Of a DNA stretch of 64,000 bases, positions 1 through 64,000 are shown in pieces. Below the pieces are notes generated by a model. It was not told the DNA's origin. It did not search any database and saw only the letters and a list, made by a program, of their open reading frames with translations. Where the stretch lies: NCBI RefSeq assembly GCF_024362485.1, contig NZ_CP101456.1:682001-746000 (forward strand). Reading direction: 5' to 3'. The stretch's first letter is position 1. The number at the start of each line of letters is the position of its first letter. Origin of the DNA: Natronobeatus ordinarius (GTDB taxonomy: Archaea; Halobacteriota; Halobacteria; Halobacteriales; Natrialbaceae). The position numbers were made by a program, and so were the translations under genes.

Positions 1-1725
1 TTCCGCCAGCGAGGCATAGACCGACGCCACCGTCTCCTCGAGGGCGGTTGCGTCCTCTGCGAGCGGATCGGCGTACGTCGAGAGCCGGTGGACCAGCCGG
101 AGCAGTTCGTGGGGCTGCTGCTCGTCGCCGTCGCCGGGATCCTCTCTGATCGCCGCCCAGAGGTCGGCGGCCGACGGCTCGACCGGCCGGCCAACCGTTC
201 GCTCGAAGTGGTCGACGAACCGCTCGCAGTCGGCCGCTCGCAGCGGCGGCACGTGAACGACCGCGAGATCGGGTATCGACGCTCGCTGATCCGTGAACGT
301 CCTCCACTCGTGCTCTCGAGCGTCGAGTAACACGCTCACGTCTTCGCGGTGATCGACGCGTTCGAGCAGCTCGAAAACGGCCTCGGCGTCGGCCCGGGTC
401 GCGTCTTCGACGACGACGAGTGCGTGCCCTTCGACGCTCCTGAGGTGGGCGACGAAGTCGTCAACAGCGTCGACGGACCGATCGGTAGTTCCGTCGCGGT
501 AGAATACCGGGCCACGATCGTCCGCGTACCACCGACAGGCGACTTGCTTACAGATCGTACTCTTTCCTGATCCGGGCGGACCGAGGACGATGGCGTTCGT
601 TCCTGCACCCAGTTCGGCAGCGAGTTCGGCACCGATTCCCGAATCTCGTCCGTCCGACTCCACTCCCTCGAGTTCGGCCGCATCGGTCGTCGACTCCTCC
701 ACAGTCGGTTGCGCCTCTCTCGCAACCGCGTAACCGACGTGTACCTCGGCCGGCGAGAGTTCGGCTCGCCACGCCGTCGCTGGCTTCGCGACTGGCTCAT
801 TCTGGAAGTACGACGCGCCGATCGTCACGAACCCCGCTCGCTCGAGCGAAACTGGCAGCGAGTGCCCGCAGGTTCCTCGCCCTGGCTGATCGTTGACCTC
901 CGTATTCTCGCCGACGTCGGCGAGCAACTCCTCCGTTCGATCCGTCCCGCTGCGGCGACAGCGCTCGTACAGGTCACGTGCCCACGAAACGGCGCGTTCT
1001 GTTTCGTTGACGAGCAGCCCGTGGATACCGCCACTGTCGTTGTGTACGACGACGTGAACACTCGTTGTACGCTCCGCACCTGGTGTCGGTCGATGCTCGA
1101 GTACGCCGAGGGTGTACTCGGGGACGTCGCTGACGTGGACGGCACAGTGGTCGGATTCAGCAAGCACGGCCATCCGTCGTGGAAACTCCGTCCGTAACGT
1201 CTCGAAGACGGCCTGGGAGACGACCAACTCCGCTCGGTTCTCACGAGTTACAACGTGTTCGTACAACACCCTGATCGTTCGCGACTCCTCGAGTGTGGGA
1301 AGGACCGCTCGAAACGTCGTCGCATCGGCCAGTGCCTCGTGAAACCGATCAGCCGGCCGGTACGGAGTCGGCTCCTCGGCGAGTATCGTTTCAGCCCCGG
1401 CTATCGCCGCCGAGGTAATCGTACTCTGTGCGGGCAGTGGCTCCAGCACGGCCCGCGCCTTGAGGATGTCGTCGAAATCCGCCAGAGACGACGTGAGCTG
1501 ATCACGAGCGATCCGTCCAGTGATCGTCGCCTCGATTCCGTCGTCGGTTCGGGTGACGACTCCGAGCTCCGTGAGTTCGTTGACCGCGCGGTGAACCGTC
1601 GACCGGGAGTGGCCAGTTTCGTCGGTAATATCCCTGATGTGAGCCGGCGAGCGACAGAACCGATCGAGCAACTCGAGTCGGCTGATGAGAGTTTCGACCG
1701 CATCGCTCGGTTCCGAACCATACAT
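1..1725 (-). CDS. HTH regulator fused to P-loop NTPase (3' end missing)
   Basis: This frame is open from an ATG at 1725 to the window edge, so at least 575 residues are present and the C-terminus is missing. Residues ~1-65 form a winged HTH of IclR/TrmB type. Residues ~70-250 resemble the sensor domain of haloarchaeal FilR1/DUF1724 regulators. After a linker there is a Walker A motif GPPGSGKST at 382-390 and a Walker B-like LVVVED near 436-441. A sensor-like VLLDAR follows, as in NACHT/STAND ATPases. The start lies just after an AT-rich patch (1741-1765) that could hold the promoter. The family resemblance of the NTPase half is my inference. A signalling STAND-type regulator, analogous to MalT in logic, is plausible, and the ligand is unknown. 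The 3' end must be read from the neighbouring sequence. Confidence 0.75.
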   Translation of the reverse strand, partial: MYGSEPSDAVETLISRLELLDRFCRSPAHIRDITDETGHSRSTVHRAVNELTELGVVTRTDDGIEATITGRIARDQLTSSLADFDDILKARAVLEPLPAQSTITSAAIAGAETILAEEPTPYRPADRFHEALADATTFRAVLPTLEESRTIRVLYEHVVTRENRAELVVSQAVFETLRTEFPRRMAVLAESDHCAVHVSDVPEYTLGVLEHRPTPGAERTTSVHVVVHNDSGGIHGLLVNETERAVSWARDLYERCRRSGTDRTEELLADVGENTEVNDQPGRGTCGHSLPVSLERAGFVTIGASYFQNEPVAKPATAWRAELSPAEVHVGYAVAREAQPTVEESTTDAAELEGVESDGRDSGIGAELAAELGAGTNAIVLGPPGSGKSTICKQVACRWYADDRGPVFYRDGTTDRSVDAVDDFVAHLRSVEGHALVVVEDATRADAEAVFELLERVDHREDVSVLLDAREHEWRTFTDQRASIPDLAVVHVPPLRAADCERFVDHFERTVGRPVEPSAADLWAAIREDPGDGDEQQPHELLRLVHRLSTYADPLAEDATALEETVASVYASLAE

Positions 1726-1820
1726 GTAAGTGTGCTATAATGAACTCCGATCATGATATATTTACCGATCTGTCAACTCGTGCCGCTGGAGAGGGGACGC
1801 TATCGGTTCACAGAAGTGCA

Positions 1821-1855
1821 AGGAGGAAGCCCACGACGTTAGTCGTGGGAGGAAT
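1821..1855 (+). mobile_element. Relic IS200/IS605-type right end hairpin
   Basis: An 8-bp perfect stem (CCCACGAC, loop GTTA, GTCGTGGG; 1830-1849) sits in the context AGGAGGAAG...GAGGAAT. From memory, that context is typical of the right end / guide-RNA scaffold of haloarchaeal tnpB (IS1341/IS605) elements. No tnpB or tnpA gene accompanies it, so it is a solo end or relic. The rest of the 338-bp space between the regulator at 1725 and the cca stop at 2064 holds an AT-rich promoter-like patch (1741-1765) and nothing else I recognise. Identification rests on pattern memory and not on an alignment. Confidence 0.45.
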
Positions 1856-2063
1856 CCGACTGGAAGGCGAACCCGTCCGTGAGTTCAGTGGAGAGTCGAA
1901 TCCGATCGCAGGTGGATACCACAATCCGAAATCGCGCTCGATCACCGACGTCATCATTACGGCGTTGGCCGACTCGTCGCCGGCGACGCCCATTTCCGTC
2001 CCTGTACGCCCCACGACATCCAAAACCGCCCTCGAGAGCGCGGACGGACGGCCTTCGGTTGCG

Positions 2064-3470
2064 TTACGGCCGCGGCTCGAAATACCGTGCCAGCTCCTCG
2101 CCGAACTCCTCGAGCAACGCCACGATCTCCTCGCCGACGAGCAGCTCGTAGTCCTCCTCGAGCGCGGTCTGGACGTGGGCCCCGAGGCTGACGTCGAAGA
2201 GGCGGTCGCTCTCGAGGAAGGCCCGGGCGGTGGTGAACTCCCGGTCGCGTTCGGCGACGTACCGGTCGCCGTCGAGGAACGGGCCGTAGACGTCGGGGTC
2301 GTCGGCGTACGCCTCGTAGAAGCCCTCGGCGTGGCCCCGGACGTGGACCGGCGGCCCCTCGTGGCGTTCGATCACCGGCCGCTCGGCGACGGCGAGCTCG
2401 ACGAAGAGGACGGCCGTCTCGTCGGCGGCCAGCGTGGCGCGGAAGACGTCGAAGTCACGATCCTCGAGCCCGCGCGTGACGCCCGCGAGCGATTTGCGAA
2501 GCTGGGGGTAGAGCTGGTCGTCGACGAGGTCGGGTGCAAAAAAGCGGATCGCGACGGGCGTCGTCCCGCGACGCTCGAGGTGCTCGCGCAGTTCTCCCGG
2601 GGTGAGTGGGTCGGCTTCGACCGAGTCGAAGAACCCGACCCGGGGCTCGTCGAGAAACGCGCGGGCGTAGTGCTGAAAGCGGGCGACGCTCTCGGCCGAG
2701 CAGACGGCCGCGACGTTGCGCTCGGGGTCGGTCGGATCGATCACCACGAGCGCGTCGTCGAACGTCGCCTGCCCGTGACCTTCGGGATCGAGACGAATCG
2801 GCGGCCGCCACTCCGCGGCGGCCTCGAGCAGCGCGAGAAATCCGCCGTACTCGGCGACGAGCAACTCGGTGAGATAGCCGCTGAAGCCGCGCGTCCGGAG
2901 GTCGCTCCCGTAGACGCCGATTCCCTTCGTGAACGCCTTCGTCAGCCGAACGTCTGCGGCGAGGTCGGCGTCGAGTCGATCCCTGACGTAGGCGGTGTGA
3001 AACGGCGTTCGGTCGACGGCCGAGTGGATGTCCGTCGCCGTCTCGAGTCGAAAACAGGGGACGACGTCGACTGCGAACCCCTCGAACTCGCCTTTCACGT
3101 AGGGGTGTTCGGCGTACTCCTCGTGGCCGCCGGGCAGCGTCGCGTGGCCGACCTCGAGGCCGTATCGCTCGAGCGTCTCGCGGTCGAGGTCAGGCGGGAA
3201 GCGGACGAAGACGTCGACGTCGCGGTCGCCGCTGATCCAGGTGTCCCGGGCCGTGGAGCCGACCCGCATGACGTCTGCAGCCGGGCACACCTCCTGGGCC
3301 GCCGACTCGGCGCGCTCGAGGAGCGTCTCGGCGACCGCCTCGAGTCGCTCGCGTTCTGCTTCGTCTGGATCGATCCGCTCGCGGACCCGCGAGAGAACGG
3401 CCTCGAGATTGCCGTCGGCGTCCTCGGCCGCCTCGTCTGCGTCGGTTCCGTCGGCGTCCTCGTCGGTCAT
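2064..3470 (-). CDS. cca: CCA tRNA nucleotidyltransferase (archaeal class I)
   Basis: Adds or repairs the CCA end of tRNAs. The 468-residue length fits the archaeal class I enzyme. The nucleotidyltransferase signature GSTARD is at 71-76, followed by the metal-binding acidic pair in DRDVDVF (82-88). The third acidic residue lies in the AVDVVPCF stretch. I chose the ATG at 3470. An upstream in-frame GTG/TTG-type extension to 3554 would add a basic, unconserved leader and run toward the tRNA-Asn on the other strand. The gene is divergent from tRNA-Asn, which starts 95 bases away. That neighbourhood is fitting for a tRNA-maturation enzyme but is probably coincidental. Confidence 0.95.
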   Translation of the reverse strand: MTDEDADGTDADEAAEDADGNLEAVLSRVRERIDPDEAERERLEAVAETLLERAESAAQEVCPAADVMRVGSTARDTWISGDRDVDVFVRFPPDLDRETLERYGLEVGHATLPGGHEEYAEHPYVKGEFEGFAVDVVPCFRLETATDIHSAVDRTPFHTAYVRDRLDADLAADVRLTKAFTKGIGVYGSDLRTRGFSGYLTELLVAEYGGFLALLEAAAEWRPPIRLDPEGHGQATFDDALVVIDPTDPERNVAAVCSAESVARFQHYARAFLDEPRVGFFDSVEADPLTPGELREHLERRGTTPVAIRFFAPDLVDDQLYPQLRKSLAGVTRGLEDRDFDVFRATLAADETAVLFVELAVAERPVIERHEGPPVHVRGHAEGFYEAYADDPDVYGPFLDGDRYVAERDREFTTARAFLESDRLFDVSLGAHVQTALEEDYELLVGEEIVALLEEFGEELARYFEPRP

Positions 3471-3565
3471 CGAGTGTGCGTACTCGAGCGGCGCGTGAAA
3501 GCGTGTCGAACTCGCCGAGGGCAAAACGAAAGCCCTATCAAATCCACGCGTCAACTCGAAGATGA

Positions 3566-3638
3566 GCCGAAGTAGCTCAGATGGTAGAGCACCTCGCTGT
3601 TAACGAGGTTGTCCCAGGTTCGAGTCCTGGCTTCGGCG
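3566..3638 (+). tRNA. tRNA-Asn (GTT)
   Basis: A 73-nt cloverleaf. Acceptor strands GCCGAAG and CTTCGGC pair perfectly. The D-arm contains AGCTCAGATGGTAGAGC. The anticodon stem CCTCG/CGAGG has loop CTGTTAA, so the anticodon is GTT (3599-3601). The T-arm is CCAGGTTCGAGTCCTGG. Discriminator base G; no CCA is encoded, which fits the dependence of haloarchaea on the CCA-adding enzyme next door. No intron. Its 3' part is duplicated downstream (3773-3804). Confidence 0.97.
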
Positions 3639-3804
3639 CTGTTTTTCGAGCAATTACTCGCGAGGAGCGGTCGCTCCGAGCGAACCCGGCGAGAAAACCA
3701 GCGGAACGAGCCAGACTCGAACACGCGAGTCGCACGCGGCCGAACGAAGTGAGGTCGACCGTCTCGCACCTGTTCGAGTCCTGGCTTCGGCGCTGTTTTT
3801 CGAG
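3619..3804 (+). repeat. 32-bp direct repeat of the tRNA-Asn 3' end (att-like)
   Basis: A 32-bp sequence beginning in the T-loop of tRNA-Asn (3619-3650) recurs perfectly at 3773-3804. Similarity continues imperfectly for about 10 bases (CAATTACTCG versus AATTGCTCG). The copies are 154 bp apart and the repeat runs past the mature tRNA end into a T-rich tract. A duplicated tRNA 3' end is the footprint expected from tRNA-targeting integrases, but the 122 bp between the copies holds no integrase. The interval could be a nearly emptied integration site or a tRNA duplication remnant. I see no gene in 3639-3976. Confidence 0.75.
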
Positions 3805-3976
3805 AATTGCTCGCCCCGAGTGACCTGAATAGAGAGCAATGCGACACGAGCTTGACTCGAGCGTCGTCTGTGCCGCTTCTTCGAGCGAGGCCGTTCGCCT
3901 CGAGCGAGTATCCACGAACGTGTATCACGGCCCAAAGGCGAAAGCGTTTTTGAGCACGGATACGGGGTTTCAGGTG

Positions 3977-4228
3977 ATGACTGCCTACACCGCGACGGTG
4001 ACCGTCCGACTCAAACGCGGCGTCCTCGACCCCGAAGCCGAGACGACCAAACGCTCACTCGAGCGCCTCGGATTCGAACTCGAGGGCCTGCGCTCGACGG
4101 ATCGGTTCGAGATCGACCTCGAGGCCGAGGACGCCGAGGCGGCCGCGGCGCGCGCGGACGAGATGGCCGAACGACTCCTCGCGAATCCGACCATCCACGA
4201 CTACGACGTGGAGGTCGACGAGCAGTAG
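3977..4228 (+). CDS. purS: Phosphoribosylformylglycinamidine synthase subunit PurS
   Basis: Small subunit of the three-part FGAM synthase of de novo purine synthesis. It bridges PurL and the glutaminase PurQ. The 83 residues start MTAYTATVTV, the usual haloarchaeal N-terminus, and match the family length of about 80-85. The ATG at 3977 is preferred over an upstream in-frame ATG at 3839, which would add 46 unconserved residues overlapping the tRNA-repeat region. The next gene is purQ. Between them an ATG directly follows the PurS stop and opens a 20-codon frame ending just inside purQ; it may couple translation or be chance. PurL is not in this window. Confidence 0.95.
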   Translation: MTAYTATVTVRLKRGVLDPEAETTKRSLERLGFELEGLRSTDRFEIDLEAEDAEAAAARADEMAERLLANPTIHDYDVEVDEQ

Positions 4229-4287
4229 ATGACCGTTTCGATCACACTGACCGCGACCGTCGGTCACAACACCGAGGGGTGGAGACT

Positions 4288-4980
4288 GTGACGGTCGCGA
4301 TCATCCGCTTCGGCGGCTCGAACTGCGACCGCGACGCCGAGGCCGCCCTCGAGCACCTGGGGATCGACGCTGAGATCGTCTGGCACGAGGACGGCCTGCC
4401 GGACGACACGACGGGCATCGTCCTCCCCGGCGGCTTCTCCTACGGCGACTACCTGCGCGCGGGGGCGATGGCCGCCCACTCGCCGATCATGGCCGAGGTG
4501 CGCGAGGCCGCCGCCGACGGCGTTCCGGTGCTTGGCATCTGCAACGGCGCGCAGATCGGCTGTGAGTCAGGGCTCACCGAGGGCGCGTTCACCACCAACG
4601 AGAGCGCGCGCTTCCAGTGTGAGTCCGTCTACCTGCGCGTCGAGCGCGACGACACCCCCTGGACGGCGGCGTACGAGGAAGGCGACGTGATCGAGGTCCC
4701 GATCGCCCACGCCGAGGGTCGCTACGAGGTCGACGACGACCGCCTCGAGGAACTCGAGGCCGACGACCGGATCCTCTTTCGGTACTGCGACGCCGACGGC
4801 GAGGTGCGCGAGGGAGTCAACCCCAACGGTTCGAAGCACAACGTCGCGGGCGTCCTCGGCGAGCGCGAGACCGTCGCGGTGTTGATGCCTCACCCCGAAC
4901 GGGTGACGCTGCCCGACGTCGGTGGGACGGACGGACAGGGCGTCCTCACGGGATTCGAGCGCGCTGTAGACTCAGCCTGA
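4288..4980 (+). CDS. purQ: Phosphoribosylformylglycinamidine synthase subunit PurQ (glutaminase)
   Basis: Class I glutamine amidotransferase that releases ammonia from glutamine for FGAM synthase. The 230 residues carry the nucleophile Cys85 in GICNGAQ and the catalytic His/Glu in MPHPERV near the C-terminus. Early motifs RFGGSNCDRD and PGGFSYGDYLRAGA are characteristic. I chose the GTG at 4288 because it gives the conserved N-terminus MTVAIIRFGG and has a strong purine-rich GAGGGG site just upstream. An earlier in-frame GTG at 4279 lies inside that site. It follows purS by 59 bases on the same strand and is very likely co-transcribed. Confidence 0.95.
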   Translation: MTVAIIRFGGSNCDRDAEAALEHLGIDAEIVWHEDGLPDDTTGIVLPGGFSYGDYLRAGAMAAHSPIMAEVREAAADGVPVLGICNGAQIGCESGLTEGAFTTNESARFQCESVYLRVERDDTPWTAAYEEGDVIEVPIAHAEGRYEVDDDRLEELEADDRILFRYCDADGEVREGVNPNGSKHNVAGVLGERETVAVLMPHPERVTLPDVGGTDGQGVLTGFERAVDSA

Positions 4981-5266
4981 GACGTCAGTCGGTCGCCGAA
5001 GCCTGCCGCTCGAGGACGCTTCGGCCGCGGGTTCGACGTTCCCGTTCGACGCCGCCGCCGCTCGCCGTCGACGGTGCTCGAGTCGAAACGGGACGATGAA
5101 CGTGACGACGATCGGATGGAGCCGCCGTCGTCACGGACGGAGGGATTGGCTGTTGTAGAGCCCCCATCGGCGATCATCTGGCAACGACTGACGCCTCCCC
5201 CCGTCGCGGCTACGTTCTACGACCGGTCATATAACGGTTCTGGCTATTTCCCCGAGAGAGGCGGAG

Positions 5267-6343
5267 TCAGCGCGTCAGTGGCGCGTTGTAGCCCCGTTCG
5301 TGTTCCAGTACGGCCTCCCAGGTCGCCTCGCAGTCACACGAGACCTGCTCGAAGACCGTCGGATCGGACCGGAGGTTGAAGTCCTTGATCGCCTTCTGGA
5401 CGAGGTCGTCACACTCCTTGCAGTTGTGTGGCCCGCGATCGGAGCCGTGGCCGACGGGATCGGAGACGACGATGGCGTCGACGTCGGCGGTCTCGCGGAG
5501 GACGTGAGCGACCGACCAGAGCCACGGCGGCCGGTAGCCCCCACGGAAGTAGAGCTCGTCGACCATGGTGTAGCGCTGGACGTTGGTAGGGTTCATCGAG
5601 ATCGTGTGACAGCCGTCGACCCCGGCACAGCGCTCGATCGAGGAGATCATGTCCTCGACCGCTTCGGACTCGGTGAGGAAGGGCGGCTTCATCAGCAGGT
5701 AGGCCTTCACGCCGGCGTCGGCGGCCACGGCCTCTGCACAGGCGGCCTCGAAGTCTGCGAAGTCGAAGTACTTGTTCACGCAGTCCCGGCGAACCCGGTC
5801 GGTGGCCGTCTCGAGGCCGATCGCGACGTCGACGGCGAGGCCGTGGTCGGTGAAGACCTCGAGTTTCTCCCGGGCGACGAAATCCGGCAGCGACTCGAGG
5901 ACCATCCGCTCGCGGTCGGCGAACGTCTCGGCGATCGCTTCGCGAGTGTCGGGGCCGACCTCGCGGTCGTCGAGGAACGAACCCGAGGTATAGATCTTCA
6001 CGAGCGGGGCGGGCTCGTCCGCATTTTCGGCCTCGTGCTCGAGACAGACGTCGACCTGGTCCAGCAGGGCCTCGTGGCTCACGGAGCCGCCCTCGACCGA
6101 CTCGGCGACGTAGCCACACATCGTACAGCCGCCGGCGCGGGCCCACCGGCAGCCGCCGGTGTTTAAGATGATCGTCAGACTCTCCCTGACGCCGTCGGGG
6201 GTGTTGTCCTCGTCCAGCCAGACGCGGGTCGGCTCGTGCGGGTCGTAGCTGCGCTCCTTTCGCGCGCGGATCTCCCGCATCACCTGGTTGTGGGCGTCCA
6301 TGCCCTTGCCCTGCTCGTAGACCTCGGGCGTGGGGTGACTCAT
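5267..6343 (-). CDS. Archaeosine biosynthesis radical SAM protein RaSEA
   Basis: Partner of ArcS in making archaeosine (G+15) of archaeal tRNA. It is a radical SAM enzyme acting on the lysine-adduct intermediate. The 358 residues contain the cluster motif C65-x7-C73-x2-C76 followed by GY, in the context NTGGCRWARAGGCTMCGY. The C-terminal half carries extra cysteines (HNCKECDD and VSCDCE) typical of this family. The N-terminus MSHPTPEVYEQGKGMDAHN matches haloarchaeal orthologues as I remember them. The space between it and purQ (4981-5266) has no gene I can support. A zinc finger gene lies 56 bases upstream on the same strand. Confidence 0.9.
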   Translation of the reverse strand: MSHPTPEVYEQGKGMDAHNQVMREIRARKERSYDPHEPTRVWLDEDNTPDGVRESLTIILNTGGCRWARAGGCTMCGYVAESVEGGSVSHEALLDQVDVCLEHEAENADEPAPLVKIYTSGSFLDDREVGPDTREAIAETFADRERMVLESLPDFVAREKLEVFTDHGLAVDVAIGLETATDRVRRDCVNKYFDFADFEAACAEAVAADAGVKAYLLMKPPFLTESEAVEDMISSIERCAGVDGCHTISMNPTNVQRYTMVDELYFRGGYRPPWLWSVAHVLRETADVDAIVVSDPVGHGSDRGPHNCKECDDLVQKAIKDFNLRSDPTVFEQVSCDCEATWEAVLEHERGYNAPLTR

Positions 6344-6399
6344 TACCGGGAGAAGCAGCCAGGGACGTAAAGCGGCTTCGTCTACGACGCCGGGGGCGC

Positions 6400-6597
6400 T
6401 CAGCCGAGGCGGAGCTCTCTGGTCTCGATGTTATCGCACTTCGGACAGACGTGCTGGTACCGGACGCGACTGCCGGTCGTGGTCACCCGCCACCCGCCAT
6501 CGTCGTTCAGGTAGCCACACGCGCGACAGCGAAGCTCGGAGTCCTCGAACTTCCGTCGGAGACGGTCGAACGGCGACCTGGCTCTTTCGACTGACAT
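6400..6597 (-). CDS. Small zinc finger protein, HVO_0649-type family
   Basis: A 65-residue protein with one CxxC near residue 24 (CRACGY) and a second at about residue 50 (CPKCD), so it probably binds a single zinc. The central VTTTGSRVRYQHVCP stretch is what I recall of the haloarchaeal HVO_0649-like family. The ATG at 6597 (MSVERARSPF) fits family starts better than the in-frame ATG at 6624. A TATA-like TTTATGTG lies upstream around 6620. Function is unknown. Haloarchaeal mini zinc-finger proteins often turn out to affect adaptation or motility, but nothing here shows a role. It lies upstream of, and co-directional with, RaSEA. Confidence 0.8.
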   Translation of the reverse strand: MSVERARSPFDRLRRKFEDSELRCRACGYLNDDGGWRVTTTGSRVRYQHVCPKCDNIETRELRLG

Positions 6598-6730
6598 GTG
6601 GTAGCATACAGCTTGGGTACACATAAAACCTGTGTATGTCCGGAGTGAACGTTCGGCGGACGAGGACGGCGAGGACCGGTCGATGGACCGACCAATACGT
6701 TTGAGGTGATCCCCTTCCTATGTAGGGAAC

Positions 6731-8602
6731 ATGGACGAGACCGGTACGGAGCGGGGCAACGGGGGAGCCGGCGAGGCGTCGGCCGCGACCGCCGCCCTCG
6801 AGCGCATCGTCGATCCAGTCGTCGCCGTCGCCGACGGGACGATCACGTACCTGAACGCCGCCGCGGCCGAGGCGTTCGACGCGCCTGCGGAGGCGAGCGG
6901 TCGTTCGCCGGCGGACGTGCTCGGGACGACGTGGGAACGACTCGAGCCGATCGTCGACGAGACGGCCGTCGGCGCGGCTCGAACGGTGTCGCTCGCGGAC
7001 GACCGGTTCGACGCTCGGCTCCACCGTGGCGTCGACGGCGCGACGATCACGTTCGTTCCCGACGGTCCAGCCCGCGACGACGACGAGATACTCAAGGGGC
7101 GTGCGGTAGCCGAGACGCCCGTCGGCGTCGCGATCTCCGATCCCGCCCGCGAGGACAATCCGTTGATCTACGTCAACGACGCCTTCGAGCGGACGACGGG
7201 CTACCCGTTCGACGAGGTCGTCGGCCGAAACTGTCGATTCCTGCAGGGGGAGGCCTCCGATCCCGAGACGGTCGACGAGATGCGCGAGGCCATCGACGAT
7301 GATCGGCCAGTGACCGTCGAACTCGTGAACTACCGCAAGGACGGCACGCCGTTCTGGAACGAGGTCACGCTCGCCCCGATGTACGACGACGACGGGGAAG
7401 TCACGAACTACGTCGGCTTCCAGAACGACGTCACCGCCCGCAAGGAGGCTGAACTCGAGGTCGAGCGCCACCGGGACGAACTCGAGTCCGTCCTGGAACG
7501 CGTCGAGGGGCTGATCCAGGACGTGACGACCGCCATCGCCGGTGCGGCCTCCCGGTCGGAGCTCGAGGTGGCCGTCTGTGACCGATTCGTCGACGAGCCG
7601 ACCGTCGAGGGCGTCTGGATCGGCGAGCGAAGTCCCGCCACCGGCGCGCTCGAGCCCCGGGCGAGCGCCGGCGACGTGCCCGAGTCACCCGCCGAGGCCG
7701 ACGACCACCCGGCCGTCGTCGCGCTCGAAGACGGCGAGCTGACCGTCGGCGCCGTCGGCGACACGGCCGTCGCTGCCGTTCCGCTGTCCTACAGCGGCGT
7801 CGAGTACGGCGTGCTGGTCGTCCGGACGACCGACGAAGACGACGTCGACGACCGCGGGGAGGTGATCCTCTCGGCGCTGGCCCGGGCGATCGCCAGCGGC
7901 ATCAACGCCCGCGAGTCCAGCCGCATGCTCGCGACCGACGCCGTCGTCGCCGTCGACCTCGAGCTCGTCGACCACGACGTCGCACCGGTCGCCCTCTCGG
8001 CGGCCGCCGACTGCACACTCGAGTACCGCCGATCCGTTCACCGAACCGGCGGGACGGCGTCGCTGTACTCCGCCACCGGGGCGACGATGGACGACCTCGT
8101 GGCGGCCGCTGCCGACCTCGAGGACCTCGATCTGGTGCCGATCGTCGACCGTGGCGATAGTTCCCTGGTCGAACTCTCGGGCGATGACAACGTCGTCGAG
8201 TGGCTCTCCGACCGCGGCGCCGTCGCCCGGACGATCCGCGCCGAGGACGGCCGTGCACGGCTCACACTCGAGGTCCCTCGCTCGGCGAACGTTCGCGCGG
8301 TCATCGAGGCCGTCGAAGAGCGGTATCCTGAAACCGACGTCGTCTCGTTCCGCCAGCGAGAGCGCGACGGCGAGACTCGCCAGGAGTTCGCCGCCCGCCT
8401 CGAGGCGGAGCTCACCGAGCGACAGCTCGCTGCGTTACAGCGGGCGTATCTCGGAGGCTACTTCGAGTGGCCCCGGCCGACGACGGGCGAGGAACTGGCC
8501 CAGTCGATGGGCGTCTCCCGGCCGACGTTCCACGAGCACCTGCGAACCGCCGAGGCGAAACTCTGTGGAGCGTTTTTCGACGGCGAGCACGGCGACGAGT
8601 GA
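6731..8602 (+). CDS. LOV-PAS / GAF / HTH_10 transcriptional regulator (Bat family)
   Basis: A 623-residue regulator with the architecture of the bacterio-opsin activator Bat. A weak PAS occupies residues ~20-115. A second PAS with the full LOV signature GRNCRFLQG follows (Cys168 is the predicted flavin-adduct cysteine). A short coiled linker with ARKEAELEVERHRDEL leads to a GAF-like domain at ~260-390. The HTH_10 DNA-binding domain is at ~560-620 (LTERQLAALQRAYLGGYFEWPR and VSRPTFHEHLR). The LOV motif argues for blue-light and possibly redox sensing through a flavin. No rhodopsin or carotenoid gene is in the window, so its targets are elsewhere. A palindromic element begins 5 bases after its stop codon. 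Confidence 0.88.
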   Translation: MDETGTERGNGGAGEASAATAALERIVDPVVAVADGTITYLNAAAAEAFDAPAEASGRSPADVLGTTWERLEPIVDETAVGAARTVSLADDRFDARLHRGVDGATITFVPDGPARDDDEILKGRAVAETPVGVAISDPAREDNPLIYVNDAFERTTGYPFDEVVGRNCRFLQGEASDPETVDEMREAIDDDRPVTVELVNYRKDGTPFWNEVTLAPMYDDDGEVTNYVGFQNDVTARKEAELEVERHRDELESVLERVEGLIQDVTTAIAGAASRSELEVAVCDRFVDEPTVEGVWIGERSPATGALEPRASAGDVPESPAEADDHPAVVALEDGELTVGAVGDTAVAAVPLSYSGVEYGVLVVRTTDEDDVDDRGEVILSALARAIASGINARESSRMLATDAVVAVDLELVDHDVAPVALSAAADCTLEYRRSVHRTGGTASLYSATGATMDDLVAAAADLEDLDLVPIVDRGDSSLVELSGDDNVVEWLSDRGAVARTIRAEDGRARLTLEVPRSANVRAVIEAVEERYPETDVVSFRQRERDGETRQEFAARLEAELTERQLAALQRAYLGGYFEWPRPTTGEELAQSMGVSRPTFHEHLRTAEAKLCGAFFDGEHGDE

Positions 8603-8606
8603 GAAC

Positions 8607-8728
8607 TATAGTAACCGTTGAACGTCAGTGCACCCCCGGTCACGACCGTTGGCGGGCAGCCTCGCCAACGAGGCCGAGGCTGCCCGCTCGGCTGTGACCG
8701 GGGGAAACTCGGTTCAACGAGTACTATA
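8607..8728. repeat. 122-bp compound palindromic element (MITE-like)
   Basis: Three nested pairs of inverted arms: 8607-8623 with 8712-8728 (17 bp, 2 mismatches, TATAGTA...GTTGAAC); 8633-8643 with 8694-8704 (CCCCCGGTCAC, perfect); 8652-8664 with 8675-8687 (GCGGGCAGCCTCG, perfect). The whole unit can fold into one long interrupted hairpin. Its position immediately after the regulator stop could make it a terminator, but its size and structured ends look like a non-autonomous transposable or REP-type repeat. I cannot count genomic copies from this window. Confidence 0.75.
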
Positions 8729-8878
8729 CCAGCCCGGCCGATAGACGCCCCGCTGACGGAACCGACGCGGCTCCGCTCCGGTGAAACGCGGCTTACCGAA
8801 CTGTAGCAAGCGCTTAGGGCGCCGAACGGTGCTGGACGGTCACCCGTGTTTATGTGCGATCTGGTGGTACGCCGGCTC

Positions 8879-9067
8879 ATGTTCGCGACCGCAGCCCCGC
8901 TTCAGCTCGCCGACGGCGGCTTCCTGTACTGGGCGATCGTCTTCTTCGTGCTCGCGATCGTCGCGGCCGCGGTCGGCGCGCGCGGCGTCGCGGGAATCTC
9001 GATGGAGGTCGCACGCATCTTCGTGCTCGTCTTTCTGATCCTGGCGATCGTCTCGCTGCTACTGTAG
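8879..9067 (+). CDS. DUF1328 (YtjA-type) small membrane protein
   Basis: A 62-residue protein of two hydrophobic helices: residues ~15-35 ([17 protein letters not shown]) and ~42-62 ([18 protein letters not shown]). A short loop GARGVAGIS separates them. That is the DUF1328/YtjA layout: it is all membrane with tiny polar ends. The ATG at 8879 gives the usual short N-terminus. An upstream in-frame ATG at 8846 would add 11 residues. The family's role is unknown; bacterial members are often stress-inducible. It stands alone between the palindromic element and the aldehyde oxidoreductase gene. Confidence 0.85.
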
Positions 9068-9236
9068 CGGCCCGGTGAGGGAGCTTCCGGTTACGCTTTC
9101 GCAGGTATTGCCACGAGCGAGCGCCGGTTCGATCGCCGAAGAGCGCTCGGGAACTCACCCTTCGGGATGAAATTCACCGGTGGCGTCGGTAACCTGGTTC
9201 GGTTACGTACGGGTGGCAACGACTAACAGGCTGGGC

Positions 9237-9257
9237 GTGCAATATAACGTACTGCAC
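9237..9257 (+). promoter_or_regulatory. Inverted repeat around a TATA-like box before the AOR gene
   Basis: GTGCA at 9237-9241 and TGCAC at 9253-9257 flank ATATAA, with the ATG at 9263. The TATA-like core is only about 18 bases from the ATG, close for a leaderless haloarchaeal transcript. It may instead be an operator with the true TATA box further upstream. Confidence 0.3.
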
Positions 9258-9262
9258 TTACC

Positions 9263-11185
9263 ATGACAGAACTTGGCGGTTTCCAAGACAGAGTCGCCCG
9301 CGTCGACCTGAGCGACGGATCGGTCGCCTACGAGTCGATCGACGACGACGACGCGAAAAAATACATCGGTGCGCGCGGACTGGGCGTAAAGTACGTCTTC
9401 GAGCAGGGGCCGGACGTCGACCCGCTCGGACCCGACAACCTGCTCGCGTTCATGAACGGTCCGCTCTCGGGGACACAGGTGACGATGAGCGGGCGCATCG
9501 CAGTCTGCACCAAATCGCCGCTCACCGGCACCGTCACCGACAGCCACCAGGGTGGCTGGTCCGGCGCCCGACTGAAGTGGGCCGGCTTCGACGGCCTGCT
9601 GTTCGAGGGGCAGGCCGACGACCCCGTCTACGCCTACGTCGAGGACGGCGAGGTGGAGCTGCGAGACGCCTCCCACCTCTGGGGCAAGGGCTTCCACGAG
9701 GCCCGTGACACGCTCGAGGAGGAAGTCGACGGCGCCTACGGCAAGAACCTCTCGATCATGGGGATCGGCCCCGGCGGCGAGAACGAGGTTCGCTACGCCA
9801 GCATCATCAACGAGGACGACCGCGCCTCGGGCCGTGGCGGGACGGGCGGCGTGATGGGCTCGAAAGGGCTCAAGGCCGTCGTCGTCAAGTCCTCGACGAG
9901 GATGCCCCAGCCCGCGGACAAGGAGACGTTCATGGAGGGCCACCAGGCGGCGATGCAGGCCATCCAGGAGTCAGACGTCACCGCGCCGAACGAGGGCGGC
10001 CTCTCGGTGTACGGGACGAACGTCCTGATGAACATCACCGAGGAGATGGACGGCCTCCCGACGGGCAACGCCCGCTACACGAGTACGCGGAGTGCGAGCG
10101 AAGACAGGGGGATCGACTTCGACGCCGAACGCGTCTCCGGGGAGAACGTCCGCGAGAACATCTTAGTCGACGAACCGACCTGTCACTCCTGTCCCGTGGC
10201 GTGTAAGAAGGAAGTCGAGGTCACCTACCGTCACAAGGGCGAGGACATGAACGTCCGGATGGAGAGCTTCGAGTACGAACCCGCGTTCTCGCTCGGGCCG
10301 AACTCCATGAACGACGACCGCGACTCGATCGCCGTGATGATCGACCTCTGTAACGACCTCTCGATCGACGCCATCGAGACGGGCAACATGCTCGCGATGG
10401 CGATGGAGATGGCAGAAGACGGCAAACTCGAGGAGGGAATCGACTGGGGCGACACCGAGGAGATGATCGAGATGATCAAACGAATCGGCCACCGCGAGGG
10501 CGTCGGCGACCTGCTCGCCGAGGGTGCCGACCGCGTCGCCGAGGAGCTCGACGCCCACGAGAACTCGCTGGCCGTCAAGGGCCAGACGATCCCGGCGTAC
10601 GACCCCCGCTGCATGAAGGGGATGGGCATCGGCTACGCCACCTCGAACCGCGGGGCCTGCCACCTGCGTGGCTACACGCCGGCGGCCGAGATCCTCGGCA
10701 TCCCCGAGAAGGTCGATCCCTACGAGTGGGAGGGGAAAGGCGAGCTGACCGCCGCCTTCCAGGATCTGCACGCCATCAGCGACTCGTTCGACATCTGCAA
10801 GTTCAACGCCTTCGCCGAGGGCATCGAGGAGTACGTCACCCAGTACAACGGGATGACCGGCCTCGAGGTCACCGAGGACGAACTGCTGAAAGCCGGCGAA
10901 CGGGTCTACAACTTAGAGCGCTACTACAACAACCTCGCCGGCTTCGACGGAAGCGACGACTCGCTGCCAGCGCGCTTCCTCGAGGGCGAGGACGGCATCC
11001 CCGGCCAGGGCGCCTCCGAGGGCGAGTACTGCGAACTCGAGGAGATGAAAGCCGAGTACTACGACCACCGCGGCTGGGTCGACGGCGTCGTCCCCGACGA
11101 GAAACTCGAGGAACTCGAGATCGAGATCGGCCCCGGCACCGGCGTCAGCGCCGAGGGCGGTGCGGCGGCACCCGGCGACGACTGA
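9263..11185 (+). CDS. Aldehyde ferredoxin oxidoreductase (tungstopterin family)
   Basis: Oxidises aldehydes to carboxylates with ferredoxin as acceptor, using a tungsten or molybdenum bis-pterin and one 4Fe-4S cluster. The 640-residue length is typical. The N-terminal domain starts FQDRVARVDLSDG and has the pterin-binding GARGLGVKYVFEQ and NGPLSGT stretches. Cluster cysteines are visible as CHSCPVAC (C-x2-C-x3-C) near residue 308 and a fourth in DSFDICKF near residue 512. Haloarchaea usually carry several paralogues, and the aldehyde used by this one is not evident. Just before the ATG there is an inverted pair GTGCA/TGCAC around an ATATAA (9237-9257) that could be the promoter or operator. 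It is monocistronic here. Confidence 0.92.
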   Translation: MTELGGFQDRVARVDLSDGSVAYESIDDDDAKKYIGARGLGVKYVFEQGPDVDPLGPDNLLAFMNGPLSGTQVTMSGRIAVCTKSPLTGTVTDSHQGGWSGARLKWAGFDGLLFEGQADDPVYAYVEDGEVELRDASHLWGKGFHEARDTLEEEVDGAYGKNLSIMGIGPGGENEVRYASIINEDDRASGRGGTGGVMGSKGLKAVVVKSSTRMPQPADKETFMEGHQAAMQAIQESDVTAPNEGGLSVYGTNVLMNITEEMDGLPTGNARYTSTRSASEDRGIDFDAERVSGENVRENILVDEPTCHSCPVACKKEVEVTYRHKGEDMNVRMESFEYEPAFSLGPNSMNDDRDSIAVMIDLCNDLSIDAIETGNMLAMAMEMAEDGKLEEGIDWGDTEEMIEMIKRIGHREGVGDLLAEGADRVAEELDAHENSLAVKGQTIPAYDPRCMKGMGIGYATSNRGACHLRGYTPAAEILGIPEKVDPYEWEGKGELTAAFQDLHAISDSFDICKFNAFAEGIEEYVTQYNGMTGLEVTEDELLKAGERVYNLERYYNNLAGFDGSDDSLPARFLEGEDGIPGQGASEGEYCELEEMKAEYYDHRGWVDGVVPDEKLEELEIEIGPGTGVSAEGGAAAPGDD

Positions 11186-11219
11186 TCGCCGGCCCGGTTC
11201 GGCTGCGACCGCTTTTCGA

Positions 11220-11828
11220 TTATTCGTCCGAGGAGCCCACGCCAGCGAACCGCGAGGCCGCCCACCCGATCACGACGGCGATTCCGGCCGGCGCGGCGAC
11301 GACGACCAGCAGGATGCCCCCGGCAGTGAGCCGTCCCGAGAGCCCGCCGTCGACGTCGACGACGGGGCTGAGCGCGATGATCGGCACCGAGAGGAGGACG
11401 GCTCCGAGCGCGTAGCCCCCGTAGGCGACGGCGTCGCCGATGCTCGGCTGGCGCACGAGGTGAACGGTGACGCCGATCCACGCCAGCAGGCCGAGCAACA
11501 GCCCCCACCCGCTCGCGGTGACGAACACCAGCACGAACACACTCACGAGCCCGACGATCAGGCCGGCGACGACGCCCACGACGACGGTGAGCGTGTTGTC
11601 GAGCAGGCCATCCGGGTCCAGCAACCCGCCGTCACGCTCGCCGGTCGTGGTGGGCTCCGTCCTCGTGACCCCCCGTTCGAACTCGTCGTCCCGCCGATCG
11701 AAGCCGTCGTCGACCTCGCCCCCCGCCGGCCCGTCGAAGTCGGCCCCACAGTGCATGCAGTACGTCGACGTCTGCCCGACGGGCCCGTCACAGTCCGGAC
11801 AGCGTGGGTCGGCGGGATCGAGGCTCAT
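11220..11828 (-). CDS. Zinc-ribbon membrane protein, function unknown
   Basis: A 202-residue protein. The N-terminal cytoplasmic zinc ribbon has CPDCDG and CMHCGAD (residues ~10-28). An acidic linker follows, then about four hydrophobic helices from residue ~75 to the C-terminus (for example TLTVVVGVVAGLIVGLVSVF). I chose the ATG at 11828 (MSLDPADPRCPDC) because the ribbon then begins within ten residues, as in similar haloarchaeal proteins. The upstream in-frame ATG at 11885 crosses the promoter of the divergent gene at 11930. No function can be assigned. It converges with the AOR gene, whose stop lies 34 bases from its own. Confidence 0.75.
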   Translation of the reverse strand: MSLDPADPRCPDCDGPVGQTSTYCMHCGADFDGPAGGEVDDGFDRRDDEFERGVTRTEPTTTGERDGGLLDPDGLLDNTLTVVVGVVAGLIVGLVSVFVLVFVTASGWGLLLGLLAWIGVTVHLVRQPSIGDAVAYGGYALGAVLLSVPIIALSPVVDVDGGLSGRLTAGGILLVVVAAPAGIAVVIGWAASRFAGVGSSDE

Positions 11829-11899
11829 CGACGGATTCGTTCGAGCCTGACTGTCATAAATCCCGATCCGTCTTCCCGGGATCAACGATCGGCCTCGAG

Positions 11900-11907
11900 T
11901 TTAAATA
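11900..11907 (+). promoter_or_regulatory. TATA box for the NucS-like zinc finger gene
   Basis: TTTAAATA is centred about 26 bases before the ATG at 11930, the spacing expected for a leaderless haloarchaeal promoter. Confidence 0.6.
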
Positions 11908-11929
11908 CTGTGACGCGACCAACGCCGGT

Positions 11930-12694
11930 ATGATCGACGACGCGATCCGCGTGCTGGCCGGCGACTGCACCGTCATCACCGACGGCACCGACCGCGAGGA
12001 GTACCGTGGCCGCGTGACGACAGTGGTCAAGCCCGACAACACCGTCCTCGTCCACGACGTCGACGGCTACCAGCCCGTCGCGTGGCTCACCCGGGCGGAC
12101 ACCGTCTCGAGCGACCCCGCGGACGGCTTCTCGCTGGTCGCGAAGAAAGGCGAGCAGTGTCTCCGGATCGCAGCCCACGACGAGGACGCCTTCGCTCACT
12201 ACCCGGCGTCGGCGGCGGGAACGCCCGTCGGTGAGTGTCCCGACTGCGGCGGCGCGCTCGTTCGATCCGCCGACGTTCACTGCGTCGACTGTGGCAACCG
12301 GTACGCGATTCCGGCCGACGCGACGATCCTCGACACCCGGTGCTCGTGTGGGCTCCCGCGCATGCGCGTCGAACGCGGCCTCGCCTTCGACGTCTGTATC
12401 GATCGCGACTGCGAGTCGCTCGACGACGCCGTCCGCGAGGCGTTCGATCGCGAGTGGACCTGCCCGACCTGCGGTGGCGACCTCCTGATCCTCCGGCGGG
12501 GCGGCCTGATCGCCGGCTGTGAACACTACCCAGACTGTGAGACCGGCTTCGTGATCCCAAGCGGCGTCGTCGACGGCGAGTGTGGCTGTGGCCTGCCGAC
12601 GTTCGAGACGGCGAGCGGACGGCGCTGTCTCGACGCCACGTGTGAACGGCTCCTCGAGTCCGACCCGACGGCACAGAGCCAGACGGGCCCCTGA
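11930..12694 (+). CDS. NucS N-terminal-like / C4 zinc finger DNA-binding protein
   Basis: A 254-residue protein. Residues ~1-60 (VLAGDCTVITDG..., VLVHDVDGYQPVAW) resemble the N-terminal DNA-binding half of the archaeal endonuclease NucS. The rest holds several cysteine pairs: CPDCGG, CVDCGN, CSCGLP, CPTCGGD and CEHYPDCETGF. The last of these resembles topoisomerase I C4 zinc fingers. The RecB-like nuclease half of NucS is absent, so I expect binding and not cleavage. A role in DNA repair or topology is inference only. The start is fixed by a TATA box 26 bases upstream. The gene lies 81 bases before endA on the same strand and could be co-transcribed with it. Confidence 0.75.
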   Translation: MIDDAIRVLAGDCTVITDGTDREEYRGRVTTVVKPDNTVLVHDVDGYQPVAWLTRADTVSSDPADGFSLVAKKGEQCLRIAAHDEDAFAHYPASAAGTPVGECPDCGGALVRSADVHCVDCGNRYAIPADATILDTRCSCGLPRMRVERGLAFDVCIDRDCESLDDAVREAFDREWTCPTCGGDLLILRRGGLIAGCEHYPDCETGFVIPSGVVDGECGCGLPTFETASGRRCLDATCERLLESDPTAQSQTGP

Positions 12695-12775
12695 TCGTGA
12701 ATCCACCGCTCGTTCGTGGCCAGCTGGCGTCGTCGAATCCACAGCCCCTTTGTCGTCGGCGGGGTAGCCACGGGT

Positions 12776-13813
12776 ATGACTCTCGAGGGGCGGTTCGACG
12801 ACGGCGTCGTCCGGATCGGCGGCGACGCCCGCCAGCGCTACCACGATGCGCGCGGCTACGGCTATCCACTCACGGGCAACGAGATCGCGGTCGCCCCCGT
12901 CGAGGCGGCTCACCTGCTGTACCGGGGCGACCTCGAGGCGGTCGTCGACGGCGACGAGCGGCTTGGCTTCCGGGAGTTCGCCGCACGCGAACCCGGCCCG
13001 GACTTTGGCGTCGAGTTCCTCGTCTACGCCGACCTGCGCTCGCGCGGCTTCTATCTCACGCCCGCCGCCGAACCGTGGCTCGCCGAGCCGCCCGCGGCCG
13101 ACTTCGCGGTCTTTCCCCGCGGGAAGGGGCCGGGAGACGGCGAGGTGGCGTACGCCATGCGGGTGATCGGCGAACGGACCGACGTCCCCGCGAGCGAACT
13201 CGAGCCGGGCGTCCTCGCGGTCGTCGACGAGGAAAGCGAGATCACGTACTTCGAGATCGGCCAGCCGGAGATCTCCGGGACCTCGAGTGCCGACCTGCCG
13301 TCGGCGGTCGACGCCGACCTGCTGGCCGACCGCGTCGTCGTCTGGGAGCCGCCGGCCGACCTCTACGAGCGGGCGTTCTACGGCCAGCCCCTCGAGGGAC
13401 GGGAGTACGACCGGCCCACCTTGCAGTGTTCGCTGCTCGAGGCGGCCCACCTTGCTGAGGCGGGGGCGATCGACCTCGATCCCGAGACCGTGCTCGAGCG
13501 CGGGCGCGAGGTGGAGGGCGACCGGTTCGACCGACGATTGGGCGTCTATACGACCCTGCGCGAGCGCGGCGTCGTCCCCAAGACCGGCTACAAGTTCGGC
13601 GCCGACTTCCGGACGTACGCCGACGTCGCGTCGGTCGACGACCTCGGTCACTCCGAACTGCTGATCAGGGTGCTGCCCGCCGAACACGTCTTCGAGCCAC
13701 GGGACCTCGCCCTCGACGTTCGGCTGGCTCACGGCGTCCGCAAGACGATGGTCTTCGCGCTGGTGGGCGAGGAGGGGATCGAGTGGCGATCGCTCGAGCG
13801 ACTGACGCCCTGA
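12776..13813 (+). CDS. endA: tRNA-intron splicing endonuclease
   Basis: Cuts bulge-helix-bulge introns from archaeal tRNAs. The 345-residue length matches the euryarchaeal type, in which one chain contains two tandem endonuclease repeats (homodimer of fused subunits). The second repeat carries the recognisable active-site region: YTTLRERGVVPKTGYKFGADF (the general base Tyr lies nearby), His in LGHSELLI, and Lys in GVRKTMVFAL. I chose the ATG at 12776 (MTLEGRFDDG). The in-frame codon at 12716 would add an unconserved basic leader. It follows the zinc finger gene and precedes a small conserved hypothetical gene on the same strand. Confidence 0.92.
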   Translation: MTLEGRFDDGVVRIGGDARQRYHDARGYGYPLTGNEIAVAPVEAAHLLYRGDLEAVVDGDERLGFREFAAREPGPDFGVEFLVYADLRSRGFYLTPAAEPWLAEPPAADFAVFPRGKGPGDGEVAYAMRVIGERTDVPASELEPGVLAVVDEESEITYFEIGQPEISGTSSADLPSAVDADLLADRVVVWEPPADLYERAFYGQPLEGREYDRPTLQCSLLEAAHLAEAGAIDLDPETVLERGREVEGDRFDRRLGVYTTLRERGVVPKTGYKFGADFRTYADVASVDDLGHSELLIRVLPAEHVFEPRDLALDVRLAHGVRKTMVFALVGEEGIEWRSLERLTP

Positions 13814-13864
13814 CTCTCGCCATCGGCACGAGGTTTCTTGACCCGCGCGGCCGTACGTCGTCAC

Positions 13865-14251
13865 ATGGAAGAGGTGTCACTCGGCGTCCCGAGACCGTTG
13901 CTCGAGCGGCTGCCCGACGGCGACGAGGACGCGGCGGCGGACATGCAACAGGCGGTCGCGGGCTGGGAACGGCGACTCAACCGCGCGATCGAACAGGCAG
14001 AAGACGACCGCGAGGCTGCGGGATACGTACTCGAGGCGATCGACCGCTTCGAAGCGCGCTTCGAGACGTACGACGAGCTCGTCCCCGAGCTCCGGGCGTG
14101 GGGACAGTCGCCGATCTACGCCATCGCCTGGCGAACGCTCTACGCCGACGTTATCAGTCAGCTCTACGAACACGAGGAGCTCGGGGAACACCTCGACCGC
14201 GAGCGGAACGCCCGGCTGGTCGAGGACGGCATCCGGCTGCGGGATCTGTAG
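13865..14251 (+). CDS. Conserved haloarchaeal protein, function unknown
   Basis: A 128-residue soluble, acidic, mostly helical protein without signal peptide, membrane segment or cysteine motif. Heptad-like stretches (GWERRLNRAIEQAEDD; YVLEAIDRFEARF) suggest helical packing or coiled-coil pairing. Codon use matches neighbouring core genes. I chose the ATG at 13865 because it lies about 25 bases after a weak TTTCTTGA element. The alternative at 13838 would overlap that promoter. I do not recognise a family with confidence. It sits 51 bases after endA. Confidence 0.65.
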   Translation: MEEVSLGVPRPLLERLPDGDEDAAADMQQAVAGWERRLNRAIEQAEDDREAAGYVLEAIDRFEARFETYDELVPELRAWGQSPIYAIAWRTLYADVISQLYEHEELGEHLDRERNARLVEDGIRLRDL

Positions 14252-14314
14252 GCTGGCTGAGGGTGGGCCGTCCGATCCACAATGATTTTACCCACTGGTT
14301 CGATACAGTCTTTC

Positions 14315-14794
14315 GTGGCGACGAACGACGAGCGCGACGCCTCCAGGGCGGGCGTCGACTGGATGACCCGAACGCGGCGTCGCGTCCTCCCGACCGTCCA
14401 CCGGATCAAAGAACCGTTCGGTGGCTTCGCACAGTGTACGATGCACCCGTCCGAGTACGTCGGAACCGTCGAGCGCGAGCTTCGATCGTTTCGGCCCGAC
14501 CTCGAGGCCATGTCCTTCGCTCCCGAGCCGATCGCCTCGCTAAAGGTTCACGAGGACGGCCGGAAGTCGGCCGGCAGCTGGGTCCGACGGAACTCTCCGC
14601 TCGACGACTGGCAGCTACACGTCACGTTGTTTCAGGACGGTCGAGACGCGGTCGAGGTGTTCGCTCACCGGGAATACTCTTGGCTCCGTCACCCCTACAA
14701 GCACTACACGGCCGAAGGCTGGGACACGACGGGCGGCGTAAAGCGGATGCGGTCGTTGCTCTCGGACCACGGCGTCTCCTTCCGGATCGACTGA
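14315..14794 (+). CDS. Conserved haloarchaeal protein, function unknown
   Basis: A 159-residue soluble protein. A basic stretch near the N-terminus (MTRTRRRVLPTVHRIKEP) is followed by a compact acidic domain with many aromatic residues (WQLHVTLF, FAHREYSWLRHPYKHY). I prefer the GTG at 14315 (MATNDERD) because the ATG at 14282 lies within ATGATTTTAC, which looks like the promoter itself. If the ATG is used the protein has 170 residues. No catalytic motif is apparent. Related proteins seem common in haloarchaea, but I cannot name a function. The next gene (GT4) starts 48 bases downstream on the same strand. Confidence 0.7.
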   Translation: MATNDERDASRAGVDWMTRTRRRVLPTVHRIKEPFGGFAQCTMHPSEYVGTVERELRSFRPDLEAMSFAPEPIASLKVHEDGRKSAGSWVRRNSPLDDWQLHVTLFQDGRDAVEVFAHREYSWLRHPYKHYTAEGWDTTGGVKRMRSLLSDHGVSFRID

Positions 14795-14842
14795 TCGACG
14801 GAGACGGAAATCTATTACTCTCGTTTCAGCAATAGCACGGTC

Positions 14843-15955
14843 ATGTCTCGAGTCGAGACGGTCACCGCGTTTACGGACCTCTACCTGCCGACGGTCAACG
14901 GCGTCACGTACACCGTCAGTCTCTGGCGCGAGCGCTGGTCGTGCCGCTGGGGGACGATGCCGGTGGTCTATCCGCGGATGGACGGGCACCAGCCAGCCGC
15001 CGACGAGTACCCCGTCCGGAGCGTTCCCGCGCCGTTGTACTCGCGGTATCGTCTCGGGCTCCCGACGATCCCGGACGACCTCGAGACGCCGGACCTCGTC
15101 CACGTCCACACGCCGTTTACCGTCGGCTACGCGGGGATTCGCTTCGCCAGAAAGCGCGAGATCCCCGTCGTCGCCTCTTACCACACGCTGCTCGACGACC
15201 GGGCAGACCAGCACGTCCCGGAGAGTCTCGTCGAGGGCCTCGAGTACACCTGTCGCGCCTACGAACGCTCGTTCTTCGAGCGCGTCGACCACGTCACTGC
15301 GCCGACGTCGTTCGCTCGGCGCCACCTCTTAGAGCGCATCGGCGCGGACGTCGACGTCACGGTCGTCTCGAACGGCATCGACGTCGACTTCTTCCGGCCC
15401 GTCGATCCGACGACCTTTCGTCGCCTCTACGATCTTCCGTCGGAGCGACCCGTCCTCGGCTACACCGGTCGTCACGGCCCCGAGAAGAACATTTCGGAGG
15501 CGATCGACGCCGTCGCCGACCTCGACGTCACGCTCGTCATCGGCGGTGACGGCCCTGTTCGTGACGAGCTCGAGGATCATGCCCGCGAATCCAGTGCGGA
15601 CGTACGGTTTCTGGGTTTTCTCGAGCGTGAGGACCTCCCCGCCTTCTATTCGGTGCTCGACGCCTTCGTCTTCCCCAGCCCGGTCGAGACCCAGGGACTC
15701 GTCGCGCTCGAGGCGACCGCCTGTGGCACGCCCGTCGTTGCCGTCGACGAGGGCGCGCTCACCGACTCCGTCATCGAGGGCGAGACCGGCTACCGGTACG
15801 AGGCCGGCGACATCGGGGGCTTTCAGTACGCGATCTGGCGGACGCTCGAGGAGAACGATCGGCTCTCGGACCTCTGTCAGCGCCGACGCGAGATGCTCTC
15901 GGTCGACCACTCCCTCGAGCAGCTCGCGCGGATTTACGATCGGCTCGAGCCGTGA
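14843..15955 (+). CDS. GT4-family glycosyltransferase
   Basis: A 370-residue GT-B fold glycosyltransferase. The N-terminal acceptor domain begins TVTAFTDLYLPTVNGVTYTV, the start typical of GT4 lipid mannosyl/glucosyltransferases. The donor domain has GYTGRHGPEKN (Rossmann start), VIGGDGP, and the conserved E-x7-E region in SPVETQGLVALEATACGTPVVA. There is no signal peptide. Such enzymes in archaea and actinobacteria act on glycolipids or protein-glycan precursors at the inner face of the membrane, so a glycolipid role is plausible. The sugar and acceptor cannot be read from sequence. It follows the hypothetical gene ending at 14794 by 48 bases. Confidence 0.88.
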   Translation: MSRVETVTAFTDLYLPTVNGVTYTVSLWRERWSCRWGTMPVVYPRMDGHQPAADEYPVRSVPAPLYSRYRLGLPTIPDDLETPDLVHVHTPFTVGYAGIRFARKREIPVVASYHTLLDDRADQHVPESLVEGLEYTCRAYERSFFERVDHVTAPTSFARRHLLERIGADVDVTVVSNGIDVDFFRPVDPTTFRRLYDLPSERPVLGYTGRHGPEKNISEAIDAVADLDVTLVIGGDGPVRDELEDHARESSADVRFLGFLEREDLPAFYSVLDAFVFPSPVETQGLVALEATACGTPVVAVDEGALTDSVIEGETGYRYEAGDIGGFQYAIWRTLEENDRLSDLCQRRREMLSVDHSLEQLARIYDRLEP

Positions 15956-16049
15956 CTCGTCGAGGATCGGACGTTCAACCGGGGCCACATATAATGCGAC
16001 CCCAGTGTCAGCCCGAGGGTTCAAATCCTCTCGATTGATAGGTAGTCCC

Positions 16050-16394
16050 ATGGAGTACGCCGTCTCCCTCGAGGGAACGACGCTGGTGACGCTACACGAA
16101 GGAACTGACACGACCGCTCGCGACGAGGCCGTCTCCCAGCTCACGGCGAGCCTCGAGGAACTCGAGACCGACGACACGATCACCGACTGGACGGTCACCG
16201 ATGCCGAGGTGTACGAGCATCCGACGGCCCCGTTCGATCCGTACACGATCACGGTCGCGTTTGCAGTGACCGTCGCCGCCGAGGCCGACGACCCTGGATC
16301 GGCGAAAGCACGCGGTCAGCAGGCGATCGACGACGCGCTCGAGTCGGCGGGACTCGACGCCGTCTCCTACACCTCAGCACCGTCGGCGGCGTAG
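16050..16394 (+). CDS. Small acidic protein, function unknown
   Basis: 114 residues, acidic, soluble, and without cysteines or a signal peptide. It alternates short beta-like and helical stretches (MEYAVSLEGTTLVTLHEG; DAEVYEHPTAPFDPYTITVAFAV). It could form a small alpha/beta sandwich, but I recognise no family. The ATG at 16050 is favoured because longer in-frame extensions would overlap the glycosyltransferase end. Spacing to the SAMP-like gene downstream is 43 bases, on the same strand. Confidence 0.65.
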   Translation: MEYAVSLEGTTLVTLHEGTDTTARDEAVSQLTASLEELETDDTITDWTVTDAEVYEHPTAPFDPYTITVAFAVTVAAEADDPGSAKARGQQAIDDALESAGLDAVSYTSAPSAA

Positions 16395-16437
16395 ACGAGC
16401 GTCGAGACTTATAGGCTCCCGCGACGAGTGTGTAGCT

Positions 16438-16722
16438 ATGGAACTCGACCTGCGATTTTTCGCGACCTTTCGGGAAGCCGTCGGCCAGAAAGAACTCAGC
16501 CGCGACGTCGACGACGACGCCACCGTGGGCGACGTCCTCGCGGCGCTCGAGACGGAGTACGACGGACTCGAGGGGCGACTGCTCGATGACGGCTCGATCG
16601 CGCCACAGTTGAGCGTGTTGAAAAACGGCCGCGACGTGGTCCACATGGACGACGCCGAGACGGAACTCGAGGAGGGAGATTTGCTCTCGGTGTTTCCGCC
16701 GGTGGCGGGCGGCACCAGCTGA
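16438..16722 (+). CDS. SAMP/MoaD-type ubiquitin-like protein with masked di-glycine
   Basis: A 94-residue beta-grasp protein of the MoaD/ThiS/SAMP family, closest by eye to Haloferax SAMP3 (start MELDLRFFATFREAVGQKEL; end SVFPPVAGG). These proteins are adenylated by UbaA at a C-terminal di-glycine. They then serve in protein conjugation or as sulfur carrier for molybdopterin and thiolated tRNA. Here Gly91-Gly92 are followed by Thr-Ser before the stop, so the di-glycine is not terminal. Either a protease must trim two residues or the protein is not activated. The next gene may be related to the C-terminal domain found fused to MoaD in Thermus. Confidence 0.85.
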   Translation: MELDLRFFATFREAVGQKELSRDVDDDATVGDVLAALETEYDGLEGRLLDDGSIAPQLSVLKNGRDVVHMDDAETELEEGDLLSVFPPVAGGTS

Positions 16723-16773
16723 CCGACGCTCGCCGACCGCGCCTTTTTGCTGTCGGCCCACGACTCTCGAGCC

Positions 16774-17034
16774 ATGACGACGCGCGTCGAACGCTCCTTT
16801 CGTGGCATCTCCGAGCGGCTGGCGATTCGGTACCTGCAGAAGCTCGGCGGCGAACAGGTCGCCGACGACGCCGTCGAGGGTGACGGCTGGTCGGCCCGGC
16901 TCTCCGCCGAGACCGTTTCCATCGGTCCCTCGCTCACGCTAACCGAGGTGACGGTCGTCTTCGAGGGCGAGGAGGAGCGACTCGAGTCGCTGGTCGAACG
17001 GTTCGCCACGAAGGCGATGCGTGCGGGGGGCTGA
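16774..17034 (+). CDS. Possible DUF1952-like partner of the MoaD/SAMP protein
   Basis: An 86-residue protein starting MTTRVERSFRGISERLAIRYLQKLGG. This start, with GDGWSARL and a C-terminal FEGEEERLESLVERFATKA, resembles from memory the DUF1952 domain. In Thermus thermophilus that domain is fused directly after the di-glycine of a MoaD-like protein. Here the two halves would be separate genes 51 bases apart. That would explain the neighbourhood and suggests a role in SAMP/MoaD processing or molybdopterin synthesis. The assignment is by recollection and needs a profile search. Its stop overlaps the start of the next gene (TGATG), so translation is probably coupled. Confidence 0.6.
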   Translation: MTTRVERSFRGISERLAIRYLQKLGGEQVADDAVEGDGWSARLSAETVSIGPSLTLTEVTVVFEGEEERLESLVERFATKAMRAGG

Positions 17035-17399
17035 TGGCGGGCGAGCCGATCGACGGGCAGGTGCTGTTGCTCACCGCTGCGAAAGCCAGTGTCCCGCCGG
17101 CTCGTCTCCCCGATCTGGTCGAGCTCGCGCAGGTCGACCTCGAGTCGCGACTCGAGACGTATCGCCGTGGCTACGAGTGTGCCTACGAGGACGACGACCG
17201 ATGTGCCTTCTTCGTCGAGTGGGGCCACTGGGAGGAAATCGGTGATCGGCTGGGCTTTACCGACCGCGAGCGGTCGGCGGTGCGCCGGGCCCACGAGGAA
17301 CAACTGCTGCGCATCGGCCGCCGCGAAGATCGACTCGAGGAGTTCGAGTCGGCGCTCGAGATTCGCGACCCCGTGTTCGTGGGGATCGACGACGGCTGA
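17034..17399 (+). CDS. Small conserved protein coupled to the SAMP locus
   Basis: A 121-residue acidic, helical, soluble protein (for example DLVELAQVDLESRLETYRRGYECAYE; ERSAVRRAHEEQLLRIGRREDRLEEFE). It has three cysteines without a zinc pattern and no signal peptide. It starts within the stop codon of the preceding gene, so the two are translationally coupled and the three genes from 16438 look like one unit. I recognise no domain. Because of the coupling I would test it as a third component of the MoaD/SAMP-like system. It converges with the STAS-like gene at 17419. Confidence 0.7.
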   Translation: MAGEPIDGQVLLLTAAKASVPPARLPDLVELAQVDLESRLETYRRGYECAYEDDDRCAFFVEWGHWEEIGDRLGFTDRERSAVRRAHEEQLLRIGRREDRLEEFESALEIRDPVFVGIDDG

Positions 17400-17418
17400 G
17401 ACGAATTGCCGTATCGAG

Positions 17419-17802
17419 TTACTCGATGGCTGCGCGGACGAAGTCGACTGCGTCCTGGTACCCATCCGGATCGAATGCCTTGATCGCGTCGTCCATACCG
17501 GCGTCGGTCGCCAGTCGATTGATCTGCATCGCGTTCGTGACGTTCGGCGAGACCGTCGCACACCGCACCCCCTGTTCGTAGAGGTCGCCCATCAACTCGG
17601 CCCAGACCTCGTTCACGTCGGCGGGCCACGCGCCGCCGGCGTTTCGGTTGTCGACGAAGACGGCGGCCGTCTCGTCGTGTTCCAGCAGTCGTCTGAGCTC
17701 CGCTACGATCGATTCGGCCTCCGCTACCGAGATGATGAAGTCGTCGTTCCGCCAGAGAACGAGCCCGCCGTCTTTGACGATATGTGTGGTGTCTGGTACC
17801 AT
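17419..17802 (-). CDS. Possible STAS/SpoIIAA-like protein
   Basis: 127 residues with alternating beta and helix segments (LVLWRNDDFIISV; AESIVAELRRLLEHDETAAVFVDNR; EQGVRCATVSPNVTNAMQINRLATDAG). The pattern and length fit small STAS/SpoIIAA-like proteins such as those haloarchaea use in signalling or as lipid-binding modules, but I see no decisive motif. The ATG at 17802 (MVPDTTHIVKDG) is chosen because the frame upstream is low-complexity and runs against other signals. It sits alone between convergent and co-directional neighbours. Confidence 0.6.
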   Translation of the reverse strand: MVPDTTHIVKDGGLVLWRNDDFIISVAEAESIVAELRRLLEHDETAAVFVDNRNAGGAWPADVNEVWAELMGDLYEQGVRCATVSPNVTNAMQINRLATDAGMDDAIKAFDPDGYQDAVDFVRAAIE

Positions 17803-17986
17803 GGTCGAGTGGCTGGAATTTGCCCGTCCACACAAAAACAGTTTCGCCCGACAGTTCGCGCTGGTGGACCGTGAGGCGGAGCACGGTGACGTCGACTCGG
17901 TCTCATACCGATGGTTGTAGTCTCTTACCGACGATCGTCGCCCCACCGGGACGACGATCACCGGTAAACAGTTACAACCGTCAGTA

Positions 17987-18136
17987 TCAACCGGTCGTCG
18001 GCAGCGAGACGAAACTCGAGGGCTCGACCACGCTCCCACAGACCGGGCAGCCGTGCTCGAGGATCGCCTCCCGCATCGGTTCGTTGACCTCGATCGCCTG
18101 GCCACAGTCCGGACAGGTAAACTCGTATTTGCTCAT
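17987..18136 (-). CDS. 49-residue zinc ribbon protein
   Basis: A very short gene encoding a classic zinc ribbon. The N-terminus MSKYEFTCPDCGQAI is followed by a second pair in HGCPVCGS, with Cys at 8, 11, 30 and 33. Similar 45-60 residue zinc ribbons are scattered through haloarchaeal genomes without known function. The ATG at 18136 and stop at 17987 are unambiguous. It lies 66 bases downstream of the HTH_10 regulator gene on the same strand and may be co-expressed with it. Confidence 0.75.
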   Translation of the reverse strand: MSKYEFTCPDCGQAIEVNEPMREAILEHGCPVCGSVVEPSSFVSLPTTG

Positions 18137-18202
18137 GATAGATTCGTGTTCGTCAGGTCGTGTCTTAGGTATCGGTCCACTATATACAGGGTGTCTCGGC
18201 GA

Positions 18203-18859
18203 TCACGAGTCGATCACCGCCCCGAGCAGTTTTCGCTGGGCTGCCGAGAGGTGCTCGGTGAACGTGGAGGTCGTGATGTCGAGTGCCGTTGCGACTTCGC
18301 CTGCGTTCGCCCCCTTCGGGTGATCGAAGTAGCCCATCCGGTGGGCCGTCTCCAGCACTTCACGCTGGCGGTCGGTCAACGCGCTTCGGTCGACGAAGAC
18401 GAGGCTGTCCGCTGCGTATTCCTCGCGCGAGCGGAGCAACCGTTGCACGTCGAGTCCCGAATAGCGGTCGCGCAACTCTCCGATGATGGTCTGTAACGTC
18501 GCCATCTCCGGGGCGTGAAACGTGAGATACAGCCCACCGTCGCGCGCCCGAACGTCGGTGACCGGACAGTCGAACGCCTCGATGCACTCACATGGGCAGC
18601 CAACGCCCAGTTCGCGCTCGAACCGGTACGCCGAACTCGAGCCGTAGCGAAACACCTCCGTCAACCCCTCGTCGACGTCGACGTCGGTGAGTTCCTCCGC
18701 TGACGCTCCGATGAACTCCTCCGTCACCGTCCGCTCATCCGCTGGCGAGACGCTCTTGCTGACCGAGTGGCTCGCCATCTCCGCCTCCGCCGAGAACTGC
18801 GCGACAGGGCAGACGCTCGCGGCGTCGATTCGCACCTCCGCTCGGATTCCCGTCGCCAT
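18203..18859 (-). CDS. HTH_10 (Bat/DmsR-type) transcriptional regulator
   Basis: A 218-residue regulator of the DmsR-like branch. The N-terminus ends a short leader with CPVAQFS. A sensor region (35-160) contains CPCECIE, a possible metal or redox site. The C-terminal HTH_10 is at ~160-215 (LTDRQREVLETAHRMGYFDHPKGANAGEVATAL; STFTEHLSAAQRKLLG). Haloarchaeal relatives are found beside anaerobic respiration and denitrification genes. It is divergently transcribed from a winged-helix gene at 19092, and the two share a duplicated CCCCCTCTAT motif in the space between. The zinc ribbon gene follows downstream. Confidence 0.85.
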   Translation of the reverse strand: MATGIRAEVRIDAASVCPVAQFSAEAEMASHSVSKSVSPADERTVTEEFIGASAEELTDVDVDEGLTEVFRYGSSSAYRFERELGVGCPCECIEAFDCPVTDVRARDGGLYLTFHAPEMATLQTIIGELRDRYSGLDVQRLLRSREEYAADSLVFVDRSALTDRQREVLETAHRMGYFDHPKGANAGEVATALDITTSTFTEHLSAAQRKLLGAVIDS

Positions 18860-18896
18860 CGGTGCCTAGCCGTTACGTTTCGTCCGCTAAAGACGT

Positions 18897-19047
18897 CCCC
18901 CTCTATATGATGGGGGATGAAGGTGGGGCGTCCGTGACGAGGTCGGCCGACGCTCGTCCCGTACCCGCACTCGTCCCGGGCGCTCGAGTCGCACCTCCCG
19001 GGGCGTGGATTTCGACGCTACATATAATGCCCCCTCTATTTTGAGGG
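18897..19047. promoter_or_regulatory. Shared promoter region with duplicated CCCCCTCTAT motif
   Basis: The decamer CCCCCTCTAT occurs at 18897-18906 and again at 19030-19039 between the divergent regulators. The first copy merges into CTCTATATGATGGGGGA, so TCCCC and GGGGA bracket a TATA-like core. The second forms CCCTC-TATTTT-GAGGG (19032-19047) and follows CATATAATG. Both look like a TATA element overlapped by an operator, suggesting one regulator controls both directions. The binding protein is inferred to be one of the two flanking regulators. Confidence 0.5.
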
Positions 19048-19091
19048 ATTCATTTGGTGGCCATCCAGCGGCAACCAGTATCCGTCAACGT

Positions 19092-19469
19092 ATGTCCGCC
19101 ACGAACCAGGATCTGAATCAACGGCCGTCGAAGCGACGTGGGCTGGTGTCCCGGGACGCACCCGATGCCGAGTCCGTCCTCGAGGCCCTCGCCGACGACG
19201 CCTCTCGCGACATTCTCGAGGCGACGACGGAGGACTCCCTGAGCGCCACCGAAATCTCCACGCGCTGTGATATCCCTCTCTCGACTACCTACCGAAAACT
19301 CGAGCGACTGACCGACGCCCAGCTCGTCGAAGAACGGATTCGGATCAGCGCCGACGGCCAGCACGCCGCCGTCTACCAGAAGTGTTTCGAGGACGTCTCC
19401 GTGACCGTCACGACGGAGGGTGAGCCCGAAGTCGAGGTCACTCGGTCGCATCCGACGTCGACCCCCTGA
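19092..19469 (+). CDS. Winged-helix (ArsR-like) transcriptional regulator
   Basis: 125 residues. The winged helix occupies ~25-95: VLEALADDASRDILEAT, SATEISTRCDIPLSTTYRKLERL, then a wing with LVEERIRISADGQHAAVYQ. The C-terminal strand-rich tail (VSVTVTTEGEPEVEVTRS) is typical of a haloarchaeal family often paired with a divergent HTH_10 regulator, as here. No metal-binding cysteine pair is seen. The ATG at 19092 is chosen because upstream in-frame residues would span the promoter motif at 19030-19047. Confidence 0.8.
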   Translation: MSATNQDLNQRPSKRRGLVSRDAPDAESVLEALADDASRDILEATTEDSLSATEISTRCDIPLSTTYRKLERLTDAQLVEERIRISADGQHAAVYQKCFEDVSVTVTTEGEPEVEVTRSHPTSTP

Positions 19470-19508
19470 CCGTCTGCGCTGTTGCCGTCCTGTCCGTGGC
19501 GTGGGCCG

Positions 19509-20429
19509 TCACCGGTTCGACTCGAGAAACCCGACTAACGCGTCGGTCACCCGATCCGGTCTGTCGACCTGCACCCAGTGGCTCGCGTCCGGCACTCGTT
19601 CGATCCGGACGGTTTCGACGTAGCGCTCGAGTCCCTCCACCTGTTCGATCGAGAGCGCGACGTCCCGTTCGCCCCACACCACTAGCGTCGGCGGTTCGAT
19701 CGGGGTGACGGGATCGGTGATGGCGGGCCCGACGACCGGAACCCGCGCGAGCAGCTCGCCCGGCATCGAGTCTCTGAACAGCGCCCGGTAGTAGTTGATC
19801 GCCGACTCGAGCGCCCCCGGCCGGCGGAACGCGGCCTTGTAGCGTTCGATTTCCGCCGGCGTGAACGCGTTCGGCTCGACGGCTCCCTCGCCGAACAGCG
19901 TCTCGAACGCCGCGAAGTCACGACTCGCGAACAGCCGCTCGGGCAGCCACGGAATCTGGAACGCGAGGACGTACCACGAGCGCCGGGCCTGCTCGAGGGA
20001 GCATTCGCGGACGTACTTGGCCGGGTGTGGCGCGTTCATGACCGTGAGCGACGTCACCCGCTCGGGGTGCGCCCCGGCGAGTTCCCAGGCCACGACGCCG
20101 CCCCAGTCGTGGCCGACGACGTGGGCCTGATCGGCCCCGAACGCGTCGAGCAGGCCGACGACGTCCCCGACCAGCGCCGGGAGGCGGTAAGCGGCGACGC
20201 CGTGGGGTTTCTCCGAGCGGTTGTAGCCGCGCATGTCGGGGGCGACGACGCGGTAGCCGGCGTCGACCAGGGCGGGGATCTGGTGACGCCAGGAGTACCA
20301 GTACTCGGGAAAGCCGTGTAAGAGGACGACGAGGTCGCCGGCTTCGGGACCGGCGACGACGCAGTGGAGTCGAATTCCGTTGGCGACGACGTCGCGGTGG
20401 CTCACGAGCTCGCCGGCTCGAGTGCTCAC
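19509..20429 (-). CDS. Alpha/beta hydrolase, epoxide hydrolase-like
   Basis: About 306 residues of alpha/beta hydrolase fold. The oxyanion motif is HGFPEYWYSW. The nucleophile is Asp in GHDWGGVVAW, which points to epoxide hydrolase or haloacetate dehalogenase and not a Ser esterase. Tyr residues of the cap (YKAAFRRPGALESAINYYRA), Asp in WGERDVAL, and a late His in ASHWVQVD complete the site. No ATG is in frame. The start is the GTG at 20429 or the TTG at 20435, giving MSTRAGEL or two more residues. Cytosolic. Substrate unknown. It converges with the winged-helix gene. Confidence 0.85.
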   Translation of the reverse strand: MSTRAGELVSHRDVVANGIRLHCVVAGPEAGDLVVLLHGFPEYWYSWRHQIPALVDAGYRVVAPDMRGYNRSEKPHGVAAYRLPALVGDVVGLLDAFGADQAHVVGHDWGGVVAWELAGAHPERVTSLTVMNAPHPAKYVRECSLEQARRSWYVLAFQIPWLPERLFASRDFAAFETLFGEGAVEPNAFTPAEIERYKAAFRRPGALESAINYYRALFRDSMPGELLARVPVVGPAITDPVTPIEPPTLVVWGERDVALSIEQVEGLERYVETVRIERVPDASHWVQVDRPDRVTDALVGFLESNR

Positions 20430-20599
20430 CGCCAACCACCGCCGGGGGTCGTTCGTTCGGGGTCGTCCATACGGGTCGTCTTCGTGGTCCGGACGCGAAA
20501 TACCTATGCCGGGCCGACCGAAAGTCGCCGTCGAACCGTGTTCCCCGGTCGTGCTCGTCTCGTGAGGTCTCCATCGGCAACCGGCTCGAGGGTCGAACC

Positions 20600-21406
20600 G
20601 TGACGGTTCCGCTCGAGTACCTCGTCGTCGTCTTCCTCGCCGGCCTGGTGACGGCGCTCTCGACCGGACTCGGGGCGCTGCCGTTCTTCCTGACCGACGA
20701 GGTGAGCGACCGCTGGCTCGTCGGGCTCTGGGGGCTGGCCGCCGGCATCATCCTCTCGGCGTCGCTGTTCGGGCTGCTCCCCGAGGCGCTCGAGGCGGGT
20801 TCGCCGATCCACGTCGTCGCGGGGCTGCTCGTCGGCGTCGGCCTCGTGGTCGTCGCCGACCGCGTCGTCGGTGCTCACGACTTCGAGCCGCGGACGCTCG
20901 CGCGGGCGGACTTCGATAAACTCGTCCTGATCGTCGGCGTGCTCACGATCCACAGCGTCCCGGAAGGCGTCGCCGTCGGCGTCGCGTTCGCCGAGCTCGG
21001 CCTCGAGGGCGACCTCGTGCTCGCGGGCATCGCGGTGCCCGCACTCGCCGTCTTCGTCTCGCTCGCCGTCGCGATCGTGAACGTCCCCGAGGGGCTGGCG
21101 ATCGCCATCCCGATGCGAACGTACGGCATCGGCCGCTGGCAGACCGTCGGCTGGGCGGTGTTCTCCGGCCTTCCCCAGCCGATCGGCGCCGTACTCGCCT
21201 ACTACTTCGTCACGGTCGCCTCCGGCGTCCTCCCGTTCGGCTTCGGCCTCGCCGCCGGCGCGATGATCTACCTCGTCGCTCGCGACATGCTTCCCGAGGC
21301 GGCGGCTCGCGGGCGACACCTCCCCGGCCGCGGCCGACGCGAGCTCCTCGTGGGGTTCGTCGTCGGCCTCGGCTCGATGCTCCCGTTGCTCGTGGTGTTC
21401 GGGTAG
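20600..21406 (+). CDS. ZIP family metal transporter
   Basis: A 268-residue membrane protein with about eight hydrophobic helices. The metal-binding sequences of helices IV and V are visible as TIHSVPEGVAVGVAF and VNVPEGLAIAIP, the ZIP hallmark (H-S-x-P-E-G). Transports divalent cations (zinc, iron or similar) inward. The first codon is GTG at 20600, giving MTVPLEYLVVVF. The N-terminus is very close to the first helix, so little shift is possible. It is divergent from the hydrolase gene at 20429 and converges with the aconitase gene. No metal-responsive regulator is adjacent. Confidence 0.9.
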   Translation: MTVPLEYLVVVFLAGLVTALSTGLGALPFFLTDEVSDRWLVGLWGLAAGIILSASLFGLLPEALEAGSPIHVVAGLLVGVGLVVVADRVVGAHDFEPRTLARADFDKLVLIVGVLTIHSVPEGVAVGVAFAELGLEGDLVLAGIAVPALAVFVSLAVAIVNVPEGLAIAIPMRTYGIGRWQTVGWAVFSGLPQPIGAVLAYYFVTVASGVLPFGFGLAAGAMIYLVARDMLPEAAARGRHLPGRGRRELLVGFVVGLGSMLPLLVVFG

Positions 21407-21451
21407 GTACCCCGTTTAGCGGGGTAGGCCCCTCGAGTGGGTCCGAACCGA

Positions 21452-23422
21452 TCAGTCGTCGGCCGTCGCCGCGTCGCCGTCTTCGGCCTGCGCTTTCGTC
21501 CAGGAGAGCTTGCCGCCGGCGGCCAGGATGGCGCGTTCGCGCTCGGAGGCGAAGAGCTCGGCGGTGAACTCCCAGTCGTCGTTGACCCGGACGGTGAACG
21601 CCTCGGCGCCGCTCTCGACGCCCTCGCGGACGTCGTCGACGATCTCGAGGTCGTCACCCTGCTCGAGGTTCTCGTAGGTCTCTTCGTCGATCGTCAGCGG
21701 AATCAGCCCGAAGTTGAAGAGGTTGGCGCGGTGGATACGCGCGAAGCTCTGGGCGAAGACGCCCTGGATGCCCAGATACATGGGACAGAGCGCCGCGTGT
21801 TCGCGCGAGGAGCCCTGGCCGTAGTTCTCGCCGGCCACCAGAAATCCGCCGTCGGCCTCGAGGGCGCGCTCGGCGAACGTCTCGTCGACCCGACTGAGGG
21901 TAAACTCTGAGAGTTTGGGGACGTTCGACCGGTACATCAGGATGTCCTGGGTCGCGGGGATGATGTGGTCGGTCGTGATGTTGTCGTCCATCTTCAACAG
22001 CGCCTCGCCTGCGAGGTCGCTGTCTAGGGGGTCTTTCAGTGGCACGTCGCCGATGTTCGGGCCCTTGACGAGTTCGTCGTCGACGGCCTCCTCCGGGGTG
22101 ATGAGGTCGGCTTTGGAGGCGTCGTACTCGTCGGGGAGTTCGACGCCGGGATCCTCGAGGTCGTCGAGCTCGTCGGCCAGGTTGCGGGGGTCGACGATCT
22201 CGCCGGCGAGCGCCGCGGCGGCGGCGACCTCGGGCGAGCAGAGGTAGACGTTGTCGTCCTCGATGCCGGAGCGACCCTCGAAGTTGCGGTTGAACGTCCG
22301 CAGGGAGACGGAGTCGGAGGCGGGGACGTGACCGATGCCGATGCAGGCGCCGCAGGTCGCCTCGGAGAAGTTGACGCCGGCGGCCATCAGCTCGGCGACC
22401 CAGCCCTCGCGCGCGAGGAGCTCTGAGGCCTGCTTCGAGCCGGGGGCGACGATCATCTCGGTCGTCTTCGCCATCTCGCGGCCCTCGAGCATCTTCGCGG
22501 CGGGGAGGATGTCCTCGTAGGCGCCGTTGGTACAGGAGCCGACGATCACCTGGTCGACGGACTCGCCGGCGACCTCGCGGACGGGAACGACGTTGTCGGG
22601 CATCGAGGGCGTCGAGATCAGCGGCTCGAGCTCCCCGAGGTCGACGACGATCTGGTCGTCGTACTCGGCGTCGTCGTCGGGCTGGAGCTCGACGTACTCG
22701 TCGGCGCGTCCCAGTCGCTCGAGGTAATCGCGGGTCCGCTCGTCGGTCGGGAAGATCGACGTCGTCGCGCCGAGTTCGGTCCCCATGTTGGTGATCGTCA
22801 TCCGCTCGGGGGCGGTGAGCGACTCGACGCCGGGGCCAGTGTACTCGAAGATCTTGCCGACGCCGCCTTTGACCGTCAGCCGGCGTAGCATCTCGAGGAC
22901 GACGTCCTTGGCCGTCGCCCACTCGGGGAGTTCGCCCTCGAGTCGGACCTCGACGATTTTCGGCATCTCGATGTAGTAGGGAGCGCCGCCCATGGCGACG
23001 GTGACGTCGATGCCGCCGGCGCCGATGGCGAGCTGGCCGAGCCCGCCTGGCGTGGGTGTGTGCGAGTCAGACCCGAGCAGCGTCTTCCCGGGGGCGGCGA
23101 AGTTCTCCCGGTGGACGTTGTGACAGATCCCGTTCCCGGGTCGGGAGAAGTACGCACCGTACGTGCCAGCTGCAGAGCGGAGGAACCGGTGATCGTCCGT
23201 GTTCTTGAAGTCGAACTGGTAGGTCTGATGGTCACAGTACTGGGCGGCGACCTCGGTCTGGACCTCGTCCAGTCCCATCGCCTCGAACTGGAGCCAGACC
23301 ATCGTCCCGGTCGTGTCCTGTGTGAGCACCTGGTCGATCTCGATCCCGATCTCTTCGCCGGTTTCGAGTTCACCTTCGACGAGGTGATCGTCGAGGATCT
23401 TCTCGGTGAGGGTCTGTCCCAT
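21452..23422 (-). CDS. Aconitate hydratase (656-residue haloarchaeal type)
   Basis: Interconverts citrate and isocitrate in the TCA cycle through a 4Fe-4S cluster. Cluster ligands are visible in GSCTNGAYED and in ATCGACIGIGH. Substrate-binding stretches include LLGSDSHTPTPGGLG, ENYGQGSSREHAAL and RIHRANLFNFG. The swivel domain follows a linker at ~480-500, as in mitochondrial-type enzymes. A second, unrelated-length aconitase (909 residues, AcnA type) lies at 35200-37929 on the same strand, on the other side of the Mo-oxidoreductase cluster. Which one is the main TCA enzyme cannot be told from sequence. The upstream space 23423-23651 shows nothing else. Confidence 0.92.
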   Translation of the reverse strand: MGQTLTEKILDDHLVEGELETGEEIGIEIDQVLTQDTTGTMVWLQFEAMGLDEVQTEVAAQYCDHQTYQFDFKNTDDHRFLRSAAGTYGAYFSRPGNGICHNVHRENFAAPGKTLLGSDSHTPTPGGLGQLAIGAGGIDVTVAMGGAPYYIEMPKIVEVRLEGELPEWATAKDVVLEMLRRLTVKGGVGKIFEYTGPGVESLTAPERMTITNMGTELGATTSIFPTDERTRDYLERLGRADEYVELQPDDDAEYDDQIVVDLGELEPLISTPSMPDNVVPVREVAGESVDQVIVGSCTNGAYEDILPAAKMLEGREMAKTTEMIVAPGSKQASELLAREGWVAELMAAGVNFSEATCGACIGIGHVPASDSVSLRTFNRNFEGRSGIEDDNVYLCSPEVAAAAALAGEIVDPRNLADELDDLEDPGVELPDEYDASKADLITPEEAVDDELVKGPNIGDVPLKDPLDSDLAGEALLKMDDNITTDHIIPATQDILMYRSNVPKLSEFTLSRVDETFAERALEADGGFLVAGENYGQGSSREHAALCPMYLGIQGVFAQSFARIHRANLFNFGLIPLTIDEETYENLEQGDDLEIVDDVREGVESGAEAFTVRVNDDWEFTAELFASERERAILAAGGKLSWTKAQAEDGDAATADD

Positions 23423-23651
23423 AACGGGTTACACTCGGCTTCCCGAACTGATAAAACCACTGCGTACCACGGTCCATGCTGTCAGTGTTCAGGAGGTGGT
23501 AGGCGTCGAAACCGTCGCTAGCAGTGTCTGGATAGTGTGTATGGATTGCCGTTCCGATGTGTCGACACAACCGCAGCACGATCGCAGTTGCGCCGGAACT
23601 GGCTACAGCGGTCCGTCTCAACCGTCGGAACCGCGGTCGTCCGGTTCGAAG

Positions 23652-24038
23652 CTACCGCGTCCCGTCCAGCGCGACGAACAGGGCGTCCGCACGGCTCGTC
23701 GTTTGGTACTTCCGCCAGCGGCCGTCCTTTCGGCGGACGACCAGCCCGGCGTCGGTCAGCTGCGTGAGGGCGTGACTGACCGCGCTGTCGCTGACGTCGA
23801 GCAACGGTGTGAGTTCACAGACGGACAGTTCTCCATCGGCCGCTGCGAGCAGCCGCACGATCCGGTACCGCGTGTCGTCGGCGAGCGCCGAGAGTACCTC
23901 GACGTCTTCCTCGAGTGTGGGCTCGACCGAGTCCTCGAGCGCTTCGAGTTCCGCGAGCCGTCGCTCGAGGTCGCCGTCCCGGCACTCGCCCCACTCGTCG
24001 GCCAGGTAGCGACGGAGTCTGTCTCTCGATTCTGCCAT
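23652..24038 (-). CDS. ArsR-family regulator (downstream of mobA)
   Basis: A 128-residue winged-helix protein. The long helical N-terminus has DEWGECRDGDLERRLAELEALED. The ArsR core follows at ~50-115: EVLSALADDTRYRIVRLLAAADGELSVCELTPLLDVSDSAVSHAL, split here by its helices, with a wing RRKDGRWRKYQ. A single Cys precedes the recognition region. It resembles the ArsR at 34588-34968 closely enough that the two look like paralogues bracketing the Mo-enzyme cluster. The ATG at 24038 follows an AT-rich patch (24058-24080). Probably a repressor of part of this cluster; the effector is unknown. Confidence 0.85.
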   Translation of the reverse strand: MAESRDRLRRYLADEWGECRDGDLERRLAELEALEDSVEPTLEEDVEVLSALADDTRYRIVRLLAAADGELSVCELTPLLDVSDSAVSHALTQLTDAGLVVRRKDGRWRKYQTTSRADALFVALDGTR

Positions 24039-24148
24039 CGAGTAGACGGTGAGACGTGGCTCGTAAAGAACTAGTCGAACGTCTGCGTTGCCTGTTATCG
24101 CGCGAACACGACGCCGATCGCCGACTCCCCGTCGGAAGCCCATTTCGT

Positions 24149-24796
24149 CTACTCCGGTCGAGGGCCGTCCTCGAGGCGGCCGGGCCGTGACGCTCGGAGC
24201 CACCGACGAGCGAACGCGAGGTCAGAACGGGTGTTGACGTTCCAGAACGCACGATCACCGCCGGGGAGCCGGCGGGCCGATACCGCGTGGACGTCGAGGT
24301 GGTCGAAGAGCGCGCCGACCCGGCACCCCTGAGCGTCGCCGACGGCGTCGATCGCATCCTCGAGCGCGTCGACCCGATAGGTGCCACACAGCGGCTGTCG
24401 CCGGCCGTCGACCCGCGGAACGACGACGTCGACGGGGCGGGCTTCGAGTCGAGCCAGCACCGACGACAGCGTCGCCGTCGTCACGAGCGGGACGTCACAG
24501 CCGACGACGATCGCCACGTCGTCGTCGACCACGGCACACGCCGTCTCGAGCCCGGCGACGGGGCCGCTGTCAGGAACTCGGTCGATCGCGAACCGAACTC
24601 CCTCGCCGGTCGACAGCGCCGTTTCGAACGCCGGACGTTGTCCTTCGCGACAGTTCACGACGACGGCGTCGGTGATCGGCTCGAGTGCGCCCACGACGTG
24701 TCGAATCATAGGTGAGCCAGCGACGGGTGCAAGCGCCTTGTCGCCGGGACCGAATCGGCGTGAGGTGCCACCGGCGACGACGATTCCGGTTGTCAC
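24149..24796 (-). CDS. mobA: Molybdenum cofactor guanylyltransferase MobA
   Basis: Transfers GMP from GTP to molybdopterin to form the guanine dinucleotide cofactor used by DMSO-reductase-family enzymes. The 215 residues start with the signature VVAGGTSRRFGPGDKALAPV. The metal-binding VGCDVPLV and a CGTYR motif follow, all standard for MobA. It is the last enzyme gene in the transcription direction of the Mo-oxidoreductase cluster and lies 15 bases after the Mrp gene, so co-transcription is likely. The product directly serves the 929-residue bis-MGD enzyme encoded upstream. Confidence 0.92.
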   Translation of the reverse strand: MTTGIVVAGGTSRRFGPGDKALAPVAGSPMIRHVVGALEPITDAVVVNCREGQRPAFETALSTGEGVRFAIDRVPDSGPVAGLETACAVVDDDVAIVVGCDVPLVTTATLSSVLARLEARPVDVVVPRVDGRRQPLCGTYRVDALEDAIDAVGDAQGCRVGALFDHLDVHAVSARRLPGGDRAFWNVNTRSDLAFARRWLRASRPGRLEDGPRPE

Positions 24797-24811
24797 GGCT
24801 CGATCACCGTC

Positions 24812-26092
24812 TCAGTCCGCCTCTCCGTCGCCCTCGGAGAAGTCGAGGCCACCGGAGACCGTCGACCCGGCCGGAGATTCAGCGTCGCTCGTCGGGTCGA
24901 CGTCCTCGAGATTGCCGGTGGTCGTCGGGTCGCCGGTGGTCGTCGGGTCGCCGGTGGTCGTCGGGTCGCCGGTCGGTCGCTCGGCCGGGGAGTCACTCGA
25001 GCCGCCGACGGGTTCTTCTGATTCGAGGCCGATCTCACCTGGCTCGACGCCGGCGGCGGACGCCCGGCCAACCGCGCCGACGCGGTTTGCCACGGCATCG
25101 ACGAGATTCGACAGCGGCTCCGCCGCAGGACCGCCGCCGAGGACGGCCGGCGGGCCGTCGGCGTCGTTTCGCGTCCGGATCTCGGGGTCCATCGGAACCT
25201 CGGCGAGCAGGGGCACGTCGTACTCCTCGGCGACCTCGCTCCCGCCGCCGCTGCCGAAGAGGTCGTGGATCCCGCCGCAGTCAGGGCAGTGAAAGCCGCT
25301 CATGTTCTCGACGAGCCCGAGGATGGGAACGTCGTGATCGGAGAAGATCCGCAGCCCCTTGCGAACGTCGTCGAGCGCGACGTCTTCGGGCGTGGTCACG
25401 ATGAGCGCGCCGGCCACCGGCACCGTCTGGAGCAGCGTCAGCTGGGCGTCACCGGTCCCCGGTGGAAGATCGACGACCAGGTAGTCGAGCCGCCCCCACT
25501 CGACGTCCTCCAGCAGTTCGACGATCAGCTTGTCGATCATCGGCCCGCGGAGCATTGCGGGATCGTGTTTCTCCTCGTCGGGGACGAGAAACGCCATGCT
25601 CATCATCGTCACGTCGTAGGCTACCGGCGGGACGAGCGTCGCGTCGTCGGTGACGCCCGGCTCAGCCTCGATGCCGACCATCCGCGGGACGTTCGGACCG
25701 TAGATGTCGGCGTCGAACAACCCGACGCGAGCGCCCGCGTCGGCGAGGCCAGCAGCGAGGTTGGTCGCGACGGTCGTCTTCCCGACGCCGCCTTTGCCCG
25801 AGGAGACGGCGATCACGTTCCTGACGCCCGGAATGGGGCTCCCCGGGTCGCGATCCGGGAGCGTCACGGAGAGCCGCGCCTCGAGTCCCAGCTCGTCGGC
25901 GGCCTCGCGGATCTGCCGTCCCATCGCCATCTCGTCGGGGGCGTACGGCGCGGCGAACTCGAGGGTGAGCTCCGCGACGCCGTCGGCCACGCGGAGCTCG
26001 TCGATCAGCCCGAGCGAGACGATGTCGGCGTCGAGCGCTGGATCCTCGATCTCGCCCAGTCGGTCGCGAAGCTCGGCTTCGGTGGCCGTCAT
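24812..26092 (-). CDS. Mrp/NBP35 family Fe-S cluster carrier ATPase
   Basis: A 426-residue P-loop ATPase that loads Fe-S clusters onto apo-proteins. An N-terminal SUF/DUF59-type domain covers ~1-85. The deviant Walker A SSGKGGVGKTT is at ~95-105, followed by DADIYGPNVPRM. A CPDC pair near residue 280 is the likely cluster-bridging site. The C-terminal ~75 residues are an unusual acidic tail containing GDPTTT repeated three times, matched by an 18-bp DNA repeat (24917-24970). It sits between the Fe-S-rich HdrA-like gene and mobA on one strand, which suggests it matures the clusters of this respiratory complex. Confidence 0.9.
   Translation of the reverse strand: MTATEAELRDRLGEIEDPALDADIVSLGLIDELRVADGVAELTLEFAAPYAPDEMAMGRQIREAADELGLEARLSVTLPDRDPGSPIPGVRNVIAVSSGKGGVGKTTVATNLAAGLADAGARVGLFDADIYGPNVPRMVGIEAEPGVTDDATLVPPVAYDVTMMSMAFLVPDEEKHDPAMLRGPMIDKLIVELLEDVEWGRLDYLVVDLPPGTGDAQLTLLQTVPVAGALIVTTPEDVALDDVRKGLRIFSDHDVPILGLVENMSGFHCPDCGGIHDLFGSGGGSEVAEEYDVPLLAEVPMDPEIRTRNDADGPPAVLGGGPAAEPLSNLVDAVANRVGAVGRASAAGVEPGEIGLESEEPVGGSSDSPAERPTGDPTTTGDPTTTGDPTTTGNLEDVDPTSDAESPAGSTVSGGLDFSEGDGEAD
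24917..24970 (-). repeat. 18-bp tandem repeat, three copies, in the Mrp tail
   Basis: GGTGGTCGTCGGGTCGCC occurs three times head to tail (24917, 24935, 24953) with no mismatch. On the coding strand it encodes GDPTTT units. Perfect identity at codon level suggests recent expansion by slippage. Confidence 0.85.
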
Positions 26093-26168
26093 CGCGGGCC
26101 GCCCCCGTTCGCGCCGTTCGTCGGTTGATGCACCGTCGCGTCGTCCGTGGTCGCAAGTTCGATCGTGC

Positions 26169-28271
26169 TCATAATTTGAAGGCGAGTTCGCCCTTGCAGT
26201 CGCTGCAGTACTCGGCCATGTGGCCCTCGGCGCCCGGCAGTTCGCCGTCGGGGAGCTGGGCTTTCATGTTCTCGACGGTCGCGGTGCTGGTGAACTCCTC
26301 CCCGCAGCCCCGACAGGCGAAGGGCTCGTCCTCGTGGACGACCGTCCAGGCCTCCCCGCCGGTTCGCTCCGGCAGCAAGCCGAGGTCGAGTCCCGGCTCC
26401 ATCGTGATCGCGCTCTCGGGACAGCCGGTCTCACAGAGCCCGCAGTTGACACAGCGCTCGTGACTGAACTCGAGGCAGCCGTCCTCGTTGCGGATCGCGT
26501 CGACGGGACAGAGGTTCGAGCACGTCGGGGTCAGCCCACAGGCGTCGCTGACGGTCATCACGCCAAAGTTCTCGAGCCCCCGAATCCGGTCGCGGTCGGG
26601 CTCGACGTGGTCGAGGATCGCTCGGACGCTCTCGAGTGCCCACGTACTGTTCCCGTAGGCGGACCGTTCGTCGGCCTCGATCGCCCGACCCGTGGCCTCG
26701 TGGGCGCCGGGTGGGACGGGCGTCGGAGACAGGCCGTCGACGAACGTCGAGAGCGACGACCCAAAGCCTGCGGGGTCGTCGGGGTCGGGGGCGAGGAAGG
26801 CCACCCGTTCGCCGAGGCCGAGGTCCGTCGTCGCCCGGTTCAGCCGGTCGACGAACTCGGCCTTGGGATCCGGTCCCGAGTGCTGGCAGTCACAGCCACA
26901 GCCGAGAATCGTCACCCCATCGGCGCCCGCTGCGAGCGCGTGGAGCACGTGGGCCTCGCCGACGGTGTCCGTGCAGTCGACCGCGACGGGGAGGATCGGC
27001 GGGTAGGCGACGTCGGCCCGGCCGCTTGCGGCGAGCCGGCCGTAGCGTCTGAGCGCCGTCGCCGCCCGCTTCGAACAGACGAACGCCACGACCTGGGTGT
27101 CGATCGCCGGGCCCGACCGGTCGAGGAGACCGCCACTCGGCTCCGCGGCGACGAGCGCCTCCACCTCGCGGGCGAGTCGCTCGTTCGTGCGTTCGGGCAG
27201 TTCGACGGCGCCCGTCGGACAGGTGCTCGTACACGCCCCGCAGGTCTGGCAGGCCGCCAGATCGAAGGCGACCTCGTCGGGGGCCGGCCGGGAGACGGCG
27301 TCGTGCGGACAGGCTTCGACACAGGCCGTACACCCCTGCTGGCCGGAGTCGCCGGCCGCACAGATCCCGACGTCGTACTCGAGGCCCGAGGCGAGGTCGG
27401 CGTCGAACAGCGCGGTTACGGCCGCGACGGTCTCGAGCCCGCTTCCCGTGTGATAGCCCGTCTTCCCGCCGGGGGCGGGCGTCTCGGCACCCGGGTGGAC
27501 GACCTGGTCGACGGTGATCGTCTGCCGGGTTCCCCGAAGATCGATCGCGTTCGTCGGACAGACCTCGACCCACTCGCCGTCCGGCGCGTCGGGCGCGACG
27601 TCCACCGGCGTCCGCGTCACCGCGTCCTCGGGGCCGGCCTCGACGCAGCGCAGGCAGTCGATGCAGTCGTCGGTCACCCGCGCCTCGAGGGTCAGTTCGA
27701 ACCCACCCAGCGAGCCCGAAACGTCGACGACGCGGCCGCGCTCGAGGCGAACCCCCGCGAGATCGACGTCGATGTCGTCGAACTCCTCGCCGTCGGCGAG
27801 CAGGGTCACGTCGGCCGAGGTGGCGAGCGTGGACGCGAGGTCGGCGTCGCCGACGACGGCCACCGACCGGCCGACGGTCGCGTCGACCGCCGGCTCGTCG
27901 GCTCCGCCGTGGTCGAGGCTCGCCCGGGCCGCGTTCACGAGCCGGGCGGTCTTCTCCGTCGCTGCGCGCTCGTCGTGGACCCAGCCCGCCCCCTCGCGCT
28001 GATCGACGAAGTGAATAGTCACATCGGTCTCGGCCTCGATCCGCTCGAGGCTCGCCTGGCCGGCGGCGGCCGGACAGGTGACGAGCAGCTCCTCGAGGTC
28101 GCGCGCCTCGACGACCTCTCGAATATCGTCGACGGTTTCGGCGCCACACAGCAGGTCGGAGCTCGCCGCCACCTCGACGCCGTCGATTCGGTCGCGGACG
28201 GTCTCGAGGTCGAGCGCACACGTGCCGGCGCAGTCACAGACGAACGCACCGACGCTCGCGTCGTCGGTCAT
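26169..28271 (-). CDS. HdrA-like / MvhD-like iron-sulfur fusion protein
   Basis: A 700-residue electron-transfer protein. Residues 1-125 match the HdrA N-terminal domain (FVCDCAGTC; GAGWVHDERAATEKTARLVN). The HdrA FAD domain should follow, but 134-195 is short and SVAVVGDADLAS lacks the G-x-G-x-x-G dinucleotide motif. Ferredoxin motifs come next: CIDCLRC (203-209), CTACVEACP (314-322) and CQTCGACTSTCP (341-352). Residues ~394-520 are an MvhD/FlpD domain (AFVCSKR; GADGVTILGCGCDCQHS). A C-terminal two-cluster ferredoxin (CVNCGLCETGCP) and a zinc ribbon (CRGCGEEF, CSDCKGE) end the protein. It probably wires the Mo-oxidoreductase module to a soluble electron pool. Loss of the flavin site argues against bifurcation. 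Confidence 0.85.
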   Translation of the reverse strand: MTDDASVGAFVCDCAGTCALDLETVRDRIDGVEVAASSDLLCGAETVDDIREVVEARDLEELLVTCPAAAGQASLERIEAETDVTIHFVDQREGAGWVHDERAATEKTARLVNAARASLDHGGADEPAVDATVGRSVAVVGDADLASTLATSADVTLLADGEEFDDIDVDLAGVRLERGRVVDVSGSLGGFELTLEARVTDDCIDCLRCVEAGPEDAVTRTPVDVAPDAPDGEWVEVCPTNAIDLRGTRQTITVDQVVHPGAETPAPGGKTGYHTGSGLETVAAVTALFDADLASGLEYDVGICAAGDSGQQGCTACVEACPHDAVSRPAPDEVAFDLAACQTCGACTSTCPTGAVELPERTNERLAREVEALVAAEPSGGLLDRSGPAIDTQVVAFVCSKRAATALRRYGRLAASGRADVAYPPILPVAVDCTDTVGEAHVLHALAAGADGVTILGCGCDCQHSGPDPKAEFVDRLNRATTDLGLGERVAFLAPDPDDPAGFGSSLSTFVDGLSPTPVPPGAHEATGRAIEADERSAYGNSTWALESVRAILDHVEPDRDRIRGLENFGVMTVSDACGLTPTCSNLCPVDAIRNEDGCLEFSHERCVNCGLCETGCPESAITMEPGLDLGLLPERTGGEAWTVVHEDEPFACRGCGEEFTSTATVENMKAQLPDGELPGAEGHMAEYCSDCKGELAFKL

Positions 28272-28402
28272 GGCTCTTCCCGTCTGAGTCGTGGTTCGGC
28301 GTCGCTCCGGCGAGCGACGCGGTCGATTCGGTCGTGGACGGGTTCGCGTCCGCCTCGTTCAGCTGTCGTGAAACTCGTCATAGCGTGAAGATCTATCGTG
28401 AA

Positions 28403-29062
28403 TTATCGGTCGATCGTTACGCCTTCTTCCTCGAGCGCCGTCACGTGGAGGTCGAGGACGGCCTCGGTCAGCGCGAAGAGCCCGCGGTAGAACGCCGGGG
28501 GATCGTCCCGTTCGGCCGCGTCGTGGAACTCGGGGAGCCAGTCGCCGACGTGAGTCTCGACGAACGCGAGCTGGCGCGTCCGATCGCCCTGGGCACACAG
28601 CTCGGCGAGAAAGGCGAGTTCGTACCCCGCGTGGTCGACGAGGTGGTCGTCGACCGCGAGCTCGAATCCTGCTTCGAGGTAGAAGGCCTCGACCGCCGGC
28701 GAACTCGGGCCGTTGAGCACGCCGTCGACGTACAGCGACTCGTACGGCGGCGGCGTCGACTCCCCGCGGCTGACGCCGTGGAACAGCCGCGTGAACGCCG
28801 CCCGGAGTTGCTCGAGGTCGGTCTCGGCCGCCAGAACGGCGTCGACGGCCGTGGCGAGGTTGTCGGGCAGCTCTGGGTCGGTCGCGACGGCGCTACACAG
28901 CGACTCGAGCGACTCGAGAAGCTCGTCGTCGGGGGCCTCGAGGTAGGCCCGGCCGAGGGTCCGGTAGACCGGTGCCAGGAGCGGGCCGAGTTCCGAGGGC
29001 GTCGCGTCGTCGATCGTCGACGCAGCGGCGGACGGTCGGCCTGAACGGTTCGAATCGTGCAT
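28403..29062 (-). CDS. TorD/DmsD-type molybdoenzyme chaperone
   Basis: A 219-residue all-helical cytosolic protein of the TorD/NarJ family. These bind the Tat signal and cofactor-free form of a DMSO-reductase-family enzyme until the cofactor is inserted. Family features are YRTLGRAYLEAPDDELLESL near the N-terminus, FHGVSRGESTPPPYESLYVDG (the conserved pocket region, split here by a turn) and the late FYRGLFALTEAVLD. The client is presumably the Tat-exported Mo enzyme at 31551-34340. It lies 79 bases after the small membrane gene and 131 bases before the HdrA-like gene. The latter gap could hold a second promoter. Confidence 0.88.
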   Translation of the reverse strand: MHDSNRSGRPSAAASTIDDATPSELGPLLAPVYRTLGRAYLEAPDDELLESLESLCSAVATDPELPDNLATAVDAVLAAETDLEQLRAAFTRLFHGVSRGESTPPPYESLYVDGVLNGPSSPAVEAFYLEAGFELAVDDHLVDHAGYELAFLAELCAQGDRTRQLAFVETHVGDWLPEFHDAAERDDPPAFYRGLFALTEAVLDLHVTALEEEGVTIDR

Positions 29063-29141
29063 GCTGAACGGTCGTCGTATCCATATCGGCCAGGACTAAT
29101 ACGTTTCTCGGTATCGGTGCACTGCGAGGTGGCGGGTGGGT

Positions 29142-29336
29142 TCAGCCGGGGATGATGACCTGGAAGGCGATCGGGATGACCGCCCCGAGGACCATCGCCA
29201 AGAGCAGCGCCGCCATGACACCGACGCCGATCGCGGCCGTCCGGTTGTCGCGTGGCTTCCCGAGGAACCAGCCGAGCAGGGTGACGTACAGCGGCACGAG
29301 GACGATTCCGAAGATCACCCACAGTCCCATGCTCAT
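29142..29336 (-). CDS. Two-helix small membrane protein of the Mo-enzyme operon
   Basis: 64 residues with two predicted membrane helices: LWVIFGIVLVPLYVTLLGWF (5-24) and IGVGVMAALLLAMVLGAVIP (~36-55). A basic loop GKPRDNRTAA sits between them. The ATG overlaps the NrfD stop (ATGA at 29333-29336), so it is translated with the complex and is likely an accessory membrane subunit. I recognise no named family. It could stabilise NrfD or help quinone access; this is inference from position only. Confidence 0.8.
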   Translation of the reverse strand: MSMGLWVIFGIVLVPLYVTLLGWFLGKPRDNRTAAIGVGVMAALLLAMVLGAVIPIAFQVIIPG

Positions 29337-30694
29337 GCCTCGGTCACCTCCGCGTCGGATTCCGCGGCCTCGTCGGGGGCCGGGCTGGCGTGCTCGAGTT
29401 CGACGATCGGGATGATCTTCGTGGCGACGAGGAAGATCAACACGGCCACGGCGATCGTTCCGAACGCCATGGTGAACTCAGGAATCGTCGGCCAGTAGCT
29501 GTTCTCGGGGAACATGCCCGCGAGCGGGTCGCGCGTCGGGTAGAGCAGCCCCTCGACGACGAAGACGATCTTCTTCAGCAAGATTGCGCTCGTCACGAGG
29601 AACGCGGCGACCGCCGAGGCCGCGACGCTGTAGAGCGATGGGCGAAGCGCCTGGGCGACGAGATACGCCAGCGCGACGAGCAGGCCGCCGACGGCCAGCC
29701 AGAACGGCACTGCCATGCGGCCGGCGACGAGCGACTGGGTGAGCGCGCCGGTCTCGGCGGGTGCGGCGGGGTACGAGCCGGTAACGAGGCTCTGGAGCAG
29801 GAACCACAGCGTCACCAGCACGAGCGCGATCAGCGCCTTGTTCAGGCCGCGGAAGATCTCGTCGCCGATGACGTCGTCCCAGCCGTAGGCCCACCGGAAG
29901 GCAGCGGCGGTGATGACCACGGCGGCGATGGCCGAGGTCATCGACTCCGCGAACATCGCGGGGCCGTGGGAGGCGCCGAACCAGCCGGGGTGCATCCCCA
30001 TCGTGGCGAACAGCCACGGGACCACGCCGCCGCTCATCAGCGGGACGAGTAGCAGGATGCCGATCGCCATCCACCACGCCATCTGCGCGCTCTTCTCGCG
30101 CTCGCTGGGGCGGTAGCCGATCAGCAACAGTTTGTACAGCGGGTTCAGCGCCGACGGCAGCGTCCCGCGCTGCAGACAGTCGTGCAGGTCGGTCCGCAGC
30201 GTGATGATGAGGTACGTTCCCGCCATGATGAAGTAGAGGAACGTCGCCGTCATGTCCCAGGTCAGCGGCGAGGTCTGGACCGTCGTCGGCCAGTTGGTGA
30301 TCATCACCCAGAGCGTGTCCGGGCGGCCGATGTCGAACAGGATGTTCGTCGCCGCCATCGGCAGCGCGATCAGCGTCAGGATCTCGGCGATTCGGGCGAT
30401 CGGCAGGTACTCCTCGAAGTCGAAGAGACGAACCGCAGCCGAGATCGCCACGCCGCCGTGGGCGATGCCGATCCACCAGATGAACGTCCCGATGTACAGC
30501 CCCCACGGGACGCCACCCTGGGTCCCCCAGCCGCGCAGGCCGGTGACGGCCATCCCGAAGCGCAGCTGGCTGACGTAGGCGACCGCCGTCGCCAGCGAGA
30601 GGATCGCCGTGACAGCCAGCGCGACGTAGAACTTACTCGAGGTCCGCCGCAGCGGCTCGGTCAGCCGCTCGACGTCGGCGTCGATCGCGCTCAC
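29333..30694 (-). CDS. NrfD/PsrC-type quinone-interacting membrane subunit
   Basis: A 453-residue polytopic protein of about ten helices, the long form of the NrfD/PsrC family. It exchanges electrons between the Fe-S subunit and menaquinone. Typical stretches are GLYIGTFIWWIGIAHGGVAISA, FDIGRPDTLWVMI and GASHGPAMFAESMTSA. A charged ELEHASPAPDEAAESD tail is cytosolic or extracellular. No haem-binding motif is visible. Start and stop both overlap neighbouring genes by ATGA (30691-30694 and 29333-29336), fixing the operon order Mo subunit, Fe-S subunit, NrfD, small protein. Confidence 0.9.
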   Translation of the reverse strand: MSAIDADVERLTEPLRRTSSKFYVALAVTAILSLATAVAYVSQLRFGMAVTGLRGWGTQGGVPWGLYIGTFIWWIGIAHGGVAISAAVRLFDFEEYLPIARIAEILTLIALPMAATNILFDIGRPDTLWVMITNWPTTVQTSPLTWDMTATFLYFIMAGTYLIITLRTDLHDCLQRGTLPSALNPLYKLLLIGYRPSEREKSAQMAWWMAIGILLLVPLMSGGVVPWLFATMGMHPGWFGASHGPAMFAESMTSAIAAVVITAAAFRWAYGWDDVIGDEIFRGLNKALIALVLVTLWFLLQSLVTGSYPAAPAETGALTQSLVAGRMAVPFWLAVGGLLVALAYLVAQALRPSLYSVAASAVAAFLVTSAILLKKIVFVVEGLLYPTRDPLAGMFPENSYWPTIPEFTMAFGTIAVAVLIFLVATKIIPIVELEHASPAPDEAAESDAEVTEA

Positions 30695-31554
30695 TGGACC
30701 TCACCACCGTCGGCGACGAGGTACGCAGCGTCGCGCTCGCGTTCGGCCTCGATCGCCTCGTCGGTGTCTTTGTACTCGTTTTCCATCCCGCGGGCGGCGT
30801 TGCTCGGTTTGTCGCCGAGGTAGACGACGTTCGGCTCGTTGCCGGAGTTCTCGAGCATCTTCCAGCGCTGTTTGGCACCTTTCTCCTCGAGGTACTGGCG
30901 CGGCTTGCTCTGTGGGTCTTCCATGTCGCCGAAGTGGATCACGTTGATCGGACAGACCTCCTCGCAGGCGGTCGTCCCGGCCAGCTCGTCGTCGCCCGAG
31001 TCCTGGCGGTGGACACAGAAGGTACACTTGCCCATCGTGCCGACCTTGTGGTTGCCGCCACCCATCTTCGTCCCGCGTGGCTCCTGGGCCGCCTGGAGCC
31101 GCGGATTCTCCCAGGCACCGCCGGAGCCGTCGAGATCGGCGTCGAGTTCCTCGAGATTCTGGCGGACCTCCCGGGCGAGTTCGTCGTCAGCGGCGAAACC
31201 GTACTGTCCCTCTTCGGGGTCGCGCCACTGGAAGAAGTTGACGCCGTAGGGACAGCCGACCTCACAGTACCGACAGCCGATACACGTGCTGTAATCGGTG
31301 AGGACGATGCCGTCCTCTTCGCGCTTGAACCGCGCGTTCGTCGGGCAGACGTCCGCACAGGAGGGCTCCGAACAGTGGTGACACGGGTTCGGGGTGAAGC
31401 CCTGCTCGACGTCGGGGAACTCCCCTTCCTCGTAGCGGAAGACGTTCATCCAGAACGCGCCGCGCGGGGTGTCGTTCTCGGTCTTGCAGGCGACCATGCA
31501 GGCGCGACAGCCCTGACAGCGCTCGACGTCGATGACCATGCCCATCTGGCTCAT
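30691..31554 (-). CDS. Four-cluster ferredoxin-like subunit (DmsB/PsrB type)
   Basis: A 287-residue electron-transfer subunit with four 4Fe-4S motifs. The first is CQGCRACMVACK (Cys 13, 16, 19, 23), the second CHHCSEPSCADVCP, the third CIGCRYCEVGCPYG, and a fourth includes CTFCVHRQ and CEEVCP. An insert with FFQWRDPEEGQYGFAADDELAREV and a GSGGAWENPRLQAAQEP loop between clusters is longer than in DmsB. It has no Tat signal of its own, so it would be exported by hitch-hiking on the Mo subunit. It overlaps both neighbouring genes by ATGA. Confidence 0.93.
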   Translation of the reverse strand: MSQMGMVIDVERCQGCRACMVACKTENDTPRGAFWMNVFRYEEGEFPDVEQGFTPNPCHHCSEPSCADVCPTNARFKREEDGIVLTDYSTCIGCRYCEVGCPYGVNFFQWRDPEEGQYGFAADDELAREVRQNLEELDADLDGSGGAWENPRLQAAQEPRGTKMGGGNHKVGTMGKCTFCVHRQDSGDDELAGTTACEEVCPINVIHFGDMEDPQSKPRQYLEEKGAKQRWKMLENSGNEPNVVYLGDKPSNAARGMENEYKDTDEAIEAERERDAAYLVADGGEVQ

Positions 31555-34340
31555 GCACCATCACCCCCGGCGGGCTCGACGTTCACACGGATGTGGAACG
31601 ACTGGTCGGCCGACCAGGAACAGTAGCCTTCCGTCGAGTCGAACAGGTCGTTGGGGTTCGCCCCCTCGTCGAGTGCTTTCACGTTCGGGTGTTTGGTGTG
31701 GGTGTCGTTTCCGTAGGGAATCGCGATCGTTCCCGGTTTGATTCCCTCGAGTACCATCAGGTCGCCCTCGAGTTCGTACGTGTCGCCGGTGACCGCGTTG
31801 TGACTCTCGATACGGACGCGGTCGCCGTCGGAAACGCCGATCTCCGCCGCGTCCCGCGGATTCATCCGGACGTGGTTCTTCGGCGCGAGTTCGTTGAGCA
31901 GCGCGTTCTGTGCGGTCCGGGACTGCTTGTGTTCGATCTGTTTGTAGTCGAACAGGGTGAGGTCGTACTCCTCCGGGGAGTTCCACATCGTGGGCTCGCG
32001 CCACTGTGCGAAGCCGGTGATGTCCTGGATGTACGGGAACTGATCGACAGCGTCGTCGCCGTACTCCGCCTCGAAGCCCTCGCGGACGTTCCGTCCGAGG
32101 AGTTCGAACGACTCGAGGTAGAACTGCCACTTGAAGCCAAAGAGACTGTACTCGGTCCGGTGGACGTCCTCGTCGAGGTGCTCGGAGACCGGCATGAGCG
32201 CCCAGTAGCGCTCGGTAAGCGGTCGTTCGACGCTCTGTGGGCCGTCGCGGTACTCCTCGCCGTAGCGGGGCGAGCGGTCGAGACACGCCTCGACGGTGAG
32301 GTCGTCGACGCTCTCGAAGGCGTCCGCGTCCTCGAGTTCGAACGCGTCGTTGACGAACTCGACGTAGCTGTCGCCGGCACCGAGCGCGTCGGCGAGCTCC
32401 TTGAAGATGTCACCCTCGTCGCGGCACTCCCACAGCTGTGGGATCGGGGCCGTCCGCGTCGAACTCGTGTAGTGGGTGTTGCTCATCCCGCCTTTGGCGT
32501 TCTCGTTCTTGTCGACGGTCGTCGTCGGCAACACGTAGTCGGCGGTGTACGCTGCCGTGTCGCTCATGAAGGGATCGACCGCGATGACCGTCCCGTACTG
32601 GGAGTAGCCCTCCCTGGATCGCTCCCTGTTGGGGGCACCCGCGAGCGGGTTCGCGTAACAGACGACGCAGGCCATCTCCGACGGATCGTGCGGGAGGTTG
32701 TACTCGTCGGGGTTGTTGAGGACGTGTGGAACCCTGGCGTACGCCCCGTTGGCGTCCGGGTGAAAGTACGTGCCCTCGAGGTCCGGGCCGTCCGGTTCCC
32801 AGGAGAGCGCCTCCTCGGGGTCGAACGCCTGCGCGCGGACGTGTTCTCTGTTGGAGGGGTCCGGCGCGTTGAAGTAGCCCGTTCGGCTGGCGCCGACCGT
32901 CTCGACTGCACCGACGAGAAACAGCGGCATCATCCCCGCCTGCATCGCGGTCGGGCCGAGTTCCTGCTGGCTGACGTGGTACAGCGACATCGAGACCGGC
33001 CGGTAGGGTACCTGCCGTCGTTCGCCGTCGACGTCGACCGTCGTGGTCGCGCCGATGCGTGCCTTCTCGCCCCACTTTCGGGCGACCCGCCGGATCTGCT
33101 GGGCGGGGAGGTCGGTGATCTCGGCCGCCCACTCCGGCGTGTAGTCGGCGACGTGCTCTTCGAACAGTTCGAAGGCGGGACGGACCGCGTCGCCGTCGAC
33201 CTCGAGGTCCTCGTCGACCCGGAGCGCGGCGGTGCCGACCGCCGTCGGATCGTGGGGGTCCTCGGGCAGCGTCTCCTCGTGGGGCACGATCTCGCCAGCC
33301 TCCTCGTCGTAGACGAGTTCGCCTTCGGTCCAGAGCACCGATTCGACGGGGTCTTCGGCGTCGTCGGCGCGGGCGATCTGGCCTTCGTTCTCGCCTTCCG
33401 TGTAGACCAGACACGGGGCGTTGGTGGTGTTCGTGAGGAACCACTCGTCGACGTAGCCCTCCTCGAGCAACACGTTGCTCATCGCGAGGAAGAAGGCCAG
33501 GTCGGTGCCGGGTTCGATCGGCATCCACTCGTCACACCACTGGCCCGCACCGCGGCGCTGGGGGTCGAGCACGGCGACCTCCATGCCGTCTTCGTACCCC
33601 TCGGCCATCTCCCTCGAGTACGTGGTGTTGCAGAGGTGTGGCCCACCTGCCTGCGTGGCGTTCCAGCCCCAGTTCAGGAAAAAGTCGGTGTTGTCGAAGT
33701 CGGGTTCGGGCGAGGAGAACCCAGCACCCATGCGGCTGAGTGCCATCTTGTTGCCCGTGGCACAGACGTTGCCGTGCCCACGGACGTTGACCCCCTCGCC
33801 GTAGGTCTCCTCGAGCGCGGCGACCCAGCCGTCCATGTGCCACTCCGCACCTTTCACGCGCCCGATCTGGAAGTGGACGCGGCGGGGGTCGTCCTCGAGC
33901 ATCGGTCCGAGCTCGGCTGCGATCTCCTCGGCGGCCTGTTCCCAGGAGATCGGCTCGAATTCGCCTTCCTCGCCCTTCTCGCCGCCGACGCGCTTGAGCG
34001 GCTGTTTGATCCGGTACGGATCGTAGAGGTCGGCGACCGTCGACGCACCCTTCGGACAGATGCCGTCGATCACCTCGTCGTTCGGTTCGGGTCGCAGCTG
34101 GACGACGCGGTCGTTCACGACCGTCGCTCGCATCGTACAGTCCTGCTTGCCGATCCAGCAGGCCGTCGACACCTCCTCGACGTCGAACTCGAGTGACTGG
34201 CCGGCGCTTCCCGTCTGGCTGAAGTACTGCGCGCCGCCGACGCCGACGCCGGTCGCGGCCGCGGCGAGCGCGAACGACTTCAACACCGTGCGCCTCGAGA
34301 CGCCCTCGTCTGTCTCTTTCTCGGTGACGTCCAGACTCAT
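31551..34340 (-). CDS. Tat-exported Mo/W-bisPGD oxidoreductase, catalytic subunit
   Basis: A 929-residue DMSO-reductase-superfamily enzyme. The twin-arginine signal is SRRTVLKSF (residues 15-23) with an alanine-rich core, so it works outside the membrane. The N-terminal cluster site reads C61-x2-G64-x3-C68 ... C95: the usual second cysteine of CxxCxxxC is glycine. Cys193 in GHGNVCATG is the probable metal ligand, which points to the Psr/Phs/Ttr/Arr-like group and not Ser-ligated DMSO reductase. MGD-binding stretches include LDPQRRGAGQWCDEWMPIEPGTD and NHVRMNPRDAAEIG. The ATG at 34340 is preferred over the GTG at 34355. The acceptor or donor substrate cannot be named. It heads the operon. Confidence 0.88.
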   Translation of the reverse strand: MSLDVTEKETDEGVSRRTVLKSFALAAAATGVGVGGAQYFSQTGSAGQSLEFDVEEVSTACWIGKQDCTMRATVVNDRVVQLRPEPNDEVIDGICPKGASTVADLYDPYRIKQPLKRVGGEKGEEGEFEPISWEQAAEEIAAELGPMLEDDPRRVHFQIGRVKGAEWHMDGWVAALEETYGEGVNVRGHGNVCATGNKMALSRMGAGFSSPEPDFDNTDFFLNWGWNATQAGGPHLCNTTYSREMAEGYEDGMEVAVLDPQRRGAGQWCDEWMPIEPGTDLAFFLAMSNVLLEEGYVDEWFLTNTTNAPCLVYTEGENEGQIARADDAEDPVESVLWTEGELVYDEEAGEIVPHEETLPEDPHDPTAVGTAALRVDEDLEVDGDAVRPAFELFEEHVADYTPEWAAEITDLPAQQIRRVARKWGEKARIGATTTVDVDGERRQVPYRPVSMSLYHVSQQELGPTAMQAGMMPLFLVGAVETVGASRTGYFNAPDPSNREHVRAQAFDPEEALSWEPDGPDLEGTYFHPDANGAYARVPHVLNNPDEYNLPHDPSEMACVVCYANPLAGAPNRERSREGYSQYGTVIAVDPFMSDTAAYTADYVLPTTTVDKNENAKGGMSNTHYTSSTRTAPIPQLWECRDEGDIFKELADALGAGDSYVEFVNDAFELEDADAFESVDDLTVEACLDRSPRYGEEYRDGPQSVERPLTERYWALMPVSEHLDEDVHRTEYSLFGFKWQFYLESFELLGRNVREGFEAEYGDDAVDQFPYIQDITGFAQWREPTMWNSPEEYDLTLFDYKQIEHKQSRTAQNALLNELAPKNHVRMNPRDAAEIGVSDGDRVRIESHNAVTGDTYELEGDLMVLEGIKPGTIAIPYGNDTHTKHPNVKALDEGANPNDLFDSTEGYCSWSADQSFHIRVNVEPAGGDGA

Positions 34341-34407
34341 GGTGTCGACCACCACCAGTCGATCGCCCCCTGTGAGTGGCTCTCGTACATCAACTGCACG
34401 TATTACG

Positions 34408-34419
34408 ATATTACAATAT
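34408..34419. promoter_or_regulatory. AT-rich palindrome upstream of the Mo-enzyme operon
   Basis: ATATT-AC-AATAT (34408-34419) is a perfect 5-bp-arm palindrome in an AT-rich island (34400-34425). It lies 68 bases before the Mo-subunit ATG and also 25-37 bases before a small ATG (34445) on the other strand. It may combine TATA elements for both directions with an operator. The ArsR genes at 34588 and 23652 are obvious candidates to bind it. Confidence 0.4.
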
Positions 34420-34444
34420 TAAGGTTTTGACTGTGCGGCCCCGG

Positions 34445-34573
34445 ATGTCGTCGAAAAAAGAATCGTTCGGGATCGAGACTGGACCAGCGACTCACGGCAG
34501 CGTCAGGTCCGATGACTCACCGAGTCCAGCGTCCAATCGGGGGAAAAGTCGTTTTACACGCCGTCTCGTCTGA
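34445..34573 (+). CDS. Possible 42-residue protein
   Basis: A short frame starting MSSKKESFGIETGPATHG with an AATATTAA element about 28 bases upstream, the spacing of a leaderless transcript. No cysteines, no membrane segment, and the C-terminus is basic (GKSRFTRRLV). It overlaps no other gene and lies between the Mo-enzyme operon and the ArsR gene. Support is weak: promoter position and an ordinary start only. Confidence 0.25.
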   Translation: MSSKKESFGIETGPATHGSVRSDDSPSPASNRGKSRFTRRLV

Positions 34574-34587
34574 CGGTGAGTGTGTGA

Positions 34588-34968
34588 TCAGAAACCGGGA
34601 ACCGGCGCGTCGACGCCGTGTCTGTCCCTGACGGTCTGAATGAGCCGCTCTGCGAGCGGGGTCGGCTCGTAGTATCGCCACCGTCCCTCTTTCGTCCGGG
34701 AGACGAGCCCGTCCTTTCGAAGCTGCGACAGCGACTGGCTGATGCTGCTCTGTCCGACCTCGAGGTACGGCTCGAGTTCACAGACGCAGACCGGCTTCTC
34801 GGCTGCGTCGAGGATCAGCAGAATCCGATACCGGGTTTCGCTGCCCAGTGTAGAGAAGATCTCGATCTCCTCGTCGACCGATCGGTCCGACAGCTCATCG
34901 ACCTGCTCCTCGGAGAGGACGAATGAACAGTCGGCGGGACCGGTCGATCGTTCGTCGCTATCACTCAT
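34588..34968 (-). CDS. ArsR-family regulator upstream of the Mo-enzyme operon
   Basis: A 126-residue winged-helix protein. Its core runs EIFSTLGSETRYRILLILDAAEKP, then CVCELEPYLEVGQSSISQSL and the wing SRTKEGRWRYYEPTP. The two cysteines in CVCEL sit where several ArsR repressors bind metals or sense thiol redox state. It is transcribed toward the Mo-enzyme operon, ending 248 bases before its ATG. It looks paralogous to the ArsR at 23652-24038 at the other end of the cluster. It is probably the local regulator; effector unknown. A small palindrome TCATATGA lies just before its start. Confidence 0.88.
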   Translation of the reverse strand: MSDSDERSTGPADCSFVLSEEQVDELSDRSVDEEIEIFSTLGSETRYRILLILDAAEKPVCVCELEPYLEVGQSSISQSLSQLRKDGLVSRTKEGRWRYYEPTPLAERLIQTVRDRHGVDAPVPGF

Positions 34969-35199
34969 CGTCTCATATGATGGGACAGGAAACCATAAAC
35001 CAACCGGACTGGGCGGTCCCGTCGCCGATTCCAGGGGGCTTGCGATTCAACGATTCAATTATTCTACCGAATCGATACGAACTGTCGTACGCCAGCTCCA
35101 GCGCAGTCGCAGCCGGTCCGCGAGCACGCCGATAACTCGGTCCAGCAATCCGTCCGAACCGATGGTGGTCCCGAAGCCGGGCTCACCGTCGTCGCGTCG

Positions 35200-37929
<2,730 letters not shown>

Positions 37930-38175
37930 ACGAATTCGTAGTCAGAGGCGGTATTTCAATGATGTGCAATAGATCTCTCCGGCAAGTTTTCCGTATTTAT
38001 TAATGGCCGTTTCGGTCGCCTATTTTAGAGGCGAACGAGCCGGGAGCGGGGAAATCACCAGCGGGTGGTCGCCTCGAGGGCGTAACGAGGTATGTAACCG
38101 AATGGACAATCGACGCCGACGACCGAGAGCTCGAGGGGCAGTTCTCGCAATATTTGGATCCCGTCCCAAACTCGT

Positions 38176-38683
38176 CTAGAGTTCGCCTCTGGTAGCGTCA
38201 ACTGACACCTCCAGTGTGATGGCTGTTTTGGCTGACCGCTCGAGCAGTTCGTCGGCGAACGCCGCGAATTGTTCGGGATCGGCATACTGCACCAGAGTCA
38301 ACCAGAGGAGCGACTTTAATCCTGCTTCTGACCACCGAACCCACTGATTCTTACATCGCTTCGAAACTTCACCCATGGCTTGTTCGACAACATTGAACGT
38401 CCACGGAACCTGCTGTTGTTCAAGCGCGAGTTCTGCGAACGTCACGGTTGCTTTCGCCCATTCCTGGAGGTACGCCGCAGCTTTTAGCGAGTCTTGACGG
38501 CCTAATCGTCAGACTTCTTTCCGGAGGTTCTCGAGCGTCTGGTCGATCCGCTCGCGGGTCGCCAAACGCTCATTCTTCGGCGCACGGAGTGCGACCGAGT
38601 TCTTCAGATGAAACAGATCGTTCGTGACTCCGGAGACGATTGCTTCCAGCTCAGCGAGCGCGAACTCATCGTATTTCTAGAGA
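38176..38683 (-). pseudogene. Truncated ISH6-like transposase with internal stop
   Basis: Reading on the minus strand from about 38683: KYDEFALAELEAIVSGV..., then LENLRKEV and an in-frame TGA at about 38509-38507. The frame continues unchanged, RLGRQDSLKAAAYLQEW..., to KNQWVRWSEAGLKSLLWL and ends ...SVDATRGEL at 38176. The VRWSEAGL and ATRGEL endings match, from memory, the C-terminus of haloarchaeal ISH6-type transposases. The N-terminal half is missing at the AT-rich junction near 38685. It is a dead relic marking the left side of the accessory island. The space 37930-38175 upstream of acnA shows only its promoter. Confidence 0.8.
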
Positions 38684-38739
38684 CTATACCTGAGAAGAGA
38701 TTTATTAGTACCCTCATATATCTAATTAATTCCATAATT

Positions 38740-38747
38740 TTTATATT
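38740..38747 (+). promoter_or_regulatory. TATA box of the zincin/Tat gene pair
   Basis: TTTATATT is centred about 29 bases before the ATG at 38772, consistent with leaderless transcription. It settles the start over an in-frame ATG at 38754. Confidence 0.55.
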
Positions 38748-38771
38748 GGTATATTGCACAGTATATCTTGC

Positions 38772-39494
38772 ATGTCTTTCACGACATTAGAAGAACGAGG
38801 TGATGCATGGCAACCAAGCAGACCATATCTTGTGTATTTATACCCGAATTCACAATCAGTAAATAGTTCGATAAATGATGAAATATTATATGGTGGCGAT
38901 CTGAGCGATAATGAAGGTATCTACGGACTATGTGAATCGATGTACTCGGACGGTGTTATCGATTTTTATCGTATCCAAAGATATAATGACACTCTTAATA
39001 TAAGCGATAATACACTTGATAACTTTTCCACTGCCTTCAAAAATTGGCTTGAAGTTAGTGATTATATAGACTGGAGAGGAACTCACTTAGCAGTTTCCAG
39101 TAATAACATTGGGGGGCGAGCACAGAGTCCAAGCAATCTCTCACATACAACCGGATTCGTTGACGCGAAGCGTGGTGTCATGGGAGTATATAGTAATGAA
39201 AACGGGACTGCTCAGGTAGCGGTCCACGAGGTGTTACATACTATTATTAACCGAGGTATTGATGAAATCGAGGACATGGTAGAAAACGATACTGACCACG
39301 ACCTCGGACACTTATATATGATTGGACATGAAGAAGGAGCAAGCAGTCCGTTACTTGGAACATACGGTTCCGAGCATTGGAGCACAGGAGACTGTAATTC
39401 TGATATAGCCTCAACAGAGGAAGCTTGGACAAAAATGAATAGTTGCGAGCACACCGGAGTTGAAGTTACTGCTGACCACGAGTACGATGACTAA
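38772..39494 (+). CDS. HExxH zinc metalloprotease-like protein, AT-rich accessory gene
   Basis: A 240-residue protein with a zincin motif HEVLH (152-156) in QVAVHEVLHTIINRG. Candidate third ligands are His176/His180 in DHDLGHLYMIGHEE, His186 or His202. It is not a metzincin because the G-x-x-H extension is absent. A possible disulfide or zinc pair lies in the C-terminus (GDC, NSCEHTG). No signal peptide is visible, so it either stays inside or leaves by another route. Base composition is clearly AT-rich compared with neighbours, indicating recent acquisition. Its stop overlaps the start of the next gene by 8 bases, so the two are translated together. No family recognised. Confidence 0.7.
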   Translation: MSFTTLEERGDAWQPSRPYLVYLYPNSQSVNSSINDEILYGGDLSDNEGIYGLCESMYSDGVIDFYRIQRYNDTLNISDNTLDNFSTAFKNWLEVSDYIDWRGTHLAVSSNNIGGRAQSPSNLSHTTGFVDAKRGVMGVYSNENGTAQVAVHEVLHTIINRGIDEIEDMVENDTDHDLGHLYMIGHEEGASSPLLGTYGSEHWSTGDCNSDIASTEEAWTKMNSCEHTGVEVTADHEYDD

Positions 39495-40188
39495 AACAAA
39501 GAAAACATACCAAGTAGATAGACGTGCCATTTTAAAGAAAACTGCTGTGCTGAGCGGGGCGGTCGTAGTGGGTTCCACCACCGCTGCAGCATCAGAAAGA
39601 AAAGCCGGCCTTATTGAGATTGGAACTCAATACTCTATTAACTCTTCAACTAAATTTCCACCTGAAACAATAGCCATATGTGATGTCAATAAATATCGAC
39701 TGCAAAACGGAATTGTAAAACTTTATACAGATGTAATTGGACAAGATGAAATTGATGTAATCAAATCCAACCAAACCGTAACATATAGTGGAGCCTTCCA
39801 GTCCCTAAGTGATCCAATTGAGTATGAACGACGAAATTACCTCAATATTAATCTAGCTAAAAATTTACGTCCAGATGTAGCGATTGAATTGACTGAGCCA
39901 CATCAGGAAGAGTCCATTATTGTCGAAAATATGAATGATGGTTCAATCATAGTCAAAACAGATGATTCCGAAGAACCAGTTAGAGCAGGAGAAGAGATGG
40001 TGCAGCAATTCTCCAGCCGTCCTGTGACAGCAATCACACATGAGGTTACTGGAGAACTAGTTGACACTGAATTAGATGTACCTACCCATAAACTTGCTCG
40101 TAAAACCACAGTTAGGAACGAAGAAATAGATGTTAGCCGAGAAGTGCGTGTCAGATACTATAGTGATTTGGTATTTAAAATGGAATAG
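39487..40188 (+). CDS. Tat-secreted partner of the zincin, function unknown
   Basis: 233 residues with a twin-arginine signal DRRAILKKTAVLSGAVVVG (Arg12-Arg13) ending near STTAAASE, without lipobox. The mature part is strand-rich and free of obvious domains: TQYSINSSTKFPPETIAICDVN, NGIVKLYTDVIG, then a late repeat of Val/Thr strands (THEVTGELVDTELDVP). It overlaps the zincin gene by ATGACTAA, which implies a functional pair, perhaps substrate, inhibitor or activator of the protease. AT-rich, like its partner, and bounded by a decayed transposase directly downstream. No homologue recognised. Confidence 0.75.
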   Translation: MTKTKKTYQVDRRAILKKTAVLSGAVVVGSTTAAASERKAGLIEIGTQYSINSSTKFPPETIAICDVNKYRLQNGIVKLYTDVIGQDEIDVIKSNQTVTYSGAFQSLSDPIEYERRNYLNINLAKNLRPDVAIELTEPHQEESIIVENMNDGSIIVKTDDSEEPVRAGEEMVQQFSSRPVTAITHEVTGELVDTELDVPTHKLARKTTVRNEEIDVSREVRVRYYSDLVFKME

Positions 40189-40204
40189 GACTCAGCAGAT
40201 CAAA

Positions 40205-40618
40205 TGGGTAGCCGTGGTGAATCACCATACAGCGGTTGATTACACTGTCTGATGGCACCCTTGATCTTGTAGACGATACACATCAGGACAATTTCACTGA
40301 ACTCTCGATACCAGAAGCGCGCACGTACGGCGTCGCCGAGCGTGCGCTTGGTCACCGAGAAGACGGTTTCAGACGGGGTTCTTTGGTCGTAGAGAGCCTC
40401 ATCGATCCGCGCGTTGAGTGGTCTGCGTCACTTCTGAATCTTGGCTACGTCGGTACGCTATTCGACTCCCGCGACTCGAGTGACTGCTTCCGAAACGAGT
40501 ATTCAAAACTAACCTCGATCACCCATGCGCGTGATCGATAGGCCGGAACTCACGATGCTTGATCAGGAGTCTCACGCTTTTTCCCTCAGCTTGTCGCGTA
40601 ATCGTTGCCAGTCGTAGC
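40205..40618 (-). pseudogene. Decayed IS5/ISH1-like transposase, copy 1
   Basis: The minus strand encodes fragments of the C-terminal half of an IS5-group transposase: GYDWQRLRDKLRE, then a frame shift and stops, then (after the 107-bp insert at 40416-40522) NARIDEALYDQRT and TVFSVTKRTLGDAVRARFWYREF-type sequence. The DNA aligns closely with copy 2 (41713-42508), including the bases beyond the stop. The natural TGA is changed to TGT. The N-terminal half is absent: the match ends near 40618. It is an inactive relic interrupted by the small element shared with copy 2. Confidence 0.85.
40416..40522. repeat. 107-bp mobile element core, copy 1
   Basis: A 107-bp segment (starts GAGTGGTCTGCG, ends CCTCGATCAC) interrupts transposase relic 1 between GCGCGTT and CCATGCGCGTGATCG. 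Compared with relic 2, which has GCGCATTGTGCGCGTGATCG here, the DNA is a clean insertion. The same 107 bp with one mismatch (40481 T versus C) recurs at 42276-42382 inside relic 2 at a different site. Ends are weakly inverted (GAGTGGTC/GATCACCC). Confidence 0.85.
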
Positions 40619-41040
40619 CTCAGTTGATCACATCAGAGAGCTCACAACCCCGTTCCAGTAGCCGCTGAATCGTTGTCTTCGAGATCTGGATAGCCTTCGA
40701 ACGCATTGAGATGGTGAGTTCTGTTCTCGGCAGCCGAGCTTTGTTGTTGGCTGGTCGTTGCTGGCGGCAGATCGCTGCCGACTCGACGGCGTTCCATTCA
40801 CGACCGGTGTCCCAATTCAGGGACAGCTACCGGAAGAACCGGTCGTTGAGCGGTTGGTTCGCTGGCACAGCTCTGCGGACGCCAAGTGCTGCCCAAGCTG
40901 CGCGGGGCACCATCTCGCAGAACTCTGTGAACGGCCACCTCCAGAGGCGGTGCCCCCTCCCTCGACGGGGCGCCGCCAGTTGCATACATTCTCCAAGCAG
41001 ACACTTTCACTCAAACCCGATGTGATCGACTGATTCTATG
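40619..41040. other. GC-rich fragment of unknown origin in the island
   Basis: Between IS relic 1 and the lipoprotein gene the DNA becomes GC-rich again. A plus-strand frame from about 40758 to 41033 contains CCPSCAGHH and could be the end of a zinc-binding protein, but it has no convincing start, and the opposite strand is equally open. A short minus-strand stretch near 40620-40705 reads like a helix-turn-helix piece. I regard the interval as composite debris of mobile elements and annotate no gene. Confidence 0.4.
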
Positions 41041-41056
41041 TCACCTCTACTTCTTT

Positions 41057-41620
41057 TCAATCAATTATATATTCTTCATGATTTTCGTATGTCAACTCTA
41101 TTTTTTCCCCAGCACCAATTTCATCACAATCAGTATGGAGAATATAGAGTTCACCTTCGGCTATTTCTACCCCGAGAGCGGTTCCGGTGCCGGCTCCAGG
41201 ACCACGGGCACAAGTCAAAACTGTCCAATCATATTCCTCAACCATTCCGTCAAATTTAGCGGTAATTCTGTATTCACTTCCGACATCTGCTATGCTTGGA
41301 ATTTCAAGCCCTGTCTTTGAGGGAACTTCGTACTTGTTTTCAATAAGTTCTTCTCCACTAGATTTCTGTTCAACAAACACTTCTACAACTATCTCATCAT
41401 CTGTGGTGTTCTCAATGAATATCGGATCTTGTCTTGATTCATCATAGGTGTCTTCTTCGCCATTCTGTGGCTCAGTATCTATATCATCATTTTCATCTTC
41501 TCCACTGGTGTCATTATCGTTGTGCATATCATCTTCGGTGCTTTGATTTCTGTCAAGACAGCCAATCATGGGCGTGAAGAGCGCTATCCCTGTCCCAGTA
41601 ATAACTTTTCGTCGGTTCAT
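41057..41620 (-). CDS. Tat-exported lipoprotein, AT-rich accessory gene
   Basis: A 187-residue protein with a twin-arginine signal (NRRKVITGTG) and lipobox FTPMIGC, so Cys21 would be lipidated and the protein anchored outside. A very acidic linker (DDMHNDNDTSGEDENDD) leads to an Ig-like beta domain at ~65-187: DPIFIENTTDDEIVVEVFVEQ, EYRITAKFDGMVEEYDWTV, then ELYILHTDCDEIGAGEKIELTY. Two cysteines (TCARG and TDCDE) may form a disulfide. The fold suggests a small surface adaptor or inhibitor; no family recognised. AT-rich. Its own TATA box (41641-41649) makes it independent of the zincin pair. Confidence 0.8.
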   Translation of the reverse strand: MNRRKVITGTGIALFTPMIGCLDRNQSTEDDMHNDNDTSGEDENDDIDTEPQNGEEDTYDESRQDPIFIENTTDDEIVVEVFVEQKSSGEELIENKYEVPSKTGLEIPSIADVGSEYRITAKFDGMVEEYDWTVLTCARGPGAGTGTALGVEIAEGELYILHTDCDEIGAGEKIELTYENHEEYIID

Positions 41621-41640
41621 ACCTATGATAAAGGCCGAGA

Positions 41641-41649
41641 ATATAAATA
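41641..41649 (-). promoter_or_regulatory. TATA box of the lipoprotein gene
   Basis: On the minus strand TATTTATAT is centred about 25 bases before the ATG at 41620, as expected for a leaderless haloarchaeal promoter. Confidence 0.55.
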
Positions 41650-41712
41650 CTTTTCATCTGGCAAAATAGACTCTTCATTCGGCTGTGGTGAATCGCCATA
41701 CAGTGGTTGATT

Positions 41713-42508
41713 TCACTGTGTGACGGCACGCTTGATGTTGTAGACGACACACATCAGGACGATTTCACGGAACTCACGATACCAGCTTCGCGCACGCACG
41801 GCATCGCCGAGCGTGAGCTTGATTACCGAGAAGACGGTTTCAGACAGCGCTCGCTGGCCGTAGAGAGTCTCATCGATCCGCGCATTGTGCGCGTGATCGA
41901 TGGGGCGAAACTCACGATGCTTGATCAACGGTCTCACGCCTTCTTCCCTCAATTTGTCGCGTAATCGTTGCCAGTCGTAGCCTTTGTCTGCGACGAGGCT
42001 GTGCAACTCGCCCGCGTTGCGGCGGGCGAGTTGCCAGCCGATCTGCGTGTCGTGGCGTTTCCTCGTCGTGCAGTGAACGTCGAGGACAGCCTGTGAGGCT
42101 GTATCGACGAGAGCGGTGGTTTTGAGCGTCTGGACGCGGTAATTCGTCCGACGGCAGTAGTGTTTGCTTGCGTTTTCGCGGTCGAAAAATGTCGCGTCCA
42201 TCGCCGCATGACCGGATGGGTCGTGCAGCTGCGTCCCAAAATCGCAGAGCGATTTTGTGGGCTGCACAAAAGCTGGAGTGGTCTGCGTCACTTCTGAATC
42301 TTGGCTACGTCGGTACGCTATTCGACTCCCGCGACTCGAGCGACTGCTTCCGAAACGAGTATTCAAAACTAACCTCGATCACTCGCGCTTTTGTGAACGC
42401 CGACAGGCGCAGCAGCACTCGCCAGACGGCCGTCTTGATCCTGTCAAACGCCTCTACTAGCGTGGAATGATGCGGGAGATCGGCCGCGTTGAGTCCTATC
42501 TTGGCCAA
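41713..42508 (-). pseudogene. IS5/ISH1-like transposase, copy 2, disrupted by a 164-bp insert
   Basis: The minus strand encodes most of an IS5-group transposase. The N-terminal part (MAKIGLNAADLPHHSTLVEAF, RVLLRLSA) ends at 42398 and resumes after an insertion as QLHDPSGHAAMDATFFDRENASKH. It then continues intact to LVADKGYDWQRL and ETVFSVIKLTLGDAVRARSW, ending VTQ-stop at 41713. DDE residues can be recognised in MDATFF, VADKG and ETVFS. The first ~60 residues expected for the family are missing at 42508. The insert (about 42234-42397) kills the gene. A long chimeric frame starting in the insert (42366) is not a real gene. Confidence 0.85.
42234..42397. mobile_element. 164-bp MITE-like insertion containing the 107-bp core, copy 2
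   Basis: Removing 42234-42397 restores the transposase reading LRLSA-QLHDPSG, so this is a true insertion; boundaries are uncertain by 2-3 bp because CG is shared. It begins with a hairpin (AAAATCGC-AGA-GCGATTTT, 42238-42256), then a CACAAAAGC that is inverted at the other end as GCTTTTGTG (about 42387-42395). The 107-bp core (42276-42382) lies between these two and matches copy 1 with one mismatch. It has no coding capacity. Confidence 0.75.
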
Positions 42509-42544
42509 AATTTGGCCCGCGTGCCGAGTTATTAGTTCTGAATG

Positions 42545-43000
42545 TCAGTCCGACGCCGCGGAGTCGACGCCCTCGAGGCGGTCGAACGCCTCCGCCGTGA
42601 GCTCGCCGGTCTCCTCGAGGATCTCGGCCCACGCCTCGTTGTCGGGGGCGATGCCGAGCAGGTGGGCGATCTTCATGATCGAGAGGTGGTAGACGCGCTG
42701 GCGGCCCGGTTTCTCCTCCCAGACGATCACGTTACAGGGGAAGAGGCCGCCGATGCGCAGCGTCTCCTCGAGCGCGCGGTTCGCGATCGCCGGGTTGCAG
42801 GCGCCGAGGACGTAGTAGGGGTCGCGGTCGGCGTCGACCTTCTCGTTGAGCAACTCCGAGGGGGAGAACTCGACGGGGATGCCGAAGCCGACGTCGGTAC
42901 ACACCCCGCGGACGTGCTCGATCGCCTCCTCGTGGTCCATCTCGAGGATCGCTTCTTTCTCGCCGTACTCCTCGGGGTCGAGTTCGCTCGGATCGATCAT
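42545..43000 (-). CDS. DUF302 family protein
   Basis: 151 residues. The DUF302 core lies at ~20-105 (EEAIEHVRGVCTDVGFGIPVEFSPSELLNEKV; YYVLGACNPAIANRALE; IGGLFPCNVIVWEEKPG), with the conserved GACNP and LPCNV-like motifs. These small proteins occur near respiratory and thiol-related genes, but their function is unproven. The ATG at 43000 (MIDPSELDPEEYG) is preferred over the codon at 43039. The C-terminus adds a haloarchaeal helical tail (NEAWAEILEETGELTAEAF). It is the first ordinary gene to the right of the island. Confidence 0.9.
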   Translation of the reverse strand: MIDPSELDPEEYGEKEAILEMDHEEAIEHVRGVCTDVGFGIPVEFSPSELLNEKVDADRDPYYVLGACNPAIANRALEETLRIGGLFPCNVIVWEEKPGRQRVYHLSIMKIAHLLGIAPDNEAWAEILEETGELTAEAFDRLEGVDSAASD

Positions 43001-43083
43001 CCCTTGTTGTTCCTCGCCCAGGGCAAAAACTGCTCTCACTCATCGTTCGTTCGCGGCGACGCGCCGACCGCCTGACGGGTGGC

Positions 43084-43782
43084 TCAGAGCGGAACCGGAA
43101 ACCACTCGAGGTGGCTCAACAGCCCTGTCGGATCGAACAGCGGGTCGTGGAGGACGAGCCAGTCGAGCAGGACGAGGCCGGCGCCGTGGGCGATGACCGA
43201 CGGGAGAATCGAGTTCGACTTGTAGTCGACGGCGCCGAAGAGGACGTCGGTCGGCCCCGAGAGGAGGAACTCGATGGGCGGTTTGCCCATGTGGTGGAAC
43301 ATGTAGACGACAGGGCTGATGAAGACGGCCTTGAAGCCGAGGTCGCTGACGCCGACGCAGAGCAGCCCCCGGTAGTAGGTTTCGGCAGCCAGCGCGAGGA
43401 AAAACAGCTTCACCGCGTGGGGAACGAACGCCGCCGGATCGGTCGACGTCTCCCAGATCGGGTAAAACCCCCTGATCGTCGGCAGGGTCGAGCCGACGAG
43501 GTAGAAGGGGAGGACGAACAGCGAGAGCAAGATCGCGTTGCGAATCGCGACCCGATTGATCCGCCAGCCGATGCGCTTGCCGTGGGTCAGCGCCAGCGCG
43601 AGCGGCCCAGCGAAGAGAAACAGTCCGTCGAAGACGATCCGGTTGTCGAGACCGGAGCGAACCAGGTTGGTCCACAGAATCGTCAACAGCGCGCCGGCGA
43701 GCAACGACCGCTGCACCCAGGTGAGCGCCCCGAGGCGCTCACGGAACCAGCGAACGCCCGAACGGACGTCTGCCGTTGCCAC
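43084..43782 (-). CDS. CPBP-type intramembrane protease
   Basis: A 232-residue membrane protein with about six hydrophobic helices. The CPBP/Rce1 motif 1 appears as AAETYYRGLL (Glu and Arg of the ExxxR signature, first Glu replaced by Ala). Further conserved positions are MFHHMGK and VIAHGAGLVLLDW, whose His residues belong to the metal-free or zinc-assisted glutamic site. Substrate unknown. The start is GTG at 43782, only 6 bases after the stop of the DUF5789-like gene, so the two are co-transcribed. Confidence 0.8.
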   Translation of the reverse strand: MATADVRSGVRWFRERLGALTWVQRSLLAGALLTILWTNLVRSGLDNRIVFDGLFLFAGPLALALTHGKRIGWRINRVAIRNAILLSLFVLPFYLVGSTLPTIRGFYPIWETSTDPAAFVPHAVKLFFLALAAETYYRGLLCVGVSDLGFKAVFISPVVYMFHHMGKPPIEFLLSGPTDVLFGAVDYKSNSILPSVIAHGAGLVLLDWLVLHDPLFDPTGLLSHLEWFPVPL

Positions 43783-43788
43783 GGCTCC

Positions 43789-44076
43789 TTACTCGTCTGC
43801 GGTCGGAACGGGGCCGGTTCCGATCACGTCGCGAACGTGGGATTCGAACTCCTGGCGGCGCTCGAAGTAGGTCTCTTCGACTTCCTCGAGCACGGCCGAC
43901 AGCTCCTGCGGACCGTCGGGCGTTCGGACGACGCTGTCGCCCTCGAGTCGGTCCACCTCGCTTTTCTCTTTCGGCCAGGTCAGCCGCGACGTCACGCGAG
44001 CGAGCGGTGCGCCCTCGACCGATCGCTGTTCGCCCAGCGTAACGGGGTGTTCCTCGGAGTCCTCCTCGTCGCTCAT
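43789..44076 (-). CDS. DUF5789-like small protein
   Basis: 95 residues, acidic and soluble, without cysteines. The sequence RLEGDSVVRTPDGPQELSAVLEEVEETYFERRQEFESHVRDVIG corresponds in parts to what I remember of haloarchaeal DUF5789 proteins (short winged-helix-like domain). The ATG at 44076 (MSDEEDSEEH) is preferred over 44124. It is directly upstream of the CPBP gene, 6 bases apart. Function unknown. Confidence 0.6.
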   Translation of the reverse strand: MSDEEDSEEHPVTLGEQRSVEGAPLARVTSRLTWPKEKSEVDRLEGDSVVRTPDGPQELSAVLEEVEETYFERRQEFESHVRDVIGTGPVPTADE

Positions 44077-44196
44077 GACAGGTCGTTTGCGAGCGGGTCG
44101 ATTCAAGCTTTCGTTTGCTCTCACCGTCGAATACGTCTCCGTTTTCTAGTAGGTGTCTGACGTATCGTTTTGTGGATTGGGCACGAAGGTGGCTCC

Positions 44197-45114
44197 ATGA
44201 CCAGCCTGACGGAGGTCTACGAAGGGAACGCGAGGGAGGTGTCGAGCCTCCGGCGGCTGTACGCAGGGACGGGACTCGTCCTCACTGGAGCGGTACTGGC
44301 CGTCCTGGCCGTCCTCGTTGCGACCACCGACTTCTTCGTCGCTGAGACGCTCACCGCCCGCGAGTATGGCGGCATCGTCGGTGGCCTCGCCGCGCCCGTC
44401 GTGCTCGTTGGCGTGTTCGTGGTGTTGCCAGCGAGCCGTCGCATCCAGGCAGCGGCGGCGATCAGTGCCAGTATCTGCCTGGTTGGGGTCGCCCTCTTCT
44501 GGTACGCCTACCCCACCCACTGGGACGGCTACGGGCAGGACCTCACGCTGTTCGTCTCCGCCGTCTACCTGCTCGGCTTTTTCAGCGCCATCGGGACGTT
44601 GTTCACCGCCGTCGTGAACTTCAAGACGCGCAACGACCCCGGCGGTGCACTCGAGATGAACGTCACCCGTAAGGGCGAAACGAAGATCGTCGAGGTCGAG
44701 GGTTCGAGCGGACTCGGCGGTGTCGGCTTCCTCGGGGCGACCCCCGACGGCGAGGTCGAAACCCAGACGAACGCCCCCGGCGCCTCGACGGCGACCACGT
44801 CACAGTCGCCGTCACCGCCGACCGCCACCTCGCGTTCGCCAGCGGGAACGGCGGCGGGAACGGCGTCGCCGACCAGTGACGGCGGCTCGGTGGACGCTGA
44901 GCTCCGCTCGCCCCTGGACGGAACCGACGGTCGCGACGCTGAGATCGTCGACCCGCCGTCCGGCCCGGGAGAGCCGACCGACCGATACTGTGGCAACTGC
45001 GCGCACTTCGAGTACGTTCGCTCGTCGTCGGGAATGACGCCGTACTGTTCGCACGACGGGGCGGCCATGGACGACATGGACGCCTGCGACGAGTGGACGC
45101 CGAACCACGAGTGA
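44197..45114 (+). CDS. Four-helix membrane protein with C-terminal zinc-binding tail
   Basis: 305 residues. Helices lie at ~25-45, ~55-75, ~82-102 and ~112-135 (GLVLTGAVLAVLAVLVATT; APVVLVGVFVVLP; SICLVGVALFWYAY; VYLLGFFSAIGTLF). A low-complexity Ser/Thr/Pro linker (~190-235) follows. The C-terminal YCGNCAHFEY...PYCSHDGAAM...ACDEW has four or five cysteines likely to bind zinc. This layout fits a haloarchaeal family (DUF7139-like) by memory. Function unknown. It is divergent from the DUF5789 gene. Confidence 0.75.
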   Translation: MTSLTEVYEGNAREVSSLRRLYAGTGLVLTGAVLAVLAVLVATTDFFVAETLTAREYGGIVGGLAAPVVLVGVFVVLPASRRIQAAAAISASICLVGVALFWYAYPTHWDGYGQDLTLFVSAVYLLGFFSAIGTLFTAVVNFKTRNDPGGALEMNVTRKGETKIVEVEGSSGLGGVGFLGATPDGEVETQTNAPGASTATTSQSPSPPTATSRSPAGTAAGTASPTSDGGSVDAELRSPLDGTDGRDAEIVDPPSGPGEPTDRYCGNCAHFEYVRSSSGMTPYCSHDGAAMDDMDACDEWTPNHE

Positions 45115-45332
45115 CGCTGGCTTCCTCGCCGTGACGGCGACCGCGGTCAGGCCGACGGCCTCGAGCTGTGGGAACTCGTCGCGTTGTAAGCCACCTGCGC
45201 TTGGCCAACCTGTAACGACTCGTTAGTCGGTCCGGTCTCTCGATCGATGGAGAATCGCCGGGCCCATCCCTTCGAACCCTGCCAGTGGGAAATACTACCA
45301 TTCACTGGATAATAATAATTATTTATAATCAT

Positions 45333-45340
45333 GTTTATAC
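45333..45340 (+). promoter_or_regulatory. TATA box of the NhaC gene
   Basis: GTTTATAC is centred about 27 bases before the ATG at 45364, inside a conspicuous AT-rich run (45308-45340). It favours the start at 45364 over the in-frame ATG at 45331. Confidence 0.5.
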
Positions 45341-45363
45341 TCGGCGATGACCATCGAACTGCT

Positions 45364-47031
45364 ATGGTCGAATTCGGCGCGCTTTCGCTCGTCCCACCGC
45401 TTCTCGCGATCCTCCTCGCGATCGTCACTCGACGACCGATTCTCTCGCTATTTCTCGGCATCTGGGCGGGTGGTGTCATCGTCACGGGCAGTATCGGCAT
45501 CGATCAGACGTTCAACTGGATCGCGGGCTCGATCGCGGACGTCTTCCACGCCCAGATCCTCATCTTCACGCTCTTGCTCGGCTCGGGCGTCGCGCTCATC
45601 TGGCGACTCGGCGGTGCGATCGCCGTCCGCGACTGGGCCGTCGAGCGACTGCAGAGCCAGCGAAAGACCGGCGTCGCCACCTGGGTGCTCGGAATCGTCC
45701 TCTTTTTCGACGACTACGCCAACACGGCCATCGTCGGCTCGACGATGCGTGAGATCTCCGATCGCTTCCGCATCTCCCGCGAGAAGCTCTCCTACATCGT
45801 CGACTCGACGGCCGCACCCGTGGCGACGATCGCTATCTCGAGCTGGGTCGCCTTCCAGCTCTCGATGGTTCGGGAGGGGTTCGACGTCGTCGAGGAGGCC
45901 GAGGGGGTCGATGCGCCGAGCGTCTTCGCGACCTACCTCCAGTCGATTCCGTACAACGCCTACGCGCTGCTCGCGGTCGTGATGGTCGGGCTCGTCGTGC
46001 TCACCCGGCGCGATTACGGCGAGATGCTCGACGCCGAACACCGCGCGTGGTCGACCGGCAAGGTCAACCGCGACGACGCGACGCCGCTCCAGGAAGTCGA
46101 GGCGGACCTCGGCGATCCCATCGACGAGCGACCGATGTTGCGGACGTTCTTCGCGCCGATCGTCGTCCTGATCGCCGTCACCATCGCGAGCGCCTTCTAC
46201 ACCGGCTATCTCGCCGCCGGACTCGAGTCCCCCGCTGAGCTGTTCGCCCTCTCGCTGGGCGAGTTCGCCGAGGGGGTGGCGGGTGAGGCCGACTGGGCGG
46301 CCGCGCTCGTCTGGGGCTCGTTCGCGATGGTCGCGACGGCGATCGCCATCGGGGTCGGCTACGGGCTGTTCGACGTCGGCGACGGCGTCGAGTCCACCCT
46401 CGACGGCTTCCGGCTGATGCTCACGGCCGTCACGATCCTCGTGCTCGCGTGGTCGATCAGCGCCGTCGCCTCGGACATGGGCACCGGCGAGTACGTCGCC
46501 GGGCTCGCCGAGGGCGTGCTCTCGCCCGCGCTGTTCCCCGTCGTCGTCCTCTTTACGGCCGCGTTCATCGCCTTCACCATGGGCTCGTCCTGGGCCACGA
46601 TGGGGATCGTGACGCCGATCGCGATCCCCGTGGCGTTCGAACTCACCGGCGACTTCGCGCTCGCACCCGTCGTCGTCGGCGCCGTCTTCTCGGGGGCGAT
46701 CTTCGGCGACCACACCTCACCGATCTCCGATACGACCGTGCTCTCCTCGACGTTCACCGGCGCGGACCTCATCGATCACGTCCGCACGCAGTTTTACTAC
46801 GCCACGACGGTGATCGCTGTCGTCACCGTCTGTTATCTGCTGTACGGCTACCTCGGCGTGCCCCCCGTCGTCTTCCTCCCGCTCGGGGTCGTCCTGCTCG
46901 TGGGCCTCGTCTACGGTCTCTCCGAACTCGACGCCCGCCGGAAGGGCGTCGACCCGATCGCCTCCCGCGAGGACGTCGAGTTCATCCCGGAACCCGAACG
47001 CGATCCAGGTGCACCCGAGAGTACCGACTGA
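45364..47031 (+). CDS. NhaC-type Na+/H+ antiporter
   Basis: A 555-residue polytopic transporter of the NhaC/arginine-ornithine antiporter superfamily with about 11-12 helices. Recognisable stretches are LGIVLFFDDYANTAIVGSTM (paired acidic residues within the membrane, typical of NhaC), STAAPVATIAISSWVAFQ, and GSSWATMGIVTPIAIPVAF with FGDHTSPISDTTVLSS. In haloarchaea it would expel Na+ or exchange malate/lactate with Na+; the sequence does not decide. The start is fixed by a TATA box. It is followed by the VOC gene 68 bases downstream. Confidence 0.9.
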   Translation: MVEFGALSLVPPLLAILLAIVTRRPILSLFLGIWAGGVIVTGSIGIDQTFNWIAGSIADVFHAQILIFTLLLGSGVALIWRLGGAIAVRDWAVERLQSQRKTGVATWVLGIVLFFDDYANTAIVGSTMREISDRFRISREKLSYIVDSTAAPVATIAISSWVAFQLSMVREGFDVVEEAEGVDAPSVFATYLQSIPYNAYALLAVVMVGLVVLTRRDYGEMLDAEHRAWSTGKVNRDDATPLQEVEADLGDPIDERPMLRTFFAPIVVLIAVTIASAFYTGYLAAGLESPAELFALSLGEFAEGVAGEADWAAALVWGSFAMVATAIAIGVGYGLFDVGDGVESTLDGFRLMLTAVTILVLAWSISAVASDMGTGEYVAGLAEGVLSPALFPVVVLFTAAFIAFTMGSSWATMGIVTPIAIPVAFELTGDFALAPVVVGAVFSGAIFGDHTSPISDTTVLSSTFTGADLIDHVRTQFYYATTVIAVVTVCYLLYGYLGVPPVVFLPLGVVLLVGLVYGLSELDARRKGVDPIASREDVEFIPEPERDPGAPESTD

Positions 47032-47099
47032 GGCGACTCGACTCGCGGTCGACCACCGCCTTCGCCACGCTTTTGCCGCCTGCTGGTGATGACTCGAGT

Positions 47100-47891
47100 A
47101 TGGACGGAACGCTCGACCACGTCATGCTGCGCGTCGAAGACCTCGAGGAGTCACTCGAGTGGTACGGTGAGCACCTCGCCTACGAGGAGAAAGACCGCTA
47201 CGAGGGCGACGGCTTCACCATCGTCTACCTCGGCCCCGAGGAGATGGGCGAGGAGGCGGCCTTTCTCGAGCTCACGCACAACGAGGGCGAGACCACCGAG
47301 ATGGGCGACGCCTGGGGCCACATCGCCGTGCGCGTCCCCGAAGGCGAACTCGAGGACCACTACGAGCAACTGATGGACGGCGGCGTCGAGGACTACCGCG
47401 ACCCCGAGTCCTGTGGCGGCCGCTACGCGTTCGTCAAGGATCCCGACGGCCACGAGATCGAGTTAGTCCAGCGTGACCCCGACCTCCCGACGTGGTCGCT
47501 CGACCACACCATGATCCGCGTCGAGGACGCCGACGAGGCGCTCGGCTTCTGGACCCGCAAGTTCGAGTACCAGGAGGTCGGCCGCTGGGAGGCCGACACG
47601 TTCGCGAACTACTTCGTCGAACCCGAGGGCGCCGCCGACGAGGCGATGACCGTCGAACTCACCTACAACTACGACGGCCGGAGCTACGAGCTGGGCGACG
47701 CCTGGGGCCACCTCTGCGTGCGCGTCGACGACCTCGAGGAAGACTGGGAGCAGCTGCTCGTCCGTGAGGCCGAGGAGTACCGCGACCCCGAGAGCAACGA
47801 CGACATGTACGCGTTCACCAAAGACCAGGACGGCCACGAGATCGAACTCTTAGAGCGCGACCTCGAGGCCGACTCGCTGTTCCCGTTCTGA
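47100..47891 (+). CDS. VOC (glyoxalase-like) two-domain protein
   Basis: 263 residues made of two vicinal-oxygen-chelate modules: 1-125 (starting DHVMLRVEDLEESLEWY) and 135-263 (starting DHTMIRVEDADEALGFW). Each ends FVKDPDGHEIELVQR or FTKDQDGHEIELLER, with a Glu metal ligand. His/Glu ligands in both halves (DHVM, LELTHN; DHTM, VELTYN) make lactoylglutathione-lyase-like activity possible. However, haloarchaea use gamma-glutamylcysteine, so the true substrate is uncertain. Its tail lies next to a tandem repeat array. Confidence 0.88.
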   Translation: MDGTLDHVMLRVEDLEESLEWYGEHLAYEEKDRYEGDGFTIVYLGPEEMGEEAAFLELTHNEGETTEMGDAWGHIAVRVPEGELEDHYEQLMDGGVEDYRDPESCGGRYAFVKDPDGHEIELVQRDPDLPTWSLDHTMIRVEDADEALGFWTRKFEYQEVGRWEADTFANYFVEPEGAADEAMTVELTYNYDGRSYELGDAWGHLCVRVDDLEEDWEQLLVREAEEYRDPESNDDMYAFTKDQDGHEIELLERDLEADSLFPF

Positions 47892-47930
47892 CCGCGTCGG
47901 CCGACGTCGGCCGTCCGCCGACAGCTTCCA

Positions 47931-48100
47931 TCACGCCTCGTCGTCCCGTTCTGATCGCGTCGTTATCCTGTTCTATCACGCGTCGTCGTCCCGTTCTATC
48001 ACGTGTCGTCATCCTGTCTCTCACGTGCTGTCGTCCCGTTCTGTCACGCGTCGTCATCCTGTCTCTCACGTGCTGTCGTCCCGTTCTGTCACGCGTCGTC
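47931..48100. repeat. Tandem array of about seven 22-23 bp units
   Basis: Units of the form TCACGYGTCGTCRTCCYGTYCT are repeated from 47931 to 48100. Within it a 45-bp two-unit period recurs exactly (48005 and 48050). The last unit runs into the 3' end of the RNA ligase gene: its TCA (48089-48091) is that gene's stop codon. The array may have arisen by duplication of the gene's end. Units lack hairpin symmetry and spacers, so it is not CRISPR. Confidence 0.8.
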
Positions 48101-48934
48101 CGCTCGAGTGTCGAGGAACGTCCGCGTCCGTGCGGCGACTGCAGATCGGAAGGCGCGTGCGTCCACCCGCCCGTCGCCGTGGACGTGGTGGTGTGCCTCG
48201 CGGAGGACGAACTCGAGGGTGCGTTCGTAGAGCGTGTCGACCGTCACGGGCTGGCCTCGCTCTTCGAGAGTGGAAGCGACCGTTTCGAAGCGACTGTCGG
48301 TCGCGTACCTCCCGGCCAGTTCGTCGGCCGAGGCGTCGACTGGCGCGGGCTGTGTCGCCGACTGGTCGGGATGGAGCAGTTTGGCGCGTCCGCCCCGTTT
48401 GTTCCGGACGACGACGCCTTCGGCGGGTCCGTCGTACCACGCCGACTGTGGGATCGAATACGCGTCCGGGTCGAAATCGCGGGCGCGAAGTTCTCGCTCG
48501 AAGACGTTCACGGGGGTGAGGCCGAGCCGATCGAAGATTCGGTCGACGGCGTCGGGCGGTAAGAACGTGCCCGTTTCGGCCGACCAGACGTCGATGCCGA
48601 GCACCGACGGCGTTCGCTCCCAGTCGTACGCGATCGTCTGGCGGTGCATCGCCTCGGCGAAGAAGACGACGCTCTCGACGTCCGACATCGCTCGACGGAG
48701 GGCGTCGCGATCGAGGTTCGCCCTGACGTGCTCGACGGCGTGGCGGTACGGTTCGGGGACCGCGGCCGGCTCGTCGTACACCCGTTCGCGGTCGCCAAAG
48801 CGGAGCAGCCCCGACGACTGAAGCTGGAAGCGAAGGAGTGCCCCGTCGACCTTCTCGAGGAGCCACAGGTGCCCCTCCTCGAACCAGTGATCGGGCGCGC
48901 CGGCGACGCGGGGGATAGGCGGGTAGGTCTTCAT
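48089..48934 (-). CDS. RNA ligase family protein
   Basis: A 281-residue nucleotidyltransferase. The adenylated-lysine motif I is LLEKVDGALL (residues ~27-36). Motif III-like VVFFAEAMHR follows, then motif IV EGVVVRNKRGG and motif V AKLLHPDQ. The rest (IFDRLGLTPVNVFE) is typical of Rnl-type RNA ligases seen in archaea. The ATG at 48934 (MKTYPPIPRV) is chosen because upstream residues are an unconserved Arg/Ser-rich extension. It probably seals or circularises RNA; partner unknown. The C-terminal six codons overlap the tandem repeat. Confidence 0.85.
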   Translation of the reverse strand: MKTYPPIPRVAGAPDHWFEEGHLWLLEKVDGALLRFQLQSSGLLRFGDRERVYDEPAAVPEPYRHAVEHVRANLDRDALRRAMSDVESVVFFAEAMHRQTIAYDWERTPSVLGIDVWSAETGTFLPPDAVDRIFDRLGLTPVNVFERELRARDFDPDAYSIPQSAWYDGPAEGVVVRNKRGGRAKLLHPDQSATQPAPVDASADELAGRYATDSRFETVASTLEERGQPVTVDTLYERTLEFVLREAHHHVHGDGRVDARAFRSAVAARTRTFLDTRADDA

Positions 48935-49380
48935 CGAGCAGCAGCGTCGAGCGCCGCCCGGATAAAGGCGCGGGAACGAGGGGATCGTCCCACCCGAAAC
49001 GGATGCCGCGTCAAAGCCGGGTGTACACCGGTGCCCAGCACGATCCGAGGTGCCCCGTGAGCCGTCGGCTGGCCATCGAGGTTGTCGGCTCCAGGCACGG
49101 AATCCGACGATACTCACCGAAAGCCGTGAAAACGGTGCTGAACTCACCCCTCGAACTCGCCCCGTTCGAACCGTCAGACGGGGCCGAAGGGTGTCGGTTT
49201 GTGGCGATTACTGTCCGCACATTCGCGGTGAACTATCGGCGCTGTCGAGTGTTCTGGGACGCTGACAGTGGACGGTAACGAAGCCTATAACAGAGCGAGC
49301 CAATGGACTCTCCGTACTCCGCTGAAGCTGCACTGTGAGCGGGTGCTGGATCAGCGAGAGACGAGTGCAGTAGTGATGAT
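48935..49380. other. 446-bp intergenic space
   Basis: Between the RNA ligase start and the gene at 49381 I see no convincing gene. Several short frames exist on both strands but lack conserved features. A CCTATAACAG element at about 49283-49292 could be a promoter, though it lies far from the next ATG. Confidence 0.5.
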
Positions 49381-49737
49381 ATGACGTCGCAGACACGAAC
49401 CCCAAAGCAAGCGGACGTTGAGAGCCCTGAGACCACCCCGACGCGGTTGTTCGCCGCATTCGCCCACGAACGACGGCAACTCGCGCTCGCGTATCTGGCA
49501 CACCGTCCGGCCGCGACCGCACTGGACGACCTGGCCGAGTTCGTCGCCCTCACCGAAGGCGACCCGACGCGTGATCGGTGTGAACACGTCTACGCCGACC
49601 TCGTTCACGCCCACCTCCCGCAGCTGTGCGACGCGGGCCTCGCTCGGTACGACCCCGACACCGATCTGGTTACCCTGGTGGTCGACCGCGGCGTCCTGAC
49701 GCCGTACCTCGAGCTGGCCGGACACGCATCCGCGTAG
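49381..49737 (+). CDS. DUF7344-like winged-helix protein
   Basis: 118 residues. RLFAAFAHERRQLALAYLAHRPAATALDDLAEFVA followed by HVYADLVHAHLPQLCDAGLARYDPDTDLVTL is the haloarchaeal DUF7344 winged-helix pattern, a very common family of presumed small regulators. The N-terminal ~20 residues are polar and disordered. The ATG at 49381 directly follows GATGATATG; no strong ribosome site is seen. Target genes unknown. The downstream space carries short direct repeats (49758-49837). Confidence 0.75.
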   Translation: MTSQTRTPKQADVESPETTPTRLFAAFAHERRQLALAYLAHRPAATALDDLAEFVALTEGDPTRDRCEHVYADLVHAHLPQLCDAGLARYDPDTDLVTLVVDRGVLTPYLELAGHASA

Positions 49738-49757
49738 CGACGGCGGCCGCGCGTTCC

Positions 49758-49837
49758 GTCGTGATCGCGTTCGTAATATCGTTATAATCTGTCGTGATCG
49801 CGTTCGTAATGAGCGTCCGTCGTGATTCACGTTCGTC
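49758..49837. repeat. Short direct repeats after the DUF7344 gene
   Basis: GTCGTGATCGCGTTCGTAAT occurs exactly at 49758-49777 and 49791-49810 (33-bp period). A degenerate third copy, GTCGTGATTCACGTTCGT, lies around 49820-49837. Between the first two lies ATCGTTATAATCT, a TATA-like core. This could be a set of operators or a slippage repeat. Confidence 0.55.
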
Positions 49838-49906
49838 CGACGAGTCGCCGATCGGGGCGCCGAGAACCGCGACCGGCCGGCTGGACGTTGCGGCTGACCG
49901 TGCCCG

Positions 49907-50842
49907 TCACAGCTCCTCGATGACCGCCTCGGCGAACGTCGTTAGCGCCCGTTCCGGTTCCTCGGCCTCGAGGCCGACGATGACGTGATCGAGCCCGTAG
50001 CCCTCGAGCCGGGCGAAGTACTCCCGGAACCACTCGACGCCGGCGTGGTAGCCCAGGTGGCGCGGCTCCGGGTCGGCGTCGGGGTCGGCCGCGAGTTCGA
50101 CGCGGACCGCGATGGCGAACGGCTGCTCGCCCGCCAGCGACCGCCACTGCTCGAGGTAGGTCTGGAGCGTCTCGTCGGGGAGGTGGTAGAACAGCCAGCC
50201 GTCGCCGTGGTCGGCGATCCACTCGAGCGACTGGCGGGCGTAGCCGGTCGGCAGCAGTGGGATCGACCCGCTCGTCGGCTTCGGGAGCACGTCGAGGTCG
50301 CCCTCGAGGCGTCCCCACTCGCCGTCGAGTTCGGGGAACGCCTCGCGCCAGACCGTCCGGAGGACCTCGATGGATTCGCGGACGCGCGCCCCGCGTTCGT
50401 CGCGGTCGACGCCGAACGCCGGGAACTCCGGATCGCGGTCGCCGGAGGCGACGCCGAGGACGAGCCGCCCCTTCGAGAGGCGGTCGACGGTCGCGGCGGC
50501 TTTCGCGACGTGCAACGGGTGGCGAAGCGGGAGGACGACGCTCGCGGTGCCGAGGGCGACCGCGTCGGTGTGGGCGGCGACGTGGGAGAGCCACGGCCAG
50601 GTGTCGAAGCCGCCGCCAGCGTCGCCAAAGCGCGGCCAGTAGGTCGGCACGTCCCGCGCCCAGAGCCCGTCGAAGCCGACCGCCTCGGCGTGGCGCGCGA
50701 GTCGGAGTTCCTCGTCGACGGCGGGCGTCGACCGCCGCGTCCCCGTGAGCGGGAAGCTCGTCCCGAACGTCAGCCCGTCGCCCTCGAACAGCCGGCGGTA
50801 GCCCGCGTTCTCGTGAGTAGCCGTCTCTGTGCCGTCGCTCAT
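49907..50842 (-). CDS. LLM-class (luciferase-like) oxidoreductase
   Basis: A 311-residue TIM-barrel flavin- or F420-dependent oxidoreductase. Features are the N-terminal GTSFPLTGTRR, ARHAEAVGFDGLWARDVPTYW, GTASVVLPLRHPLHVAKAAATVDRLSKGRLVLGVASGD and a late LDHVIVGLEAEEP, all standard for the family. The cofactor (F420 or FMN) and substrate cannot be told apart here. The ATG at 50842 gives MSDGTETATHEN. It follows, on the same strand, the CoA-transferase gene whose stop is 55 bases upstream of its start, so they may share a transcript. Confidence 0.85.
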   Translation of the reverse strand: MSDGTETATHENAGYRRLFEGDGLTFGTSFPLTGTRRSTPAVDEELRLARHAEAVGFDGLWARDVPTYWPRFGDAGGGFDTWPWLSHVAAHTDAVALGTASVVLPLRHPLHVAKAAATVDRLSKGRLVLGVASGDRDPEFPAFGVDRDERGARVRESIEVLRTVWREAFPELDGEWGRLEGDLDVLPKPTSGSIPLLPTGYARQSLEWIADHGDGWLFYHLPDETLQTYLEQWRSLAGEQPFAIAVRVELAADPDADPEPRHLGYHAGVEWFREYFARLEGYGLDHVIVGLEAEEPERALTTFAEAVIEEL

Positions 50843-50896
50843 CGACAGTCGATTGCGGCCGAGGGAGTATCGGTGCTCGGGTTGCGGTCGGCCGAC

Positions 50897-52108
50897 TCAG
50901 AGGCAGCCGTCGTTCCGGAGGCGTTCGATCTCGTCGGCGTCGTAGCCGAGTTCGGCGAGGATGGCGTCCGTGTCCTCGCCGAGTTCGGGCGGCTTCGTCG
51001 GATGGGGCGCGTCGAACGTCGACGAGCGGAGGGGAAGTAACGGGACGGCGACCTCCGCCTCGGCCCCTTCTGTCGTCTCGATCGTCCCGAGGGCGTCGCT
51101 CGCGAGCAGGTGCTCGTCTTCGCCCACTTCGCGGACGTTCTGGACGGGAGCGACGGGGACGCCGACCTCGCGGATGGCCGCGACGACCTCGTCGGCGGGG
51201 CGCTCACGGATGACGGCCTGCAACTCGGCGTTGAGGTCGGCTTCGTTCGCCCGGCGGTCCGCGAGCGTCTCGAACGCCGGCCGCTCGTGGAGGTCGACCT
51301 CGAGGGCCGCACAGAGGCGTTCCCACTGGGCCTGTGAGGACGGGCCGACGAAGACCCACGTCTCGTCGGCGGCCAGGTAGACGTCGTAGGGCGCCCAGTT
51401 CTCGTGGCTGGCGCCGATCGGCTCGGGGACGTCGTCGTACGCCTGCGCGTAGGCGAGCCAGTAGCCCATCAGTGAGACGGTGCTCTCGTACAGCGGCGCG
51501 GTGACGTGCTGGCCCTCGCCGGTGATCGCCCGCTGGCGAATTCCGGAGACGACGCCGATGGCGCCGAACAGCGCGGCGGTCATGTCGGCGACGCTCGTCC
51601 CCGCACGGGCCGGCGGCTTGTCCGGGTGGCCCGTGACGCTCATCAGCCCCGAGAGCGCCTCGGCGATCGGGTCCAGTGCGGGGTACTCCTGGTAGGGCCC
51701 CTCGTTGAAACCCTTGATCGAGCAGTACACCAGCTCCGGGTTCTGCTCGCGGAGCTGTTCGTAACCGATACCGAGGCGCTCGGGTGCCCCCGGGCGGAGG
51801 TTCTCGACGAAGGCGTCGGCCTCCGCGACCAGGTCGTAGAACACCGCGAGCCCGTCGTCGGTCTTCAAATCGAGCGTGATCGCCCGTTTGTTCCGGTTGA
51901 CGGCGTTGAACAGGCTGTTGCCGACCGGACTCGAGTCGCGGACCGAGTCGCCGCCCGAGGCGCGGCGTTCGACCTTGATGACGTCGGCGCCGAGTTCGGC
52001 GAGGATCAGCGAGCAGAACGGGCCGGCCGCGATGTGGCCGAGCTCGAGGACGGTAATGTCGTTCAGCGGGCGGTCGTCGTGGCGTGATGCAGTGTGACTC
52101 TGACTCAT
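50897..52108 (-). CDS. Family III CoA-transferase (CaiB/BaiF)
   Basis: 403 residues of the L-carnitine/formyl-CoA transferase family. ITVLELGHIAAGPFCSLILAELGADVIKVE is the classical start. DLKTDDG, YCSIKGFNEGPY and ADMTAALFGA follow. The catalytic Asp is expected in the TSVADMTA stretch. It moves CoA between carboxylic acids. Directly downstream of the tctCBA transporter genes in the same direction, it most likely activates the imported di- or tricarboxylate (for example citramalate, mesaconate or itaconate). The exact acid is inference. Confidence 0.88.
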   Translation of the reverse strand: MSQSHTASRHDDRPLNDITVLELGHIAAGPFCSLILAELGADVIKVERRASGGDSVRDSSPVGNSLFNAVNRNKRAITLDLKTDDGLAVFYDLVAEADAFVENLRPGAPERLGIGYEQLREQNPELVYCSIKGFNEGPYQEYPALDPIAEALSGLMSVTGHPDKPPARAGTSVADMTAALFGAIGVVSGIRQRAITGEGQHVTAPLYESTVSLMGYWLAYAQAYDDVPEPIGASHENWAPYDVYLAADETWVFVGPSSQAQWERLCAALEVDLHERPAFETLADRRANEADLNAELQAVIRERPADEVVAAIREVGVPVAPVQNVREVGEDEHLLASDALGTIETTEGAEAEVAVPLLPLRSSTFDAPHPTKPPELGEDTDAILAELGYDADEIERLRNDGCL

Positions 52109-52166
52109 ACTGTGAGATAGCTAACAGGGGTGGTCGGCGAGCGGTACGCCATCGTGGAGGTCGGGC

Positions 52167-53666
52167 TCATGTGGCGTCGGGGCCCTCCTGGCGGTTGCGC
52201 AGCCAGTTCGAGACGAGCGGCCCGACGACGACGAGGACGATGAGCAGGACGATCAGCCGGGACGGCCAGCTCGCGACGAAGATCGCCCACGAGCCGTCCG
52301 ACAGCTGCAGCGAGCGCAGGAAGTTCTCCTCGGCGATGCCGCCGAGGACCATCCCGAGGATGAACGCGATGACGGAGTACTCGTGCTGGAACATGTAGTA
52401 GCCGACGGCGCCGAGAACGAGGATCGTCGCGACGTCGATCCAGTTGCTCCGCAGGGTGTAGCTGCCGGCGACGGCGAGCACGACGATGACGGGAATCAGG
52501 TACTCGGTGTTGATCCGCGTGAGGACGTCCATCCGGGTCACCAGCGAGAGGCCGATCACCAGGATCACGAGGTTGCCGACGAACAGCGCGACGAAGACGC
52601 TGTAGGTGAGCTGTAACTCCCCCTCGAAGAGGTCCGGGCCGGGGATCAGCCCGTGCATGAGCAGCCCGCCAAGCAGGACGGCCGTCGCCCCGGAGCCCGG
52701 AATCCCGAACGAGAGCGCCGGGATGAGCGAGCCGCCGACGGTGCCGTTGTTCGACGACTCCGAGGCGATCACGCCGAGGATCTCGCCGCGACCGAACCGG
52801 TCGGAGGCGGACGAGCGCATCGCTTCGCCGTAGGCGACGAAGTTCGAGACGGCCGCGCCGGAGCCGGGCAGGGAGCCGATCCCCATCCCAATGAACGCGG
52901 ATTTGACCAGCGTGACCGGATGGGAGAGAACCTCCCGGACGCCTCGCGTATGGGTTCCGTCGACGGCGATCCCGTCTCTGGCGATCCCGCCGCGCTCGCC
53001 CGCGAGCTTCAGCATCTCTGCGATCGCGAACAGTCCGAGAATCGCCGCGACGAAGTTGAGCCCGTCGTAGAGCTCGAGCGAGCCGAAGGTGAATCGGAGC
53101 TCCGAGGACATCGGCGCGATGCCGATCGTCGTCAACAGCAGGCCGAACGCTCCGGCGACGAACCCCTTGACGATCGAGCCCCGGGCGACGATCGTGATCA
53201 TCGAGAGCCCGAGGACGGCGACCAGGAAGTACTCCGGCGACCCCATCAGGAGGACGATCGTCACGAGCAGCGGCGAGAGCAGGATGAGTACGGCGACGGT
53301 CATGAAGCCGGCGAACGCCGAACTGACGGCCGACACCGAGAGGGCGTAGCCGGCCTCCCCCTGTCTCGAGAGCGGGTAGCCGTCGAACGTCGTGGCGGCC
53401 GCGGCGGCCGTGCCGGGGACGTTGACGAGGATCGCGGCGATCGAGCCGCCGTACATCGAGCCGGAGTAGATCCCCACGAGCAGGATGATGGCGTTCGTCC
53501 CTCCGAGCGGCAGCGTGAGCGGCAAGACGACGGCCATCCCGAGGTTCGGCCCGATCCCCGGGACGGCGCCGATGACGATGCCGAGCAGCACGCCGAGGAT
53601 CAGCCAGCCGACGGTCGGCCAGGAGAGGGCGATGGCGATCCCCTCGAGGAGGGCGTCGAAGACCAT
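52167..53666 (-). CDS. tctA: Tripartite tricarboxylate transporter large membrane subunit TctA
   Basis: 499 residues with about 11-12 helices. The signature loop is GIVIGAVPGIGPNLGMAVVLPLT near the N-terminus and its inverted counterpart MGIGSLPGSGAAVSNFVAYGEAM, hallmarks of TctA. IPALSFGIPGSGATAVLLGGL is a third glycine-rich loop. It carries the solute using the ion gradient, fed by the TctC lipoprotein. It starts one base after the tctB stop (TAG then ATG, 53669-53664), so translation is coupled. Confidence 0.93.
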   Translation of the reverse strand: MVFDALLEGIAIALSWPTVGWLILGVLLGIVIGAVPGIGPNLGMAVVLPLTLPLGGTNAIILLVGIYSGSMYGGSIAAILVNVPGTAAAAATTFDGYPLSRQGEAGYALSVSAVSSAFAGFMTVAVLILLSPLLVTIVLLMGSPEYFLVAVLGLSMITIVARGSIVKGFVAGAFGLLLTTIGIAPMSSELRFTFGSLELYDGLNFVAAILGLFAIAEMLKLAGERGGIARDGIAVDGTHTRGVREVLSHPVTLVKSAFIGMGIGSLPGSGAAVSNFVAYGEAMRSSASDRFGRGEILGVIASESSNNGTVGGSLIPALSFGIPGSGATAVLLGGLLMHGLIPGPDLFEGELQLTYSVFVALFVGNLVILVIGLSLVTRMDVLTRINTEYLIPVIVVLAVAGSYTLRSNWIDVATILVLGAVGYYMFQHEYSVIAFILGMVLGGIAEENFLRSLQLSDGSWAIFVASWPSRLIVLLIVLVVVGPLVSNWLRNRQEGPDAT

Positions 53667-54302
53667 CTAGAGCCCTCCACCTGGGAGCAGGCGGCCATCG
53701 CCCAGCGGTGCGTTGGCGAGTTCGATGAACAGAAACACGACGAGCAGCGACGCGACGACGAGCGCGAGCGCCGTCCGCCGCCGGTGTCCGAACCACGTCG
53801 CGTACGCGAGCACGAACAGCGGCGTCGCGACGAGGATGCTGAAGAGATACGACAGGCCGACGTAGCCGGCGATGGCGGCGAACGTGAACTGCCGCGGCGT
53901 GAGCGGGCGCTCCGCTGCCCGCGTCGACGTGGCGTCCGCGTCGTCGGTGTCGGTCTCGAGCTCCGTCGCGTCGTCGGTGTCGGTCTCGAGTTCCGTCGCG
54001 TCGTCGGTGTCGGTCTCGAGTTCCGTCGCGTCGTCGGTGTCGGTCTCGAGTTCCGTCGCGTCGTGCTCGAGTTCTTCCTGGTCGACGAGGCTGACCGGCT
54101 CGGCGACGACGCGTCGGAGCGGTTCCGGCAGGTACTCGCGTACGAGCAGGAGGACGACTCCGACGACGATCACGCCGGCCATCAGCCGGGGGAATAGCGC
54201 CGCCGACGACGACCGGAAGTCGAACGTGAGGGCGGTGAATCCGACGGCCGTCGCGAGGAAGACGCCGAGGAGGCCGAGTTCGGAGCGGTCGTGGCTCTGC
54301 AT
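53667..54302 (-). CDS. tctB: Tripartite tricarboxylate transporter small membrane subunit TctB
   Basis: 211 residues with about four helices (ELGLLGVFLATAVGFTALTF; ALFPRLMAGVIVVGVVLLLV; FTFAAIAGYVGLSYLFSILV; LALVVASLLVVFLFIEL). Between helices 2 and 3 lies an unusual acidic loop built of four ATELETDTDD repeats encoded by a 30-bp DNA repeat. The loop is absent from typical TctB proteins as I know them. It partners TctA. Coupled to tctA downstream and 9 bases after the tctC stop. Confidence 0.85.
   Translation of the reverse strand: MQSHDRSELGLLGVFLATAVGFTALTFDFRSSSAALFPRLMAGVIVVGVVLLLVREYLPEPLRRVVAEPVSLVDQEELEHDATELETDTDDATELETDTDDATELETDTDDATELETDTDDADATSTRAAERPLTPRQFTFAAIAGYVGLSYLFSILVATPLFVLAYATWFGHRRRTALALVVASLLVVFLFIELANAPLGDGRLLPGGGL
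53941..54060 (-). repeat. 30-bp tandem repeat, four copies, within tctB
   Basis: TCGTCGGTGTCGGTCTCGAG plus TTCCGTCGCG is repeated at 53941, 53971, 54001 and 54031. Only one base differs (C for T at 53961). It encodes the ATELETDTDD units of the TctB loop and keeps frame, so copy number can change without breaking the gene. Confidence 0.9.
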
Positions 54303-54311
54303 CGATCTCGC

Positions 54312-55310
54312 TCAGTTGGCCTCGTCGCGGAGGTCGTCGAGATCGACGAGGTCCGGAATCTCCGACCAGACGTCCTCGAGGACCTGGTCTGCCTCTTCCG
54401 GCGGGCCGTAGGCCATCTCGTTGCCGGTCTCTGCGGCCCACGACTGCACCTCGTCGCTCTCGATCGTCGCCTCGATCGCCTCGGAGAGGACCTCGACTCG
54501 GTCCTCCGGCGTCTCCGGCGGAACCCACATCGACCGGGTGACCTGCCCGAGGAAGTCCATTCCCTCGTAGCCGAGGTCCGTGATCGTCGGCGCGTCCGGG
54601 AACACCGAGCTCCCGTTGCTGGTGAGGACCGCGAGCACGTCGGCGTCGCCGCCGTCGACGGCGGCCGTGGCTCCCTGGTCCGAGGTGATCGCGACCGGCA
54701 CCTCGCCGGAGGCGACGGCCTGGTTGATCGGCCCGGCGCCGGAGTACTGGATGTAGTTCGACCAGGGCATCCCGTAGCGTTCCTGGAAGAACATCGCTTT
54801 CGGGAGGTAGTTCACGCCCAGCCCGCCGAGGTTCTCGAACTCGCCGTCGTCGTACCGGTCGACGGCGTCGTCGAAGTCCTCGAGCCCCTCGTCGGCGTCC
54901 CCGATGACGACGATCGCGTTGAAACCGATCGTCGCCAGCCCCTTGAGATCCTGCATCTCGAAGTCCGGCGGGTTGATCATGGCCTCGATCGACGTCGTCA
55001 GCGGGTTGAACTTCCCGAACGTGTAGCCGTCGGGGTCGCTGGTCAGCAGCTGACCGATCCCGCGCATCGCGCCCGCACCGGGGACGTTCTCGACGCGGAT
55101 GTCCTGGTCGAGTTCGTCCGACAGCGGGCCCGCCATCTGCCGGACGTAGGTGTCCGAGCCGCCGCCCTCGTCGAACGGCACGACGGCGGTCAGGTCGTCG
55201 TCCGGGTACTCGCCCTCGTCGCCGAGACAACCCGCGAGGCCGGCGAGTCCTGCGACACCGATCGTCTTGAGCACTGTCCGTCTCCGTGTGAGTGACTGTT
55301 TCCGTGGCAT
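54312..55310 (-). CDS. tctC: TctC-type substrate-binding lipoprotein
   Basis: 332 residues. The signal has a twin-arginine start (LTRRRTVLKTIG) and lipobox GLAGC near residue 26, so it is anchored outside. The mature TctC/Bug fold shows LTAVVPFDEGGGSDTYVRQMA, ENVPGAGAMRGIGQLLTSDPDGYTFG, and VAITSDQGATAAVDGGDADVLAVL. It binds a carboxylate and delivers it to TctAB. The ATG at 55310 (MPRKQSLTRRR) is chosen because the codon at 55337 adds nine residues before the Tat region. It heads the operon tctC-tctB-tctA-CoA-transferase, divergent from an HTH_10 regulator. Confidence 0.92.
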   Translation of the reverse strand: MPRKQSLTRRRTVLKTIGVAGLAGLAGCLGDEGEYPDDDLTAVVPFDEGGGSDTYVRQMAGPLSDELDQDIRVENVPGAGAMRGIGQLLTSDPDGYTFGKFNPLTTSIEAMINPPDFEMQDLKGLATIGFNAIVVIGDADEGLEDFDDAVDRYDDGEFENLGGLGVNYLPKAMFFQERYGMPWSNYIQYSGAGPINQAVASGEVPVAITSDQGATAAVDGGDADVLAVLTSNGSSVFPDAPTITDLGYEGMDFLGQVTRSMWVPPETPEDRVEVLSEAIEATIESDEVQSWAAETGNEMAYGPPEEADQVLEDVWSEIPDLVDLDDLRDEAN

Positions 55311-55584
55311 GTGGCTGTTGTCCGTCCCCCGAGTCACACCGTCCCGATCTCGGCCGGCAGGGAACTACCGGGATCGGGTTCTGCGGCGCGACTGCAACGT
55401 CTGAATCCGTCCGAGGGTACGACTAAGCAACTGATGAGAAGTACAGATATCGATACTCCCTACACTTGTTGGCGGCCACGGTCTAGTTATAATCTATGAT
55501 TTAATATAGAAATAAAACACAGTCAGAAGGGCGTGGCGTTCGTAGTGTCGCAACATTCAATACTGAAACTCCGTGAACATAGTT

Positions 55585-56262
55585 ATGCTACGGAGTACCA
55601 TCCGTCTCGACCTCCACTCGGACTTCGTGCTCAACGACGTCACGCGGGAGTTCGACAGCCCGTTCATCGTCACGCACGAGGAGGTTCACGACGACGATAC
55701 GCTCACGTTCGTCGCGGAGGTGACGGACAAGCGCGACGAGATCGCCGCTCGTCTGGCGGAGTATCCGTCGGTGATGCGGGTCGGCGCGATGGGCGAGTCG
55801 GTGATCGTCGTCCGAAAGCGCTCGTGCGGGGCGATCCCGATCATCCGCCGCCACAACGGCTTCCTCGCCGGCGTCGATCGCGCGTTCGGCACCGAGCGCA
55901 CCTTCGACGTGCTGACGTTCTGTCGAGACGACATCCAGGCGATCGCCACCGACCTCGAGGAGCTGGGCGTCGTCTCGATCGAGAAACTCATCGCCGTCGA
56001 CGAACGGCCGGCCGACCTCTCGACGCGACAGCTCGAGGTCGTCCAGGCCGCCCTCGAGGCGGGCTACTTCGACTGGCCGCGCAAGGCCGAGGCGGTCGAC
56101 GTCGCCGCCGACCTCGACATCACGCACCCGACGTTCCTCGAGCACCTCCGAAAGGCCGAGAAAAAACTCCTCACGCAGGCGCTCTCGAACCGGACGCTGC
56201 GAAACGACGGCGTGATCGACCCGGACCAGCTCGTCGACGCGCTCGAGTCACTCGAGGCGTAG
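55585..56262 (+). CDS. HTH_10 (Bat-type) regulator of the carboxylate cluster
   Basis: 225 residues. The N-terminal ligand domain (~1-155: VTDKRDEIAARLAEYPSVMRVG; GAIPIIRRHNGFLAGVDRAFG) is followed by HTH_10 at ~155-205 (LSTRQLEVVQAALEAGYFDWPRKAEA; LDITHPTFLEHLRKAEKKLL). The ATG at 55585 is preferred over the GTG at 55573. Divergent from tctC, with a 274-bp space rich in A+T around 55485-55525, it probably activates the transporter operon when the imported acid or its CoA ester is present. It converges with the LeuA-like gene, 20 bases apart. Confidence 0.85.
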   Translation: MLRSTIRLDLHSDFVLNDVTREFDSPFIVTHEEVHDDDTLTFVAEVTDKRDEIAARLAEYPSVMRVGAMGESVIVVRKRSCGAIPIIRRHNGFLAGVDRAFGTERTFDVLTFCRDDIQAIATDLEELGVVSIEKLIAVDERPADLSTRQLEVVQAALEAGYFDWPRKAEAVDVAADLDITHPTFLEHLRKAEKKLLTQALSNRTLRNDGVIDPDQLVDALESLEA

Positions 56263-56282
56263 CTCGAGGCGTGCAGGTCGCG

Positions 56283-57377
56283 TCAGTCGGCTCCGAAGCG
56301 ATCCCTGACGAGCTCGACCGCCGCCGCGGTGTCGAGCGGCCCCCGCTTCTCGAGGAGCTCGAGCACCGTCGCGACCCGCTCGTCGGTCGGCTCGAGGCCG
56401 GCGCGCTCGAGCAGCCCCCGGGCTGCCCCCCGGCCGCTGGCCGCGCCGAAGACGAGTTCGCGCTCCCCGCCGAACGTCGCGGGATCGAACGGCTCGAAGA
56501 CGCTCGGATCCGCGAGCATCGCCGCCGTGTGGATCCCGGACTCGTGTCGCGTCACCTCCTCGCCGAGCACCGCCTTCCCCGGCGCGACCGACTCGCCGAG
56601 CGTCTCGAGGACGCCTTCGCAGACGGGCACGAGTCGCTCGGGGTCGACTCCGAACGACGTCCCGTGCTCGAGGACGCCGGCGGCGACGACCTCCTCGAGC
56701 GCCGCGTTTCCGGCGCGTTCGCCCACCGAGGCGACGCTGACGTCGGCCCTTCCGACGCCGGCCTCGTAGGCGGTCAGCACGTTGGCGGTCGCCACCCCGA
56801 GGTCGTCGTGGAAGTGGACGCCGAGCCTGCCCAGGTCGACCCGTTCGCCCAGCTCGGCGAGCGTCGTCGCCACCGAGGTCGGCGTCCGGGCGCCGACCGT
56901 GTCCGCCAGGTTGAGCACGTCGACGTCCGGGAACCGCTCGGCCGCCTCGAGGAGGTGGTCGCCGTCGGTCCGGAACGCGTCGAGCAGGCTCACGACGACG
57001 GCGGCGTCGTGGTCGAACGCGAGGTCGACCGCCTCGCGTAGCGCGTCGAACATCTCCGCCCGCGAGCGGTCGACGAGGTGGGTGAGCTGGCGGTCCGAGA
57101 GCGGGGCGAAGACCTCGACGACGTCCGCCTCGGCCGCCACGGCGGCCTCGACGTCGCCCGGCACCGCCCGGGCGAGCGCGACGACGTCGGCCTCGAGGTC
57201 GTCGGCCAGCGTCCGGACGACCTGCCGGTCGGCCGCACCGGTGATCGGGAATCCCGCCTGGACGGACGCGACCCCGAGCTCGTCGAGTCGCCGACCGGCT
57301 TCGACTTTCGCGTCGGGTGCGTAGGACTGCCCCGGCCGCTGTTCACCCTCCCGGAGGGTGACGTCGGTCAGTTGCAT
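56283..57377 (-). CDS. LeuA/citramalate-synthase-like acyltransferase (HMGL barrel)
   Basis: 364 residues of the DRE-TIM metallolyase family that condenses acetyl-CoA with 2-oxo acids. The DxTLREGEQRPG signature is at the start. HFHDDLGVATANVLTAYEAG contains the metal-binding H-x-H, and GERAGNAALEEV the later conserved Asn. It is shorter than LeuA and lacks the allosteric domain, so it resembles homocitrate, re-citrate or citramalate synthases, or a lyase. The ATG at 57377 (MQLTDVTLREG) is preferred over the upstream 57467. Adjacent to a tricarboxylate transporter and CoA-transferase, a role in citramalate or homocitrate metabolism is plausible. Confidence 0.85.
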   Translation of the reverse strand: MQLTDVTLREGEQRPGQSYAPDAKVEAGRRLDELGVASVQAGFPITGAADRQVVRTLADDLEADVVALARAVPGDVEAAVAAEADVVEVFAPLSDRQLTHLVDRSRAEMFDALREAVDLAFDHDAAVVVSLLDAFRTDGDHLLEAAERFPDVDVLNLADTVGARTPTSVATTLAELGERVDLGRLGVHFHDDLGVATANVLTAYEAGVGRADVSVASVGERAGNAALEEVVAAGVLEHGTSFGVDPERLVPVCEGVLETLGESVAPGKAVLGEEVTRHESGIHTAAMLADPSVFEPFDPATFGGERELVFGAASGRGAARGLLERAGLEPTDERVATVLELLEKRGPLDTAAAVELVRDRFGAD

Positions 57378-57539
57378 GTCCTCGAGCGCGGACGTCGCCG
57401 CGCGACCGTCCCGTTTCGAAGCTGATCCATAGTTGCCCAGTGCAACGTCCGCCCGAAGTAGGTTCACCCAACAGGTGAAGGGTCTCCGTCGAGGTGGTCC
57501 GTCGGACCTTCACGACGAACCCGGACGCCACCAGCTCGC

Positions 57540-57791
57540 TACGACGCGGCCTATCGCAACCACTTCAACCGAAGCGACCGCGTCTTCGAACGGTACGTCG
57601 CGACGCTGTTGCAGGCGGGAATCGATCGCGGAACCGTCCGTGACTGCGATCCCGAAGCGATGGCTACGACTCTCGCCGGCGTCATGCTCCGCCAGTCGAC
57701 CGTCGACGACGCCCGCCTCGAGGCCGTCCAGTCCGAACTCGAGACGCTCCTCGAAGCGCAGGTTCTCCTCGAGTCGACTGCCCACGGCTGA
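57540..57791 (+). pseudogene. C-terminal fragment of a TetR-family regulator
   Basis: The frame YDAAYRNHFNRSDRVFERYVATLLQAGIDRG..., continuing VRDCDPEAMATTLAGVM to a stop at 57789-57791, matches the C-terminal ligand domain of haloarchaeal TetR/AcrR regulators. There is no HTH upstream: the frame before 57540 is unrelated. It is a truncated relic of about 83 codons. An ATG at 57661 or GTG nearby could give a short product but would lack DNA binding. Confidence 0.65.
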
Positions 57792-57852
57792 CGTCGCAGC
57801 GTGGCTCTCACGCTCCGAGTGTCGCTCCTCGAACGTCACCTTCATCAGTACG

Positions 57853-57859
57853 TTTATTA
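57853..57859 (+). promoter_or_regulatory. TATA box of the secreted-protein gene
   Basis: TTTATTA is centred about 28 bases before the ATG at 57884, fitting leaderless transcription. Confidence 0.55.
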
Positions 57860-57883
57860 CTCCTGACTTACCATTTCGTTCGC

Positions 57884-58585
57884 ATGTCACGCACGTTCGT
57901 TCTTCCACTCCTCTTGCTGTGTTGTGCGCTCGCGGTTGGGGTCGGTGGCGGTACCGCCGCCGCCGAGGCGACCGTCGACCGCTCTTTCGAGGCCAACGCA
58001 ACGCCTGGCGACGCCGTGACGGTGACGACGACGATCGAACGCGACGACGACGGACCGGTCGACTACGCCGAGGAGTTCGATCCCGCGTTCGAGGACGTTT
58101 CTCTCGAGTCGTTGACGCTCGACGGGGAACCGATTACGCCGATGTTGGCGTTTGCCGGTGGCGACTCGCTTCTCGTCGTCACGAACGACCTCGAAGCGGG
58201 CACGCTCGAGATCGTTTTCACCGTCGAAGTGCCCGACGACGCGAACCTGGATGATCGCTTCAAGTTCGACGGCGACTTCCGTGCGACCCCCGGAACCGAT
58301 CCGATAGCCGTCGCCGGCGATGACGTCCTCACGATCACTACAGTCGAAGACGACGGCCAGTCGGCCGATGTGGACGATGACGAGTCTGGAGTCGCCGCAG
58401 ACGATGTCGACATCGACGAGTCGGAAACCGCGACGAGTGCTGACGACAGCGATGAACTGGAGATGACTGACGCCGACGGCGTCGGTGACGAATCGGAGCC
58501 GGCTGCAGAGGATGAGCTCGGGCTTTCACTCGTCGTTTCGATTCTTGCAATCGGTGTTGCCGTCGCCACGTTTTGCTGGCGGTAG
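57884..58585 (+). CDS. Secreted, membrane-anchored surface protein, function unknown
   Basis: 233 residues. The Sec-type signal MSRTFVLPLLLLCCALAVGVG has cleavage likely after AAA near residue 27. A beta-rich domain follows (~28-150: ATVDRSFEANATPGDAVTVTTTIE; LVVTNDLEAGTLEIVFTVEVP; DPIAVAGDDVLTITTVEDD), with the cohesin-like or Ig-like look of haloarchaeal adhesion domains. A very acidic, Asp/Ser-rich linker (150-205) and a single C-terminal helix (LGLSLVVSILAIGVAVATFCW) anchor it. Role at the cell surface is inferred. It lies upstream of the S8 protease gene in the same direction. Confidence 0.75.
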   Translation: MSRTFVLPLLLLCCALAVGVGGGTAAAEATVDRSFEANATPGDAVTVTTTIERDDDGPVDYAEEFDPAFEDVSLESLTLDGEPITPMLAFAGGDSLLVVTNDLEAGTLEIVFTVEVPDDANLDDRFKFDGDFRATPGTDPIAVAGDDVLTITTVEDDGQSADVDDDESGVAADDVDIDESETATSADDSDELEMTDADGVGDESEPAAEDELGLSLVVSILAIGVAVATFCWR

Positions 58586-58780
58586 TAACACACAGACACT
58601 CCGAACTGGTCGGACCGAATCAGCGCATTCCGCTTCACCTCCGTGACGGGTGTCTGACCATCTAACCTCTAACCTCGTGCAGAACGCCCTTCGTCACGAC
58701 TGTGAATTGATCTTTCTGATTGTCGAGAACCGTAATCTTTTGGTACTTTTACGTATTGTAGTAGGTACAGGTCAGGATGT

Positions 58781-60814
58781 ATGAGTTTCAATAAAAAAGT
58801 AAATTCAGAAGTTCGTGATGCCGCAATTAGAAGTCTATCCGTCACTTCTTCACTGGCCCGACGCCCTCGATCATCGAACGGGTCGGGAATGGCTCTCGCT
58901 CTCTCTACGATACTGATCGTTTCGCTCGTCGCCATGGTGCCGCTCGCCGCTGGCGACCCGGGTTCGGTCGGGAACCTGGCTCTGGAGGACCGCGACGCCT
59001 CCGATGCCAGCCTCGAAGAACAGCACAGGGCGGCCGTGATCGATCCGCAACTCGAGAAACTGGCGTCGACGGAGGACGAACTCACTGTCGTTCTCCGGTT
59101 GACTGAACTGCGCGACGTCGACGAGCCGCGGCTACAGGCGGCCACCACACGGTCTGACCTGGACGTCCGTGACGAACTCAAGTCCCACGCGGCAACGACC
59201 CAGTCGCCGGTCGTCGCCACTCTCGAGCGCCGACCGGGCGTCGAGGTCCGAACCGACTTCTGGATCACGAACGCCCTCGTGGTGACCGTCGACACGACCG
59301 AAACCGACCTCGAGTCACTCGCGGCGCTCCCACACGTCGAACGAATCCACGAGAACTACGAAGTCGAGGCCGTCTCGACGGCAGCCAGCTCACCCGCCGT
59401 CGATCAGGGCGCGCTCGAGACCGGTTCCCTCCAGTCAACGGTCGCCGAGACGGCCGAAAGCGACTACACGTACGGGCTCGAGCAGATCAACGCCCCCGAC
59501 GTCTGGGACGAGTTCGACAACCGTGGCGAGGGTGCGACGGTCGCAGTGCTCGATACCGGCGTCGACGTCGATAGTCACCCAGACCTCGAGTTGATCGAGG
59601 ACGGCTGGGCCGAGTTCGACGAAGGCGGCAACCTGGTAGATAGCGAACCGTACGATCCCGAAGGGCATGGCACGCACGTGACCGGGACCGTTGGCGGGGA
59701 CCAGACCGACGCGAACGTTCACTACGGCGTCGCTCCCGACGTCGGATTGGCCCACAGTAAAGTCCTCGATGAGAATGGAGAGGGTTCATTCCCCGCGATC
59801 CTGGCTGGTATGCAGTGGGCGACCGACCACGAGGCCGACGTCGACGTCCTCACGATGAGTCTGGGTGCCGACGACTACATCGACGAGTTCATCGACCCGG
59901 TCGAGAACGCGAGAGACGCCGGCATCGTCGTCGTCGCAGCCGCTGGGAACGAAGGTCAGGGGACTTCCAGCTCTCCGGCAAACGTCTACGACGCGTTCGC
60001 AGTCGGTGGATCGGATAGCAACGAGAATCTCTACGCTAGCTCGAGTGGCGAAGTAATCACAACTGCAGACGTGTGGGACAACCCGCCGACACACTGGCCT
60101 TCTGAGTATACCGTTCCCAACGTTGCGGCACCGGGTGTCAACGTCTTGAGTGCAGTCCCCGATGACGGACACGGGTATAAAAGCGGTACGTCGATGGCAA
60201 CCCCTCACGTCGCTGGAGCCGCCGCGCTGTTGGTAACCGAGGATCCTGACCTCTCGGTGTCGGAGATCGAGCAACTCCTCGAGGAGACGGCCTCTCACCC
60301 CGACGGCGGTGATCAGGATTCCGAATTCGGCCACGGCATCATCGATGCACACGCAGCCGTGAGTGCCGCGGCAGGAATCGACGCCTCACTCGAGGTGAGT
60401 GACCTCGAGGCGCCGGCAACCGTCGGAGACGGCGAGGAACTCACCGTCTCGGCGACGGTGACGAACGCGGGAGAGTCCACAGCGACCCGCGACGTCGAGG
60501 TGCGTCTCGACGACGCCCTCTTGCACAGCGAGTCCGTGACCCTCGAGGCCGATTCGGACACCGACGTTGCGTTCGAGAACGTACTGATCGACGTCGGACC
60601 TGGGGACTACCAGCTCGGCGTTCACGTCGAGGATGGCGGTGAAGCCACCACGGAGCTCACGGTCGAGGCGACCGCCGCTACCTACACCGACGAGGACGGC
60701 ACCGTCCAGACTGGCGGTCTTCGCGATGCGATCGATGACTGGCGGTCCGGGATCATCGACACCGGCCTCTTGCGCGACGTCATCGATTACTGGCGATCTG
60801 GAGCCGAAGTATAA
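58781..60814 (+). CDS. Subtilisin-like (S8) serine protease, halolysin-type
   Basis: 677 residues. The N-terminal segment has RR (28-29) and a hydrophobic helix MALALSTILIVSLVAMVPLAAG (37-58). A pro-peptide covers ~85-195 (inhibitor I9-like). The S8 domain is at ~228-530 with triad Asp258 (AVLDTG), His296 (EGHGTHV) and Ser471 (GTSMATPH), plus oxyanion Asn390 (AAGNEG). A CARDB/Ig-like domain follows at ~550-635. A C-terminal pair of RDAIDDWRSG / RDVIDYWRSG repeats resembles the DVIDxWRSG ends of other haloarchaeal exoproteins. It is extracellular and probably processes surface or dietary proteins. The ATG at 58781 is the only close start. Confidence 0.9.
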   Translation: MSFNKKVNSEVRDAAIRSLSVTSSLARRPRSSNGSGMALALSTILIVSLVAMVPLAAGDPGSVGNLALEDRDASDASLEEQHRAAVIDPQLEKLASTEDELTVVLRLTELRDVDEPRLQAATTRSDLDVRDELKSHAATTQSPVVATLERRPGVEVRTDFWITNALVVTVDTTETDLESLAALPHVERIHENYEVEAVSTAASSPAVDQGALETGSLQSTVAETAESDYTYGLEQINAPDVWDEFDNRGEGATVAVLDTGVDVDSHPDLELIEDGWAEFDEGGNLVDSEPYDPEGHGTHVTGTVGGDQTDANVHYGVAPDVGLAHSKVLDENGEGSFPAILAGMQWATDHEADVDVLTMSLGADDYIDEFIDPVENARDAGIVVVAAAGNEGQGTSSSPANVYDAFAVGGSDSNENLYASSSGEVITTADVWDNPPTHWPSEYTVPNVAAPGVNVLSAVPDDGHGYKSGTSMATPHVAGAAALLVTEDPDLSVSEIEQLLEETASHPDGGDQDSEFGHGIIDAHAAVSAAAGIDASLEVSDLEAPATVGDGEELTVSATVTNAGESTATRDVEVRLDDALLHSESVTLEADSDTDVAFENVLIDVGPGDYQLGVHVEDGGEATTELTVEATAATYTDEDGTVQTGGLRDAIDDWRSGIIDTGLLRDVIDYWRSGAEV

Positions 60815-61081
60815 CCTTTCACGCGCGTGCGACTGGGTGTCGCCCGCGTCGATCGCTCCATTCCGTCCGTGTCGATCGCTCTATTCCTGGCTCGCCGGCC
60901 TCGCTCGGAGCGCTCGTTTGGACTCGAGCTCGTCGAGGCGACGATGGCGATTCGCTTTGAACTGTTCGATCGGTCACTCCCGGCTCAACGCGGCCAATGA
61001 ACTGTTTTGAACACTCATAAAAACGTGAATTTCTCACTAAAACAAACAACAAGTTGATGAATAGATGATCGCTACCACCAC

Positions 61082-61170
61082 CTGGCGGGGACGGATGGGG
61101 TACCGCCCTGCTCTACCACATCACAACGGTTCCCCGCCAGAGTGGGTAGGGGTACGCAGGGCATGGTACC
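61082..61170. repeat. Interleaved inverted repeats
   Basis: Two inverted pairs cross each other. CTGGCGGGGA (61082-61091) pairs with TCCCCGCCAG (61131-61140). GGTACCGCCCTGC (61099-61111) pairs with GCAGGGC-AT-GGTACC (61156-61170). The first pair encloses the left arm of the second, so the two cannot both fold as simple hairpins; a pseudoknot or switch is possible. It may also be the end of a mobile element. Confidence 0.7.
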
Positions 61171-61547
61171 GGTTTATCCATCCGTTTCGACAACCGAATA
61201 CGTCGTCTCTTGTCGGGGCGATCAGCCCCGCTGTTGTGTCGATTCCGCCTTCTCGTGACGGTCGCGTGTGTTTTCCAACTGGACTCGAGCTGATTGAACC
61301 GGACTCGAGCCGTTCGTGTCTCGTTCGGTGACTTGATACTCTTTTACCGGCAATCACCAAACGAGTAACTCTGCTACTCTTCAGAATTCATAACACGCAT
61401 TCACCGACATTCCCGCTGTTCGGCGACTGGCGACAACGCCGCTCGAAACCGCCTCGTTTCAGCCGAACGTGCGAAACCGCCGGCTCGAGTAATGGCGTTT
61501 TACTGTACGACGACCGTCATACTAGCTTCTGGTGAGAGACAACAAAG

Positions 61548-61554
61548 TATATAA
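61548..61554 (+). promoter_or_regulatory. TATA box of the S-layer-type gene
   Basis: TATATAA at 61548-61554 predicts a transcript start near 61576-61580. That would leave about 12-15 bases before the upstream ORF at 61591 and a leader of about 140 bases before the S-layer ATG at 61716. Confidence 0.55.
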
Positions 61555-61590
61555 CTCACGACCCAAAACATATCCCTCGTACCCCTACCC

Positions 61591-61710
61591 ATGGTCAGGC
61601 GAGTAAGTAGGATCGGATTGCGGAATTTGGACGGTACTCAGTCTTCGGATACCGCAGTCACCGATCGGAACACGAGCGTGGCCACGCAGGAGAAGGAACA
61701 CGAAAACTAA
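61591..61710 (+). CDS. 39-codon upstream ORF in the S-layer gene leader
   Basis: ATG at 61591, stop at 61708-61710, encoding MVRRVSRIGLRNLDG...TQEKEHEN. The next gene's ATG follows 5 bases after the stop. It lies wholly within the expected transcript leader. It could be a leader peptide controlling translation of the surface protein, or chance. The product is basic at the start and acidic at the end, without a signal or known motif. Confidence 0.4.
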   Translation: MVRRVSRIGLRNLDGTQSSDTAVTDRNTSVATQEKEHEN

Positions 61711-61715
61711 CAAAT

Positions 61716-64000
61716 ATGACAAGAGACGATATAACCTATCGCGAAAAGGGACGTGCAGTGTTCCTGGCCGCGATTATGGTACTCTCGGTCGTTGCTATGT
61801 CCGCAGCGTTTGCGGGCGCAGCTGTGGCACAGGCTGAAGAGCCAGACCGTGACGTACCGGAAACAGTAGCGCCAGGCGAAACGTTCGAAGTGACGACGAC
61901 TATACAAGTCACGGAAGATATTGAATTCCTCATCGTTTCCGACGAGATCTCCCCTGAAATGGACACGGAATATGAACCAATTCAGGGAGTTGGCACGTAT
62001 GAGGTTGATGGGGAAGCACGTGGTGCGTCCTTCGTTGACGACCTTCCCGGAAACTTCACCCTCTTCGAAGATGGTGGTGACGATGTCATCATCGAAGGTG
62101 GTTCCGAGGTCGTTGTGACCTACGAGGCTACCGCACCGGACGAAGAAGGTACGCACACCATCGAGGGTTCCATGGCCGTCGACACGCCTGACGGTACCGA
62201 CGCGCACTATGACTACTCGCAGGACGTCGTCGTTGCGGAGGAGGAGGAGGAGCCACCGGAAGAAGAAGGTGAGCTCTCCGTCGACTCCGTCGACGCTACC
62301 CCGATCACCGAGGGTGACGACGCGACGTTCGACGTCACCGTCAACAACTCCGGTGAGGATGAAGCCACCGCTGACGTCGGCGTTGAGATCGACACGCCCG
62401 AAGGCGACTACAGCGCATCCGACGACGTGACCGTCGGGGCTGGCGAGACGGAGACTGTCTCGCTGACCGTGGACACGTCCGACCTGCCCGCTGGCACGTA
62501 CGACTACGAAATCACCGTCGACGGTGAGGAAGCCTACGACGGCACGTTGACCGTCCGCGAGGACGCCAACGCGCTGATCACTGGTGAGCTCACGGACCGC
62601 CAGCAGAACGCCATCGACAGCGACGTCGCTGGCGACCTCGAGGTTACCGTCTACGACCGTGAGAGCGACCGGTACTTCTTCACGAACGTGCCGCTGTCGG
62701 AGTTCGACGACCTCGCTGAGGAGAACGACCTCGTCGACAGCGCTGGCTTCACGCCCGGCGAGCCTGACGTCTACGACATCGAGCTCGCGCTCATCGAAGA
62801 CACGGCTCAGTACGAGTTCACCGTCAATGACCCCGAGAACCGGTTCTTCACCTTCGACGGTGTGACCGAGGAACTCGAGGGTGGACAGAACGACGACCTG
62901 AACTTCCGCCTCGAGCGCGTCGAGGACGCTGACCGGCTGACGATCCTCGCCGATGGCGAGCTCGACCGCATCACTGGCGACATCGAGGACGGCGACGTCC
63001 CGATCGACCCTGACCCCGAGCGTCTCGGGCAGGAGACCGTCGACATCGATGAGTCCGTCGAAGCCGACGTCTTCGTCGAGACGATGGACAACGAAGACTT
63101 CGGCACCGACCTCGGTGAACTCGCTCCGTTCGAGGACACCGTCCACTACGATGCCGAAATCGTCGACGGTGTGGATGCCGGCCAGAACGTCAACGTCGTC
63201 GTCGACCCCGTACAGAGCGACACTGACGAGGACGGCCTGACCGACTTCGAGATCAGCCTCGACCTCGGCACCCACGACGCCGACGACTTCTCGGACAACA
63301 TCGAAGTCGAACTCGAGTTCTACGCACAGAGTGACAACACCGCGTACGACACGCTGACGATCATCTTCGTCCCCGAAATCGGTGACACCGGTACGATCTC
63401 CGGTGAAGTCGACGAGATTCGACAGGACCGGATGATCGGCGTCCAGGACGACCGACAGTCCAACATCCAGCCGATCGCGAACGTGCCGGTCCACGCTGTC
63501 CAGTTTGACGACCTCATGGAGAACATGGCCAGCATCAACGACGGTGCGGCCCTCGAAGAGGTCCCGGCTGAAGTCGGTGGCGAGAACGTCATCGGCCACT
63601 CGCCGGAGAACGTCCGCATCGCTGACGGCGACCAGTTCCGCGTCGTGACCTACGAAGACAACGAAGAGATCATCCAGGACCCACGAGCTGACTACCTGGT
63701 GCACACCTCCAGTGACACCGAGGTCGTCCAGAACGAGACGTCGATCGGCTTCGACGTCCACGAGACCGAGGGTGACACTGGTGAGTTGATTGGCGTCTCC
63801 TTCCTGGAGCCCGACGACTACCAGGTCCAGCAGCTGGTTGAGGTGACCCTGGAGGACCAGACGACCGAGGTCCTCTGGAAGAACGTCAGCCTCGATACCG
63901 CTGGTGGAACGCATGCAACGCCCGACGCCCTGTTCTCGCCCACCGAGGACCTGACGTTCGATGCGGTCGACGAGCGCTACGAGGACGACCGTGTCATCCC
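61716..64000 (+). CDS. S-layer-type surface glycoprotein (3' end missing)
   Basis: Open from an ATG at 61716 to the window edge, at least 761 residues. The signal REKGRAVFLAAIMVLSVVAM followed by SAAFAGAAVAQ is the characteristic haloarchaeal S-layer signal (REKxRAxFLAxxMVLSV). An Ig-like domain (~30-165) starts VPETVAPGETFEVTTTI. An acidic hinge EEEEEPPEEEGE and a CARDB-like domain (VDATPITEGDDATFDVTVNNSG) come next. Long repetitive beta domains follow, with N-glycosylation sequons (for example NNS, NFT, NET). A C-terminal PGF-CTERM anchor would be expected beyond the window. A leader with a small upstream ORF precedes it. Very likely the main cell-envelope protein or a paralogue. Confidence 0.88.
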   Translation, partial: MTRDDITYREKGRAVFLAAIMVLSVVAMSAAFAGAAVAQAEEPDRDVPETVAPGETFEVTTTIQVTEDIEFLIVSDEISPEMDTEYEPIQGVGTYEVDGEARGASFVDDLPGNFTLFEDGGDDVIIEGGSEVVVTYEATAPDEEGTHTIEGSMAVDTPDGTDAHYDYSQDVVVAEEEEEPPEEEGELSVDSVDATPITEGDDATFDVTVNNSGEDEATADVGVEIDTPEGDYSASDDVTVGAGETETVSLTVDTSDLPAGTYDYEITVDGEEAYDGTLTVREDANALITGELTDRQQNAIDSDVAGDLEVTVYDRESDRYFFTNVPLSEFDDLAEENDLVDSAGFTPGEPDVYDIELALIEDTAQYEFTVNDPENRFFTFDGVTEELEGGQNDDLNFRLERVEDADRLTILADGELDRITGDIEDGDVPIDPDPERLGQETVDIDESVEADVFVETMDNEDFGTDLGELAPFEDTVHYDAEIVDGVDAGQNVNVVVDPVQSDTDEDGLTDFEISLDLGTHDADDFSDNIEVELEFYAQSDNTAYDTLTIIFVPEIGDTGTISGEVDEIRQDRMIGVQDDRQSNIQPIANVPVHAVQFDDLMENMASINDGAALEEVPAEVGGENVIGHSPENVRIADGDQFRVVTYEDNEEIIQDPRADYLVHTSSDTEVVQNETSIGFDVHETEGDTGELIGVSFLEPDDYQVQQLVEVTLEDQTTEVLWKNVSLDTAGGTHATPDALFSPTEDLTFDAVDERYEDDRVI

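Follow-up and report, generated by a model that had tools for sequence, protein, structure and literature searches.

A predicted flavin-less HdrA-MvhD fusion protein is a probable maturation factor for Tat-exported iron-sulfur oxidoreductases in Halobacteria

We investigated what a relative of the electron-bifurcating HdrA proteins contributes to an operon for an exported molybdoenzyme in Natronobeatus ordinarius. The 700-residue protein, here termed HdrX, is encoded in a 64,000-nucleotide stretch of the genome (the window). As listed in Table 1, the gene order is MobA, Mrp, HdrX, TorD, a 64-residue membrane protein, NrfD, the Fe-S subunit, the Mo subunit and ArsR. The small membrane protein gene stands between those for NrfD and TorD, and the complex may include its product as a small subunit. 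The best PDB matches of the Mo subunit were ArrA (6cz7) and thiosulfate reductase (2vpw), and an SRRTVLK motif is present; the enzyme is of the Arr/Psr type, and the genome lacks an exported formate dehydrogenase (FDH) of the kind linked to HdrX elsewhere. The hdrX reading frame was judged to be real, as homologues of the same layout, with up to 70% identity, were found in 77 of 292 Halobacteria genomes. A literature search found no paper on this haloarchaeal protein.

Table 1. Genes of the HdrX operon and domains of HdrX, with positions in the window
Feature	Position	Strand	Basis
MobA-like molybdenum cofactor guanylyltransferase	24149..24796	-	PF12804; Natronorubrum bangense relative annotated likewise
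Mrp/ApbC-type iron-sulfur carrier ATPase	24812..26092	-	PF10609 (E=7e-89), PF01883
HdrX, 700-aa predicted flavin-less HdrA-MvhD fusion	26169..28271	-	ORF translation, families, relatives
HdrX 4-Cys zinc-ribbon or rubredoxin-like end, residues 650-695	26187..26324	-	Cys table, profile match
HdrX added ferredoxin, residues 575-626	26394..26549	-	Pfam, profile, Cys table
HdrX MvhD/FlpD domain, residues 394-514	26730..27092	-	PF02662, Foldseek to MvhD
HdrX HdrA C-terminal dicluster ferredoxin, residues 304-360	27192..27362	-	Pfam, profile, Cys table
HdrX second FAD-domain remnant, residues 245-303	27363..27539	-	Alignment, segment lengths; rest (~200 aa) deleted
HdrX inserted-ferredoxin remnant, residues 200-245	27537..27674	-	Alignments, Cys table
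HdrX collapsed first half of FAD/Rossmann domain, residues 134-200	27672..27872	-	HdrA alignment, low-confidence model
HdrX HdrA N-terminal domain, residues 1-110	27942..28271	-	HdrA profile, Foldseek, alignment
TorD-family chaperone	28403..29062	-	PF02613, TorD match
Conserved small membrane protein, 64 aa	29142..29336	-	Same position in L031, L073, L076
NrfD/PsrC membrane anchor	29333..30694	-	PF03916
Fe-S subunit, ArrB/DsrO-like	30691..31554	-	Domain and family matches
Tat-exported molybdopterin catalytic subunit, Arr/Psr/Phs type	31551..34355	-	PF00384, weak TAT_signal match
ArsR-family regulator upstream of operon	34588..34968	-	PF01022, NF033788 over cut-off

The N-terminal domain of HdrX, which carries C12, C14, C18, C42 and a REGAGWVHD motif, was identified as that of HdrA by profile, Foldseek and alignment alike, in agreement with an initial annotation made from the sequence. 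Compared with HdrA structures, the HdrX family profile gave chain 9sfi_A as the top match (E=2e-23 over the whole chain), with the best stretch at residues 2-139 and the matching parts in the N-terminal domain and the C-terminal ferredoxin. Foldseek placed HdrA chains on top (E=2e-12) for a model of residues 1-300 and returned HdrA and MvhD for the full-length model. Both models are weak (mean pLDDT 58.0 and 52.6, respectively) and were used for fold matches only; for the structural comparison suggested by the initial annotation, they were too weak to judge the FAD-domain remnant in detail. The inserted ferredoxin is likewise recognisable, as a remnant with only four cysteines (C203, C206, C209, C238) and hence one cluster site. 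Further along, the C-terminal HdrA ferredoxin is retained (C304, C314-C321, C341-C351), and the PF02662 match to FlpD/MvhD (E=5e-16) contains C399, C433, C458 and C462; this part of the model resembled the MvhD fold with a target-normalised TM score of 0.70 at 2.9 Å. The MvhD fusion and the ferredoxin behind it had been predicted correctly, and the predicted zinc ribbon corresponds to a four-cysteine end of zinc-ribbon or rubredoxin-like type, but the count of two ferredoxins had overlooked the C-terminal HdrA module, which brings the total to three. The added ferredoxin has C578, C584, C588, C607, C610, C613 and C617, and the four-cysteine end C653, C656, C689 and C692; Pfam ferredoxin matches lie around residues 313-355 and 602-623, and a profile match to HycF (7z0s_F) extends through the four-cysteine end. 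Type Ia HdrA/HdrA2-MvhD proteins (PMC12054007; NF040770) have the same order of N-terminal domain, inserted and C-terminal ferredoxins and MvhD, whereas in HdrX the FAD domain is cut to two short remnants and the extra ferredoxin and four-cysteine end are present. HdrX scored 97.6 bits with NF040770, against a cut-off of 1100 bits.

To quantify the loss, we placed the FAD domain in an alignment of HdrA and HdrA2 sequences (methanogens and relatives). Only 180 residues remain of this thioredoxin-reductase-like domain of ~417, so that ~237 are missing. The distance from the W-V-H motif to the first cysteine of the inserted ferredoxin is 104 residues in HdrX versus 139 in HdrA, and that from the inserted to the C-terminal ferredoxin is 76 versus ~278. 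By alignment and the low-confidence model, what is left is a short beta-alpha-beta unit and a few strands, and a search of the window copy for GxGxxG was negative; the collapse of the Rossmann domain had therefore been read correctly. In HdrA, E356 and K409 sit near FAD N5 (PMC12054007); in the alignment their equivalents fall in segments that are deleted or not conserved in HdrX, and the missing stretch includes the segment that holds the N5-stabilising lysine. Because the models are weak, the conclusion on the flavin rests on the alignment and the segment lengths, which argue that the flavin site, and with it bifurcation, has been lost, as the initial annotation had claimed. That the shrunken Rossmann remnant still holds a flavin or nucleotide and performs a reduced form of HdrA chemistry is highly improbable: the beta-alpha-beta unit persists and two members have a glycine-rich loop, but ~237 residues including the segments near FAD N5 are gone, and a GxGxx[GA]-type remnant was found in only 2 of 88 relatives and was absent from the other 86. 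The glycine-rich loop, which is GGGxxG-like, occurs in the remnants of L061 and L116, both from anaerobes, and may represent a halfway point in the loss of the flavin. HdrX has neither a recognisable flavin site nor one for NAD(P)H, and no domain of the NAD(P)H-binding kind was detected in it. In HdrA, Cys197 of one protomer coordinates the N-domain cluster of the other (PMC9012536); the alignment also showed that the loop carrying this residue is deleted in HdrX. C18, which is present in 96% of FDH-linked haloarchaeal copies and in none from anaerobes, could be a new haloarchaeal substitute for Cys197. Taken together, these comparisons suggest that HdrX is a derivative of an HdrA-MvhD fusion from which the flavin domain was deleted, and that the scaffold of an electron-bifurcating enzyme has been reused without its flavin.

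The cysteines of HdrX differ in their conservation across relatives. All eight of the C-terminal ferredoxin (C304 to C351) are invariant in all relative groups, those of the added ferredoxin and the four-cysteine end are 97-100% retained, and C12, C14 and C42 of the N-terminal domain are conserved. The N-domain cysteines are mostly gone in divergent haloarchaeal members, and those of MvhD are absent in hydrogenase-linked and divergent members and partly absent in anaerobes. In Halobacteria the added ferredoxin has lost the second cysteine of its first motif (C581). Bacterial HdrX is without the cysteines of the inserted ferredoxin and of MvhD and retains the C304-x9-C314 spacing, the added ferredoxin and the four-cysteine end. 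The invariant core of HdrX is two ferredoxin modules plus the four-cysteine end.

We sought the partners of HdrX by comparing its distribution with that of other genes. The catalytic subunit of FDH was detected, like HdrX, in 77 of the 292 Halobacteria genomes: 74 had both, 3 HdrX alone, 3 FDH alone and 212 neither (Fisher p=1.6e-61, which overstates independence because the genomes are related), a concordance of 286/292. Each of the 76 FDH-associated copies of hdrX shares a contig with the FDH gene, at a distance of no more than 10 kb in 75 cases, and every FdhA N terminus inspected has a twin-arginine motif. The predicted linkage with quinone-linked Mo operons of the NrfD type is therefore conserved, and it extends mainly to FDH. 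Of the genomes with HdrX alone, the window genome (G000) and G285 have an Arr/Psr-type operon in place of FDH, and in G160 the copy is truncated and has no Mo gene in its vicinity. Among those with FDH alone, G182 has a divergent HdrX adjoining TorD and the locus of G282 runs into the end of its contig, which leaves G129 as the real exception, with an FDH with TorD plus an Arr/Psr operon and HdrX in neither cluster. An N-terminally truncated, apparently decaying copy was seen in Natrialba swarupiae (L033 9944-11821 / L075 9245-11122), with Mrp and without a Mo operon. A DUF7124 protein recurs at haloarchaeal FDH-HdrX loci (L040 12264-13172 and others). The DNA polymerase II large subunit encoded in the neighbourhood of two loci (L058 6972-11798 and L060 3811-8691) exceeds that of L059 by ~500 residues in length and seems to contain an intein.

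The description of HdrX as an aerobe-type protein is not supported, since Alphaproteobacteria and MAGs of anaerobic Halobacteriota have the same FAD-less form. Full-length relatives are present in other families of the phylum outside Halobacteria; in the class of G314 (58 genomes), HdrX was found in 24 and FDH in 17, 16 of which have HdrX, and three incomplete MAGs (G522, G537, G538) have HdrX-TorD with FDH undetected. TorD adjoins HdrX in nearly all loci of anaerobes, commonly with FdhA, FdhB and an anchor, and some additionally hold an IscU-like (NifU_N) scaffold, TatA and TatC, with MobA also found in such clusters. These clusters fit a published account of ANME-1, in which exported FDHs accompanied by DmsC-like genes are scattered (PMC9012536). 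G314 itself, where FDH was not found, has the order TatA, HdrX, NiFe hydrogenase small and large subunits, HycI, HypB and HypF. Hydrogenase was rejected as a general partner, as its small subunit is present in 17 of the 58 genomes without tracking HdrX and is linked to it only in G314. Across lineages, TorD, Mrp, an IscU-like scaffold, TatA/TatC, MobA and FdhD were the steadiest companions of HdrX, while the anchors of the linked enzymes vary (NrfD, DmsC-like, cytochrome b561). Neither HdrB nor HdrC was recognised among the neighbours inspected, in a comparison short of an HdrB/C profile scan of every protein. QmoB, the HdrA-MvhD protein of the Qmo complex, is tied to quinone-linked respiration and is described as a flavoprotein with the partners QmoA and QmoC. 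Compared by description, HdrX shares the HdrA-MvhD make-up and the quinone link, and QmoA/QmoC-like partners were unseen at HdrX loci.

In Alphaproteobacteria, which were sampled through plasmids only, six loci have an HdrX homologue beside FDH3 and TorD, with Mrp following HdrX in three Roseobacteraceae and FdhD/MobA/MobB in Microvirga. This protein, annotated '4Fe-4S binding protein' in FDH3 operons, is homologous over its full length in profile comparisons (261 and 228 bits) and matches HdrX in the N-terminal domain, the C-terminal ferredoxin (C-x9-C), the added ferredoxin and the four-cysteine end. At the level of the family, FDH3, TorD and in part Mrp are common neighbours, with the window copy beside TorD and an Arr/Psr-type enzyme; the differences lie in the inserted-ferredoxin and MvhD cysteines noted above. 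It is probably the 'fer4' gene of Bay et al. (PMC4464133), who named this gene, along with hypothetical ferredoxins, among those of TorD-fdh operons and analysed them no further. By gene position only, Shewanella SO_4506 is a candidate counterpart.

In the initial annotation, HdrX probably connected the membrane Mo-enzyme with pools of NAD(P)H or ferredoxin, a role for which the missing NAD(P)H domain, the Tat signals of the partners and the maturation and export neighbours are unfavourable. We also considered a flavin-free wire on the cytoplasmic side that would pass electrons between a cytosolic carrier, e.g., ferredoxin, and the membrane complex, with MvhD for docking. Every domain of HdrX is an electron-transfer module, methanogen MvhD accepts electrons from FDH or hydrogenase (PMC9012536), and the neighbour of HdrX is FDH in most genomes and, in a single case, a NiFe hydrogenase. 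However, the Tat signals on the partner catalytic subunits mean that these act outside the cell, the differing anchors offer no common docking partner, and whole lineages that lack the MvhD and N-domain cysteines still keep the gene linkage. The retention of the core cysteines where those of MvhD and the N-terminal domain vanish is unlike an end-to-end wire, and we consider this model unlikely.

Our statements on function draw on genomic context and conservation. The FDH, Arr/Psr and NiFe hydrogenase partners have Tat export and Fe-S clusters in common, and the position of HdrX beside exported FDHs and assembly genes suggests that it probably helps to build these enzymes rather than carrying their electrons. 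Precedents are NapF, a cytosolic four-cluster protein without which the NapA cluster is not reconstituted ahead of Tat export, and FdhE, which is CX2C-rich and restricted to periplasmic FDHs (PMC10609526). As with HdrX, their genes accompany those of Tat-exported molybdoenzymes, and the proteins are cytosolic and either Fe-S-containing or CX2C-rich (PMC10609526); unlike HdrX, they are without HdrA or MvhD domains, and we found no specific homology of HdrX to either beyond generic ferredoxin and CxxC motifs. FdhE gave no match in 350 archaeal genomes (292 Halobacteria, with the window genome, and 58 anaerobes), and FdhE_N (PF04216) was not among the Pfam matches of HdrX. Cooperation of FdhE with HdrX in these archaea was rejected, as FdhE is absent from all 350. 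Bacteria with TorD-fdh operons are reported to possess both FdhD and FdhE (PMC4464133), so HdrX need not replace FdhE. Given the shared Tat export and Fe-S clusters, the constant chaperone, Fe-S, Mo-cofactor and Tat neighbours, the NapF/FdhE precedents and the absence of FdhE, we prefer a model in which HdrX is a cytosolic, NapF/FdhE-like Fe-S maturation factor that acts with TorD on Tat-exported Fe-S oxidoreductases, and we regard this as reasonably likely. HdrX would bind the enzyme precursor and, with TorD and an Fe-S carrier (Mrp or an IscU-like scaffold), act on the enzyme before its export, helping to load or reduce Fe-S clusters and the metal cofactor ahead of Tat transport; it may do so by donating clusters, donating electrons or proofreading. 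Counterpoints are that so cluster-rich a protein also suits electron transfer and that FDH went undetected in the three incomplete MAGs with HdrX-TorD. It is quite improbable that HdrX is instead a proofreading or redox-sensing factor whose labile clusters hold or release the precursor with no donation of clusters or electrons. TatA/TatC adjacency and the constant TorD partner agree with such a factor, and the ferredoxin without C581 and the inserted one with half its cysteines in Halobacteria are compatible with it, but there is no direct sign of sensing, and the Mrp, IscU-like, MobA and FdhD neighbours favour cofactor supply over gating alone. More broadly, and tentatively, the maturation model can be extended to a system spanning Archaea and Bacteria, in which a flavin-stripped bifurcating scaffold might serve as the Fe-S donor or reductase that loads FDHs, and in occasional cases a hydrogenase or a reductase of the arsenic/sulfur type, ahead of their export by Tat.

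How HdrX came to the window was addressed with a tree of 88 relatives, in which the copies linked to Arr/Psr group together as a single clade (support 99) within the haloarchaeal sequences. More distant Arr/Psr operons (~45% identity; G059, G177, G223) have Mo-FeS-NrfD with TorD and/or Mrp and no HdrX. The simplest reading is that HdrX came out of an FDH locus and was inserted between TorD and Mrp of an Arr/Psr operon; the alternative is its loss from the other Arr/Psr operons. The window copy probably serves the Arr/Psr-type NrfD operon and was probably recruited from FDH loci. In Natronorubrum bangense (L165 12819-15065), arsD and arsA follow the Arr/Psr-HdrX-Mrp operon, hinting at an arsenic substrate. 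A strict need of the Mo enzyme for HdrX was rejected, since G129 and the HdrX-less Arr/Psr relatives show that HdrX is not strictly required.

If the maturation model is right, HdrX would supply a missing step in the making of exported FDHs in Archaea, for which the search for FdhE was negative, and the same step in many Alphaproteobacteria, where the gene carries only a generic annotation. It would then also be relevant to the production of active FDHs for CO2 reduction in foreign hosts.

Follow-up and report, generated by a model that had tools for sequence, protein, structure and literature searches.

A signal-less metzincin-like zincin encoded next to a Tat-signal protein: a recurrent haloarchaeal gene pair and a candidate two-protein secreted protease

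The window analyzed here, a stretch of 64,000 nucleotides from the 4.2-Mb genome of Natronobeatus ordinarius (contig NZ_CP101456.1, positions 682,001 to 746,000), contains a pair of overlapping genes, the first of which codes for a HExxH protein (zincin) of 240 residues and the second for a protein of 233 residues with a Tat-type N terminus that includes the sequence DRRAILK (Table 1). A sequence-only reading of this region had described the 8-bp overlap and the lack of a signal peptide in the zincin, and both are evident from the open reading frames and the sequence; no signal peptide appears even when the in-frame upstream sequence is included. The contrast in base composition is as sharp as that reading stated, with a GC fraction of 0.418 for the zincin gene and 0.392 for the partner gene against 0.650 for the window. 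A TATA-like stretch ∼28 nt upstream of the zincin start codon is compatible with a putative leaderless promoter. The zincin, found in a single copy in its own genome, has no Pfam or NCBIfam family match; the partner has no curated Pfam or NCBIfam match, only one to the Tat-signal model (12.4 bits, with a cut-off of 16.7), in agreement with the earlier reading, which recognized no known family in either protein.

Table 1. Features of the zincin-partner locus and its surroundings (positions within the window)
Feature	Position	Strand	Basis
Decayed ISH6-family transposase fragments	38055..38445	-	tblastn of 38176-38445 against plasmid records
TATA-like element, leaderless promoter candidate	38741..38747	+	read from sequence
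Signal-less metzincin-like zincin, 240 aa, proposed catalytic subunit	38772..39494	+	ORF, ATG 38772, stop 39494
HEVLH zinc-binding helix motif, residues 152-156 (H152, E153, H156)	39225..39239	+	alignments A1 and A4
H176 (chain numbering), proposed third zinc ligand	39297..39299	+	invariant in A1 and A4; ligand role inferred
Zincin/partner ORF overlap, 8 bp	39487..39494	+	sequence
Partner with Tat signal, 233 aa, proposed to act as export carrier and as chaperone or inhibitor	39487..40188	+	ORF, leave-one-out profile
Partner twin-arginine codons R12-R13	39520..39525	+	sequence; sole invariant columns of partner alignment A2
Decayed copy of IS5-type element	40211..40620	-	direct repeats of parts of 41682-42382
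Ig-like Tat lipoprotein of 187 aa, candidate for immunity or anchoring	41057..41620	-	profile built from lipoproteins near other cassettes
IS5-family element with DDE_Tnp_1 transposase ORF 41713-42366	41682..42382	-	repeats, domain match, homology

The location between decayed transposases, also pointed out previously, is borne out by ISH6 fragments on the left and two IS5-type copies on the right of the pair. The left flank contains an 89-residue fragment with 83 to 90% identity to plasmid-borne copies in tblastn; among the matches listed, two of the five are annotated as ISH6 or ISH6-like transposases. A DUF302 protein is encoded to the right of the island (42548-43039, minus strand). No matches were obtained with the window zincin in genome_contigs or in phages, with the window partner, the pair alignment A6, or the L139 zincin in viral contigs, or with the partners of the window and of L056 in plasmids (L numbers denote individual loci). 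A relative of the L124 zincin is encoded on one stretch of the viral contigs, for which no locus was returned.

Relatives of the window zincin were found in 18 of the 125 genomes of its family, its own included, by a single-sequence search and in 88 of 391 genomes of the class by a profile built from 19 sequences. They come in two forms. Members of the first are mostly ∼285 to 390 residues long, carry the catalytic domain behind a Tat signal of their own, and have genome-like GC; the 29 named relatives of this form are titled Natrialbaceae, Natrinema, Natronorubrum, and similar. These proteins are conserved and mostly lack adjacent Tat genes. The signal-less form is very diverse and comprises either ∼215 to 280 residues or, together with PKD and PPC-like domains, ∼400 residues. 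Such domains are typical of secreted peptidases, so that the PKD domains and sub-threshold PPC matches of the L003 and L090 zincins support export. One protein that is nested among the signal-less zincins in the tree (L057) bears a Tat signal itself, and no Tat gene adjoins it. Signal-less zincins are patchy in their distribution, sometimes plasmid borne or located between transposases, and often decayed; their loci differ from their flanks in GC by -0.085 on average (n=19), compared to +0.041 for the own-signal loci (n=18). A plasmid of Halobacterium salinarum encodes a lipoprotein, a zincin, and a partner in a row, and Halorussus plasmids carry similar pairs flanked by transposases. Near-identical cassettes close to transposases were seen on plasmids of Halorussus limi (L174), Halorussus aquaticus (L176), and Halosimplex aquaticum (L175), the last of which has a transposase immediately upstream of the zincin and no partner that could be found.

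The Glu and the second His of the zincin motif are invariant in alignments A1 and A4, as is the position of H176, the later His (19 rows in A4). The first His is replaced by Gln (QExxH) in 8 of the 19 rows of A4, with the window zincin retaining the canonical HEVLH. Two zincin-like neighbors in G379 (L127 and L129) have Asn in place of the catalytic Glu (HNAIH) and are candidate pseudo-enzymes. Given these replacements of the first ligand and of the catalytic residue, some members may lack activity or rely on a different chemistry. Two cysteines are conserved in 19 of 19 and 18 of 18 rows, which fits an extracellular protein. When the members of alignments A1, A3, and A4 were each scanned against Pfam, nothing scored above the cut-off, and profiles of the same alignments gave only chance-level matches to PDB sequences.

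Structure prediction, which the sequence-only reading had proposed, was uninformative for the window zincin itself, whose model is poor (pLDDT 44.5) and was given no weight, and succeeded for an own-signal relative (L144), to which the window zincin is 21% identical. The L144 model, built from 28 rows, reached a pLDDT of 84.4 and a pTM of 0.88. Its top rows in Foldseek were ADAM10 and TACE, with fragilysin entries lower; in VIA-align, archaemetzincin 2x7m (Z 13.1 with an rmsd of 2.7 over 161 aligned positions) and TACE (Z 12.8 with an rmsd of 3.7 over 197) were tied for first place. This relative is thus predicted to fold like the metzincins, a likeness to archaemetzincin and the adamalysin/ADAM/reprolysin (M12) proteins that extends to a match of the partner-linked L134 zincin to Pfam Reprolysin_5 (27.4 bits, with a cut-off of 27). 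The hallmarks of the metzincin clan are the HExxHxxGxxH/D motif and the Met-turn methionine. The window zincin lacks both: its HEVLH is followed by H176 twenty residues past H156, so that 19 residues separate the second ligand from the proposed third one, and it has Leu at the position of the Met-turn Met (SPLL, compared to SPM or TPM in most relatives). Because of the absence of the compact ligand motif and of this Met residue, the window zincin is not assigned here to M12 or to the archaemetzincins. The pattern HExxHxxxxxH is present in the zincins of L134, L135, and L139. These three, together with L132 and L136, constitute a second zincin family in leave-one-out searches; the type II zincin profile did not pick up the neighbors in L131 and L141, which are counted by motif only.

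The partners of the main family have no match in Pfam, NCBIfam, or PDB. Twelve of them, with the signal removed, recovered each other in leave-one-out searches with E-values from 4e-7 to 9e-31 (Z=4000), the best shuffled score in the control being 12.3 bits, and the window partner was recovered by a leave-one-out profile of mature parts with E=1.4e-18 (Z=4000). At E ≤ 0.01, the partner profile matches 29 of 391 genomes of the class, in 21 of 86 genera; of 294 genomes of the phylum, 4 had matches, all from the order of the window. For a reciprocal check, 20 stretches around weaker or new partner matches were read. A zincin was recognized by profile in 8 of them (L124, L125, L126, L127, L129, L130, L140, and L143), by a Pfam reprolysin match in 2 more (L134, above the cut-off, and L135, below it), and by motif only in L131, L136, L139, and L141; L132 and L133 contain a degenerate zincin relative, and L138 lies at a contig end. 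No zincin was found beside the partner-like genes of L128, L137, and L142. The genes in L137 (G069) and L142 (G065) are GC rich and have neither a Tat signal nor a zincin; their neighbors are alike in both, and they are perhaps domesticated partners.

The pair is a previously unnamed two-gene family that recurs across haloarchaea. The sequence-only reading had named, as findings that would speak against it, absence of the pair from other genomes and clear homology to housekeeping proteins; the pair does recur, and no match to a known family was obtained for either protein. Type I zincins and members of the second zincin family are both encoded next to the main partner family, so that a single family of partners is shared by two zincin subfamilies. 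Distances between zincins correlate with those between their partners (r=0.56 over 23 pairs and r=0.43 when only the 17 type I pairs are used, both with p=0.0002), which may partly reflect shared ancestry. Other zincins are accompanied by quite different proteins. In L003, L054, L090, and L091, the gene that precedes the zincin codes for an Ig-like Tat protein, and the 167-residue partner of L003 has no BLASTP match to the window partner; a family of 325-residue Tat proteins precedes the zincins of L068 to L070; and a Tat-like PQQ propeller is encoded 8 bp upstream of the L075 zincin. Across these differing kinds of partners, the Tat signal is the constant, which provides the strongest argument that the neighbor supplies the means of export.

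The relation between the zincin's own signal and an adjacent Tat gene was quantified by a script that looked for same-strand ORFs with Tat-like starts from -100 to +60 bp of the zincin. Such ORFs were found at 20 of the 29 signal-less loci obtained in the zincin searches, at 1 of 49 own-signal loci, and for 9 of 259 background genes (400 kb), the latter being simple ORF-based calls with slightly different length limits. By Fisher's test, 20/29 differs from 1/49 with p=9e-11 and from 9/259 with p=2e-17. The raw rows numbered 55 with their own signal (1 with a Tat neighbor) and 47 without it (31 with a Tat neighbor). The former were reduced to 49 by merging six repeated loci (L009/L085, L015/L025, L016/L026, L017/L030, L018/L024, and L019/L028) and the latter to 29 by dropping repeats (L010, L012, L027, L029, and L031) as well as loci that came from the partner search or from plasmids (L124 to L143 and L173 to L177). 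Among the negatives, L006 and L011 have Tat-like N termini of their own whose start codons were not found by the script, L064 is a fragment, L065 has a partner with stops downstream, L074 has a Tat-like partner upstream with no clear start, and the start of the PQQ protein upstream of L075 was not accepted. The long zincins of L004, L005, and L014, with neither their own signal nor a Tat neighbor, are real exceptions. Among the positives, the adjacent Tat gene of L071 and L077 codes only for a Tat lipoprotein. That the two genes are mere chance neighbors in an insertion-sequence island, as might be suspected for a pair that does sit between transposase remnants, is very improbable: homologous partners recur in several haloarchaeal families, and p is below 1e-9 against both the own-signal zincins and the background. 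Chance adjacency is contradicted by the recurrence of the partner profile, the reciprocal check, and the neighbor statistics alike.

From the recurrence of the pair, the homology of its main partners, the complementarity between own signals and adjacent Tat genes, and the metzincin fold modeled for the relative, all of them computed here, it appears fairly likely that the pair makes up a secreted two-protein, metzincin-like protease, in which the zincin is a Tat hitchhiker on a dedicated partner. The zincin, having no export signal of its own, would fold in the cytoplasm; the Tat-signal partner would bind the folded protein; and the complex would leave through the Tat translocase and act as a protease outside. 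The arrangement expected of a hitchhiker pair, one signal-less subunit and one with a Tat signal encoded by adjacent genes, is seen in the window and at the 20 loci counted above. Since divergence within the main partner family parallels that of the zincins, and since its genes adjoin two zincin subfamilies, the partner is probably also a chaperone or inhibitor of the zincin until it is outside. The earlier description of a protease paired with an exported partner holds up, although the partner makes more sense as an export carrier than as the immunity protein of an effector/immunity cassette. The best-known cases of Tat co-export are redox enzymes; haloarchaea depend on the Tat pathway to a large extent.

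A better candidate for immunity is the Ig-like lipoprotein, which is encoded in low-GC DNA (0.415) beyond the first IS5 remnant, on the strand opposite to the pair. A profile of ten Ig-like proteins of other cassettes (nine lipoproteins and the L054 partner), from which the window's protein was excluded, recovered positions 41060-41620 with E=8.5e-5 (Z=4000) and had one match (E=0.0057) in the 400-kb background. A weak match of the same profile (E=9e-4) falls in a 677-residue subtilisin-like secreted protease, halolysin-like by eye, that is encoded 18 kb from the pair (58781-60814, plus strand) and is a possible further exoprotease. In 42 cassette stretches, some of which contributed to the training set, lipoprotein matches were found in L062, L063, L068 to L070, L072, L075, L077, L135, L139, L141, and L173. 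In L072 and L075, both outside the training set, the lipoprotein is on the opposite strand, as in the window. The minus strand of L062 (G382) carries three tandem copies downstream of the zincin and partner, an arrangement that hints at an array of immunity genes. None of the lipoproteins matches a Pfam family above the cut-off, that of L022 gave no BLASTP alignment with that of the window, and leave-one-out recovery was weak (E of 0.003 for L135, 0.005 for L068, and 0.14 for L090); the link of the lipoprotein to the pair is weaker than that between zincin and partner.

These observations bear on what the pair is for. If the zincin were a toxic effector that leaves the cell by lysis or some other route, and the Tat protein its exported immunity factor, this would agree with the AT-rich decaying islands and plasmids, with the overlap of the genes, and with a partner that tracks the zincin in divergence. 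Such a division of roles is nevertheless improbable, as in relatives the zincin bears the Tat signal, so that export of the enzyme by Tat is the more common condition, unrelated partners have nothing but the Tat signal in common, and the separate recurring lipoprotein is better suited to immunity. The main rival of antagonism as such is a nutritional or housekeeping exoprotease, exported in the same way and without any role in conflict, whose propeptide has been split off into its own gene. Metzincins often need a propeptide, and the own-signal relatives, with their conservation, genome-like GC, and general lack of adjacent Tat genes, look like ordinary secreted enzymes. Such a role is possible, though rather doubtful given the patchy occurrence of the signal-less forms, their GC below that of the flanks, their occasional location on plasmids or between transposases, and their frequent decay, and given that a lipoprotein accompanies them, in three tandem copies in L062. 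An effector or bacteriocin-like role, which the sequence-only reading had suggested, is plausible in view of the same features, namely location in islands, biased GC, patchy distribution, carriage on plasmids, and common decay, with the lipoprotein instead of the partner as the immunity candidate. Tentatively, then, the hitchhiking zincin could be a fast-evolving weapon, carried and inhibited by its partner, that hits the surface of competitors, while Ig-like Tat lipoproteins, possibly in tandem, neutralize it on the producer; its use against other haloarchaea and self-protection by the lipoprotein are both speculative. Halocin C8 is a secreted haloarchaeal protein that acts in conflict.

A limited literature search found no description of the pair in open papers, and the nearest parallels come from other systems. 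In the E. coli complexes HybOC and PaoABC, Tat is described as exporting a folded complex with the signal on one subunit only, which resembles the signal-less subunit encoded beside a Tat-signal subunit here (PMC4273604). Those complexes are cofactor-bearing redox enzymes, whereas the archaeal pair consists of a metzincin-like protease and a partner from a new family, which would be exported together. The likeness to the Acinetobacter metallopeptidase CpaA, reported to require the product of the adjacent gene, CpaB, for its secretion, lies in a metallopeptidase with a dedicated adjacent gene (PMC4713064). The two differ in that CpaA uses type II secretion and CpaB is a membrane-bound chaperone, and no sequence relation was seen; the window partner has a Tat-type signal and not a plain N-terminal anchor. 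Rank 10 in the Foldseek search with the L144 model was 6o38_C, whose PDB title reads "chaperone-substrate complex" and which we take to be CpaA/CpaB. HlyR4 and HmHapP combine secreted haloarchaeal proteins with proteolysis in conflict; they involve a serine halolysin and a precursor from another strain, and the abstract describes no zincin pair (PMC12893001).

If the proposed mechanism is true, haloarchaea have a family of proteases that leave the cell as Tat hitchhikers, along with a new family of carriers in 29 of 391 genomes of the class, and recognition of this carrier family would name many so far unannotated genes together. The exchanges among a fused signal, a dedicated partner, and an unrelated Tat partner make the carrier idea open to a partner-exchange test. 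If the lipoprotein is indeed an immunity factor, the cassettes would represent a new kind of archaeal conflict system.
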